Assembly: GCA_944389135.1 (NCBI GenBank)
Contig: CALXLG010000008.1
Coordinates: 1 to 43,267, forward strand
Reading direction: 5' to 3'
From: an uncultured Alphaproteobacteria bacterium
GTDB lineage: Bacteria > Pseudomonadota > Alphaproteobacteria > Rs-D84
DNA length: 43,267 bases
Positions 1 through 43,267 of this stretch are shown here, in pieces. Numbering within the stretch: the stretch's first letter is position 1; each line of letters begins with the position of its first letter. The notes below the pieces were generated by a model that worked only from the letters and a program-made list of their open reading frames with translations, ran no database searches and was not told the origin of the DNA. Both the position numbers and the translations under genes were made by a program.

Positions 1-150
1 ATACCCACAGGCATACGCCGAGGGAATCCGAGTATGTGAAAACGAGCAATGCGAAGTTTGAACAACTACGAGGATACCCACAGGCATACGCTGAGGAAAT
101 CCGAGTATATAAGAACAAGCCCAGCGCAGTTCGCATAAATACAAGGATAC
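1..150. repeat. 73-bp tandem repeat at the left edge
   Basis: The 18-base core ATACCCACAGGCATACGC occurs at 1 and exactly 73 bp later at 74; a weaker third copy (ATACACGCAG) starts at 147, again 73 bp on. The first ~38 bases of units 1 and 2 are nearly identical, the rest has drifted. A period of 73 is not a multiple of three, so this is not a coding repeat. It probably continues beyond the left edge. Confidence 0.75.
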
Positions 151-156
151 ACGCAG

Positions 157-180
157 ATTTATCGTCTTTTGACGATAAAT
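157..180. repeat. Perfect 10-bp inverted repeat (hairpin)
   Basis: ATTTATCGTC, loop TTTT, GACGATAAAT. It lies immediately beyond a tRNA 3'-end-like fragment when read on the minus strand. There is no clear U-run, so a terminator role is unproven. Confidence 0.7.
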
Positions 181-183
181 CGA

Positions 184-206
184 GTGAAAGATTCGAACCC
201 CGACAA
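184..206 (-). pseudogene. Fragment resembling the 3' end of a tRNA
   Basis: The bases around GAAAGATTCGAACC and the following CGACA match the T-arm of the intact tRNA-Pro 100 bp to the right, with one gap and two changes. No acceptor partner, D-arm or anticodon arm could be assembled nearby, so it is not a functional tRNA. It could be a decayed duplicate of the tRNA-Pro 3' end, or the scar of an element that used the tRNA end as a target. Confidence 0.4.
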
Positions 207-220
207 ACGGCGGTTTGTCG
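201..220. repeat. Perfect 8-bp inverted repeat (hairpin)
   Basis: CGACAAAC, loop GGCG, GTTTGTCG. It directly abuts the tRNA-like fragment. It is the second of three palindromes within 130 bp. Confidence 0.65.
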
Positions 221-240
221 TTTGAATATGCAGGTTCCAC

Positions 241-286
241 CCAGAAAATTAAAACCGCCGCAAATGCGACGGTTTGAATTTTCTGG
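241..286 (-). repeat. 46-bp near-perfect palindrome fused to the tRNA CCA end
   Basis: The arms CCAGAAAATT and AATTTTCTGG flank an inner stem (AAACCG-C-CGCA with TGCG-A-CGGTTT), interrupted by single mismatches. On the minus strand it starts with the encoded CCA tail of tRNA-Pro, so the CCA end is the first base-paired part of the hairpin. It could act as a processing or termination structure; no U-run follows. Confidence 0.65.
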
Positions 287-360
287 TCGGGGCGAAAGGA
301 TTCGAACCTTCGACACCTTGGTCCCAAACCAAGTACTCTACCAGACTGAGCTACACCCCG
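284..360 (-). tRNA. tRNA-Pro(TGG)
   Basis: Read on the minus strand the gene begins CGGGGTG and ends CGCCCCG-A, giving a 7-bp acceptor stem with one G-T pair, followed by an encoded CCA (284-286). The anticodon loop TTTGGGA carries TGG, flanked by a perfect stem (CTTGG/CCAAG). The T-arm is GAAGG-TTCGAAT-CCTTT and the D-arm contains TAGCTCAG. All four arms are seen. The UGG anticodon usually reads most proline codons by wobble. Confidence 0.96.
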
Positions 361-371
361 AAACGAACAAC

Positions 372-400
372 ATTATAACAACATTTTTTTTAAATGCAAA
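372..400 (-). promoter_or_regulatory. Promoter of tRNA-Pro
   Basis: On the minus strand TTTGCA (400-395), a 17-bp spacer, and a perfect TATAAT (377-372). Transcription would start just upstream of the mature 5' end at 360. Confidence 0.6.
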
Positions 401-420
401 TTTTTTTCTTAATTTTATAC

Positions 421-449
421 TTGTCTAATCTCTTCAAACTTTTTACAAT
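421..449 (+). promoter_or_regulatory. Promoter that predicts a leaderless mRNA
   Basis: TTGTCT (421-426), 17-bp spacer, TACAAT (444-449). The expected start of transcription is about position 456, one base before the ATG at 457. No Shine-Dalgarno sequence precedes that ATG. Confidence 0.6.
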
Positions 450-456
450 GTAAGTA

Positions 457-1488
457 ATGATAAATAAACTTAAAATTTTCTTATTCTTATCAACTTTAGT
501 GCTTTTCGTACAAGTCGCTTTGGCAGCAACTTCACCTGCTAATTATATGAGTGCAAATTCTTATAATAATCTATACCCATATATGAATAATACTATGCGG
601 ACAAGCCTTAACCCAGGTACAACCCCAAGTCAATCAAATGCACAAATAAACGTATTAACCAGAACTAAACAAGCAACAAATACAACAACCAGAAAAGTTG
701 TACCAAGAACCGCAACAACACAAACCACCGCCAGAAGCGCAACTACAGGCACATCCGTACGAAGTGCTAGTACGCCAACCACAGCAAACACTAATTCCAA
801 TGCACGCGTAGCAACAAATACCACAATGGCGGCCAGAAACAATACAACAAGCAATTCAACACGACGCGTAGTCGCTCGTTCTGGAACAACAACAAATAAT
901 GCAATGCAGGCAGCCATCAGAACTTCTCGTGGAGATGTATCAACCTATGCAAACCAAAATGCTTCTGGCGTAATTACTTATGATACCAGCACTCAATCTA
1001 TACCCTCTTCGCGTTGCATGGCAGATTATATTGAGTGTATGAACGGTTATTGTGAACGTGAAAATGCGGCATATAACAGATGCTATTGTAGCACAAAACT
1101 GGCACAAATAGATTCCACATATCAACCAGAAATAGACAGTTTAATAAAAGAGATAATTGTTGCACAAAGTACTAACAAGTGGACAGATGAAGAAATGAAC
1201 GAATACTGGATGGAGACAATTGGTAAATATACTGGTGATAATTCTTGGGTTAATCTTGAAAATGCTTTAAATATAGATTGGTCCAGTACAGAAAGCCGCG
1301 TTCGCGGACAGCAAGCCTTTGCAACAGGACATTCATATTGCGTTCAACACTTAAAAGGATGTGCATATATGGCAAATAATCTTCGTGATGCGTATCGCTC
1401 TGAAATTGCGCGTGATTGTTCTACATATGAAACCTCATTAAAGAAAATAAAAAGTGCCGCAGAAAGTATATTGGAGGCTTATAAATGA
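457..1488 (+). CDS. Secreted protein, Thr/Asn/Arg-rich linker plus Cys-rich domain (unknown family)
   Basis: 343 aa. Residues 1-24 form a signal peptide (hydrophobic core, then ALAA). Residues ~45-165 are low complexity, dominated by Thr, Asn, Ala, Arg and Ser, and likely disordered. From ~185 to the end there is a compact domain with eight Cys; its start shows the spacing C-x6-C-x4-C-x9-C-x-C, then two more Cys (SYC...GC) and a last one (RDC). An even number of Cys in an exported protein suggests disulfides. The C-terminus is helical and charged. The stop codon overlaps the next start (ATGA), so it is translationally coupled to the arginase-family gene. I do not recognise the family. A role at the surface or in the periplasm is inference from the signal peptide alone. 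Confidence 0.85.
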   Translation: MINKLKIFLFLSTLVLFVQVALAATSPANYMSANSYNNLYPYMNNTMRTSLNPGTTPSQSNAQINVLTRTKQATNTTTRKVVPRTATTQTTARSATTGTSVRSASTPTTANTNSNARVATNTTMAARNNTTSNSTRRVVARSGTTTNNAMQAAIRTSRGDVSTYANQNASGVITYDTSTQSIPSSRCMADYIECMNGYCERENAAYNRCYCSTKLAQIDSTYQPEIDSLIKEIIVAQSTNKWTDEEMNEYWMETIGKYTGDNSWVNLENALNIDWSSTESRVRGQQAFATGHSYCVQHLKGCAYMANNLRDAYRSEIARDCSTYETSLKKIKSAAESILEAYK

Positions 1489-2321
1489 AAAAACTATTTG
1501 GCATAGAGTATGGTCGCGGTGCAACCGCTAAAATTATTGATGGTGGACCCGCATTGGCACCAGCAAAAGTAAAAAGTCTTTTTCCTGACTATGATTGGAC
1601 AATTATCACGCCAGAGCCTTTCAACTTAGAAGAATGTCAAAAGGACAGATTCGGTGAAAACTATAAAATACAAAAGAAAATTTATGAAAACACACCAACA
1701 GAAAAACATATTTTAATTGGTGGTGACCATTCTGTAAATTTTGGGCATTTTGCGGCTATTGCCGATAGAATCCCAAATGATGAGTTATGCTTAATATATA
1801 TTGACGCACACTTAGATATACATACACCAGAAAGCTCTAAAGCAGAAGCATCTGGCGCACCACACGGTACAAATGTTCGCGCACTTATTGGCGAAGGTGA
1901 TGAACGCTGGTTATCATTACAAAAAAAATGCCCTGCCCTCAAACCTGAAAATGTTTTTTATTTGGCAACCCGTTCATATGAAAATTCTGAGATAAATTTT
2001 GTACGCAACAATAATATTTTTTGCCGTGAATCAAAAGAACTTCAAACACCAGAGGCATGGGAAAAAGCCGTTAAAGAAATTATGGCAAAAATTGCCAACA
2101 AACCTTTTATGATTTCTTTTGACTTTGATGCGCTGGATCCATCTATATTTGAAGATGTTTTGGTTCCAGAACCAAACGGTATATCATTAGATGCCGCAAA
2201 ATATTTCTTAGAATCATTCAAAAATGCAATTGGCATAGAATTTGTGGAATATGCACCAAAACAATCAGAAAAATCAGAAGAACTGGTAAAAGAATTAGTC
2301 GGTCAGGCATTAAAATATTAA
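1485..2321 (+). CDS. Arginase/agmatinase-family (ureohydrolase) enzyme
   Basis: 278 aa. The family uses a Mn2+ pair to hydrolyse guanidino or related groups (arginine, agmatine, formimidoylglutamate). The metal ligands are visible: GGDHS (His82), DAHLDIH (Asp107, His109, Asp111) and SFDFDALDP (Asp213, Asp215). A further conserved His is in APHGTN (His127). The length is a little short of arginases and agmatinases (about 300). The N-terminal GxExG-type opening and the ending VEYAP fit arginases better than agmatinases, but the substrate cannot be set from sequence. The start overlaps the stop of the secreted Cys-rich orphan by 4 bp (ATGA), an odd pairing of a cytosolic enzyme with an exported protein. 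No signal peptide. The end overlaps by 4 bp the convergent small lipoprotein gene. Confidence 0.9.
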   Translation: MKKLFGIEYGRGATAKIIDGGPALAPAKVKSLFPDYDWTIITPEPFNLEECQKDRFGENYKIQKKIYENTPTEKHILIGGDHSVNFGHFAAIADRIPNDELCLIYIDAHLDIHTPESSKAEASGAPHGTNVRALIGEGDERWLSLQKKCPALKPENVFYLATRSYENSEINFVRNNNIFCRESKELQTPEAWEKAVKEIMAKIANKPFMISFDFDALDPSIFEDVLVPEPNGISLDAAKYFLESFKNAIGIEFVEYAPKQSEKSEELVKELVGQALKY

Positions 2322-2509
2322 TGCCTGCTTTCACAAATCTGATTGTGCCGATAAATATTTCTTGCCAAATCATCACTGATGACATCCCAATCTGATGCGC
2401 GTCCATAAATTGGCATACATGGCAAGCAATTATTATTAATCTGCGATTGTGTATTTTTCGCGCAAGATGCGACGAATATCGTGCAAGCTAGTACTAAAAA
2501 CTTTTTCAT
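2318..2509 (-). CDS. Small lipoprotein, outer-membrane spanin (Rz1-like) candidate
   Basis: 63 aa. The signal peptide ends in a lipobox VASC with Cys16, giving a mature lipoprotein of about 48 residues with two further Cys (CLPC) and a charged helical tail (DDLARNIYRHNQICE). A strong ribosome site (AGGAAAGA) lies ahead of the ATG. That start sits inside the upstream small membrane-protein gene, in the +1 frame, with 74 bp of overlap. A short lipoprotein nested at the end of a gene for a one-TM coiled-coil protein is the hallmark of phage Rz/Rz1 spanin pairs, which join the inner and outer membranes at the end of lysis. It could instead be an unrelated small lipoprotein. Confidence 0.65.
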   Translation of the reverse strand: MKKFLVLACTIFVASCAKNTQSQINNNCLPCMPIYGRASDWDVISDDLARNIYRHNQICESRH

Positions 2510-2675
2510 CTATCTCTTTCCTTTGATTTTCATAAATAATTTGATTATTTTTTAAATTCTCTATAGTTTCTTGCGCTAATTCTTCATGGCATTTTGCATT
2601 GCCACGAAACTCACCAGCTAAAAAGCATAAAAATAAAGTCAGACCAATCAGTCCGACAAGATAAAGCTTATACAT
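2436..2675 (-). CDS. Small one-TM protein, inner-membrane spanin (Rz-like) candidate
   Basis: 79 aa. Residues ~3-22 form a single N-terminal membrane segment (short Lys then Leu/Val/Phe-rich). The rest is periplasmic, rich in Glu, Lys, Asn and Gln with predicted coiled-coil character (HEELAQETIENL, then YENQRKEIDEKV), ending in a basic helix. There is one Cys after the membrane segment. A weak ribosome site (AAAGG) precedes the ATG. The gene lies 49 bp downstream of rho and could share its transcript past the rho terminator. Length and topology match inner-membrane spanins, and the partner lipoprotein is embedded in its 3' end. No holin or endolysin gene is adjacent. Confidence 0.65.
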   Translation of the reverse strand: MYKLYLVGLIGLTLFLCFLAGEFRGNAKCHEELAQETIENLKNNQIIYENQRKEIDEKVFSTSLHDIRRILREKYTIAD

Positions 2676-2699
2676 ATTACTAAACCTTTAAAATTAAAT

Positions 2700-2719
2700 A
2701 GCCCTCTTTTTTGAGGGCT
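2700..2719 (-). terminator. Terminator after rho
   Basis: Stem AGCCCTC/GAGGGCT with a 6-base A loop as read on the minus strand, followed by the T-rich tract ATTTAATTTT. It starts five bases after the rho stop and precedes the small spanin-like genes. Confidence 0.7.
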
Positions 2720-2724
2720 TTTAA

Positions 2725-3993
2725 CTATTGATTCATAGAAGAGAAGAAGTCTTCATTAGTTTTTGTTAAACGCAACTTATCCAACAAGAACTCCATCGCT
2801 TCCAATGTTCCCATCGGATTTATAATTCTGCGTAAAACGTACATCTTTGACAACACATCTTTGCCCACCAACAAGTCTTCTTTACGTGTGCCAGATTTCG
2901 TTATATCAATTGCAGGGTATACACGTTTATCAGATAATTTTCTATCTAAGATAATTTCACTGTTGCCAGTACCCTTAAATTCTTCGAAAATAACTTCGTC
3001 CATTTTAGATCCTGTATCAACCAATGCTGTTGCAATAATAGTCAACGAACCACCACCTTCTATATTACGTGCCGCTCCAAAGAAACGTTTTGGTCTTTGC
3101 AACGCATATGCATCAACACCACCTGTTAAAACCTTGCCACTGCTTGGAACAACAGTATTATAAGCACGCCCCAAACGAGTAATAGAATCTAACAAGATAA
3201 CAACGTCTTGTCCTGCTTCCACCAAACGTTTTGCTTTTTCAATAACCATTTCCGCAACTTGAATATGGCGCGCAGCCGGTTCATCAAACGTTGAAGAAAT
3301 AACTTCACCCTTAACACTGCGTTGCATATCAGTAACTTCTTCTGGACGTTCATCAATCAACAAAACTATCAATTTTACATCTGGGTAATTCGTCGCAATA
3401 GAATGAGCTATATTTTGTAGCATAACTGTCTTACCAGTACGTGGTGGCGCAACAATCAATGAGCGCTGCCCCTTACCTGTCGGAGAAATCAAGTCAATAA
3501 CACGTGCAGATAAACTGCGCCCTTTATCTTTATCATCAATGACTTCCATTTTTAACATCTCATCAGGATAAAGAGGAGTCATATCATCAAAAGATACCCT
3601 ATGACGCAACTTTTCCGGATTGCCACCATTAACACGTTCTATCGTTTCCAATGCAAAATAACGTTCAGATTCATTTTGTGGGGCTTGAATTTGACCTTCA
3701 ACATAATCACCTGTTTTTAAGCCGTATTTCTTAATTAACGCTGGTGAAACATACAAATCATCAGGTCCCGCCAGATAATTACTTTCTGGTGCACGCAAAA
3801 AACCAAAACCGTCTTGCATACGTTCCAAAACCCCGTCACCAATTAAAACAACTTTTTTATCCGCGGCAAAAACACGCATAACCGCAAAACGTAATTGTTG
3901 TACATTTAACTGTGAAGGGTTTTCAATCCCCATATCTTCAGCCATTTTCAGCAATTGCTGTGGCGACTTTGCCTTTAGTTCATTAATATGCAT
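2725..3993 (-). CDS. rho: Transcription termination factor Rho
   Basis: 422 aa, close to the usual ~419. Rho is a hexameric RNA-dependent ATPase/helicase that ends transcription. In order: an N-terminal helical Rho_N domain (1-45); a cold-shock-type RNA-binding domain with the RNP motif GFGFLR (62-67) and a second stretch GDYVEG; then the RecA-like ATPase with Walker A APPRTGKT (182-189), Walker B VVILLDS (264-270) and the secondary-channel region [15 protein letters not shown]. The start is set by AAAAAGGA ahead of ATG and by family alignment. A consensus promoter drives a ~57-nt leader. It is divergent from ssb. Confidence 0.98.
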
Positions 3994-4056
3994 AAATAAT
4001 CCTTTTTGGAAACAGGTATGCGAGAATTCGCCCCTTTCTTTTGATTTTACCCACTA

Positions 4057-4085
4057 ATTATATCTTTTTTTTGACAAAAAGTCAA
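4057..4085 (-). promoter_or_regulatory. rho promoter
   Basis: On the minus strand TTGACT (4085-4080), exactly 17 bp, TATAAT (4062-4057). The -35 lies inside the 15-bp palindrome TTGACAAAAAGTCAA (4071-4085), which could form part of an operator or a symmetric -35. Confidence 0.75.
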
Positions 4086-4198
4086 TATTTTGATTTTTCA
4101 CATATAACCTCATAAAATTTATTGATGATTTTTCTTGCTTTTTCGGGCTTTTATTGTTCAAATATAATTATATTATAAAGAAACCAAAGGAAGCAATA

Positions 4199-4660
4199 AT
4201 GGCAGGCAGCATCAACAAAGTTATACTTGTCGGAAATGTAGGACAAGAACCACAAGTTCGCACAATGCAAAGTGGGCAGAAAGTCGTAAGTTTTTCACTA
4301 GCAACATCTGACCGCTGGCGTGACAGACAGTCTGGCGAACAAAAAGAACAAACAGAATGGCATCGTGTTGTTATTTTTAATCCTAACTTAGTTGAAGTTG
4401 CGGAACGTATGTTACAAAAAGGCACCAAGCTATACTTAGAAGGTTCACTTCGTACACGTAAATGGCAAAATCAACAAGGAATTGATGTTTTCACAACCGA
4501 GGTTGTTTTAAACCCGTATGCAGGACAAATGATTATTTTAAGCGGTGCGAAAAATTTGGACAACTCTTCAAATAACGATTACAGCGCCCCACAATCACAA
4601 CCTGCGCAACAACGCGAAGAAATATCAATATCCGACATTGGTGATGATATTCCATTTTAA
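4199..4660 (+). CDS. ssb: Single-stranded DNA-binding protein
   Basis: 153 aa. It coats ssDNA in replication, repair and recombination as a tetramer. The OB-fold spans residues ~3-110 (NKVILVGNVGQEP, RDRQSG, TEWHRVVIFN, KLYLEGSLRTRKW). A Gln/Ser/Asn-rich linker follows, then the acidic tip DIGDDIPF, the conserved end that recruits partner proteins. I chose the ATG at 4199 because AAAGGAA lies 7 bp upstream and the protein then begins MAGSINKVIL as in relatives; an in-frame ATG at 4154 would add 15 unconserved residues. I did not find a convincing -35/-10 in the 200 bp shared with rho. Confidence 0.97.
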   Translation: MAGSINKVILVGNVGQEPQVRTMQSGQKVVSFSLATSDRWRDRQSGEQKEQTEWHRVVIFNPNLVEVAERMLQKGTKLYLEGSLRTRKWQNQQGIDVFTTEVVLNPYAGQMIILSGAKNLDNSSNNDYSAPQSQPAQQREEISISDIGDDIPF

Positions 4661-4661
4661 T

Positions 4662-4687
4662 AAAAAACCCGCTGTTGCGGGTTTTTT
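4662..4687. terminator. ssb terminator (first of two)
   Basis: Perfect stem AAAAAACCCGC/GCGGGTTTTTT with loop TGTT, starting two bases after the ssb stop. It has an A-run on one side and a T-run on the other, so it can work on both strands for the convergent genes. Confidence 0.9.
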
Positions 4688-4690
4688 ATT

Positions 4691-4712
4691 AAGCCCCAAG
4701 TAAGTGGGGCTT
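4691..4712. terminator. Second terminator, serving the convergent autotransporter gene
   Basis: Stem AAGCCCC/GGGGCTT extended by an A-T pair, loop AGTAAG, followed by TT on the plus strand. It forms a tandem pair with the ssb terminator and lies just beyond the autotransporter stop codon. Confidence 0.75.
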
Positions 4713-4724
4713 TTCTATTGATAT

Positions 4725-7700
4725 TTAAAATCTGTAAGAACCAGATACTTTAATGTTATGTAATTGGATAGCAGAATTATATTGATATCTATAATCTACG
4801 CCAACCTGAATACCACTTGCAGACAACATTTCGATACCACCACCTATATTTGCCCACATTGGGTCAATATCTATATCGTAACTAGTATAAGAATAAGCGG
4901 GAGCAAACTTATATTTAACAGAATCTGGTGCACCCAAAACATCATATTCTATACCAATTGACGCATATGGACGAATTTGGAACCATGCAGAAGGATATAT
5001 ACGTTTCTGCGCTGTCAAAGTATATCCAGGTGTTAAAACCAAATATCCATCAGATTCAAGACTCATATAATCTTGACCGTCTGACTTTTCTTTAACAGAG
5101 AAGCCTGTATTATAACCAAAACGAGCATACAAATTTCCCACGATATACTGATTCAATATGTCATGCATCAACCCCCATTCGCTTATCAAGCTAAACGCTG
5201 TACCAAAACCGTCTATCGGATTTGTATAAGTTTGTGTACGGTCAACATTCAAGAAATGTATGTCTAAGAAAGCATTACCATAAGCACGCGCTTTCTCGCC
5301 CAGTATTTTCATCAGATAACCGCCAACAGCGACATTCAAATCAGATACATCTACATCAACCTGCCCTGTTATGATTTTATCAGCATAACTTAAATCAACA
5401 ACGTCCGAATTGTCTGCAGACATATTAGATATACGCCCAGTCAAACCAAGAATTAATGTTTCTGATTCTTGCCAATCAAAACCCCCAGAAACATTAAAGC
5501 GATTACCGTATACGCGCTTACCATCCGAAACATCCTGACTAAACATACCAAAATCAACATCCGCCCACGCTTTCTTTAGCTGACGATTACGATTCCAAAT
5601 AAATTCATTTAACATATAATCTTCAAAAGAACGGAAATTTGTATGTTCATTCAGTGCTATACTGCCTGCAATTTGTTCTAATTCGCGTACTTGGAATAAA
5701 CGGCTGAAGTTAGCCAAGACAGAACCATCACGGTTTGTATTATAATCTTCCATACGATTATATAATTCGTTGGCCAACTCTTCCATATTTGTATTTTCAA
5801 ATATTACCGGTATAGCTTCTATCGGTGTATCATTAAAGAATAGCTTATCTGCCATTTGCCCACTGATAAGGTTATCCAACGCCCCTGCAGAAACATATTC
5901 ACCTTCTGTATGTTGTTTTGCTAACCCTACAATTGGCTGAATTTTAAACACTTCGACAGGCCCACCAAATCTTGGGTCAAAAACGACATAAATACTATCT
6001 TCTATACCGTCACCATCACTATCACGTAAAGACAAATACGCAGGCAAACCTTCTTCTGTATTTGCGCCTTCTGTCAAGTCATAATAGCTAAAACATTCAG
6101 TGCCGTTAGCATTACAGAAATTTACATGCAAATTTCTTATTTTATCGCTTAATTCACGAACGCCTTCATCTGCATGTACCAACCATATCGCAGTACCTTG
6201 GTCTACCATATCAAACAAATCAATGCCTATTTGCCCGTCTTTTAATCCGACACCGTTTGATGCAGTACCAAAACCAGAGACGTCCGAAATGAATTGCCCA
6301 CCAACTGTTATCATAGCCTTAGCATCCGCAGCATTTGTTATTACACCTAATGTATCATCTTCATTCAAACTAACCGTTGCCCAATAATTACGAGTTGTAG
6401 AATTAAGCCCACCACCTGCTGCATATGGTAAAATTGCTGCATTCAAAGAACTACCATTGTTAAATATATAGTCCCCACCAATTGTCATCATTTCCAAACC
6501 ATTGAAGCCAACACCACCAGAGACAGTTCCAAGAACATTAACGTTCATCCAATTTCCTTCTGGATTGGCAACAAAATTCAAATTTTGTGCAGTAATTGTA
6601 CCACCGACATCAATATCACTAGAATTTACCGTCATACCCCCAGAATCTTGAATAATACCACCAACGTTAAAATTTCCTGCCGTAATTGTATATGCGTTTG
6701 AATCAACATTGATATCACCAGCAACTAAATCATCATTATAATTTTGATATAAAGTTGCCCCTGTTGAAAACGCGGAACCAGAAGTCAAGCCAGTCCCCGC
6801 CAGCACAACAGTTCCTGTACTTCCCATTGCAAAGTTATCAACTGTCGCAATACCAGTCCCCGAATCAATTGTTAAACTTCCTGTATTTGTAACAACACCT
6901 AAATTAAGCCCCCTATTTCCAGTTAAATTTAATGTTCCAGCATTAATAACATTCTGAGCAGTTATGTTATTTGCGGCTAATTCTACAGCAGTATTTGCAG
7001 AAACATTTACGCCACCGCCAATTACTGCGGCACCTGCAAAATCATACTCTGCACTGCCACCAGTTGCATTAAATGCACCGCTAATATTTAAAGCACCGTC
7101 AGAATTTAAATTAATATTTGCACTTGTTAGGTTCAAAGACCCACTTGTTCCACCTTGCACAAAATTGCCAGTTACAGATACATTATTAGCAACCCTAATG
7201 TCGCCCGCACTTATAGTTGCAGTTCCGTCATTAACAGCAATTGAAGCAGAAGTTAAATCAGAAGAATTAATTTGTAATAAACCACCATTAGCATTGATAA
7301 GTCCGGCATTAACAACTGCACCAGGTACAGTAAGGTTATTACTATTTATAATATCGCCTAAATTAACATCCCCTGACGCAGTTATATTTGCCACATTTGT
7401 ATTGCTTATATCTTTTAAAGTAATATTCTGACCATCTATTGTTAAAGTGCCAGTGTTAGTAATTGCATTATCAAAATTAACGCTTGTAGTTGCATTAATG
7501 TCTAAAATTCCAGCATTGCTGACAACCCCACCAATTGTGGAATCCAACGCAGAATTAATCGTTAAAGTTTTTCCTGAACCAACATAAAGCCCACCTGATA
7601 AATTAACCCCCGCATTTTGTGCAACCAAAGTAAAATCATTTGTTCCATTTGCAACCAAACCACTTGTTGCACTTGTTCCATCAAACCAAACGCCACCAGC

Positions 7701-9746
7701 TATATTAATACCGTCTACGCCAGTTGCTGTGATACTTTCGCCGCTTACAACAAACTTTCCATTACCAGTCAAAGAACCGACCGTAGATGTTCCTGCAACA
7801 AAATTTATCGTACCACCGTTATTTGCACTAACATCTCCGTCTACGATTAATGTCTGACCAGTATTTCCACCAAAAGTAAGAGCCCCCTTCCCCGATGCCG
7901 ATACATTTTGTCCTATTTTAATATTTGATGCATCAAAAGTCGCACTGCGTGCAGTAGTTGCATCAGACACAGAAACGTTTCCTAAAATATTGATACCCGC
8001 ATTTGTAGATTTTAGGACAAACCCCTGTGGGCCAGAAGCCGCAACTTTTATACTACCGTCATCTATCAACGCAACATTTCCTAAAACGAAATCGCCACTT
8101 ACCAAAACGCTTTTATCAACTGTAAAAGAAGTAGTTGTTTCATCTATATTTAACACACCATCAGAAACAGTAAGATTATTTTCAACAGAAACCCCACCGT
8201 CTAAAGCATTTATATTAACAGTACCAGAATTAACTAACAAACTGCCAATAACCAAATCACTAGTTCCCCCACCATTAGAACCTGTTATTGTCATGGTTCC
8301 ACCAGTATTTTCAACAGAACCATTAATAGTTATATCCATAGCATTAATATTAACAGTACCAGAATTTTTTAAACCATTATTAATAGTTATCTGCCCATTA
8401 TTCGTAGAAGATAAAATTTCTAAACTTCCACTTGTATTAGCTACACTATATAATTCAACACTTTGATTACCACTTAAAGACATTGTCGCGTTATTAGAAA
8501 CAGCACCACCAACAACTAAATCAGTACTTGCAGCCAAAGTAGTAGAACCAGACAACCCAGAAACAGCACCAGATACATTGATACCAGTTCCACCTGTTGA
8601 TGTAACAGACAATTTTTCACCGCTATTAGTTACAGAATCAGCAGACACAGAAACAGCAGCAATTTCCATATTTGCAGATGTATTACTACCGGTATTATTA
8701 ATTATATTGCTTGCGTCTATATCACCACTTTTTATTTCTAAATAAAAACTATTTAGATTATTAGAAAAAACCTGTAACCAAGCATCATTATCAACATCAT
8801 CACCAAAAACTAAAGTACCTGTAGTTAATGAAAAAGAATTATTCTGTTGCATTGCACTTAAATCAAATCCGTATTCTAAGTACGTCTGCCCAGTAACCTC
8901 TATTTCCAGATTTCCTTTGTTCGCAAAAGAAGGATTTTGAACACCGCTACCGTCTGGTGCCAAGCTACCACCATTAATGGTCAAGCTATCACCATAAATA
9001 TACATACTGCTGTCCGATTCGTTTTTAACAGTACCATCTATAGTAATATCTATACCTGTAGCGCCTTCGTTTCGTCCAATGGTCATTGACGTGCCGGTAT
9101 TTTCAACACTTCCGTCAACCGTCATATCACCACCCAAAAGGACAGTAAAATCGCCACCGGCTAAATTTTCAATATCACCCGCAGTAGTTAATGTACCAGC
9201 AGTAATATCTACATCACCCGTTCCTTTATTTGTAAAAGCACCGAAATTTAAAGCATTTGCAACTTTTAAAACTGTATTTCCACCCCATACTTCTATTGCA
9301 CCAGACGTCATTGTATTTGCATCAATACTTAACCCCTGATATGCAGTTATTGTTCCATCAGAACTACCAGTGGCTTGGACTAAAAAATTATCTGCATTAA
9401 TAACAGACAATTTACCATTGGCATTTATTTCACCAACTGTGACATCAAAAACAGGGTTATCCTCAATTCCAAGATTCAACGAGTACCCCGTATTAATTGT
9501 TAAAGTATTATTAATAACAACTGGACCAGACGTACTAATTGTGAACAAAGACTGGTCAATACCAGTTTCGCCATAATAATTATCTTCTGGCGCAGGGTCT
9601 GGTGCATCATAACCAATATCCATACTATTTACAGTCAAACCATCGGCATACGTGCCACCATCTGAACCACTTTCTATTATTATAGAATCCGCGGCGTGTG
9701 CCGTAAACGGCAACATGCAAAGAATAAGCGAAAATATCTTTTTCAT
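4725..9746 (-). CDS. Very large type V autotransporter (beta-helix passenger, beta-barrel)
   Basis: 1673 aa. I place the start at 9746 (MKKIFSLILC), which gives a clean signal peptide ending AHA-AD; an upstream in-frame ATG at 9833 would bury it. Residues ~20-1250 are degenerate short repeats rich in Asn, Gly, Thr, Ser and Val (patterns such as NTGTLTI, VENTG, GTVNINA), typical of a right-handed beta-helix stalk exposed on the cell surface. A link region has a calcium-loop-like motif DSDGDGIEDS. The last ~280 residues are the translocator barrel, ending in an aromatic-alternating strand with terminal Phe (KVSGSYRF). Passengers of this type often mediate adhesion or aggregation; no catalytic motif is seen. 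The repeats drift and show no exact DNA copies. A long, weak leader contains GGAAGAAAG upstream of ATG. Confidence 0.9.
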   Translation of the reverse strand: MKKIFSLILCMLPFTAHAADSIIIESGSDGGTYADGLTVNSMDIGYDAPDPAPEDNYYGETGIDQSLFTISTSGPVVINNTLTINTGYSLNLGIEDNPVFDVTVGEINANGKLSVINADNFLVQATGSSDGTITAYQGLSIDANTMTSGAIEVWGGNTVLKVANALNFGAFTNKGTGDVDITAGTLTTAGDIENLAGGDFTVLLGGDMTVDGSVENTGTSMTIGRNEGATGIDITIDGTVKNESDSSMYIYGDSLTINGGSLAPDGSGVQNPSFANKGNLEIEVTGQTYLEYGFDLSAMQQNNSFSLTTGTLVFGDDVDNDAWLQVFSNNLNSFYLEIKSGDIDASNIINNTGSNTSANMEIAAVSVSADSVTNSGEKLSVTSTGGTGINVSGAVSGLSGSTTLAASTDLVVGGAVSNNATMSLSGNQSVELYSVANTSGSLEILSSTNNGQITINNGLKNSGTVNINAMDITINGSVENTGGTMTITGSNGGGTSDLVIGSLLVNSGTVNINALDGGVSVENNLTVSDGVLNIDETTTSFTVDKSVLVSGDFVLGNVALIDDGSIKVAASGPQGFVLKSTNAGINILGNVSVSDATTARSATFDASNIKIGQNVSASGKGALTFGGNTGQTLIVDGDVSANNGGTINFVAGTSTVGSLTGNGKFVVSGESITATGVDGINIAGGVWFDGTSATSGLVANGTNDFTLVAQNAGVNLSGGLYVGSGKTLTINSALDSTIGGVVSNAGILDINATTSVNFDNAITNTGTLTIDGQNITLKDISNTNVANITASGDVNLGDIINSNNLTVPGAVVNAGLINANGGLLQINSSDLTSASIAVNDGTATISAGDIRVANNVSVTGNFVQGGTSGSLNLTSANINLNSDGALNISGAFNATGGSAEYDFAGAAVIGGGVNVSANTAVELAANNITAQNVINAGTLNLTGNRGLNLGVVTNTGSLTIDSGTGIATVDNFAMGSTGTVVLAGTGLTSGSAFSTGATLYQNYNDDLVAGDINVDSNAYTITAGNFNVGGIIQDSGGMTVNSSDIDVGGTITAQNLNFVANPEGNWMNVNVLGTVSGGVGFNGLEMMTIGGDYIFNNGSSLNAAILPYAAGGGLNSTTRNYWATVSLNEDDTLGVITNAADAKAMITVGGQFISDVSGFGTASNGVGLKDGQIGIDLFDMVDQGTAIWLVHADEGVRELSDKIRNLHVNFCNANGTECFSYYDLTEGANTEEGLPAYLSLRDSDGDGIEDSIYVVFDPRFGGPVEVFKIQPIVGLAKQHTEGEYVSAGALDNLISGQMADKLFFNDTPIEAIPVIFENTNMEELANELYNRMEDYNTNRDGSVLANFSRLFQVRELEQIAGSIALNEHTNFRSFEDYMLNEFIWNRNRQLKKAWADVDFGMFSQDVSDGKRVYGNRFNVSGGFDWQESETLILGLTGRISNMSADNSDVVDLSYADKIITGQVDVDVSDLNVAVGGYLMKILGEKARAYGNAFLDIHFLNVDRTQTYTNPIDGFGTAFSLISEWGLMHDILNQYIVGNLYARFGYNTGFSVKEKSDGQDYMSLESDGYLVLTPGYTLTAQKRIYPSAWFQIRPYASIGIEYDVLGAPDSVKYKFAPAYSYTSYDIDIDPMWANIGGGIEMLSASGIQVGVDYRYQYNSAIQLHNIKVSGSYRF

Positions 9747-9864
9747 TGTAATTTTTTTCTTTCTTCCAATCGTTTTTATGGTTATATTATGACACAATTC
9801 GTCAAACAACACAAGACGGAACTTAAACAGCATTAAAACATTTTTAGGAATAAGGAGAAAAAAT

Positions 9865-11127
9865 ATGTTTTTTATAAAAAAAGTTCATGCACGTCAGATT
9901 ATGGACAGTCGTGGTAATCCGACAATAGAATGCGACATTACATTATCTGGTGGCGCAATGGGTCGGGCGGCAGTTCCATCGGGTGCATCAACAGGTTCTT
10001 TTGAAGCACTAGAATTACGAGATGGTGGTAAAGCTTACATGGGTAAAGGTGTTTTAACGGCCGTTAAAAATGTAAATGAAATAATTGCACCAGCTATTAT
10101 AAATATGGACGCATCTAAACAATCTGAATTAGATGAAAAAATGCTTGCTTTAGATGGAACATCAAACAAAGAAAAATTAGGTGCAAATGCAATACTTGCA
10201 GTATCTTTAGCGGCTGCGCATGCTGTTGCCAAACAAAAGAATGTACCTTTATATAAATACATTGCGGAAGTTTACGGAAACCCAAATCCAGATTTGCTAC
10301 CACGCCCAATGATGAACATAATAAATGGTGGTGCGCATGCAGACAACGGCTTAGACGCACAAGAATTTATGATTATTCCAAACGGTGCAGAAAATGAAGT
10401 TGCGGCAATACGTATGGGGTCAGAAGTTTTTCATAATTTAAAATCTATACTGAAAAAAGGTGGCAACTCTACGAATGTTGGTGACGAAGGCGGCTTTGCA
10501 CCAAATTTCCACTCATGCAAAGAAGCATTAGACACAATCATATCTGCAATTAAAGCAGCAGGATATGAACCAGGTAAAGAAATCTCTATTGGCTTAGATG
10601 TTGCATCATCAGAATTCTATAAAGATGGCAAATATGAATTCGAAGGCAAATCTTTATCTTCAGACGAAATGATAGAATTCTATGAAAAATTAATTAACGA
10701 ATATCCCATCATATCTATCGAAGACGCACTTAGCGAAGAAGATTGGGACGGTTGGAAAAAATTAACAGATACAATCGGCACAAAATGCCAATTGGTTGGT
10801 GATGACCTATTTGTTACAAACCCAGTTCGCTTAAAGAAAGGTATAGAATCCGGTGTTGCAAATGCAATATTAATCAAAGTTAACCAAATTGGTTCTTTGA
10901 CAGAAACATTGCAAGCAATAAAGATGGCCCAAGACGCAAAATACGGTGTCATAATTTCTCACCGCAGCGGCGAAACAGAAGATACGACAATTGCTGATTT
11001 AGCAGTTGCAACAAATGCGGGTCAAATTAAAACTGGTTCTATGTCTCGTACAGACAGAATGGCGAAATATAATCAATTAATTCGCATTGAAGAAGAACTG
11101 GACACAAAGGCAAAATACGGTATATAA
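9865..11127 (+). CDS. eno: Enolase
   Basis: 420 aa, the normal length. It interconverts 2-phosphoglycerate and phosphoenolpyruvate in glycolysis, with Mg2+. Conserved blocks are visible: DSRGNPT near the start, VPSGASTG (flexible loop Ser), [20 protein letters not shown] with the acid/base Glu, [11 protein letters not shown] with a metal Asp/Glu, [10 protein letters not shown], the lysine in [10 protein letters not shown], and [16 protein letters not shown] lies 8 bp before ATG. It is divergent from the autotransporter gene, and the two share a 118-bp promoter region. Together with PFOR this supports a fermentative route through pyruvate. Confidence 0.98.
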
Positions 11128-11137
11128 TCAAAAAAAA

Positions 11138-11158
11138 TGGGGCAGAAAATCTGCCCCA
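11138..11158. terminator. Hairpin between eno and the small membrane gene
   Basis: 8-bp stem TGGGGCAG/CTGCCCCA, loop AAAAT. Its U-run exists only on the minus strand (A-run at 11129-11136), so for eno it is at best a weak terminator and may allow read-through into the next gene. Confidence 0.5.
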
Positions 11159-11173
11159 ATGGAAATTAAAAAC

Positions 11174-11359
11174 ATGCTGGTTATCAAATATATAATTTCT
11201 ATTTTGATTATTTCAATCATTGTATTGGCGCCTGCATGGCTTGCACGTCAAAACAAAAGAAGCAAACAAGACAATATTTTAATAAGACTTGCCAGTTGGA
11301 TTTTTGGTTGGACTGGCATTGGATGGTTATGGGCTTTATTTTGGAGTGTAAAAAAATAG
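11174..11359 (+). CDS. Superinfection-immunity-like small membrane protein
   Basis: 61 aa from ATG 11174; ATG 11159 (66 aa) is the alternative, and neither has a good ribosome site (GGAA lies 9 bp before 11174). Two membrane segments (~4-20 and ~38-56) are joined by a basic loop (RQNKRSKQDN). The second segment carries FGWTGIGWLWALFW, the signature of the T4-Imm-like superinfection immunity family, named after the phage protein that blocks DNA injection by a second phage. Chromosomal copies are widespread and their role is mostly unknown. It lies 46 bp after eno in the same direction and is followed by a strong terminator that overlaps its stop codon. Confidence 0.75.
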   Translation: MLVIKYIISILIISIIVLAPAWLARQNKRSKQDNILIRLASWIFGWTGIGWLWALFWSVKK

Positions 11360-11380
11360 GCGACAACAATCGCCTATTTT
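11353..11380. terminator. Strong bidirectional terminator
   Basis: 11-bp perfect stem AAAATAGGCGA/TCGCCTATTTT with loop CAACAA and T-runs on both strands. The TAG stop of the small membrane gene lies inside the stem. It also serves the convergent 51-aa gene. Confidence 0.9.
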
Positions 11381-11429
11381 TATAATCACAATATATTAAC
11401 AATAAACATAATATATTGAAAAAATAAAA

Positions 11430-11585
11430 CTATTTTTCGTTCTGACCGTTTTGCACATTAACGCCGCGCGCCATTAATTCTGCCGCTAATTGAACCGTTG
11501 CGACGCCTTTTTTATATCCCAGTCCGTGCGCCTTTTTTTCTAAAGCAGCCATACCTTTATCAAATTTATTCATATTTTCAGTCAT
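11430..11585 (-). CDS. 51-aa conserved-looking small protein (unknown)
   Basis: 51 aa. It reads MTENMNKFDKGMAALEKK, then a helical stretch with GLGYKKGVATVQLAAELMARG and ends NGQNEK. It is amphipathic and charged, with no signal or membrane segment. Support for a real gene: a ribosome site AAGAGGC just upstream of ATG, a consensus promoter 40-65 bp upstream, and a terminator beyond the stop. The segment GVATVQLAAELMARGVNV resembles a short helix-turn-helix-like or nucleotide-binding helix only superficially; I do not assign a family. It lies between the OmpA-like gene and the convergent immunity-like gene and has its own transcription unit. Confidence 0.75.
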   Translation of the reverse strand: MTENMNKFDKGMAALEKKAHGLGYKKGVATVQLAAELMARGVNVQNGQNEK

Positions 11586-11621
11586 TTTCAATGCCTCTTA
11601 AACATCTCTCTGACGAAAGTC

Positions 11622-11650
11622 AATATATACTAACAAAACTTTTTTGTCAA
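11622..11650 (-). promoter_or_regulatory. Promoter of the 51-aa gene
   Basis: On the minus strand TTGACA (11650-11645), 17 bp, TATATT (11627-11622). It lies in the short gap after the OmpA-like gene, predicting a ~30-nt leader that contains the ribosome site. Confidence 0.8.
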
Positions 11651-11664
11651 GTATTTGTTTCTAT

Positions 11665-13170
11665 TTATTGTTGAACGCATCCGTACATTCCGCAATCTTC
11701 TGCTTCATTTACAGAATATTCTTCAACAATAGCAACAGGAACGGGTTGTGCAGGTTCCGTATAATGAACTTCTTTCACAACACGAACGCGACGGTTCTCT
11801 GCATTTGCGACACCATCTGGGGTTGGAACGGCTAAATCTTCTTCACCAGCGGACACCGCAACTATTTGACTTGCAGGGATACCATATTTTATTAGCATTT
11901 TTTGAACCGCTTCCGCACGTCTGCCACCCAATGCATAATTATAATTTTTTGATCCCATCGTATCAGTATGCCCAACAACAGAGACTTTTATATTCTTATT
12001 AGACTGTGTTGCTGTCGCCAATTGCTTTATCAGCGCTTCATATTCTGGTTTTATAGTAGACTTATCAAAATCAAAACGAATTTCAAAAACTTCTTCCATA
12101 ACATGCTGTTTCGGTTCTAGCGGTATCTGCTGAACTTTTATCATAGTTTTTTCACCAGCATTTGCCTGAATTTCATCAAGGCGAGCATTAATTGCAGCCA
12201 ACTCTTGACGCATCGCCATCATCATATTAATAAATTCTTCACGCGTAACTAATTCATCACCAACCATTGGTATTTCTTCTTGGGCACTTACCGTTGTGGT
12301 GCTTTCTTGACAATCAGCAGTTGTACACCCCTGAACATTGTTGCTATCTGTCATTGTTTTATCACCACCATAAATATTTTGATTAAATACTAATGGCTGA
12401 ACAGGAACAGGATTAATTAAATGTTCTGGGACATTTACATTATTAACAATAATAACCCCTTCTCTAGCCTTACCAGTTCCACGCATTTCTGATAAATTAC
12501 GTGTATCTGGATAATAGGTCTGAACAGGTGTTTTTTCTGATTGTTCTACAGCAATTGTAACTTCACCATTTTGAGTAATTGTAGTTTCTTCAACTGTGCA
12601 AGACTTGACGCTTGCCCCATCGTTACAATTAATCAAAGCGTTCATCGTCTTCATAAATCTATCGCGACATTCTTGGGCAGTTCCTGTTTGTCCACTGGCA
12701 GCCGCAGACAACCAACAATCAAATTTGGCCTGCGCTTCTGCAGCCAACTCAGGATTTGTCATACTTGCATCATTTTTCAACTGATTTAACAAGTCATTAT
12801 ATGCATTATAAAGTTCAAAAGATTCTTGTTCATTTTCAACGGGCCAATTATCCAAAGTTTCTGGGAAAGGCAACTCGCCAGAGAATGCCGCAATAGCTTT
12901 CTGTGCGAACAGCTCACCCATTTCTGGATAGCCACTAGTTCTTGCATTATAAATAGCATAAGAGCGATAATTCATCGCCAACTGATTTAAGAAAGAATCT
13001 TTGTGCGGTGCAGAATAGACATCCAAAGTTTCAATATAATCAACAGTCGGTGTTTCTATCGGTGTGTACATATTATCATTACTTCCGGCACAACCAACTA
13101 ACCCCAACCCTGCTACCAAGCACAAAACTTGAGAGAATGCAGCACATGATACAAAAGACTTGTTTTTCAT
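11665..13170 (-). CDS. OmpA-family lipoprotein (peptidoglycan-binding C-terminus)
   Basis: 501 aa. A lipoprotein signal peptide ends at the lipobox GLVGC (Cys27). The long middle part (30-340) is unrecognised; it contains several Cys, a Thr/Glu-rich stretch and a short coiled coil (REEFINMMMAMRQELAAIN). The C-terminal OmpA-like domain (~355-465) shows IRFDFDKSTIKPEY, VVGHTDTMGS, NYALGGRRAEAV, LIKYGIPASQI and ENRRVRV, which includes the Asp and Arg that bind diaminopimelate. It probably anchors the outer membrane to the cell wall, as Pal or OmpA do. A further ~35 residues with Cys follow the domain (EDCGMYGCVQQ). Pal proper is much shorter, so I give no symbol. Confidence 0.9.
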   Translation of the reverse strand: MKNKSFVSCAAFSQVLCLVAGLGLVGCAGSNDNMYTPIETPTVDYIETLDVYSAPHKDSFLNQLAMNYRSYAIYNARTSGYPEMGELFAQKAIAAFSGELPFPETLDNWPVENEQESFELYNAYNDLLNQLKNDASMTNPELAAEAQAKFDCWLSAAASGQTGTAQECRDRFMKTMNALINCNDGASVKSCTVEETTITQNGEVTIAVEQSEKTPVQTYYPDTRNLSEMRGTGKAREGVIIVNNVNVPEHLINPVPVQPLVFNQNIYGGDKTMTDSNNVQGCTTADCQESTTTVSAQEEIPMVGDELVTREEFINMMMAMRQELAAINARLDEIQANAGEKTMIKVQQIPLEPKQHVMEEVFEIRFDFDKSTIKPEYEALIKQLATATQSNKNIKVSVVGHTDTMGSKNYNYALGGRRAEAVQKMLIKYGIPASQIVAVSAGEEDLAVPTPDGVANAENRRVRVVKEVHYTEPAQPVPVAIVEEYSVNEAEDCGMYGCVQQ

Positions 13171-13197
13171 AAAAAAATCCTTTCTATAATCCCTTTT

Positions 13198-13226
13198 ATT
13201 ATACGTTTTTTACGCATATGAGTAAA
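13198..13226 (-). promoter_or_regulatory. Promoter of the OmpA-like lipoprotein
   Basis: On the minus strand TTTACT (13226-13221), 17 bp, perfect TATAAT (13203-13198). A leader of ~20 nt carries AAAGGATT just before the start codon. Confidence 0.65.
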
Positions 13227-13259
13227 GTGAAAAAAACAATTCTTAACCACAAATAAAAA

Positions 13260-14057
13260 TTATTGATTGCCCAAGAACTGCGATGCGATTGCTCCCAGTG
13301 AAGACAAACTTCCCAATCCGCCACCACTACCTGCGATACTGCTAACCTGCTCCATAATACTGCCCGTATTTGTCGGTTGTCCGATATTAGAAATTGTTCC
13401 CATTAAGAACTCGCTCCACATCGCACGTTTTTTAGCATTTAATTTAGAATTAGAACAATTTTCAATTTTCGCAATCAATTTTGACGCCATTGTAATTTCA
13501 GACGAAGAATAATCAGCTTCTGAAAAATCAATCAAATTGAATATATCATAAATATTAGAAACTGTTTTTTTCTCAGAACAACTATTTGTACCATCTTCAC
13601 AATACTTTACGACACCAACTTTTGGATATTGATACCAAACCATACCCTCATCGGAAAAATAATCATAACAAATATCTTCTGTATCCATCATAGCTGCAAT
13701 TTCAACAGAAGCCTGATAACCACCTGTTGCACTATCACAACGTTTCCCTAATTTTTTTTCTACTTCCTCGGCACTCATCGCGCCTGTTTTTGCCCACTCT
13801 TTCATCGTATTATCAACAAAATTTATTTCTTGGGTTGTTGGAATACATTCTGCGGTAAGTTCTTTTTGCTTTGCGCTAATCTGTTGAACTCCAGAAATCA
13901 AATTTATAACAGTTGGCACCAAACTGGTAGTTGCAGAAGACGCGGACGCTTCTTGCGTAGCAACAGGTGCCGCTTTTTTAATTGTAATAGCAGACGCATC
14001 GGACACGCCGAAGGCACAAATACTCAAGCAAAATAAGGTTGTTAAAGTTTTTTTCAT
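13260..14057 (-). CDS. Secreted/periplasmic protein of unknown family
   Basis: 265 aa. A signal peptide (1-24, ending ASA) is followed by an Ala/Ser-rich linker and then a domain with eight Cys (AEC, KRC, DIC, YC, NSC, NC and neighbours). A Gly/Ser-rich tail (GSGGGLGSLSSLGAIASQ) ends it. The composition suggests a disulfide-bonded exported protein with a flexible C-terminus. No family is recognised. It has a ribosome site AAGAGAG and an extended -10 promoter whose sequence is nearly copied in front of the outer-membrane protein at the far right of the window. Confidence 0.8.
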   Translation of the reverse strand: MKKTLTTLFCLSICAFGVSDASAITIKKAAPVATQEASASSATTSLVPTVINLISGVQQISAKQKELTAECIPTTQEINFVDNTMKEWAKTGAMSAEEVEKKLGKRCDSATGGYQASVEIAAMMDTEDICYDYFSDEGMVWYQYPKVGVVKYCEDGTNSCSEKKTVSNIYDIFNLIDFSEADYSSSEITMASKLIAKIENCSNSKLNAKKRAMWSEFLMGTISNIGQPTNTGSIMEQVSSIAGSGGGLGSLSSLGAIASQFLGNQ

Positions 14058-14071
14058 CTCTCTTGAAAAAG

Positions 14072-14096
14072 ATTATATCATAAAAAAATCTTTGAA
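14072..14096 (-). promoter_or_regulatory. Extended -10 promoter, shared block copy 1
   Basis: On the minus strand TGATATAAT (14080-14072) preceded by a T-run and TTCAAAG. No good -35 is present. The 25-bp block is almost identical to 43131-43153; the two differ only by one A/T in the run and one T. Confidence 0.65.
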
Positions 14097-14108
14097 TAAA
14101 TATAAAAA

Positions 14109-14137
14109 TTGCTTTTTGTTCAAAGCCACGCTAAACT
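14109..14137 (+). promoter_or_regulatory. Promoter of lptC-lptB
   Basis: TTGCTT (14109-14114), 17 bp, TAAACT (14132-14137). The predicted transcription start falls on or next to the GTG at 14144. Confidence 0.45.
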
Positions 14138-14143
14138 AGCATC

Positions 14144-14626
14144 GTGATACAACGAGACAAACGAAGCTTTATTATATTTATGAAGCACAGACGCTGGAAA
14201 CGACTGTGGCAGTTTTTCTTTACTGGCTGGGGCTTAGTAATGATTGTTGCTCTTATTGCAGGGTCTTTATTTACCCAACAATTACTATGGACACCAATAT
14301 CCGCAATAAATATGATGGATATAGTCAGCAACCAATTCAAAATGTCAGACGCATCTTTTGCTGGTATTGATACCAATGGTCAACCCTTTAAAATTCGTGC
14401 AAAAAGTGCTCGCCAAGAATATGACAGTCCTGATATAATATTTCTTGATGACTTATCTGGCACAGTAAATCGTGTGTCAAACAAGCAAAAAATAACAGAT
14501 AATATTTCTGCAAGTTCTGGTGAATATAACAAAAAGAAAAAAACAATTACACTAATTAAAAATGTCCGTATAGACTCTAGCAACGGCGACAAAATAAGAA
14601 CAGATGAACTGGTGATAAAGCTATGA
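14144..14626 (+). CDS. lptC: LPS export protein LptC
   Basis: 160 aa from GTG 14144; ATG 14180 (148 aa) is a serious alternative. LptC is the bitopic inner-membrane part of the Lpt machine that carries LPS from the ABC transporter to LptA. There is a basic N-terminus (KHRRWKRLW), one membrane segment (GWGLVMIVALIAGSLF) and a periplasmic beta-jellyroll. The jellyroll shows the family pattern of alternating strands (GIDTNGQPFKIRAKSARQ, then LSGTVNRV, then ASSGEYNKKKKTITL). It overlaps lptB by 4 bp (ATGA), the typical lptC-lptB coupling when lptA lies elsewhere. Neither start has a ribosome site; the promoter position would make the GTG mRNA leaderless. Confidence 0.85.
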   Translation: MIQRDKRSFIIFMKHRRWKRLWQFFFTGWGLVMIVALIAGSLFTQQLLWTPISAINMMDIVSNQFKMSDASFAGIDTNGQPFKIRAKSARQEYDSPDIIFLDDLSGTVNRVSNKQKITDNISASSGEYNKKKKTITLIKNVRIDSSNGDKIRTDELVIKL

Positions 14627-15351
14627 AACAATCGGTACTAAAAGTTGAACATCTTTCCAAGTCATACGGGAAACGTATGGTTATTAAAGACATTTCTATG
14701 ATTGCCCGTCAAGGTGAATCTGTCGGTTTGTTGGGTCCTAATGGTGCAGGAAAGACAACTGCTTTTTATTGTATAACAGGTCAGTTAAACGCAACTGGCG
14801 GTCAAATATTTTTAAACTCGCAAGACATAACACACTTGCCTTTTTACCAACGCGCCAGACTTCACATTGGCTATCTGCCACAAGAAAACAGTGTATTTCG
14901 TGGCTTAACGGTTGAACAAAATATTATGGCCATTTTGGAAGTTGTAGAACCAAGCAAAAAAAAGCGTCGTCAAAAACTAGATTCCTTACTAGAAGAATTT
15001 TCTATTGCAAATCTTCGCCACAGCCCAGCAACAGCTTTATCTGGTGGTGAGCGCCGCCGTGTTGAAATTGCGCGCGCCTTGGCAAACGATCCGAAATTTA
15101 TATTACTAGACGAACCTTTTGCAGGGATTGACCCAATTGCAGTGAACGAAATCAGAAGTTTAGTATCTCAATTAAAAAACCGTGGTTTAGGCGTAATAAT
15201 AACAGACCACAACGTTCGTGAAACATTGGGAATTACAGACCGCAGTTATGTTTTACACGACGGGAAAATATTAAAGCACGGAACGACCGAAGAAATAGTA
15301 CAAGATGAAATGGTTAAGAAAGTTTATCTTGGGGAAGACTTTGTAATGTAA
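14623..15351 (+). CDS. lptB: LPS export ABC transporter ATP-binding protein LptB
   Basis: 242 aa, the usual length. It powers extraction of LPS from the inner membrane together with LptF and LptG. Walker A GPNGAGKTT (38-46), Q-loop YLPQE (Gln87), signature LSGGE (139-143), Walker B FILLDEP (159-165) and switch His196 in ITDHN are all intact. The LptB-specific PFAGIDP and NVRETLGITDR are present. It is coupled to lptC by ATGA and ends 22 bp before a terminator shared with carD. Confidence 0.97.
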   Translation: MKQSVLKVEHLSKSYGKRMVIKDISMIARQGESVGLLGPNGAGKTTAFYCITGQLNATGGQIFLNSQDITHLPFYQRARLHIGYLPQENSVFRGLTVEQNIMAILEVVEPSKKKRRQKLDSLLEEFSIANLRHSPATALSGGERRRVEIARALANDPKFILLDEPFAGIDPIAVNEIRSLVSQLKNRGLGVIITDHNVRETLGITDRSYVLHDGKILKHGTTEEIVQDEMVKKVYLGEDFVM

Positions 15352-15373
15352 TTTTATATTAATAAAAAATAAG

Positions 15374-15394
15374 AAACCGCCAAATAGGCGGTTT
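15374..15394. terminator. Bidirectional terminator between lptB and carD
   Basis: Perfect 8-bp stem AAACCGCC/GGCGGTTT, loop AAATA, with T-rich sequence on both sides. It sits between two convergent genes. Confidence 0.85.
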
Positions 15395-15397
15395 TAT

Positions 15398-15961
15398 TTA
15401 AGAATCTTCGTCTTCCATATCTTCATCATCATCAACATCAACTGCATTTAGGTCAATTTCTTTTGGAATACCTAAAATATCTTCAATTTTATCAGACGCC
15501 GCATCTAAATCAATTTTGTGTAAAACAGCAAATTCTTGCGCCATACGCTCTAAGGCACGCAAATATAATTGACGCGCAGAAAAAGTCATTGTATCAGCAG
15601 CCGTTCTGCGCTGTAAATCACGAACAACCTCGGCCAATTTCATAGGGTCGCCAGAATTTATATTTTCTTCGTACTGTGCGGCACGACGTGCCCAAATCAT
15701 ACGCTTTGCCCCAGCCTTACCCTTGGCAGCTGCAATAGCCTCGTCCATTTTCTTAATTGACGTCAGCGGACGCAAACCTGATATCTCTGCTCTTTCAACA
15801 GGCACACGTAAAGTCATATGATTTCTTTCAAAATCAATAACCAACATTTTTATCTTCTGTCCGCCAATTGTTTGTTCTTCTACACGAACCAGTTTACCAA
15901 CACCCTGCGTTGGATAAACAACATATTGACCTGCTTTAAAATCTAGTTTTTTATTTGGCAT
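15398..15961 (-). CDS. carD: CarD/CdnL-family RNA-polymerase-binding regulator
   Basis: 187 aa. CarD-family proteins bind the RNA polymerase beta subunit and stabilise the open complex at rRNA and other promoters. The N-terminal Tudor-like interaction domain is seen (FKAGQYVVYPTQGVGKLV, then IDFERNHMTLRVPVERA). The helical DNA-binding region follows (KRMIWARRAAQYEENINSGD, then LAEVVRDLQRR, then SARQLYLRALERMAQEFA). The C-terminus is an acidic tail (DVDDDEDMEDEDS), longer than in many relatives. AAAGGT precedes ATG. CarD in a proteobacterium fits the alphaproteobacterial assignment. Confidence 0.95.
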   Translation of the reverse strand: MPNKKLDFKAGQYVVYPTQGVGKLVRVEEQTIGGQKIKMLVIDFERNHMTLRVPVERAEISGLRPLTSIKKMDEAIAAAKGKAGAKRMIWARRAAQYEENINSGDPMKLAEVVRDLQRRTAADTMTFSARQLYLRALERMAQEFAVLHKIDLDAASDKIEDILGIPKEIDLNAVDVDDDEDMEDEDS

Positions 15962-16003
15962 AATTGGATACCTTTAACAGTTGCCATTCTCTCTGTCTTA
16001 TAT

Positions 16004-16012
16004 ATTATAGCA
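16004..16012 (-). promoter_or_regulatory. Extended -10 promoter of carD
   Basis: On the minus strand TGCTATAAT (16012-16004) with the TG element and a perfect -10. The upstream region is a T-rich run without a good -35, as expected for extended -10 promoters. Confidence 0.6.
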
Positions 16013-16051
16013 CAAAAAAACAAAAAAACAAACCCCAGCCAAAAAAATTAA

Positions 16052-16070
16052 AAGTCCCCAATGGGGACTT
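16052..16070 (-). terminator. Terminator after the Cys-rich secreted gene
   Basis: Stem AAGTCCCC/GGGGACTT with a 3-base loop, followed on the minus strand by TTAATTTTTTT. It starts five bases after the stop codon. Confidence 0.85.
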
Positions 16071-16074
16071 CTTT

Positions 16075-16632
16075 TTATCTTATTGAGCGACGCAATGTAG
16101 TACCAGTTCTTCGTATACTAGATTCACGACTACCTGTTGTTGTTCCACTAGACGTTGCGCAAACCCACTCATCACCTTGCAATATAGCTGACTGACCATC
16201 TGGGCACTCTGGTTTTTCCAAGCGCCACGCAAAGCAACTGCCTTTTTGATAAGAAGTATAAGTGGAACTATCGGCGCCACTGCGGGTATACGCACCGTAT
16301 TCAGGATTCCAAATACCCGCAGGTTCGCCACTGCACCATTTTCTATCACCAAAGCATTCTATACAATTATTTTTAGCATCGCATAATTCAACAGGTCCAG
16401 CTGTTGTTTTATAACCACTTGCCGCGCCTTTTCCACTGCCCATAGATTTTCCGTTTTCAAGGTCACGACACCATAATTTTTGACATTCTGCCGCATCAAT
16501 TCCGTCAATATCACTATGTGATACCAAAATATAACCCGGACCACAAGAAGTAAGCTTATCTGCAAAAGCAGAATTCCCAGCCACCAACAATACTGCACCA
16601 CCTAAAAACAATGAAACAAGAAATTTTTTCAT
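16075..16632 (-). CDS. Cys-rich secreted protein (unknown family)
   Basis: 185 aa. A signal peptide (1-24, ending AFA) is followed by a compact domain (28-155) with eleven Cys (SCGPG, ECQKLWC, ELC, NNCIECF, KWC, GSC, PEC, WVC) and many Gly, Trp and Tyr. The last 30 residues are Ser/Thr/Arg-rich and basic. The abundant Cys suggest disulfide bonds and so an oxidising periplasm or surface site. No family is recognised. Ribosome site AGAGAG; a possible -10 TATAAA lies ~20 bp upstream. With the orphans at 457 and 13260 it forms a set of lineage-specific exported Cys-rich proteins. Confidence 0.8.
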   Translation of the reverse strand: MKKFLVSLFLGGAVLLVAGNSAFADKLTSCGPGYILVSHSDIDGIDAAECQKLWCRDLENGKSMGSGKGAASGYKTTAGPVELCDAKNNCIECFGDRKWCSGEPAGIWNPEYGAYTRSGADSSTYTSYQKGSCFAWRLEKPECPDGQSAILQGDEWVCATSSGTTTGSRESSIRRTGTTLRRSIR

Positions 16633-16707
16633 AATTCTCTCTTTTGTTTATACACAAATATTGTACACTTTTTCATAGTTTTTTGCAAACGCCTTTTATC
16701 TACAAAA

Positions 16708-17136
16708 TTACTGACCAAGACCAGCTGGTGAAAAACGTCCAATATTATTAAACAACTCTTCTATCGCATTTAATTCAATTGCCGCAGGAATTGGTGTTTC
16801 ACCTTCTGCAATCATAACATCTGGCAAATCTTCATCATATAACACTTTGATTTCTTTAACTTTTTGACCGTCGACCCAGGCCAACAGAACAGTTTTATTG
16901 TCATACTTTAGTGGTAATGGACCGCGATAATTTTCATCGGCACCATAATATATCCAGACTTCATCGCCATAGATAGTTTTAACCTGTGGTGCACCAATTT
17001 GCTCTTCCAGCTGACGCGTTGTTTTTATATTTTCAACTTGTTCTTGCAAATCTGGCGCGAAAACATAACCGCGATGTTTAGTTTGAAAAGTACATGCGGA
17101 CAATAATATAGCAAAAATTAATATAACTTTTTTCAT
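16708..17136 (-). CDS. bamE: BamE/SmpA-family outer-membrane lipoprotein
   Basis: 142 aa. A lipobox LSAC (Cys15) makes it a lipoprotein. The BamE fold is recognised from RGYVFAPDLQEQV, IKTTRQLEEQIGAPQV and GDEVWIYYGAD, the usual sequence around the beta-alpha-alpha-beta-beta core. BamE assists the BAM complex that inserts outer-membrane barrels, which this window encodes in number. The C-terminal ~45 residues (PDVMIAEGETPIPA onwards) go beyond the core. There is no ribosome site; a weak promoter (TTGCAT, 18 bp, TAAATT) would start transcription at the ATG itself. Confidence 0.82.
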   Translation of the reverse strand: MKKVILIFAILLSACTFQTKHRGYVFAPDLQEQVENIKTTRQLEEQIGAPQVKTIYGDEVWIYYGADENYRGPLPLKYDNKTVLLAWVDGQKVKEIKVLYDEDLPDVMIAEGETPIPAAIELNAIEELFNNIGRFSPAGLGQ

Positions 17137-17180
17137 GCTAAAAATTTACACCAAAACACTTATTTAATGCAACAAAATAA

Positions 17181-17211
17181 AATCCGAAACAATATTTCAT
17201 TGCTTCGGATT
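17181..17211 (-). terminator. Terminator after PFOR
   Basis: 8-bp outer stem AATCCGAA/TTCGGATT plus an inner 4-bp CAAT/ATTG after one mismatch, loop ATTTC, then on the minus strand a T-rich tract. It lies 11 bp beyond the PFOR stop codon. Confidence 0.8.
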
Positions 17212-17221
17212 TTTATCTTCA

Positions 17222-20200
17222 TTAACCTTCCCCGTTTTCTTTAACTTCTGGTGCGGCTTTCATCATAGCAAAATGAGCAATATATTTTTTCAACTCGCTT
17301 TTATACTTATTGTTTTCTTTCGCCTCTTCTACCAGATGATTAAAGTTAGGATTCGCTGCGCGTGCCGCACCGAAACGACTTTCTGTTTTCAGGAAGTCTT
17401 CCAAAGGTGTTGGGTTATCAACGCTTGAATCTAAGGTTAAAGGATTTTTCCCTTCTTCAATCAATGTCGGGTTAAATCTATATAATGGCCAAGCCCCCGT
17501 ACTTACCATTTGCATTTGATGTTCTGGCCCATTTTGTAATGCAAATCCGTGCGCGATACATGGCGAATATGCCAATATAATTGATGGTCCATTAAAGGCC
17601 TCTGCTTCACGGAAAGCACGAATCGCCTGTGCCTGATTTGCCCCCAACGCAATCTGCGCAACATATGCACCAGACATCATGGCAATCATACCTAAGTCTT
17701 TTTTAGCATGTTCTTTACCACCAATAGCAAACTTCATACTTGCCCCAAATGGCGTTGATTTAGACTGCTGACCACCTGTGTTTGAATACCCTTCTGTATC
17801 CAACACCAATATATTTACATTTTCACCGCTATGTAATATATGGTCCAGACCGCCATAACCTATGTCATATGCCCAACCATCCCCACCAATAATCCAAACA
17901 GACTTATCAACAATTTCACCAAGCAAGCTAAGTGCTAACACAGCTCTTGGCGAATCGATTTTTTCTAACTTACTGCGTAAATCTGCTTCTATTTCACGTT
18001 GCTTATCTGGGTTTGTTTCGGCAAACATTTCTTCTACGTCTGAAATACCTAACTCAAACAACAGACCTTTTAGCGTATTACGTTTTTGATTCAAGGCCAA
18101 TCGCATACCAAGTCCATATTCTGCATTATCTTCAAACAAAGAGTTTGACCACGCAGGTCCACGTCCATTAGCATCTTTTGTCCACGGCGTAGTTGGCAAA
18201 TTTGCCCCATAAATAGACGAACAACCCGTTGCATTTGCAACAACCATTCTATCACCGAACAAATGCGACAGCATTTTTATATAAGGCGTTTCCCCACAAC
18301 CAGCGCATGCGCCAGGGAATTCAAAATAATGCGGTAATAACTCTATATGCTTTGGAATATTCAAATTCAGCTTTTCTTTTGGAAAATCTGGTAATTTTAC
18401 AGATTCATCAAAAGCCTTCTGGTTTTCCGATGCGTCTTTTAACGATATCATAGACAACGCTTTTACAGGACAATTCTTTACACAAACATTGCACCCCGTA
18501 CAATCTGCTGGGGAAATATTAAGTGTAAAATACATATTTTGTCCCAGTTCTGGTGTTTTCATTGGCACGACAATAATACCTGCCTGACGCGCTTGTTCTG
18601 CTTGTGCTTCCGTCATAACCTTGATACGTATTGCCGCATGTGGACACAATGTAGAGCACTTTCCACACTGAATACATTTAGACAAATCACACGTAGCGAC
18701 CTTATCAGATATAGCGCGCTTTTCATATTTAGATGTACCAACAGGATATTGCCCTGCCCCAAATTCACCGTCAACCTTAAATCTTGAAACAGGCAATGCA
18801 TCACCACGTTGTGCCGCCATTTCACCAAGCGTTCCCGCAATTTCAACAGGCGTATTTAGTGTCATAGCTGGTACAAAATCTGGTGCAAAGTTAGAAACAG
18901 ATGACGGCAATTTATATTCTTGTAAATATTCTGCTGCTTTATCAACTGCTGCCCAGTTTGCTTCTACGACATCCATGCCTTTCTTTTTATAAGTCTTTTC
19001 AATTGCAACCTTTGCACTTTTTGCTGCAACAGTTGGGTCAATAACTTTCGTTAAATTAAAGAAATTCAACATTATAAAAGTATTAATTCTGTTGCCTAAA
19101 CCTAACTCTGCCGCCGCGCGATTCGCGTCTAAGAAGAATACACGTGCACGCATTCTTATTAAATGTTCTTGACTTTCACGTGGCAGATTTGCAAACGCTA
19201 CTTCTGGTGTCATAGAAGTATTAATCATAACAGTGCCACCTGCGCGTAATCCCTTAAATATATCAAATCTTTGTGCAATCATAAAATTAGATACACTAAT
19301 AAAATCTGCAACTTCTATTAAATATTGACTTTTAATCGGTTCATCTGAAAAGCGCACATGTGACGCCGTTAACCCACCAGACTTTTTGGAATCGTACACT
19401 GCATAAGACTGTGGATATAAATCAGAATTTTCACCAACAATTTTTACAATATTTTTTACAGCACCAACCGTACCATCAGAACCAATACCATATAATATAG
19501 CCGTCTTGAAATTAGGCGCTTCTACTGCAAAAGCAGGATCGGTCTTCAAAGATAGTCCCGTCAAATCGTCATCTATTCCAACTGTAAAGTTATGATGCAG
19601 TTGCCCCAACATTAGGTTTTCATATACAGCCTTTACATCACGAGGCTTAAATTCTTTACTACCCAAACCATATCGCCCACCAAATACTTCAGCGCTATCA
19701 CCAACAACACTTTTTACATCTTGGTACAACGGTTCACCAACAGAACCAGGTTCTTTAGTTCTATCTAATACCGCAATTCTTTTTACTGACTTTGGCAAAG
19801 CTGCTAAAAAGGCTTCTTTCGGGAATGGACGGAACAAATGAACTTTTAACAGCCCCAAACCTTTTGGTAAATAAGGAAGAGTTTCTTCTATTGTTTCACA
19901 GGCACTTCCCATTGCAACAATTACATTTTCTGCATTCGGGTCGCCAATATAATCAACCAAATTATACTTACGCCCCGTCAACTGTGCGAACTTATCCATA
20001 CATTCTTGAACTATTTCTGGCGTTTTCAAATACAAAGGATTTGCAGCTTCACGTCCTTGGAAATAAACATCAGGATTTTGTGCGGTTCCACGTATTGTTG
20101 GATTATCTGGTGACATACCACGTTTACGATTTTGCAAAACCAAATCATCAGGAATCATTTCACGCAAAACATCGTCTTCAATTCTTTCCAGTCTTGATTC

Positions 20201-20731
20201 TTCATGACTTGTTCTGAACCCATCAAAGAAATGCAAGAAAGGAACGCGTGCACGTAAAGTTGCAGCATGTGCAATTGCAGCGAAATCATGTGCTTGCTGA
20301 ACATTATGGCTAGACAACATTGCAAACCCAGTTGAACGCACAGACATAACATCGCTGTGGTCGCCAAAAATAGATAAAGCATGCGTAGCCAACGCACGCG
20401 CGGCCACATGCATAACAAAAGGTGTTTGTTCCCCAGCAATCTTGTACATATTAGGAATCATTAACAACAAACCTTGTGATGCCGTAAAAGTTGTTGCCAA
20501 AGCCCCCATTTGCAACGCGCCATGCATTGCACCAGCAGCACCACCCTCTGATTGCATTTCAATTATTTCAGGAATAGCACCCCAAATATTTTTCTTATGT
20601 TGGAAAGCCCATTCATCAGCCAATTCACCCATAGTACTACTTGGCGTAATAGGATAAATCGCCGCGAAATCTACACATCTATAGGCAACATCAGCCGCCG
20701 CCCAATTACCATCTACGATTAAATTTGCCAT
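17222..20731 (-). CDS. nifJ: Pyruvate:ferredoxin (flavodoxin) oxidoreductase
   Basis: 1169 aa, the length of the one-chain enzyme. It converts pyruvate and CoA to acetyl-CoA, CO2 and reduced ferredoxin, using TPP and three 4Fe-4S clusters, in the cytoplasm of anaerobes. The start at 20731 has GAAGGAAG and the family opening DGNWAAADVAYRCVDFAAIY. The substrate motif YPITPSSTMGE is near the N-terminus. Two ferredoxin clusters are at ~680-760 (CIQCGKCSTLCP and CTGCNVCVKNCP). The proximal cluster begins GACAGCGETPY, and the TPP motif is GGDGWAYDIGYGG to SNTGGQQS. All expected Cys are present. An oxygen-sensitive PFOR in an alphaproteobacterial setting is a strong lifestyle marker. It is divergent from the ClpP-fold gene. 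Confidence 0.98.
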   Translation of the reverse strand: MANLIVDGNWAAADVAYRCVDFAAIYPITPSSTMGELADEWAFQHKKNIWGAIPEIIEMQSEGGAAGAMHGALQMGALATTFTASQGLLLMIPNMYKIAGEQTPFVMHVAARALATHALSIFGDHSDVMSVRSTGFAMLSSHNVQQAHDFAAIAHAATLRARVPFLHFFDGFRTSHEESRLERIEDDVLREMIPDDLVLQNRKRGMSPDNPTIRGTAQNPDVYFQGREAANPLYLKTPEIVQECMDKFAQLTGRKYNLVDYIGDPNAENVIVAMGSACETIEETLPYLPKGLGLLKVHLFRPFPKEAFLAALPKSVKRIAVLDRTKEPGSVGEPLYQDVKSVVGDSAEVFGGRYGLGSKEFKPRDVKAVYENLMLGQLHHNFTVGIDDDLTGLSLKTDPAFAVEAPNFKTAILYGIGSDGTVGAVKNIVKIVGENSDLYPQSYAVYDSKKSGGLTASHVRFSDEPIKSQYLIEVADFISVSNFMIAQRFDIFKGLRAGGTVMINTSMTPEVAFANLPRESQEHLIRMRARVFFLDANRAAAELGLGNRINTFIMLNFFNLTKVIDPTVAAKSAKVAIEKTYKKKGMDVVEANWAAVDKAAEYLQEYKLPSSVSNFAPDFVPAMTLNTPVEIAGTLGEMAAQRGDALPVSRFKVDGEFGAGQYPVGTSKYEKRAISDKVATCDLSKCIQCGKCSTLCPHAAIRIKVMTEAQAEQARQAGIIVVPMKTPELGQNMYFTLNISPADCTGCNVCVKNCPVKALSMISLKDASENQKAFDESVKLPDFPKEKLNLNIPKHIELLPHYFEFPGACAGCGETPYIKMLSHLFGDRMVVANATGCSSIYGANLPTTPWTKDANGRGPAWSNSLFEDNAEYGLGMRLALNQKRNTLKGLLFELGISDVEEMFAETNPDKQREIEADLRSKLEKIDSPRAVLALSLLGEIVDKSVWIIGGDGWAYDIGYGGLDHILHSGENVNILVLDTEGYSNTGGQQSKSTPFGASMKFAIGGKEHAKKDLGMIAMMSGAYVAQIALGANQAQAIRAFREAEAFNGPSIILAYSPCIAHGFALQNGPEHQMQMVSTGAWPLYRFNPTLIEEGKNPLTLDSSVDNPTPLEDFLKTESRFGAARAANPNFNHLVEEAKENNKYKSELKKYIAHFAMMKAAPEVKENGEG

Positions 20732-20806
20732 TTTTTCTTCCTTCAAAATTAATACCGTCGTAAATGATACCGCCATTTATACCACAAGGCAAGTTTTATT
20801 AGACTG

Positions 20807-20836
20807 TTGACACAACCAACTTTTGTAAAGTATTAT
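20807..20836 (+). promoter_or_regulatory. Promoter of the ClpP-fold gene
   Basis: TTGACA (20807-20812), 18 bp, TATTAT (20831-20836), followed by AAAAGGAG 7-10 bp before ATG. It is a strong transcription and translation start for a gene of unknown role. Confidence 0.7.
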
Positions 20837-20854
20837 AAAAAAAAGGAGTGAATT

Positions 20855-21514
20855 ATGTTTATAGTAAACACCCTGAACAATTACATAAAAAACAATAGTC
20901 TATATATACTAAATGATTTGAATCCCCGTAATACAAATCAAGTAATTGGCGATTTAAAAAATCTTGTTTTTAAAAAGCACCCAACCTTAGACAAAGATTT
21001 TAACATTGAAAAAATAACCACTCCATATGAAATAAATTATGAAAACGCCCCAGTTATTGACATATTTATAAACTCAATAAGTAGCGATTTTCAAACTTAT
21101 TCAGCAATATCAACTATACTTGCCATCGCAAAAAGCAAAGGTATATTAATAAGAACAACTGTAATGCAAGTTGCTGGTGCCATGAACAGTTTATTAGCAA
21201 TTCAAGGCACACCAGGACTTCGCATAATGCATGAAAATGCAGTACACTATATTCCACATATAAAACCTAAACCAAACGTTGGGTTCACATCAAAGCAAGA
21301 CCCCACCACAGAAATTAAATTGGACATGAACCTTATAGAATATCAAATACTTATAAAAAGTTACAAAGCCAACACAAATATGAATAAACATCAAATTAAT
21401 AATCTTATAGTACAAGGTGCTTTTAATTCTACCAAAAGCCTAAAATTAAATATGTGTGATTGGATCTTGCTAAACAATGGAAATTTCATAAAAAGAAATA
21501 CAAGACAAAAATAA
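20855..21514 (+). CDS. ClpP/crotonase-fold protein lacking the catalytic Ser (pseudoprotease candidate)
   Basis: 219 aa, no signal peptide. The middle aligns without gaps to ClpP: FINSISSD (71-78) at the place of the YINSPGG substrate loop, then residues 99-118, ending MNSLLAIQG, at the catalytic-Ser helix. The Met and final Gly are kept but the Ser of the ASMG motif is Ala109 and the oxyanion-loop GG is SS. His126 in RIMHEN may match the catalytic His. The end (MNKHQINNLIVQGAFNSTKSLKLNMCDWILL) matches the ClpP tail that ends in GLVDSIL. The fold assignment is inference from this pattern. Possible roles are a regulatory subunit, a scaffold or a phage-type remnant. Its codon use is more AT-rich than the neighbours. 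Confidence 0.6.
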   Translation: MFIVNTLNNYIKNNSLYILNDLNPRNTNQVIGDLKNLVFKKHPTLDKDFNIEKITTPYEINYENAPVIDIFINSISSDFQTYSAISTILAIAKSKGILIRTTVMQVAGAMNSLLAIQGTPGLRIMHENAVHYIPHIKPKPNVGFTSKQDPTTEIKLDMNLIEYQILIKSYKANTNMNKHQINNLIVQGAFNSTKSLKLNMCDWILLNNGNFIKRNTRQK

Positions 21515-21533
21515 AACGGGCTTAGCCCGTTTT
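21513..21533. terminator. Bidirectional terminator
   Basis: Perfect 9-bp stem AAAACGGGC/GCCCGTTTT with loop TTA, T-run on the plus strand. It closes both convergent genes and overlaps the stop codon of each. Confidence 0.9.
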
Positions 21534-22128
21534 ATTTTTGTTTTCCTAACAAACGTCCAGTTATTCTGGATAGAAAATTATCTAACTTAGAATATTTTGC
21601 CATAATTTTACCGTCTTTTATAAACAATGATTTTTTATAACCTTTATAAACGGGGTTATTAAAAAATACAAAGTCTGAACAATCTTTAGGTATATAATCA
21701 AGATTAGTTATATTATTATTAGAACAATCATATACAAGCGATTTAACAGGACCATACTGTAAATTTGTTAAATTATTCCCAGCACAATAAAAAAACTCTG
21801 TAGTTCTCGGTGCACCATTTAAAGTCTGCAAATCATTCAAAGAACAACAATAATACGCAGCTTTTACAGGACCATAAATTAAACTTTTTATCTCATTACA
21901 AGAACAATCAAACCCACCAACATACTGTGGGCAGCCCTTCAAAGACGTTAATTTATTATTAGAACAATAAAAAAATCCATTTACTGTAATAGACGATAAA
22001 TCTGGCAAACTTTCCAAATCCATTGCAGACAAATCTAAATCACCTTTTACCACAAAATCTTTCGGTAAATTAAACGCATCGTAGCGCTTGCCATCTTGTA
22101 TAAAAAATCTTTTACGCATATTCCGCAT
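21532..22128 (-). CDS. Leucine-rich-repeat protein, Cys/Asn type
   Basis: 198 aa, no signal peptide. After a short N-terminal module (FFIQDGKRYDAFNLPKDFVV) come about six repeats of ~20 residues. Each has a core such as FYCSNNKLTSLKGCPQYV, FDCSCNEIKSLIYGPV, YDCSNNNITNLDYIP. The pattern (F/Y)xCSxNxLxxLxxxP is the short LRR common in phages and gut bacteria, where Cys replaces a hydrophobic core residue. The C-terminus is basic (KKSLFIKDGK, then RITGRLLGKQK). LRRs bind proteins; the target is unknown. The motif FIQDGK near the start recurs as FIKDGK near the end. It has its own promoter and an AAAGGTG ribosome site. Confidence 0.8.
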   Translation of the reverse strand: MRNMRKRFFIQDGKRYDAFNLPKDFVVKGDLDLSAMDLESLPDLSSITVNGFFYCSNNKLTSLKGCPQYVGGFDCSCNEIKSLIYGPVKAAYYCCSLNDLQTLNGAPRTTEFFYCAGNNLTNLQYGPVKSLVYDCSNNNITNLDYIPKDCSDFVFFNNPVYKGYKKSLFIKDGKIMAKYSKLDNFLSRITGRLLGKQK

Positions 22129-22151
22129 AACAACACCTTTATCAAGCTTAT

Positions 22152-22180
22152 TTTATACACTACAAGCAAGACAAAGTCAA
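22152..22180 (-). promoter_or_regulatory. Promoter of the LRR gene
   Basis: On the minus strand TTGACT (22180-22175), 17 bp, TATAAA (22157-22152). A ~17-nt leader holds AAAGGTG. Confidence 0.75.
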
Positions 22181-22210
22181 CAAAGTTATTTTTTGTCAAT
22201 ACAAACCTAT

Positions 22211-22238
22211 AAAAAATAAGGGCACGCCCTTATTTTTT
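22211..22238. terminator. Terminator overlapping the ctpA stop
   Basis: 13-bp perfect arms AAAAAATAAGGGC/GCCCTTATTTTTT around AC, with the ctpA stop codon (22230-22232) inside the stem. On the minus strand the arm itself supplies the U-run. Confidence 0.85.
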
Positions 22239-23696
22239 ATTTGATTTCTTGCTGTCTTTTTTTTCATCAGTTTTCTTATCTGTTTTTTTATCCGATTGTT
22301 TCTCGTCTGCTTCTGCTGACTTTTCTTCATCGGCAACAGATTCCGATTTTTCTTTAGTTTCGGCAAACTTCTTTTCTCTTTCCTGAAGTTTAGACATAGC
22401 TATAACCATATCCATACCACGTTGCAGTTGATAATCCAGCGCATCTTTTTCTTCATCTGTTAACTCTTTGTCTTCATCATCAGACTTTTTATCGTCCTTA
22501 TCTTTCGCATGTTCGTTTTTCAAAGCATTTTTAAAAGAAGCCTCTGAGTACATACTTTCTTTTTTCTCCAACACTTCTACTTTACTTTGTAAAACCTCAA
22601 CATCTGGGGTAATACCTTCATTCTGAATAGAACGTCCACTTGGCGTATAATATCTGGCAATAGTTATATGTATAGCCGTTCCATCACCCAGCGGTTTTTG
22701 CTGTTGAACGCTTCCCTTACCAAAGCTCTGGCTACCCATAACCAAAGCACGTCCATTATCTTGCAACGCCCCCGCAACGATTTCCGATGCAGACGCGGAC
22801 CCGTGATTTATCAAAACAACAACAGGTTTGCCATTTGCCAAATCACCTTCTTTCGCATAAACACGTTCTATATCTGCTTTATCCTTACCGCGTGTTGATA
22901 CAATTTCACCACCGTCTAAAAATGCATCAGATACATCAATTGCGGCAGTCAAATATCCCCCAGGATTATTACGAACATCCAATACGTACCCTACAACATC
23001 TTTTTTCTCTAGTTTTTTAAGTGCTTCATTAAGTTCTTTTGATGTTGTTGCCCCAAAATCAGATATTCTTATATAACCAACTTTTGGCGCGTCTTCATCG
23101 GCATCTGCCAAAGATTTTTCTTCGTATTTTACAGAATCAACTTTTATAATCGCACGTTTCAATGTCAAGGTTCTTGGTTCTTTTCCTTCTGAAATAATAG
23201 TCAGTTTTACCTTTGTTCCTGGACGCCCTTTCATCTTTTTAACAGCTTGATTCAACGTCATATCAAAAACTTGTTCATCATCAATATGCGTAATGTAATC
23301 ACCTGCCTTAATTCCGGCCTTATCCGCTGGGGTGTCATCAATAGGAGAAATAACACGCACCGCCCCCCTATCACTAGTAATTTGAATTCCCAGTCCTCCA
23401 AATTCACCATGTGATTTATCATTAAATTCTTTAAAGTCGTCTGCAGACAAATAAGAAGAATGTGGGTCTAATGCACCTAACATACCGTTCATTGCCGCTT
23501 CTAACATTTTCTTTTCATCCACCTCTTCAACGAAGTTGTCACGCGCAACTTCAAACACCAAGGCCAACTTTTTCAGTTGTTCATAAATTTGTTCATCTGT
23601 TAAATGTTCAATTGGTTCTTCTTTTTTAGATTTATCTGCAGCGAACGAAGCAACCGGCAACAAAAGACAAACAAAAATGACTAATTTTTTTAACAT
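22230..23696 (-). CDS. ctpA: C-terminal processing protease (S41 family)
   Basis: 488 aa. It is a periplasmic Ser/Lys protease that trims or degrades envelope proteins from their C-termini. Signal peptide 1-19 (SFA-A). An N-terminal region is followed by a PDZ domain (~95-180, FGGLGIQITSDRG, IKAGDYITHIDD). The catalytic core has YVLDVRNNPGG (237-247), the Ser in GSASASEIVAG (299-309) and the Lys in SQSFGKGSVQ (Lys327). After ~385 comes a ~100-residue tail rich in Lys, Asp, Glu and Ser (ending KKTDEKKDSKKSNKK), beyond the usual core and probably disordered. Such tails occur in relatives, but this one is unusually charged and repetitive. AGGAA precedes ATG. Confidence 0.95.
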   Translation of the reverse strand: MLKKLVIFVCLLLPVASFAADKSKKEEPIEHLTDEQIYEQLKKLALVFEVARDNFVEEVDEKKMLEAAMNGMLGALDPHSSYLSADDFKEFNDKSHGEFGGLGIQITSDRGAVRVISPIDDTPADKAGIKAGDYITHIDDEQVFDMTLNQAVKKMKGRPGTKVKLTIISEGKEPRTLTLKRAIIKVDSVKYEEKSLADADEDAPKVGYIRISDFGATTSKELNEALKKLEKKDVVGYVLDVRNNPGGYLTAAIDVSDAFLDGGEIVSTRGKDKADIERVYAKEGDLANGKPVVVLINHGSASASEIVAGALQDNGRALVMGSQSFGKGSVQQQKPLGDGTAIHITIARYYTPSGRSIQNEGITPDVEVLQSKVEVLEKKESMYSEASFKNALKNEHAKDKDDKKSDDEDKELTDEEKDALDYQLQRGMDMVIAMSKLQEREKKFAETKEKSESVADEEKSAEADEKQSDKKTDKKTDEKKDSKKSNKK

Positions 23697-23796
23697 TTCC
23701 TATTCCTTTATGAAAAGCAACCTTTGACTACAAAGATACTGAAAAAAAGCCCACACCGCAAGTACCTTTTTAAACAAAATATTCTACATTATAAAA

Positions 23797-23824
23797 TTGA
23801 CAAATTAAATTTAAGAACTATATT
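23797..23824 (+). promoter_or_regulatory. Promoter that predicts a leaderless fic mRNA
   Basis: TTGACA (23797-23802), 16 bp, TATATT (23819-23824). Transcription should start near 23831, two bases before ATG 23833; no ribosome site is present. Confidence 0.7.
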
Positions 23825-23832
23825 TATTAACA

Positions 23833-24549
23833 ATGAATAAAGACAAATTAATCATCGAAGAAAATAAAAAACAAATAACATCCCTATTGTCAGGTGCGGA
23901 TACTACCAAGCGTTTAAACAACGTGAACTGGTTGCGACATGAAATAGCTTATACGGAGCCTAAAACGTTATTTTATATTCCATCAAAAGAACAGTTGCCA
24001 TACCTTGATTATAATTGCATGAAAAATATAGGCGAAGCATATGACTATATATTAGACCACCCTAAAAAAGCAATCACCCCCATAGAAATATGCAAAATTC
24101 ACAGCATTTTATGCACAGACACACATATTCAAGGTGGACTATTTAGAACTTGTGATAAAATATTAGAAATAAGAATCAATGGGGAAAGGATGCATGCACC
24201 AGATGCGGGCGAAATTCCATATCATTTAAACGAATTAGTATTTAAGTTAAAAGACTCAAAAGTGCCCGTCTTAAATCGCGCATTTGATATACATTATGAA
24301 TTGATTGCCTTACAACCTTTTGATGATTTTAATAAAAGAACCTCCAGATTAATAATGAACTGGTTTTTAATTCAACACGGATACAGACCAATTGTGTTTA
24401 ACCATAAATCTGACAAGCAAAAATATATAAGTGCTTTTACAGCTCGTGCAAATGGAGACATCAAAGCCTACAATCAATATATGTATAATTGCACAATAAG
24501 AACTCAGAACGAAATTATTAAACTTCTGAAAAAATCTAAAATTTTATAA
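23833..24549 (+). CDS. Fic-domain protein with an altered catalytic motif
   Basis: 238 aa. Fic proteins transfer AMP or another nucleotide part to a target Ser, Thr or Tyr. The core fits: GGLFRTCD (101-108), the flap-like ERMHAPDAGEIPYHLNEL (118-135), and the Fic motif. That motif reads QPFDDFNKR (161-169) against the family HPFxDGNGR: the catalytic His is Gln161, the first Gly is Phe166 and the second is Lys168. Asn167, Arg169 and the trailing Arg172 are kept. NKRT resembles Doc kinases, but they keep His. So standard AMPylation is doubtful. Inhibitory Glu motifs are not obvious. It ends exactly where the convergent APH-like gene ends. A toxin-like pseudoenzyme or an enzyme with changed chemistry are both possible. 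Confidence 0.8.
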   Translation: MNKDKLIIEENKKQITSLLSGADTTKRLNNVNWLRHEIAYTEPKTLFYIPSKEQLPYLDYNCMKNIGEAYDYILDHPKKAITPIEICKIHSILCTDTHIQGGLFRTCDKILEIRINGERMHAPDAGEIPYHLNELVFKLKDSKVPVLNRAFDIHYELIALQPFDDFNKRTSRLIMNWFLIQHGYRPIVFNHKSDKQKYISAFTARANGDIKAYNQYMYNCTIRTQNEIIKLLKKSKIL

Positions 24550-25470
24550 TTATTTTGCCAGCTGATTTTCTAACATTGCAATTTGTTGCATCTGCTTTCG
24601 CATAAAGCAAACCTTTTCCAGATTATTATTAGAACTTTTTTCATTTGCTGGATTAAGTCTTAAATCATCTGCAGCTTTTATAAAACGCTTCAACATAACC
24701 CCCATAATGCGGTACTTCATAATTTCTTTCAATACAGTATTTTTAGGACTAAGTACCGGATAAAATGCCTTATTATGCAATTTTGTATAAACTTCATAGC
24801 ATCTTTTATAAATTTCTAGTTCTATTTGCAAAGGCGCAAAAATATCATGATAAATGAATTTATAATCTGCTTCTGCAAAATCAATAAAAGAAATCTTACT
24901 TTTATCCGGGTCGTAAAAAACATTATCAGGATTCAAATCACCATGCGACCAAGCTTGTCTGGTATCATATTCAAAATTACCAAATTCATCACGAATACGC
25001 GACATCTGACGAACTTCATTTTTTGTAAACCATACAGACATCTTGTTTTCTACAAAAGAATCTAAACGATTAAATTTTATTTCATTAGATATTTTATATT
25101 TTCGCAATTCTTTGACCGGTTTTAATTCATTCATATCAACCAAAAAACTGCCGATACTGTTAATAATTTCAAACTTTTGACGTCGTGACAAAGAACGAAA
25201 TAATTCTCTTGTAAGGGGCACACCAGGCGCCCTTTCTTCCAATATCTGAAATTCATCATCATTTATAAAATGCATCGCAGGAACATTATATACAGGATTT
25301 CCAACAGCACGAATAGCGTCTATCGCCTCTTTCGTCTTATGCTGCTTTTCAAGCCAAACCGCTTTCTTTGCATCACCAAAATTTGGCAAAGGACGCTTTA
25401 ATACAAAGCTATCGCCGTAATATACAGCGTACGTTTCACGACCATGATTATATTGATTTAGCTTTATCAT
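24550..25470 (-). CDS. Aminoglycoside-phosphotransferase-like kinase
   Basis: 306 aa from ATG 25470. An upstream in-frame ATG at 25506 lies in the -35 box, so it cannot be the start. The kinase-like fold is seen: an N-lobe beta region with VLKRPLP (Lys), the Glu region ILEERAPGVPL, catalytic loop WSHGDLNPDNV (His176, Asp178, Asn183) and the metal motif FIDFAEADY (Asp197). This is the APH/choline-kinase family, which phosphorylates small molecules (antibiotics, choline, sugars) or occasionally proteins. Resistance is not implied: similarity to classic APH enzymes is limited to the motifs. The C-terminus is a basic helical tail. It is tail to tail with the Fic gene without a gap and expressed from a leaderless-type promoter. 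Confidence 0.8.
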   Translation of the reverse strand: MIKLNQYNHGRETYAVYYGDSFVLKRPLPNFGDAKKAVWLEKQHKTKEAIDAIRAVGNPVYNVPAMHFINDDEFQILEERAPGVPLTRELFRSLSRRQKFEIINSIGSFLVDMNELKPVKELRKYKISNEIKFNRLDSFVENKMSVWFTKNEVRQMSRIRDEFGNFEYDTRQAWSHGDLNPDNVFYDPDKSKISFIDFAEADYKFIYHDIFAPLQIELEIYKRCYEVYTKLHNKAFYPVLSPKNTVLKEIMKYRIMGVMLKRFIKAADDLRLNPANEKSSNNNLEKVCFMRKQMQQIAMLENQLAK

Positions 25471-25471
25471 A

Positions 25472-25499
25472 TTGACATATATAGTACACAAAATATATT
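25472..25499 (+). promoter_or_regulatory. Opposing promoter interlocked with the APH-like promoter
   Basis: On the plus strand TTGACA (25472-25477), 16 bp, TATATT (25494-25499). It overlaps base for base with the minus-strand promoter. A transcript would run antisense through the 3' end of envC. Confidence 0.45.
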
Positions 25500-25506
25500 T
25501 TGTCAA
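25478..25506 (-). promoter_or_regulatory. Leaderless-type promoter of the APH-like gene
   Basis: On the minus strand TTGACA (25506-25501), 17 bp, TATATA (25483-25478). The predicted start is about 25471, one base before the ATG at 25470. Confidence 0.7.
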
Positions 25507-25517
25507 TATTCAAGAAG

Positions 25518-26597
25518 CTATTTTTGCTCTTTGAAAAGATTTGCTGGGTCAACGGCTTTATTACCACGTCGGACTTCCAAATACATTTCTGGCTTATCCG
25601 TATCCATTCTGCCGATTGGTTCACCTGCCAAAACTTCTTGCCCCAACATAACATTTATTACGCCCAAATTTGTCATTACTGTATTATATCCGTTTTTATG
25701 CGACATTATTACCACCTTGCCAAAGCCTTTAAAGCTATCTGCAAATTTTACTTCTCCATCAGCAGGTGCTGTAACCAATGCATCGCCACGAACACGAATT
25801 CTCCACCCATCTGATTTTAAACCAAGAGCGGTCTTTTCACCGAAATGTACAACAACTTTGCCACGAACAGGCTGATTAAGTTTGCGGTATGAAAATCTTG
25901 AATCACTTGACATTTCAGAACTCCCCACGCCGGCAGATAATTCTGATATTGTTTTTGCACGTGCCGACAAATCGCGCAATTTTTTCTGTAATTCAGATTG
26001 TTGACTTCTAAGCTTTTGATTTTGTACAGAACGTTGCCGCAATAACTTATCCAATTCATCTTTTTCAGACGCATATTTTTTTGCGGTTCTATCTAATTTT
26101 TCTTTTTCTATGGCACGCTGTTCGCGTATTTTCTCTAATTCTTTAATTTTTTCTGTTGCTTCTTGTATTTCGGCATCAAAACTATTCGCTGCCCCAGATA
26201 AGACCGCCGATGTTAAAACATATTCGCGCATGTTGTCTGAATCAAAGCTTGGATGTGACGCAATGAATAAAATACTAGCTGCTGCATCGGCAATACGTCC
26301 CTGGTTTTGCTTTAAAGAACGCTCCAGCTCTGCCTGCTGTGCATCTAAGTCTTTTATTTTACGCGCAACAATGCTACGTTGCTCTTCCAAAAGGCTAACT
26401 TGGTCTGCAGCTTTTACCAACTTCTTTTTTGTTGCCGCGACATCTCTATCAGAAGTTTTTACTTGCTGTTCTAATTTCTTATTTTGTTGTTCTGTTTGCT
26501 TAATCTGCGCCTGAATCTTAGAAAGTTCACTGGCAGCACAAACGGGTTGCGCTGCAACAGTGAACAATAAAACCAAAACAGTAAATAACTTCTTCAT
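25518..26597 (-). CDS. EnvC-like murein hydrolase activator (coiled coil plus degenerate LytM)
   Basis: 359 aa. Signal peptide 1-21. Residues 22-220 are two long coiled coils (KIQAQIKQTEQQNKKLEQQ, then EKIKELEKIREQRAIEKEKL). The C-terminal LytM/M23 domain (~245-355) keeps the fold (GKVVVHFGEKT, APADGEVKFADSFKGFGKVV, MSHKNGYNTV, GQEVLAGEPIGRM, MYLEVRRG, DPANLF). The zinc site is incomplete: HxxxD near the start is HFGEK and the second metal His is replaced (MTNLG). EnvC itself is degenerate in the same way and activates amidases for daughter-cell separation. It is cotranscribed and coupled to tyrS: the tyrS stop and envC start share a base (TAATG). Confidence 0.88.
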   Translation of the reverse strand: MKKLFTVLVLLFTVAAQPVCAASELSKIQAQIKQTEQQNKKLEQQVKTSDRDVAATKKKLVKAADQVSLLEEQRSIVARKIKDLDAQQAELERSLKQNQGRIADAAASILFIASHPSFDSDNMREYVLTSAVLSGAANSFDAEIQEATEKIKELEKIREQRAIEKEKLDRTAKKYASEKDELDKLLRQRSVQNQKLRSQQSELQKKLRDLSARAKTISELSAGVGSSEMSSDSRFSYRKLNQPVRGKVVVHFGEKTALGLKSDGWRIRVRGDALVTAPADGEVKFADSFKGFGKVVIMSHKNGYNTVMTNLGVINVMLGQEVLAGEPIGRMDTDKPEMYLEVRRGNKAVDPANLFKEQK

Positions 26598-27814
26598 TAG
26601 TTCTTTTTTATAACACGCAAGAAAACTTTTTTTCCTTTTTGAACCAGTATTTCATCTGCAGGTTCAACAATTGATTTCCAATCGGTTATTTTCTTGCCAT
26701 CTATTTGAATTCCACCCTGCTCTATCATACGACGTGCTTCAGATTTGGAATCAAATAATTTTATAGAAACAAGAAAATCAAGAACACCAACAGATTCTGC
26801 CATTTCTAGTTCAAACGAAGGTACATTTTCTGCATTGGCACCACCAGCAAACAGTGCTGTCGCCGCATCTTGCGCAGCCTGCGCAGCATCCCGCCCGTGC
26901 GCAAGTTCTGTTGCCGCAAACGCCAGTATTTTCTTTGCCTCGTTTAATTCTGCCCCCTGTAATTTAGAAAGCTTTTCTATCTCATCTAGTGGAATTTCTG
27001 TAAATATCTTCAAGAACCTTTCAACCAAGTCGTCTGGCGTATTCCGAAAATATTGATAATATTCATAAGGTGACGTTTTTTCTTCGTTTACCCAAACTGC
27101 ATTACCTGCAGATTTACCTATTTTTTCGCCCTTTGAATCTGTTATCAACGAAGTTGATAAAACAAAAACTTCTTTTCCCAGTTTTTTTCTGACCAGTTCA
27201 ACCCCCATAACACTATTTCCCCACTGATCTGCGCCACAAAATTGCAAGATACAACCATATTTTTTATACAAAGTCAGGAAATCAACCGCCTGAAAAGTCA
27301 TATAATTAAATTCCAAGAAAGTCATACCATTTTCAAGACGTCTTTTTACGCTTTCCATTGACAACATTCTTGGCACAGTAAAATCTGCACCAAAATCTGC
27401 CAAAAAGCCCATATGACTATAACCCTTCATCCAATCATAATTATCAACCATAATGGCATCATTTTCGCCATCTCCGAACTTAATAAATTTGGAAATAGAT
27501 TTGCGCAACCCCGCACAATTCCTTTCAATTTGTTCGTCTGTTAGCATCGGGCGCCCTTTATCACGACCAGACGGGTCACCAATACGCCCTGTTGCGCCAC
27601 CAACCAACAAGATAGGTTTATGACCATATTTCTGGAACCAGCGCATCAACATTAACGAAGCCAAATGACCAACATGCAAAGAATCACCTGTTGGGTCTGT
27701 TCCCCAATACCCCACGACTTTTCCTGCATTTAACGCATCATTTAACCCCGCCATATTAGAGGCTTGATTCAAGAATCCCCTTGCTTCTAATTCTTTCAAC
27801 AGTTCGTTTTGCAT
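26597..27814 (-). CDS. tyrS: Tyrosyl-tRNA synthetase
   Basis: 405 aa. It charges tRNA-Tyr. The class I HIGH motif is HVGH (47-50) after YWGTDPTGDSL; the KMSKS motif is KIGKS (231-235). Tyr-site residues include the YMTFQAVDFL region and QFCGADQWGN. A C-terminal S4 RNA-binding domain (~340-400) has ARRMIEQGGIQIDGKKI and ADEILVQKGKKVF. The ribosome site AAAGGAATT precedes ATG. Its length and motifs match the shorter bacterial TyrRS. It forms an operon with envC, an uncommon pairing. Confidence 0.97.
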   Translation of the reverse strand: MQNELLKELEARGFLNQASNMAGLNDALNAGKVVGYWGTDPTGDSLHVGHLASLMLMRWFQKYGHKPILLVGGATGRIGDPSGRDKGRPMLTDEQIERNCAGLRKSISKFIKFGDGENDAIMVDNYDWMKGYSHMGFLADFGADFTVPRMLSMESVKRRLENGMTFLEFNYMTFQAVDFLTLYKKYGCILQFCGADQWGNSVMGVELVRKKLGKEVFVLSTSLITDSKGEKIGKSAGNAVWVNEEKTSPYEYYQYFRNTPDDLVERFLKIFTEIPLDEIEKLSKLQGAELNEAKKILAFAATELAHGRDAAQAAQDAATALFAGGANAENVPSFELEMAESVGVLDFLVSIKLFDSKSEARRMIEQGGIQIDGKKITDWKSIVEPADEILVQKGKKVFLRVIKKN

Positions 27815-27876
27815 ATTTTAATTCCTTTAGAATTTATAATATCAGAATAAATTTGAATATTCCATAATCTTATAAT

Positions 27877-27908
27877 AAAAATCGCACTTTATAAAAAGCG
27901 CGATTTTT
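27877..27908 (-). terminator. Terminator after tsf
   Basis: 9-bp outer stem AAAAATCGC/GCGATTTTT with an inner partial stem (CTTT/AAAG), and T-run on the minus strand. It separates the rpsB-tsf operon from tyrS-envC, whose promoter must lie in the ~60 bp beyond it. Confidence 0.85.
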
Positions 27909-27937
27909 ATTTAATTTATGGTTATTCTTCTGCAAAT

Positions 27938-28807
27938 TTATTGCAACATTTTTGCAACTTCATCTGCCAAGTTGTCTTCGCGCTTTTCAATACCTTCGCC
28001 CAAGACATAATAAGCAAAACCAGCCAATTTACCACCAGCTTCTTCTATAACCTGCTTTACAGTCTTAGAAGGATCCATGACAAATGGTTGTTCTTCTAAT
28101 ACTGTTTCAGAATAATATTTCTGAATACGACCGTTAACCATCTTTTCAACAACCTGTTCTGGTTTTCCAGCAGTTGCACCTGATTCAATAAATACTTTCT
28201 TTTCACGTTCAACAGCGACAGGGTCAACATCAGCAATTGTCATAAATTCTGGTTTTGTTGCGGCAATATGCATTGCAATTTTATTACCAATTTCATCTAT
28301 TTTTTCAGAATCGCCATTAATTGCAACAACCACACCAATTTGTCCCATACCTGGAACCAACGCATTGTGAACATATGTGTAAATGTGATCGCCAGAAACT
28401 TTAGAAATACGGCGCAAATTCATATTTTCACCAATTGTAGAAATTGCCGCAGCAATATCATCTTTTACAGCATTCATAGTTGCATCAAAATCACCTTTCA
28501 TTTCAACCGCTTTTGCTGCGATATCTGCAACTAATTTCTGGAACTTTTCGTTTTTTGCAACAAAGTCTGTTTCTGCATTAACTTCTACGACACAGCCCAT
28601 ATCGTTACATTTTACAACTGTTACCAATCCAGATGCAGCAATACGTCCAGCTTTTGACGCAGCTTTTACAATACCTTTCTTACGCAACCAATCGGCAGCA
28701 GCCTCAATATCGCCATTATTTTCAATCAAGGCTTTTTTACAATCCATCATACCTGCTGAAGTTTTTTCACGCAGTTCTTGTATTAATTTTGCTGTTACTT
28801 CTGCCAT
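27938..28807 (-). CDS. tsf: Elongation factor Ts
   Basis: 289 aa. It is the nucleotide exchange factor for EF-Tu. Start at 28807 (MAEVTAKLIQELREKTSAGM) with GGGAG upstream. The N-terminal UBA-like region has the TDFVAKN signature (EVNAETDFVAKNEKF) that contacts EF-Tu, followed by the two core subdomains (MHIAATKPEF). The C-terminal module ends QVIEEAGGKLAGFAYYVLGEG. It is the second gene of the rpsB operon, with a hairpin in between. Confidence 0.98.
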   Translation of the reverse strand: MAEVTAKLIQELREKTSAGMMDCKKALIENNGDIEAAADWLRKKGIVKAASKAGRIAASGLVTVVKCNDMGCVVEVNAETDFVAKNEKFQKLVADIAAKAVEMKGDFDATMNAVKDDIAAAISTIGENMNLRRISKVSGDHIYTYVHNALVPGMGQIGVVVAINGDSEKIDEIGNKIAMHIAATKPEFMTIADVDPVAVEREKKVFIESGATAGKPEQVVEKMVNGRIQKYYSETVLEEQPFVMDPSKTVKQVIEEAGGKLAGFAYYVLGEGIEKREDNLADEVAKMLQ

Positions 28808-28849
28808 TGTGTTTTCTCCCATAATAAATTGTTAATCTATATTTAGAAT

Positions 28850-28879
28850 TTATTGGTGCATGTAAAAATGCACCAATAA
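28850..28879 (-). promoter_or_regulatory. 12-bp intercistronic hairpin between rpsB and tsf
   Basis: Perfect arms TTATTGGTGCAT/ATGCACCAATAA around a 6-base loop, starting ten bases after the rpsB stop. No U-run follows on the minus strand, so it looks like an attenuator or RNA-stability element that sets the S2:EF-Ts ratio rather than a full terminator. Confidence 0.7.
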
Positions 28880-28889
28880 TCTAAATTAA

Positions 28890-29747
28890 TTATTTACCAG
28901 CTTTTTCTGCTTTATCCATCATTTTGCCACGACGTTCTGCACGGGCTTCTGATGTTTTAGATTTCTGACGAGCTTCTTTGTCTTTTATATCTGCTTCCAA
29001 TTCGTCAGCAGCAGCAGCCATATCTGATTCAACTTTCTTACCAGCTGCCCCACCCAGACGTTTTTCAATACCAGACAAGATAGCATCTACAAACAAATCA
29101 CAATATAATTGTGTTGCACGCGCTGCATCGTCATTACCTGGCACTGGATAATCAACCATTTCTGGATTTGCGTTTGTATCGCAAATAGCAATTGTTGGGA
29201 TATCCAAGTTTTTCGCTTCACGAACTGCATTCATTTCACGTGGAACATCAATTACAATCATTGCTTGTGGTACGCCATGCATTTCTAAAATACCACCAAA
29301 AATATCACGCAATTTTGCAACTTCTTTGGTCATTACACCAACTTCTTTCTTCGTCAAGCCTAATTTATCAGCATTTTCAATATCAGCTTCCATTTTCTTT
29401 AAGCGACGAATAGACTGAGAAACTGTTGTCCAGTTAGTTAACATACCGCCCAACCAACGATTGTTAACATAATATTGACCGCAACGTTCTGCAGCATCTT
29501 TAACAATGTCTTTTGCCTGATGTTTTGTCGCAACAAATAAAACTTTACCACCAGCTGCAGTAATTGTTTCCAATGCAACCAAAGCACGATAAAGCAAAGG
29601 CGCTGTTTTATTCAAATTAATAATGTGAATTTTATCTTTTACGCCATAAACATATGGTGTCATCAATGGGTTCCAACGACGTGTATGATGACCAAAATGT
29701 ACACCAGCTTCCATCAGCTGTTTCATAGTAAATGTAGGCAATGCCAT
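28890..29747 (-). CDS. rpsB: 30S ribosomal protein S2
   Basis: 285 aa. S2 is needed for assembly of the small subunit platform. Diagnostic stretches: MEAGVHFGHHTRRWNP, VYGVKDKIHIINL, NNRWLGGMLTNW, DVPREMNAVREA, DTNANPEMVDYPVPGNDDA. The C-terminal ~45 residues (from AADELEADIKDK) are a Lys/Glu/Arg-rich extension common in alphaproteobacteria. AAGGATAA precedes ATG. First gene of the rpsB-tsf operon. Confidence 0.98.
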   Translation of the reverse strand: MALPTFTMKQLMEAGVHFGHHTRRWNPLMTPYVYGVKDKIHIINLNKTAPLLYRALVALETITAAGGKVLFVATKHQAKDIVKDAAERCGQYYVNNRWLGGMLTNWTTVSQSIRRLKKMEADIENADKLGLTKKEVGVMTKEVAKLRDIFGGILEMHGVPQAMIVIDVPREMNAVREAKNLDIPTIAICDTNANPEMVDYPVPGNDDAARATQLYCDLFVDAILSGIEKRLGGAAGKKVESDMAAAADELEADIKDKEARQKSKTSEARAERRGKMMDKAEKAGK

Positions 29748-29857
29748 AATATTATCCTTTTTTCTGTTGTTATCCTCACCGTTGGTAAAAAGACCAATTT
29801 TTATAAATCGGACAGAAACTTAAACCAAACGATTGTGTTCTTCGTGCAACGCACGTG
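29748..29857 (-). promoter_or_regulatory. 110-nt rpsB leader
   Basis: This is the predicted 5' leader between the transcription start near 29857 and the rpsB start. It contains a small CGTGC/GCACG hairpin near its 5' end. S2 often represses its own operon through its leader; whether this one is a binding site cannot be seen. No small gene was found in the 225-bp gap. Confidence 0.4.
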
Positions 29858-29863
29858 ATTTGG

Positions 29864-29892
29864 ATATTAACCCAACAAGCAATAAAAATCAA
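29864..29892 (-). promoter_or_regulatory. Promoter of rpsB-tsf
   Basis: On the minus strand TTGATT (29892-29887), 17 bp, TAATAT (29869-29864). Confidence 0.6.
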
Positions 29893-29937
29893 GCATTTTT
29901 TGATACTTATCTTTTTATAAAACATTTTTATTAAAAG

Positions 29938-29965
29938 TTGACAAATACTATATATGTATTACAAT
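29938..29965 (+). promoter_or_regulatory. Leaderless-type promoter of the subtilisin-like gene
   Basis: TTGACA (29938-29943), 16 bp, TACAAT (29960-29965). The predicted start is 29972, one base before ATG 29973. No ribosome site is present. Confidence 0.7.
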
Positions 29966-29972
29966 TTAATTA

Positions 29973-31823
29973 ATGAAATACTTTGCTCGTATTTTTTTAC
30001 TATCATTTACTTTATGTACATATTTTACAAATTATGTGCTTGCCGAAACTACGGAAAACTGTACAAATTTAGCTTATAGGCAAGCAAACCCCGAAAAATG
30101 CGATGAAAAATCTTTCTGGTCTGACGATAGCGCAACTATGCTAAGTGGTGCGGCAATCGTCAGCAGTGCTTTTGCTTTATTAGGCGTTGTAAATTCTTAC
30201 AATAACAGTTCTTCTAATAATTTTGATTCTGCTGACACCCCCATTCAACCCACATTACCTTTATATAATATGGTAGGTGGGGATGTTGACGCTGTAAAAT
30301 TGGCAAACGCGGCAAAAACAAACGAATATCAGCTAAATGTGAACCAATATAATGATATAAGATTAGCATATTCCTTGGCTCGCGGTTTTACGGGTAAAAA
30401 CACAACAATTGCTGTATTAGATGCAGGGTTTGATTCTTGGCATGGCGCCAGTGTTGCTGCGATTGCGTCTGGTCCAATTGCACCTGACGCAACAGTAAAT
30501 TCTTATAAAATTGCGAATAACAATGAATTTATTTCTTATAACGAAATAGGTAATATTATATCCAGCGCAACAGATGCAGATATTTTCAATTCCAGTTGGT
30601 CCGTTTCCATGCGAGCCCCTGCTTTAAAGTCGCGCACTCAACTTATTCAATTAACAGGGCAACAATTTGCAGATGGTATATCAGACGCTGCGAAACGTGG
30701 GGCAATATTTGTATGGGCCGCCGGCAATGACTATGACAAACATCAAAGCAGTGCATTATCTGCCCTGCCCAAAGTTATGCCAGAATTGCAGGGACACTTT
30801 ATAAATGTTGTGGCCTGGGACAGTTATACTGGGGCGTTGGCAGAATATAGTAATGCGTGTGGTATAACAAAAGATTATTGTATCACAGTACCAGGAACTG
30901 ATATTAACTCTGGCGAGACTACTGCCAGTGGCACAAGTTTTGCCGCCCCGATTGTTTCTGCGGCTGTTGCTGTAATAAAAGAAGCGTTTCCTTATATGTC
31001 TTCACCAGAAATCACAGAGCTTTTATTTACCACAGCCCGCGATTTAGGCGAACCAGGAATTGACAACATATATGGTCATGGAATGCTGGACTTAGAACGT
31101 GCGACCAGACCTGTCGGTGCCCCGATGGTACCAATAGAATCAGGCATTATGCAACCACTACAAACCGCCAGAGTTTCTGGGACAATAGCACATAAAATTA
31201 ATTCTGCAGACTTAAAATTTGCGTTTTTTGACAGTTTTGGCCGTGCCTTTGAAGCCAACCTTGCAGACAACATATCAATTCAAAACCCCGGCAGAGCTTT
31301 CCAACGTTTACAAAACCAAGAAACCTTAACACAGGTATCTATTGGCAACTTGGAATTCGGTCTAAAGAATTCAGATATTATTTTTGGGGACGGCTTTCTA
31401 GAGGCAAATAACCAAGACACTATCAGCTTTATCGGGACATATAACGAAGCAAACATTGGGGATATAACACTTTTCCAAAATGCTCGCTTTGGCATAAGTT
31501 CACCGAAAGCATCACCAAACTCAATGATAACGGGCTTTTCTAATATATATACCGCATCTATAAAGCTGGGCGCAAAGTTCAAAGACTGGACATTTTCTTG
31601 GGCAATTCCAGATAATATAATTGCAGGGAATATGGGCCTTCGTCTGCCATCGGGACGTGCAAACAATGGGGATATTTTATATCAAAACTATTCACTGGAT
31701 CTTTCCAGCAAACCGGCAATTGAATATGCTATTTCTTATAAAAATATACACGCCGGTTTTATAGACAACCCTTATGGAACAGATGAAATATTTATACTGA
31801 CCAAAGGTTCTTTACGCTTTTAA
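29973..31823 (+). CDS. Exported subtilisin-like (S8) serine protease with C-terminal outer-membrane-like region
   Basis: 616 aa. Signal peptide 1-24 (VLA-E). A second hydrophobic stretch (53-73) precedes a disordered Ser/Asn segment. The S8 triad is visible: Asp150 in IAVLDAGFD, His157 in WHGASVAAI, Ser322 in ASGTSFAAP, with the oxyanion Asn252 in WAAGND. Only six residues separate Asp and His, against ~30 in subtilisins, so the strand and loops between them are missing. After ~375 the remaining ~240 residues are beta-rich and end in Phe (TKGSLRF), as in outer-membrane barrels and serine-protease autotransporters. The part is short for a complete 12-strand barrel. Surface protease is the likely role; activity is uncertain. 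Confidence 0.82.
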   Translation: MKYFARIFLLSFTLCTYFTNYVLAETTENCTNLAYRQANPEKCDEKSFWSDDSATMLSGAAIVSSAFALLGVVNSYNNSSSNNFDSADTPIQPTLPLYNMVGGDVDAVKLANAAKTNEYQLNVNQYNDIRLAYSLARGFTGKNTTIAVLDAGFDSWHGASVAAIASGPIAPDATVNSYKIANNNEFISYNEIGNIISSATDADIFNSSWSVSMRAPALKSRTQLIQLTGQQFADGISDAAKRGAIFVWAAGNDYDKHQSSALSALPKVMPELQGHFINVVAWDSYTGALAEYSNACGITKDYCITVPGTDINSGETTASGTSFAAPIVSAAVAVIKEAFPYMSSPEITELLFTTARDLGEPGIDNIYGHGMLDLERATRPVGAPMVPIESGIMQPLQTARVSGTIAHKINSADLKFAFFDSFGRAFEANLADNISIQNPGRAFQRLQNQETLTQVSIGNLEFGLKNSDIIFGDGFLEANNQDTISFIGTYNEANIGDITLFQNARFGISSPKASPNSMITGFSNIYTASIKLGAKFKDWTFSWAIPDNIIAGNMGLRLPSGRANNGDILYQNYSLDLSSKPAIEYAISYKNIHAGFIDNPYGTDEIFILTKGSLRF

Positions 31824-31838
31824 AAACAGCTTGTTTTT
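31822..31838 (+). terminator. Weak terminator after the S8 gene
   Basis: 7-bp stem AAAAACA/TGTTTTT, loop GCT, followed by T and A. Mostly A-T pairs, so it may be leaky toward the A2M gene 62 bp on. Confidence 0.45.
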
Positions 31839-31885
31839 TTAAATAAGTCTTTCTAAGATAGTCCTATCAAAGGAAGGGGCTTTTT

Positions 31886-34800
31886 ATGCAACAAAAAAAG
31901 ACAAAACGTTTTAATAAAGCTGTAAATAAGCACAATAAAGAAACATCACATTGGTTTAACAGACATAAAAAGATAATCGCCTTCTCCCTTGGTGCTCTGT
32001 TTATCATTACAATTTTAGCATTAATATTTGTTAATATTTTTTCAAATGACGCCAACAAAACAGTAATGAGCATTGAAACAAACTCTCCTGTCGCCGCCCA
32101 ATTTACAGACAATAACATAACAATATTCTCTTCTTATGATAATTTACCAGACGTAAACAATAATCGCATATTATCCCCTATAGAAGATTTAGTAATTTCA
32201 TACAACTGGGAATCAGGCCCATATCAACCAGCTTTTAAAATGAATATATCTGATAAAGACTTGAACGAAAACATAAAGATATCACCATTTATAAAAGGAA
32301 AGTGGAAAACACGCGGTGAGTCACAAATAGTATTTACCCCTGAAACAGATTGGCCTGCAGACAAAACATTTTCTATAAAAATAAACGAAAATATAATAAA
32401 CCCAGAAATTTATGTAAAAAGTAATAAGATTTCGTTTACTACGCCTAAGATAATATCTAAATTAGAAAGTTTTAATACATATTCTGCCGAAAATAAAAAG
32501 GTGGTTGGTATAGCTATACTATCTTTTAATTACCCAATAGACACAAAAAACTTTAATGACAAAGTATCTCTAAAACTTGATGATGAACAAGTTGATTTTA
32601 CTGTTAAATTTGACAGATTTCGTATGGCGGCTTTTATAACATCGGCCCCCATACAAATTACAGATAAAGCACAAATTTTGCGCTTAAAAGTAAATAAAAT
32701 ACCCGCATTATCTGGAAAGTCTTCTACTGAAAAGATAACGGCACATACAACCATAGAATCTGCAGAAAATATTTTTAAAGTTGCCGATATACAAACAACC
32801 ATAGCCGACGACAAAGACGGAAATACAGAACAATTGTTGCTATTAAATATGACTGCCCCAGCCGCCCAAAATACAAATTGGGACGAATATATAAAAATTT
32901 ACTTATTACCAAAGCAACTTAACGAAACAGACGAAGAAATATCACATCAATGGGCGCTGGATGAAATTACACCAGACATTATATCTGCATCTAAAAAAGT
33001 ACCTTTTAAACAGATTGATTTTGCAAATCCTGCTGGTGTATACCAATACGCCTTTGCTTATGATGTATCTGAAAAATCAGATAGATATATTTACGTTTCT
33101 ATTTCTAAAGGCGCATCATCTGAAAGCGGTTTCTTACTGCAAAATACTAACGAAAAAATTATGCAAGTCCCCTACCCTAAACCAGAAGTAAAAATTGCTG
33201 GTGATGGCGCGCTACTATCTTTAGCAGGCGATAAAAAAATCGGGATAATGTCAAAAGGCAATGTTGATACTGCTTTTATTAATTTATACAAAGTAAAATC
33301 ATCTGAAATCAATCACCTAATTTCACAGACCTACAATGTCTTCGCAGATAATTTGTCTTTTAAATCTTGGTCTTTTGGCGTATATGATATGTCTGTTGTA
33401 TTTAAAAAGCGTCTTTCGTTTGTAAATTCTTCTATGAAATCAACAAACTATGCTTCTGTTGACCTTGGTGATTATACAGACAGAACGAAAAACGACAAAA
33501 CAGGAATATTTATTATACAAACTGGCGCATCTGAAAACGAAGCGGAATACAGCGATAAAAGATTAATAATACTAACAAACTTGGGTATTATTCGTAAAGT
33601 CAACTTAGATGAATCTTCTTCAATTTTTGTATCAAATATAAATGACGGAACACCTGCTGCAGACATAGAAGTTTATGTTCTTGGACGAAATGGCAACTCT
33701 ATATGGGCTGGACGCACAGACAAAGACGGTCGTGCAGATATTCCTAAATTTGCTTGGTCAGAATATAAAAACGCCCGCGAACCAGTCGCAATTGTCGTTC
33801 GCAACTTAAACGATATATCTTTCATACCTTATAATGCATACTCACAACAGGTAGAATACTCTAAGTTTGACGTAGATGGAACTTACAACTTTTCAGGATC
33901 AGCGTTAAATGCTTATATATTCTCGGACCGTGGAATTTACCGCCCTGGAGAAGACGTAATTATTGGTGGCATTGTAAAAAATAAATCTTTCAAATCTGTT
34001 TCTGGAATACCAGTAAAGATAGAAATTAGAAACCCACAAGGACGTCTTGTCCTTGAAAAAAGCATATCATTGGCCGCAGACGGTATGTTTGACATAAAAT
34101 ATGAATCTGACCCCAGTGTTCAGGTAGGTAATTATAATATATACCTTTATTCACTTAATTCTAAAAACACACCTCAAGATATTCTAGGTAACGCCTCTTT
34201 TAGAATTGAAGAATTTGTCCCTGATACAATGAAAATAAAAGCAACAATTAATGGTGCAACTGATGACGGTTGGTTATCTTCGAACAATTTAACAGCTAAT
34301 GTATCGCTTAATAATTTGTTTGGCACGCCTGCTAATAACCGAAAGATATCGGCACAAGCAACCTTAACACCAATGAACTTTTCATTTAATAAGTATGCAG
34401 GTTATACATTTACACCAAACTTTATTTCTAACACAGGATTATCTTCAAACACAATGCAAAGGGCACAAACATTTGTACAAGATATCGAAGACACGGAAAC
34501 AGACGCAACTGGGAAAGCAAACATAAAAATAAACTTTGATAAAATAATTCCAAGTGGAACATATATGCTGTCATTAAACATCAAGGGCTATGAAGCTGGA
34601 AGTGGTAAAAGCGTACAAACGAATCTAACCACCCGCGTATCAGATTCAAAATATTTAATCGGTGTACGTGCTAATTCTGACTTATCATATATTAACCGCA
34701 AATCTAAACGTGAAATACAGATAATTGCAATTGACCATACCGCAACACCTATTGCCGTAAATGATTTGACTGTAAAACTTATTAAACGTGAAAATTTGAC

Positions 34801-37663
34801 TAGCCTTATTAAAGACTATAGTGGGTATTATAAATATCAAACTGTTTCACGAGATAAAATAATCACCCAAGAAAAAATTAATATACCAGAACAAGGCACA
34901 ACACTGAATTTAGATACAGAAAATGGTGGCACATACTTTCTTGAAATTTTAGATGCATCAGAAAAAGTTTTAGCAAATGTTAACTATTTCGTTGCAGGGC
35001 AAGAAAATGATACCTTAAGTTCTGATACCTACGCAGATTTGCAAATAAAATTAAACAAAGACGAATTCTTACCTGAACAAGAAATTGAAGTTAATATCAC
35101 TGCGCCATACACCGGCACAGGCTTGATAACCATAGAACGCGATAAAGTATACGCATATAAGTGGTTTAAAACAGACAACACATCTTCTATTCAAAAAATC
35201 AAAGTTCCAAAGGGCTTTGAAGGAACAGGTTATGTCAATGTTTCTTTTGTCCGCGATATTAACAGTCGTGACATATTCACAACCCCTTATACATACGCAG
35301 TTGCCCCCTTCTCTGCTGATATCAGTAAAAGGAAAATAGGAATAAAACTATCTGCCCCAGAAACATTAGAATCAAACGATTTAACAATAAAATATGAAAC
35401 AAGCCAAGACGCGCGGTTGATGATTTTTGCGGTAAATGAAGGTATTTTACAAGTTGCTAAATATAAACTACCAAATCCATTAGGATACTTTTTCCAGAAA
35501 GCAGCCTTGCAAGTAAACACTTATCAGATTCTATCTTTATTATTGCCTGAATATAAAATCTTAAAAGAATTTGCAAAAACAGGTGGCGGCGATTATAGCG
35601 ATTTTGAAAGCGGTATAAACCAAATTTTAACAAATCCTTTTGGCAGGAAAAATTTACCTTCTGTTGCTTTTTATTCGGGTATAATCAATACCAAAGCCAA
35701 CACTGCCGGCGAAATAAAATTTGATATCCCAGAATATTTTTCTGGTTCATTAAAGATATATGCAGTTGCGACCAATTCAAATGCACTTGGTTCTGCGAAT
35801 ACAGAAACAACTGTAAAATATCCATTAACAATTTCTATTAACAACCCACTAACAGTTGCACCAGATGATATTTTTGACATCAATGCGACAATATCTAATA
35901 TGACAAAAAACAGTGGTGACAAAGCAAATGTTAGCGCAACAGCAAAAGTAACAAACGGCATTGAAATAACATCTAGCCCGACCCAGCAAATCAATGTTCC
36001 TGAAAACAGCGATGGTCTGTTAACATTTTCTGCACGCGCAACAAACAAGCTTGGAAATGCCGACATAGAAATCAACTCAGAATTGAAAAACCAAGAAAAA
36101 ACACTATCGACCAAGAGTGCTGTTGCGACATTGTCAGTCAGACCAATCACTACATTTACGACCAACATAAAGACAGGCATAATTGATTCAGATAAAACGG
36201 ATATAAAAAAGTTTCAAATAGATATGTATTCTGATTTCAGCAGCAAAACCTTAGTTATATCACCACGTGCATCTGCATTTGCTTTACCTTTATATGCATA
36301 TCTTTCAAAATATGATTATGACTGTTCCGAACAAATAGTTTCTAAGGCGATGCCATATGTATTAATGCCCCAAGATGATATTCTTGGTACAACATATGAA
36401 AAATCCAAAGAAATTGTAAATAAAGCGATAAATACGCTAAAGAACCGTCAAAATGACGATGGTTCTTTTAGTCTTTGGGGCAATTCATCCGAGTCATATC
36501 AAAACACAAATGACTCAGACACAGCTTATTTAACAGCTTATGTGGTAGATTTCTTATCTATTGCAAAATCAAATGATTTTAATGTTCCAAAAGATATGCT
36601 TAGCCGCGGCATTAACTTCTTAAGATCTTATGCAGGTGGTACGATAACTACCCCAGACCAAGCAAATGCCGCTGCATTCGCAATATATGTAATAACTTCA
36701 AACGGATACGTCACAACCAGCTACATTGATTTATTTGAAGAATACGCAAAACAAAATTTGAAAGACTGGGAAAAAGGCATATCTGGTGCATATATTGCCG
36801 CTTCATATAAATTATTAAAACAAAACGAAAAAGCAGAAGACTTATTTGCTAAATACAAAATACCTAAATTCAAAAATTTTGAATATGAAAATACTTTTAA
36901 TAATAATATAGCAAATATTGCAACATATTATTATCTTCAAAACAAATATTTTTCTTCAACAGATATAACAGAAATTGATGCGGTTCAAAATTATATCAAC
37001 ACAGGTAATTACAGCGCATACACATCTGCAAAAATTATAATGGCATTATCTGGCAATGAGAACGCAGATACTGATAGTATGTCAAAAATATCTATTTTGG
37101 GTGATGATAAAAACTTAACAGCACAAACAAAACAAGGCGCGATAATAGTAGATATTCCACCTGAAACAAAGACCATTACGATAAATTGCCCAGACTGTAA
37201 TGATGATAAAATATTATATTACTCTGTATTGCAGCAAGGATATCCTAAAACAATAAAGCAACAGTCAAACGGCATTGAAATCGTACGCGAATATTATGAT
37301 AATGAAGGTAATCGTATAAGCAAAGGCAATATAGGGGATGTTATAACAACAAAAATATTTGCACGAACGCTGGGCAACACAGATTATCTGCAAAATGTTG
37401 TAATTACTGACTTATTGACAGGTGGATTTATTCCAGAAACAATAACAACGTCAACAGACAATGCAACAATAGAAACCCGTGAAGATAGAATATTAATCTA
37501 TACAGACCTAAATAAATCTGGCATAGAAATAGAATACAAAGTACAACTAGGTTCTGTTGGCAAATTTACTGTTCCACCAATTCAGGCATCGTCTATGTAT
37601 AATCCACAGATGAAAGCAGTTGGTAAAACAGGTACTTTTACAGTATTAAATGAAGCGAATTAA
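31886..37663 (+). CDS. Bacterial alpha-2-macroglobulin (protease trap)
   Basis: 1925 aa. Such proteins trap attacking proteases through a bait region and a reactive thioester. The thioester motif is CSEQ (Cys1480-Gln1483) in YDYDCSEQIV, in the alpha/alpha-toroid domain. Many beta-rich MG domains precede it (YIFSDRGIYRPGEDV is the conserved MG entry). The receptor-like end follows (EIEYKVQLGSVGKF). The N-terminus has a basic stretch and one membrane segment (~31-53, IIAFSLGALFIITILALIF) and no lipobox, so it is an inner-membrane-anchored periplasmic protein, unlike the E. coli lipoprotein. Ribosome site AAGGAAGGGG. It overlaps pbpC by 14 bp. This pairing is the known A2M-PBP1C unit. Confidence 0.95.
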   Translation: MQQKKTKRFNKAVNKHNKETSHWFNRHKKIIAFSLGALFIITILALIFVNIFSNDANKTVMSIETNSPVAAQFTDNNITIFSSYDNLPDVNNNRILSPIEDLVISYNWESGPYQPAFKMNISDKDLNENIKISPFIKGKWKTRGESQIVFTPETDWPADKTFSIKINENIINPEIYVKSNKISFTTPKIISKLESFNTYSAENKKVVGIAILSFNYPIDTKNFNDKVSLKLDDEQVDFTVKFDRFRMAAFITSAPIQITDKAQILRLKVNKIPALSGKSSTEKITAHTTIESAENIFKVADIQTTIADDKDGNTEQLLLLNMTAPAAQNTNWDEYIKIYLLPKQLNETDEEISHQWALDEITPDIISASKKVPFKQIDFANPAGVYQYAFAYDVSEKSDRYIYVSISKGASSESGFLLQNTNEKIMQVPYPKPEVKIAGDGALLSLAGDKKIGIMSKGNVDTAFINLYKVKSSEINHLISQTYNVFADNLSFKSWSFGVYDMSVVFKKRLSFVNSSMKSTNYASVDLGDYTDRTKNDKTGIFIIQTGASENEAEYSDKRLIILTNLGIIRKVNLDESSSIFVSNINDGTPAADIEVYVLGRNGNSIWAGRTDKDGRADIPKFAWSEYKNAREPVAIVVRNLNDISFIPYNAYSQQVEYSKFDVDGTYNFSGSALNAYIFSDRGIYRPGEDVIIGGIVKNKSFKSVSGIPVKIEIRNPQGRLVLEKSISLAADGMFDIKYESDPSVQVGNYNIYLYSLNSKNTPQDILGNASFRIEEFVPDTMKIKATINGATDDGWLSSNNLTANVSLNNLFGTPANNRKISAQATLTPMNFSFNKYAGYTFTPNFISNTGLSSNTMQRAQTFVQDIEDTETDATGKANIKINFDKIIPSGTYMLSLNIKGYEAGSGKSVQTNLTTRVSDSKYLIGVRANSDLSYINRKSKREIQIIAIDHTATPIAVNDLTVKLIKRENLTSLIKDYSGYYKYQTVSRDKIITQEKINIPEQGTTLNLDTENGGTYFLEILDASEKVLANVNYFVAGQENDTLSSDTYADLQIKLNKDEFLPEQEIEVNITAPYTGTGLITIERDKVYAYKWFKTDNTSSIQKIKVPKGFEGTGYVNVSFVRDINSRDIFTTPYTYAVAPFSADISKRKIGIKLSAPETLESNDLTIKYETSQDARLMIFAVNEGILQVAKYKLPNPLGYFFQKAALQVNTYQILSLLLPEYKILKEFAKTGGGDYSDFESGINQILTNPFGRKNLPSVAFYSGIINTKANTAGEIKFDIPEYFSGSLKIYAVATNSNALGSANTETTVKYPLTISINNPLTVAPDDIFDINATISNMTKNSGDKANVSATAKVTNGIEITSSPTQQINVPENSDGLLTFSARATNKLGNADIEINSELKNQEKTLSTKSAVATLSVRPITTFTTNIKTGIIDSDKTDIKKFQIDMYSDFSSKTLVISPRASAFALPLYAYLSKYDYDCSEQIVSKAMPYVLMPQDDILGTTYEKSKEIVNKAINTLKNRQNDDGSFSLWGNSSESYQNTNDSDTAYLTAYVVDFLSIAKSNDFNVPKDMLSRGINFLRSYAGGTITTPDQANAAAFAIYVITSNGYVTTSYIDLFEEYAKQNLKDWEKGISGAYIAASYKLLKQNEKAEDLFAKYKIPKFKNFEYENTFNNNIANIATYYYLQNKYFSSTDITEIDAVQNYINTGNYSAYTSAKIIMALSGNENADTDSMSKISILGDDKNLTAQTKQGAIIVDIPPETKTITINCPDCNDDKILYYSVLQQGYPKTIKQQSNGIEIVREYYDNEGNRISKGNIGDVITTKIFARTLGNTDYLQNVVITDLLTGGFIPETITTSTDNATIETREDRILIYTDLNKSGIEIEYKVQLGSVGKFTVPPIQASSMYNPQMKAVGKTGTFTVLNEAN

Positions 37664-40064
37664 TAAAAATTTAGATTCACAAAAAAATTTGGTGGTAAAA
37701 AATCTTTACCGCCATAAGTTTTTGTTTATTGGTTTATTTTCAATATGCATAATTTATTTTTTTATAAAAATATTTTTTACCCCTGCTTTGTTAAACGAAA
37801 CGCATTTTTCCAACGCATATTTTGATAGGAATGGGAATTTATTACGAATTACATTAAGTGCAGATGAAAAATATCGTCTTTTTACCCCCTTGGACAAAAT
37901 CAGTCCTTATGTTAAGCAAGCAACCATTTTATACGAAGATAAATATTTTTATTATCACCCCGGTATCAATCCAATATCATTAATAAAAGCCACCATAAAT
38001 TATTTCAGTGGTGGCAACCGACCAATTGGGGCATCAACTATAACTATGCAGGTTGCCAGACTAAAATATGACTTAAACACCACAAAAATACCAGGTAAAC
38101 TGAAACAAATTGCCGCAGCATTTTATATTGATTTATTTTATTCAAAAGACGAAATATTAGAAGCTTACTTAAATCTTGCCCCATATGGTTCAAACATAGA
38201 AAGTATCGGTGCAGCATCTTTAATATATTTTGAAAAAACGCCGGATAAGCTTTCAAAAATAGAATCTATAACACTTTCAACAATTCCCCAGAACCCGATT
38301 AAACGAAGCTTAAACACAACAAGCGGAATTTCCAATATCAAAGAAATGAGAAAAGATTTGGTTACACGTTGGCTACAAAAATATCCGCAAGATAATAATC
38401 TAATTCTTCTTGCCGATATGCCAATAAAAGCAAGAACGACAAAAGAACTTCCTTTTTTAGCCCCTCATTTTATTAATCAAGAAATAGAAAAAAGTACTCC
38501 TACTTATTGGCAAGACTTGGGACAAAAAGAATCTTTTATAACAACCACCATTGACTTAAAACTGCAGCAAAAATTAGAACGAAGACTAAAAAATGAAATA
38601 TCCCAGAGAAATTCTATCGGTGTTAACAACGCTGCAGCAATACTATTAAACTATAAAACGATGGAGATAATTTCTTATATAGGCTCTGTAGATTACTTTA
38701 ACAAGAACATATACGGTGAAAACGATGGTATTCGTGCACGAAGAAGCCCTGGTTCAACATTAAAACCTCTTATATATGCAATGGCGGTTGATAAAGGTTT
38801 AATACACTCTATGACATTATTAAAAGACGCAAAAATTAATTTTGGTGTTTATGCACCAGAAAATTCTGATAGTGAGTTTTATGGTCCTGTACTTGCAAAA
38901 GACGCTTTGACACATTCCAGAAATATACCTGCAATAAATTTATTAAAGCAAATTGGAACAAAGAGCTTTTATAAAATTTTATCGGAATCTGGGGTAAGCA
39001 AATTAAAATCTCCGGACCACTATGGCATATCAATTGCACTGGGCGGTGCCGAAGTATCTATGCTAGAATTGGCAGAAATATATTCAACAATGGCCAATCT
39101 TGGGAAACACCTAAAGATAAAAACAAAATTGAACGAACCAATAGTTGAAGAAAAACCTATATTAACACCCGAAGCTTTTTTCATGGTACTAGATATGTTA
39201 TCACGCCAATCAATTCCCACTAAAAAAATTCCATTTACAAAAAGCAATCAGCAACAATTAATACATTATTGGAAAACAGGGACATCTTCTTCGTATCGTG
39301 ACGCATGGACAGCTGGTATTTTTGGCGACTTTGTCTTGATTGTATGGGTAGGAAATTTTGACGGCACCCCCAACAATTCATTTAGTGGCGCAAAAACAGC
39401 CGCCCCTATATATTTTTCTTTATCAAATGAAATTACAAATTATTATAACGCCCACGGAACGGGGATAAAAAACAATAACTTTTATAATGATGATTTAAAT
39501 ATTACAGAAATAGAAATGTGTGATAAAGTTGGTGGATTGGCTGGGAAGTATTGTCCACAAAAGATAAAATCCTATTTCATACCTGGCAAATCACCAATAG
39601 AAACAAACACAATATACCGCGCGATACCAATTGATATAAAAACGGGCTTGCGCGCCTGCACAAAAGATAAAAAAACAACAAGGATGGAAGTCTTTGAATT
39701 TTGGGACGCAGAGTATTTAGATATGTTTAAGCGAGCCGGCATAAAACGAAAAACACCACCTAATTTTATGCCAGACTGTAATCTTGATGAAATTCTTAAC
39801 GCCAGAAGCACACCTGTTATTGTTTCGCCTATTTCTGATACAAATATTGTTATAACATCAAATAAAAATGTGGAAATGGTTTCTTTTAGGGCTTTGTCAG
39901 ACATGGACAATGTAAACATATTTTGGTTTTTAGATAATACCATTATCGGTACAACATTATCTGGTGAAACACTGTTATACAAAGTTCCGATGGGTGAACA
40001 TACCTTAAGAATCACAGACGAGAAAGGTGCCACGACCAGTATAAAATTTAACGTTATAAAATAA
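37650..40064 (+). CDS. pbpC: Penicillin-binding protein 1C (glycosyltransferase/transpeptidase)
   Basis: 804 aa. It polymerises and cross-links peptidoglycan at the inner membrane. A membrane segment (~24-43) is followed by the GT51 domain with catalytic Glu96 in YEDKYFYYHPG and the motif GASTITMQVARL. The transpeptidase domain shows SxxK Ser369-Lys372 (GSTLKP), SRN (SxN) and KTG (Lys542). A C-terminal PBP1C-type beta domain (BiPBP_C, ~710-804) ends GATTSIKF. Its start is inside the A2M gene (14-bp overlap), which couples the two. The A2M traps proteases while PBP1C mends the wall: an established model, here supported by gene order. Confidence 0.96.
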   Translation: MKRINKNLDSQKNLVVKNLYRHKFLFIGLFSICIIYFFIKIFFTPALLNETHFSNAYFDRNGNLLRITLSADEKYRLFTPLDKISPYVKQATILYEDKYFYYHPGINPISLIKATINYFSGGNRPIGASTITMQVARLKYDLNTTKIPGKLKQIAAAFYIDLFYSKDEILEAYLNLAPYGSNIESIGAASLIYFEKTPDKLSKIESITLSTIPQNPIKRSLNTTSGISNIKEMRKDLVTRWLQKYPQDNNLILLADMPIKARTTKELPFLAPHFINQEIEKSTPTYWQDLGQKESFITTTIDLKLQQKLERRLKNEISQRNSIGVNNAAAILLNYKTMEIISYIGSVDYFNKNIYGENDGIRARRSPGSTLKPLIYAMAVDKGLIHSMTLLKDAKINFGVYAPENSDSEFYGPVLAKDALTHSRNIPAINLLKQIGTKSFYKILSESGVSKLKSPDHYGISIALGGAEVSMLELAEIYSTMANLGKHLKIKTKLNEPIVEEKPILTPEAFFMVLDMLSRQSIPTKKIPFTKSNQQQLIHYWKTGTSSSYRDAWTAGIFGDFVLIVWVGNFDGTPNNSFSGAKTAAPIYFSLSNEITNYYNAHGTGIKNNNFYNDDLNITEIEMCDKVGGLAGKYCPQKIKSYFIPGKSPIETNTIYRAIPIDIKTGLRACTKDKKTTRMEVFEFWDAEYLDMFKRAGIKRKTPPNFMPDCNLDEILNARSTPVIVSPISDTNIVITSNKNVEMVSFRALSDMDNVNIFWFLDNTIIGTTLSGETLLYKVPMGEHTLRITDEKGATTSIKFNVIK

Positions 40065-40067
40065 GTT

Positions 40068-40943
40068 TTATCTTAATAAAAATTTATTGATATAGCTAAA
40101 CGACAACCCAATTATAAAATTGCTACCATATAACTTTGTTCCTCTCGCTTTTGCAAGTCTATATTGAATATAAGGCCCCATGGTAAATTTACCCCACAGA
40201 TTTGTATCAAATCTTATAACTGCGCTAAGGTCTCGTTCTAAATCTGTCGGGATGTATTCAGAATAATCAAAATATTCTCTGTAATATCCGTTTGAAGAAA
40301 ACTTCACCCCTTCCCTTATTAAATACTCTAATCGCCACCCAAACTCTGCCCCCAATTTACTATTAGGTAATTCAGAATACGTAAAGTCGTATTCATATAT
40401 AGCAGATAAATATAAATTTTTTATAATCTTATGGTCAAACAACGAAAGTCCTGCATTTGTCCTAAATATATTCTGTCTGGGGTTTTCTATAGTATTTGTG
40501 AACTGTGTTTCATAAGACTCTTGAATTGTCGGTCCAAATTTTAGCCCTTTATAATTTTTATATACGTATGAAAGAGCACTGGTCAATAATATTTTATCTG
40601 CCGTTTCATCTGAAACTTCATCTGCATTATCTTGCTTTAATGTCGTTTTTGCGTATTCTATAAAAACACTATTATCCCAAACAATTTTATCTTTTTTATA
40701 TTCCAAAACCGTATCTAAGATTCCTTTTATATATTCTTGACTGTCCGCACTTAAAGCAGTTATTGGCGAATCTTCATACGCTGCGGAATTTCGTACCTGT
40801 GTTTTAGAGAAATCTAAGCCAATCCGCCGAATAGATAAAATTAATTCAGATTTATCTTTTTCAATATCTTTAGAATCTGCACCATAGCAAACATTCTCAA
40901 ACGGAAGCAAAAAAACATATAGAAAAATGAATTTTTTATTCAC
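40068..40943 (-). CDS. Probable outer-membrane beta-barrel protein (unknown family)
   Basis: 291 aa from GTG 40943, chosen because AGGTGA lies 5 bp upstream; GTG 40952 is the alternative. Signal peptide (~1-21, CYG-AD). Residues ~25-120 are helical and charged, then ~12 alternating aromatic/polar strands (LYLSAIYEYDFTYSE, FGWRLEYLIREGVKFSSNGYY, FTMGPYIQYRLAKA, FIIGLSFSYINKF). This suggests a barrel with a periplasmic N-domain. It resembles DUF481/DUF3078-type outer-membrane proteins only in general character. The last residue is Arg, not the usual Phe. Convergent with pbpC, three bases apart, without a terminator. Confidence 0.75.
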   Translation of the reverse strand: MNKKFIFLYVFLLPFENVCYGADSKDIEKDKSELILSIRRIGLDFSKTQVRNSAAYEDSPITALSADSQEYIKGILDTVLEYKKDKIVWDNSVFIEYAKTTLKQDNADEVSDETADKILLTSALSYVYKNYKGLKFGPTIQESYETQFTNTIENPRQNIFRTNAGLSLFDHKIIKNLYLSAIYEYDFTYSELPNSKLGAEFGWRLEYLIREGVKFSSNGYYREYFDYSEYIPTDLERDLSAVIRFDTNLWGKFTMGPYIQYRLAKARGTKLYGSNFIIGLSFSYINKFLLR

Positions 40944-41016
40944 ACAAATCACCTACATACTTATTCAGTATGGTGTATCAAATGCTTACTAATAGTAATA
41001 GGAACTTATTCGTAAA

Positions 41017-41631
41017 TTATTTCCAAATCTTTAAAACGCCATCCGAGTTAGAAAAACGCCACCCTTTCTCACGAACAGCAATTGTAAAAGCTGTACGACT
41101 AGAAGTAGGAATCTCGACAGTTATTTGATTTCCGTTTATATATTTAGTAAATAAATTTATATCCTCATTACGAGCTATTTCTTGTATCTCCATCCAGCCC
41201 GCAAGTTTATCAGTCATAATAATTTGTACAATTGCCGCATCTTCTGAAACACCGTCGCTTAACCAATTTTGTATACTATTCTCTGTCATCCAGTTCTTAG
41301 CAGATTTTCTATCAACTATCATTGTTATGTTTGCAGAATATGTTGTATCTGACAAGCGTTCACCATCAATGCTAGATTCTGAAATTAAATTAGTCAAAGT
41401 CCCAGATTCTGCATTTTTTACGGCCTCTTTTAGCTGTTCTGGATTTGCATATGGCAACAAAACTTCTGATATAATTTGTCGTCTAGCCTCATCAAAAGCA
41501 ATATTTTTCGCATTTGCAGCAGTGTCACTTGTAATACTAATCGCAGCAGTACTTTTTAAATCTGCAGCATATGCACCACATAAAAATGTGGTGCATAACA
41601 ATAGACAAGAAAACAATCGTACTATCTTCAT
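41017..41631 (-). CDS. Secreted/periplasmic protein, DUF2066-like pattern (unknown)
   Basis: 204 aa. Signal peptide 1-22 (AYA-AD). The opening TSDTAANAKNIAFDEARRQIISEVL resembles the repeated-call motif of DUF2066-type periplasmic proteins (alternating Ala, then EA(R/Q)RxA), but the match is weak. The rest is a mixed alpha/beta domain with no Cys in the mature part, ending in a tight beta pattern (GWRFSNSDGVLKIWK). Function unknown. It begins 4 bp after the stop of the upstream barrel protein, so the two form one operon and perhaps act together. Confidence 0.75.
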   Translation of the reverse strand: MKIVRLFSCLLLCTTFLCGAYAADLKSTAAISITSDTAANAKNIAFDEARRQIISEVLLPYANPEQLKEAVKNAESGTLTNLISESSIDGERLSDTTYSANITMIVDRKSAKNWMTENSIQNWLSDGVSEDAAIVQIIMTDKLAGWMEIQEIARNEDINLFTKYINGNQITVEIPTSSRTAFTIAVREKGWRFSNSDGVLKIWK

Positions 41632-41635
41632 TTAT

Positions 41636-43096
41636 TTAGAATGTTGCATTAAGTCCAACTCTAATTCCAATAGATTTATAGAAAGACTCTATTTCACCAT
41701 TTGACGAACAAACCCATCCTGGACATTGTTCTTCAAGATTTTTAATATTTATTGCGACAGGGTCGCCTGTTTCTGGGTTCAACATATTTTCTTCGTTCCC
41801 TCCCCAAGTTGCAGAATTCAAAATACTATTATACAAATCTGTATAATATGTCTCATTTAAATAAGTTTTGGCATCTGCATCACTTACAGAGTAATAATCA
41901 TATGTCAAGCCAATAGAAAGTGCAACAGAATTCGTTATTGCAGTTGTCCAATTAGCCCCCAAACCAAAATGCAAAGCAGAGCCCATACCTGCTTCATCTT
42001 CGACACTTTTTGGATGTTGCCAATCAAAACGATATGGTTGATTGCCTGTTGCTTTATATCCTGGCAGTCCTAATTCCACCCGCCCATTAACAGCATTATT
42101 TTGATTTATAACATAATCCATATCTATTGCAACATACGGTCCGGACCACGCAACATCATAATCATGGCTAACCCCTGGTTGCTGATAATAATAAGTACCC
42201 TGTGTATCTATACTTGTGGCGCCGCTTGCAATTTCCATTTTACCAGTTATTTCATTACGCCATATAATTTGCTGTTTATCATCACCTAAATCAACAATAA
42301 TTGCTGGGTCGCATTGAATTTCACCGTTTACTTCAAAACAAGCCGCAGTATCGACAGAAAGTCCATAATTTTTTTCTGTTGTTAAATTATAACTAAAATG
42401 CCTATATCCAACAGACGGGGTAAACTTCAAATTTCCAACCTTAAAGAAATCAACCAAACCAAAACCAACATTAAAGCCCATCATACTGCCGCCTTGGCTT
42501 GTACCAATTGATAGAGCATGCCCAATTTGATCACCAATAACACTATTATCATCAGCATTTATCCACTGAGTTATAAAATACCCACCATTAGTAACATCAT
42601 CATCAACCATAGACGACTCGCCAGCCTGCATACCATACTTAAAGCCAGCATTAACCTGCATTTTAGTATTTCCTAAATCAAATAAGTACCCAGCTTGTGC
42701 ATCAAAAACATTCCACGACACATTATCATAATGTAATATACTGCCTGATTCTTTCATATCAAACTGCCACATAGCAGTTTCGCGAGAAACACCAGCATCC
42801 AGCCAAAAACCACCACTTTTTTGCGCACTTGCACTTGTAACACTGTTACTTGTTGCCGCACTATTCTGAGCAGTTGAACTGGTTTGTGTGGTATATCTTG
42901 TACTGGAATACGCTGGGGATGAATAATTTCTGTTATAAGTACTATAACCAGTTTGTCTTTGAGCATAATTTTGGCTAGAATAGCTTTGTTGTGGTCTTTG
43001 ATAATACCCTGTATAATAAGTACCTGCAGCATTTGCAATAACCGGCAACAATGCGAAAACAGAACAATTCAGAAAAAAACGTTTAAAATTTCTCAT
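41636..43096 (-). CDS. Outer-membrane beta-barrel protein with a Tyr/Ser/Gln-rich N-terminus; distant omptin-like pattern
   Basis: 486 aa. Signal peptide 1-23 (ANA-A). Residues ~25-95 are low complexity (Tyr, Ser, Gln, Arg, Thr), probably exposed and disordered. Then barrel strands follow with a terminal Phe (IRVGLNATF), the usual Bam signal. Some loops recall omptin proteases: MVDDDV where omptins carry MVDxDW with two catalytic Asp, and FDWQHP where they have a DxH pair. The spacing differs and a catalytic role is only a hypothesis. The strands match omptin order (WNVFDAQAGYLF, FTPSVGYRHFSYNL, PYVAIDMDYVI). AAGGAAGG precedes ATG. It leads the operon with the 41017-41631 gene and carries the shared promoter block. 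Confidence 0.78.
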   Translation of the reverse strand: MRNFKRFFLNCSVFALLPVIANAAGTYYTGYYQRPQQSYSSQNYAQRQTGYSTYNRNYSSPAYSSTRYTTQTSSTAQNSAATSNSVTSASAQKSGGFWLDAGVSRETAMWQFDMKESGSILHYDNVSWNVFDAQAGYLFDLGNTKMQVNAGFKYGMQAGESSMVDDDVTNGGYFITQWINADDNSVIGDQIGHALSIGTSQGGSMMGFNVGFGLVDFFKVGNLKFTPSVGYRHFSYNLTTEKNYGLSVDTAACFEVNGEIQCDPAIIVDLGDDKQQIIWRNEITGKMEIASGATSIDTQGTYYYQQPGVSHDYDVAWSGPYVAIDMDYVINQNNAVNGRVELGLPGYKATGNQPYRFDWQHPKSVEDEAGMGSALHFGLGANWTTAITNSVALSIGLTYDYYSVSDADAKTYLNETYYTDLYNSILNSATWGGNEENMLNPETGDPVAINIKNLEEQCPGWVCSSNGEIESFYKSIGIRVGLNATF

Positions 43097-43130
43097 CCCT
43101 GACTTCCTTCCTTACATACATATCAGGTTT

Positions 43131-43153
43131 ATTATATCATAAAAAATCTTGAA
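43131..43153 (-). promoter_or_regulatory. Extended -10 promoter, shared block copy 2
   Basis: On the minus strand TGATATAAT (43139-43131) with a T-run and TTCAAG upstream. It matches the block at 14072-14096 almost base for base. A ~28-nt leader contains AAGGAAGG. Confidence 0.65.
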
Positions 43154-43216
43154 AACCAAACTGCTTATTTGTAATATTGATTACACTAGGTTTAAGATAT
43201 GGCTGATATGGCGACT

Positions 43217-43258
43217 ACGAAGCAACGCGAAGTGCCGCCCTGTCGCAGACTTTAGTCT
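43217..43258. repeat. Right-edge repeat related to the left-edge repeat
   Basis: ACGAAGCAACGCGAAGT (43217-43233) matches ACGAGCAATGCGAAGT at 42-57 with one gap and one change. It is followed by a small hairpin AGACTTTAGTCT (43247-43258). The match is short, so the relationship is likely but not certain. Confidence 0.45.
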
Positions 43259-43267
43259 TGTGACCAA

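Follow-up and report, generated by a model that had tools for sequence, protein, structure and literature searches.

An overlapping spanin gene pair beside rho in gut Alphaproteobacteria and its possible link to a podovirus-derived gene cluster

Spanins are familiar from phages and from a few secretion cassettes. What, then, does an overlapping pair of spanin-like genes do in a bacterial chromosome with no phage around it? This question is raised by the window analyzed here, i.e., the whole 43,267-nucleotide stretch of contig CALXLG010000008.1 from an uncultured alphaproteobacterium of the order Rs-D84, whose assembled genome has a size of 0.99 Mb and is 98.5% complete. An earlier note, made from the sequence alone, had placed two open reading frames with a 74-bp out-of-frame overlap on the minus strand, between rho and an arginase-family gene, and our analysis found both frames at these positions. 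The features of the locus (positions in the window) are as follows.

1485..2321, plus strand: arginase-family gene (Pfam PF00491, 4.8e-34)
2318..2509, minus strand: o-spanin gene, encoding an outer-membrane lipoprotein of 63 aa (phrog_1275 match)
2436..2509, minus strand: overlap of the i-spanin and o-spanin genes, 74 bp, in different frames
2462..2473, minus strand: o-spanin lipobox VASC, residues 13-16
2436..2675, minus strand: i-spanin gene, encoding 79 aa with an N-terminal membrane segment and then a helical periplasmic part that ends in DIRRILREKYTIAD
2604..2663, minus strand: predicted membrane segment of the i-spanin (hydropathy; high-confidence helix in AlphaFold2)
2701..2718, no strand assigned: hairpin GCCCTC-6-GAGGGC between rho and the spanin pair (from the sequence; a similar hairpin occurs in many relatives), probably the rho terminator
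2725..3993, minus strand: rho, the conserved upstream neighbour of the pair

Copies of the capsid or portal gene of the phage-derived cluster described below are absent from the window, and neither a holin nor an endolysin gene adjoined the pair in any rho locus read. A by-eye comparison of relatives gave no shared regulatory motif upstream of the pair, only hairpins resembling a rho terminator. The gene at positions 457-1488, which encodes a secreted protein that is rich in Thr/Asn and has a Cys-rich end, is a constant neighbour of the spanin pair and has paralogues at several sites in the genome.

In a PHROG profile search, both proteins matched profiles of Rz-like spanins, i.e., phrog_1026 for the 79-aa protein (2.3e-6, residues 4-76) and phrog_1275 for the 63-aa protein (1.7e-10, residues 1-60), which upholds the spanin-like reading of the earlier note. 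The same two profiles were matched by 19 of the 28 i-spanin orthologues and by all 30 o-spanin orthologues scanned. In coliphage Fostie, a holin gene and an endolysin gene are followed by a phrog_1026 gene that overlaps a phrog_1275 gene, and the two families are partners in phages. Profile-profile comparison with spanins of Rs-D84 gave an E value of 1e-7 for the i-spanin and of 3e-4, at low probability, for the o-spanin; a tblastn search with the i-spanin against named phages returned zero matches, and profile searches were required.

The predicted structures and sequence motifs of the two proteins also confirmed a protein with one transmembrane segment, which is single and N-terminal, and a lipoprotein with VASC at residues 13-16. 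AlphaFold2 predicted one long helix and a short one for the 79-aa protein (mean pLDDT of 79) and was confident for the 63-aa lipoprotein in its C-terminal helical half only; this half of the o-spanin is unusually conserved (DWDVISDDLARNIYRHN). Cysteines C16, C31 and C59 of the o-spanin are invariant, and the periplasmic cysteines of the pair resemble those that are present in most described spanins (PMC6139136). The pair hence shows the traits of the Rz/Rz1 type, i.e., an i-spanin membrane segment with a helical part, an o-spanin lipobox, a matching pair of families and overlapped genes. It may still disrupt the outer membrane.

The genus Enterousia has been placed in the order Rs-D84 (PMC12306168), and the pair was found between rho and an arginase or rep343 gene in approx. 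80 species of Candidatus Enterousia and its relatives, which are gut Alphaproteobacteria of this order. A scan of GTDB genomes with the o-spanin alignment yielded 144 loci encoding relatives; all of the 80 loci kept were from Candidatus Enterousia-type alphaproteobacterial assemblies or from unnamed gut metagenome assemblies. Two scans of viral contigs detected no relatives of the o-spanin. Overall, the o-spanin gene was present in 159 of 201 Rs-D84 genomes, effectively with one copy per genome (one genome had two identical contigs), and the rho-locus o-spanin was confined to one family (0 of 18 genomes of other Rs-D84 families). The neighbours were constant in the approx. 80 loci: rho flanked the pair on one side, a gene for arginase and/or of the rep343 family flanked it on the other, and inserts occurred at times. 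In most relatives rho was located on the same side of the pair, and it was often separated from it by an insert.

The overlap was exactly 74 bp long in 105 of the 106 pairs read from relatives, a set that includes some genomes twice and from which 82 distinct pairs were used for rates; at four further loci, the i-spanin was not found by a motif filter. A lipobox-like tetrapeptide ending in Cys was present in all pairs (VASC in 69), and the hydropathy of the i-spanin membrane segment was kept in all pairs save one outlier (one read was 5'-truncated). Loss of either element in relatives, which the earlier note had named as a refuting sign, was thus not seen. Outside the overlap, dN/dS was approx. 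0.11 for the o-spanin and 0.39 for the i-spanin. Synonymous difference was 0.25-0.28 inside the overlap as compared to 0.60-0.66 outside, for both frames, and this halving indicates that two coding frames are under constraint. As the 74-bp overlap recurs almost without exception and synonymous change is halved in both frames, the overlap architecture is far beyond chance. Across relatives, distances between i-spanins correlated with those between o-spanins (r = 0.50), with those of rho (0.43) and with those of rep343 (0.46); the correlations of the o-spanin with rho and rep343 were weaker (0.31 and 0.24, respectively).

These sequence data indicate that the pair is derived from a phage and has since been kept by the Enterousia family as a vertically inherited chromosomal gene. 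The earlier note had asked for the conservation of both frames and of the locus, and we found the same neighbours in approx. 80 loci as well as purifying selection on both frames; together with the spanin profiles and the constant overlap, these findings support its option of a domesticated lysis part. We consider it nearly certain that the pair is a genuine spanin and that it is domesticated.

A search of the genome for holin, endolysin or gene-transfer-agent genes, as also proposed earlier, found a cluster with a capsid, an endolysin and a holin-like gene on another contig of the same genome (contig C3); it was reached via a scan of the small membrane proteins of the genome. The parts of this C3 cluster are as follows.

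Contig C3 68260-80930, minus strand: capsid, terminase, portal, tail and endolysin cluster (PHROG matches), unlinked to the spanin pair
Minus strand, first in order from 80.9 kb downward: endolysin (phrog_938, 6.9e-8)
Holin position: holin-like gene, 73 aa, with two membrane segments
Between the holin-like gene and the capsid gene: scaffold-like protein
Major capsid protein, MCP (phrog_3437, 5.7e-72)
Pair of tail proteins of the podovirus type (phrog_394 and phrog_376)
Start of a tail fibre (phrog_1640)
Large terminase, N-terminal half (phrog_38, 1.1e-42)
Past dnaB and two further host genes: large terminase, C-terminal half (phrog_38, 1.1e-37)
Likewise past these three host genes: portal (phrog_332, 4.9e-67)

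The 73-aa protein had zero family matches and was assigned as holin-like by its position and its two membrane segments. The cluster is interrupted by dnaB and the two other host genes, which lie on the opposite strand, and its large terminase (TerL) is split over two genes; the N-terminal half was a gene of its own, of approx. 200 aa, in all families in which it was readable. The gene set matches that of Pelagibacter phage Hodr, the closest named phage (46% identity of the capsid). No spanin-like open reading frame was detected in 20 cluster regions of this type.

The C3 capsid gene was found in 178 of 201 Rs-D84 genomes (121 of the 126 genomes of good quality) and in 22 of 23 genera, nearly always once per genome. 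The gene order of the cluster was largely kept in all six Rs-D84 families, with some rearrangement in two of them (f6 and f4). Within the genus, dN/dS was 0.04 for the capsid and did not exceed 0.24 for any gene for which it was computable, and pN/pS of the portal gene equalled that of dnaB. The distances of capsid, terminase and tail correlated with those of the unlinked rho gene (r = 0.88, 0.91 and 0.96, respectively; reached by 0 of 2000 permutations), co-diversification with rho being judged here by a distance test rather than by full trees. These patterns indicate that the C3 cluster is vertically inherited and not infectious. Many IMG/VR viral contigs of approx. 10 kb (L281-L360) carry a capsid that is 81-92% identical, and often begin exactly there; these contigs are probably chromosomal pieces that were filed as viruses.

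Criteria for gene transfer agents (GTAs) have been published (PMC9662315), and for the three that can be assessed from sequence we found (i) a caudovirus-derived particle, i.e., PHROG matches for head, portal, tail and terminase; (ii) endogenisation, i.e., interruption by dnaB and two host genes as well as unlinked spanins, which we presume to be included; and (iii) vertical inheritance, i.e., presence in 178 of 201 genomes and correlations of 0.88-0.96 with rho distances. By these features the C3 cluster looks like an undescribed element of the GTA type, which may produce particles. A search of the open-access literature yielded no account of a GTA from Rs-D84.

Release from a Gram-negative host requires that the outer membrane be opened, and the C3 cluster would thus want a spanin. 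Since an endolysin and a holin-like gene are encoded in the cluster and a spanin could not be recognised there, the cluster can be tied to the rho-locus pair, and the best single explanation for the pair, to which we assign a probability of about 0.58, is that it serves the release of the podovirus-type C3 particle. In the proposed mechanism, the 79-aa i-spanin would reside in the inner membrane, with the 63-aa o-spanin lipid-anchored in the outer one; the two would join across the periplasm and, after the wall has been cut, both membranes would be fused. The C3 cluster would supply the endolysin and the holin-like gene, the rho-locus pair would supply the spanin step, and C3-cluster particles would be released from the cell by means of this pair.

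Absences of the cluster and the pair bear on this coupling. Capsid, portal and spanin pair were all missing from three near-complete genomes of the Enterousia family (G202, G021 and G024). Two other capsid-negative genomes (G059 and G152) have the pair and also the portal, which indicates that the capsid is missing from them owing to a gap in the assembly. Absence of the cluster was associated with absence of the pair among good-quality genomes (P = 0.003; Fisher's exact test with group sizes partly inferred and kinship ignored) and, under the same limits on group sizes and kinship, when G024 (6% contamination) was added (P = 0.0002). G021 is also without a rho match, and its missing pair may hence be an assembly gap. 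We regard the signal of co-loss as modest, because counts were partly inferred, shared ancestry was ignored and G021 is without rho. Against coupling count at least four genomes that keep a C3-type cluster without the pair (G012, G142, G195 and G199), the occurrence of the cluster across the order as compared to that of the rho-locus pair in one family, and the lack of linkage between the two loci; in one more genome (G204), the capsid is present and both the pair and a portal match are absent. The gene-transfer-agent variant proposed in the earlier note is independently supported by the order-wide cluster with an endolysin, a holin-like gene and no recognised spanin; the coupling of this cluster to the pair is a part that we infer.

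The main rival to release of the C3 particle is a stand-alone role in lysis or secretion, which we consider unlikely; the domesticated pair would act in programmed lysis or in protein release by lysis akin to type 10 secretion, together with a holin and an endolysin encoded elsewhere, and would be unconnected to the C3 cluster. Type 10 secretion system (T10SS) cassettes do employ Rz/Rz1 spanins outside phages (PMC10847048), other Rs-D84 families hold stand-alone holin/i-spanin/o-spanin/GH24 cassettes with no structural genes nearby, and muralytic P5-type genes occur outside prophages genus-wide. On the other hand, neither a holin nor an endolysin lies beside the pair in the loci read, no cargo gene is recognisable, and a GH24 lysozyme is missing from the genome and patchy in the genus; the latter was rejected as an obligate partner on these grounds.

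The stand-alone cassettes, each with a holin, an overlapping i-/o-spanin pair and a GH24 endolysin, were observed in four genomes (G037, G041, G045 and G051) of another Rs-D84 family (f4), at L384 1858-2759, L385 1610-2504, L383 3576-4672 and L047 789-1818. They lack structural genes, adjoin polA/tgt or sit downstream of a lon-like gene, and their o-spanins belong to phrog_1275 and are located away from phage genes. A further genome (G040), likewise with a phrog_1275 spanin, has an overlapping i-/o-spanin pair (L046 2483-2801) that adjoins a Smr-domain gene as well as the mraZ/rsmH/ftsI cluster and has no phage genes in its vicinity. In the genome that carries the window, contig C3 also encodes, at 103056-107045, membrane and secreted proteins that occur genus-wide, have P5-type lysozyme domains and are possibly part of an export system; the membrane protein was rejected as a holin/endolysin partner, as it resembles an export-system component more. 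A phage holin (phrog_199) that emerged from the scan of small membrane proteins and lies on contig C20 was likewise rejected, as this contig is probably a contaminant by its GC content (0.55, as compared to 0.34-0.44 in the other contigs).

It is less probable still that the pair has become a non-lytic tether between inner and outer membrane, or a dominant-negative factor that disturbs phage lysis. Its location behind the rho terminator suggests that expression is constitutive and low and not tightly controlled, and the unusual conservation of the C-terminal half of the o-spanin would also fit such a role; lipobox, membrane segment and cysteines are all retained, however, and a new partner lacks evidence. 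We consider it very improbable that resident prophages share the pair as a helper. A Mu/P2-like prophage with a holin-like gene and a P5-type endolysin is present on contig C22 (357-17791), but it has its own overlapping spanin pair behind the endolysin, and its capsid occurs sporadically (in two genomes of the genus only), whereas the rho-locus pair is near-universal; it was therefore rejected as the client of the pair. A decayed copy of the lysis cassette of this prophage lies at 35997-36872 of contig C3, with a truncated holin, a broken i-spanin frame and an endolysin of 95% identity. Finally, even though no phage genes adjoin the pair, a scar left by a prophage and a look-alike arising by chance, readings considered in the earlier note, can be dismissed as exceedingly improbable in view of the conserved neighbour order, the fixed 74-bp overlap, purifying selection on both frames and the matches to partner families.

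A spanin pair that is separate from a holin and an endolysin and that vertical descent has fixed throughout a bacterial family is unusual. The pair also led to an order-wide podovirus-type capsid cluster under purifying selection in hosts with genomes of approx. 1 Mb. Beyond release of the C3 particle by the pair, we see an even chance that Rs-D84 keeps a podovirus-derived GTA that has a two-gene terminase and is released by a spanin pair that was relocated from the phage cluster to a fixed site next to rho. If the C3 cluster is a GTA, it would represent a new GTA lineage in the animal gut, in hosts otherwise shedding genes, and the part that gene transfer plays in genome reduction would become testable; as a GTA candidate, the cluster deserves a study of its own.

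Among known systems, RcGTA and BaGTA of the Alphaproteobacteria likewise consist of caudovirus-derived genes that have been endogenised, are inherited vertically and are distributed over several loci. In contrast to these agents, capsid and tail in Rs-D84 are of the podovirus type and an HK97-type capsid (PF05065) is absent; no such capsid was detected over the cut-off in the genomes of 45 relatives, with a positive Caulobacter control, which rules out an RcGTA-type agent (Rhodogtaviriformidae). The GTA-like element of Faecalibacterium, FpGTA, is podovirus-like (PMC12946183) and also resides in a gut bacterium, and no other report of a podovirus-like GTA beyond Faecalibacterium was found in the open-access literature. 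Faecalibacterium, however, is Gram-positive and spanins are unneeded there, and the likeness to FpGTA noted here is one of description.

Type 10 secretion (Serratia ChiWXYZ and Yersinia entomophaga YenLC) shares with the rho locus a phage-derived i-/o-spanin pair that a bacterium retains and that is not part of a prophage. T10SS cassettes, however, are defined by holin, endolysin and spanin together outside a prophage, whereas at the rho locus we found spanins only, which stand alone with no adjacent holin or endolysin and no known cargo. The Fostie-type spanins (PHROG 1026 for the i-spanin and 1275 for the o-spanin) are alike in both proteins, in overlap architecture, size, lipobox and cysteines. 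Compared to these phage proteins, the rho-locus pair has distinct C-terminal motifs, and it is located outside a lysis cassette and vertically inherited between rho and arginase/rep343.
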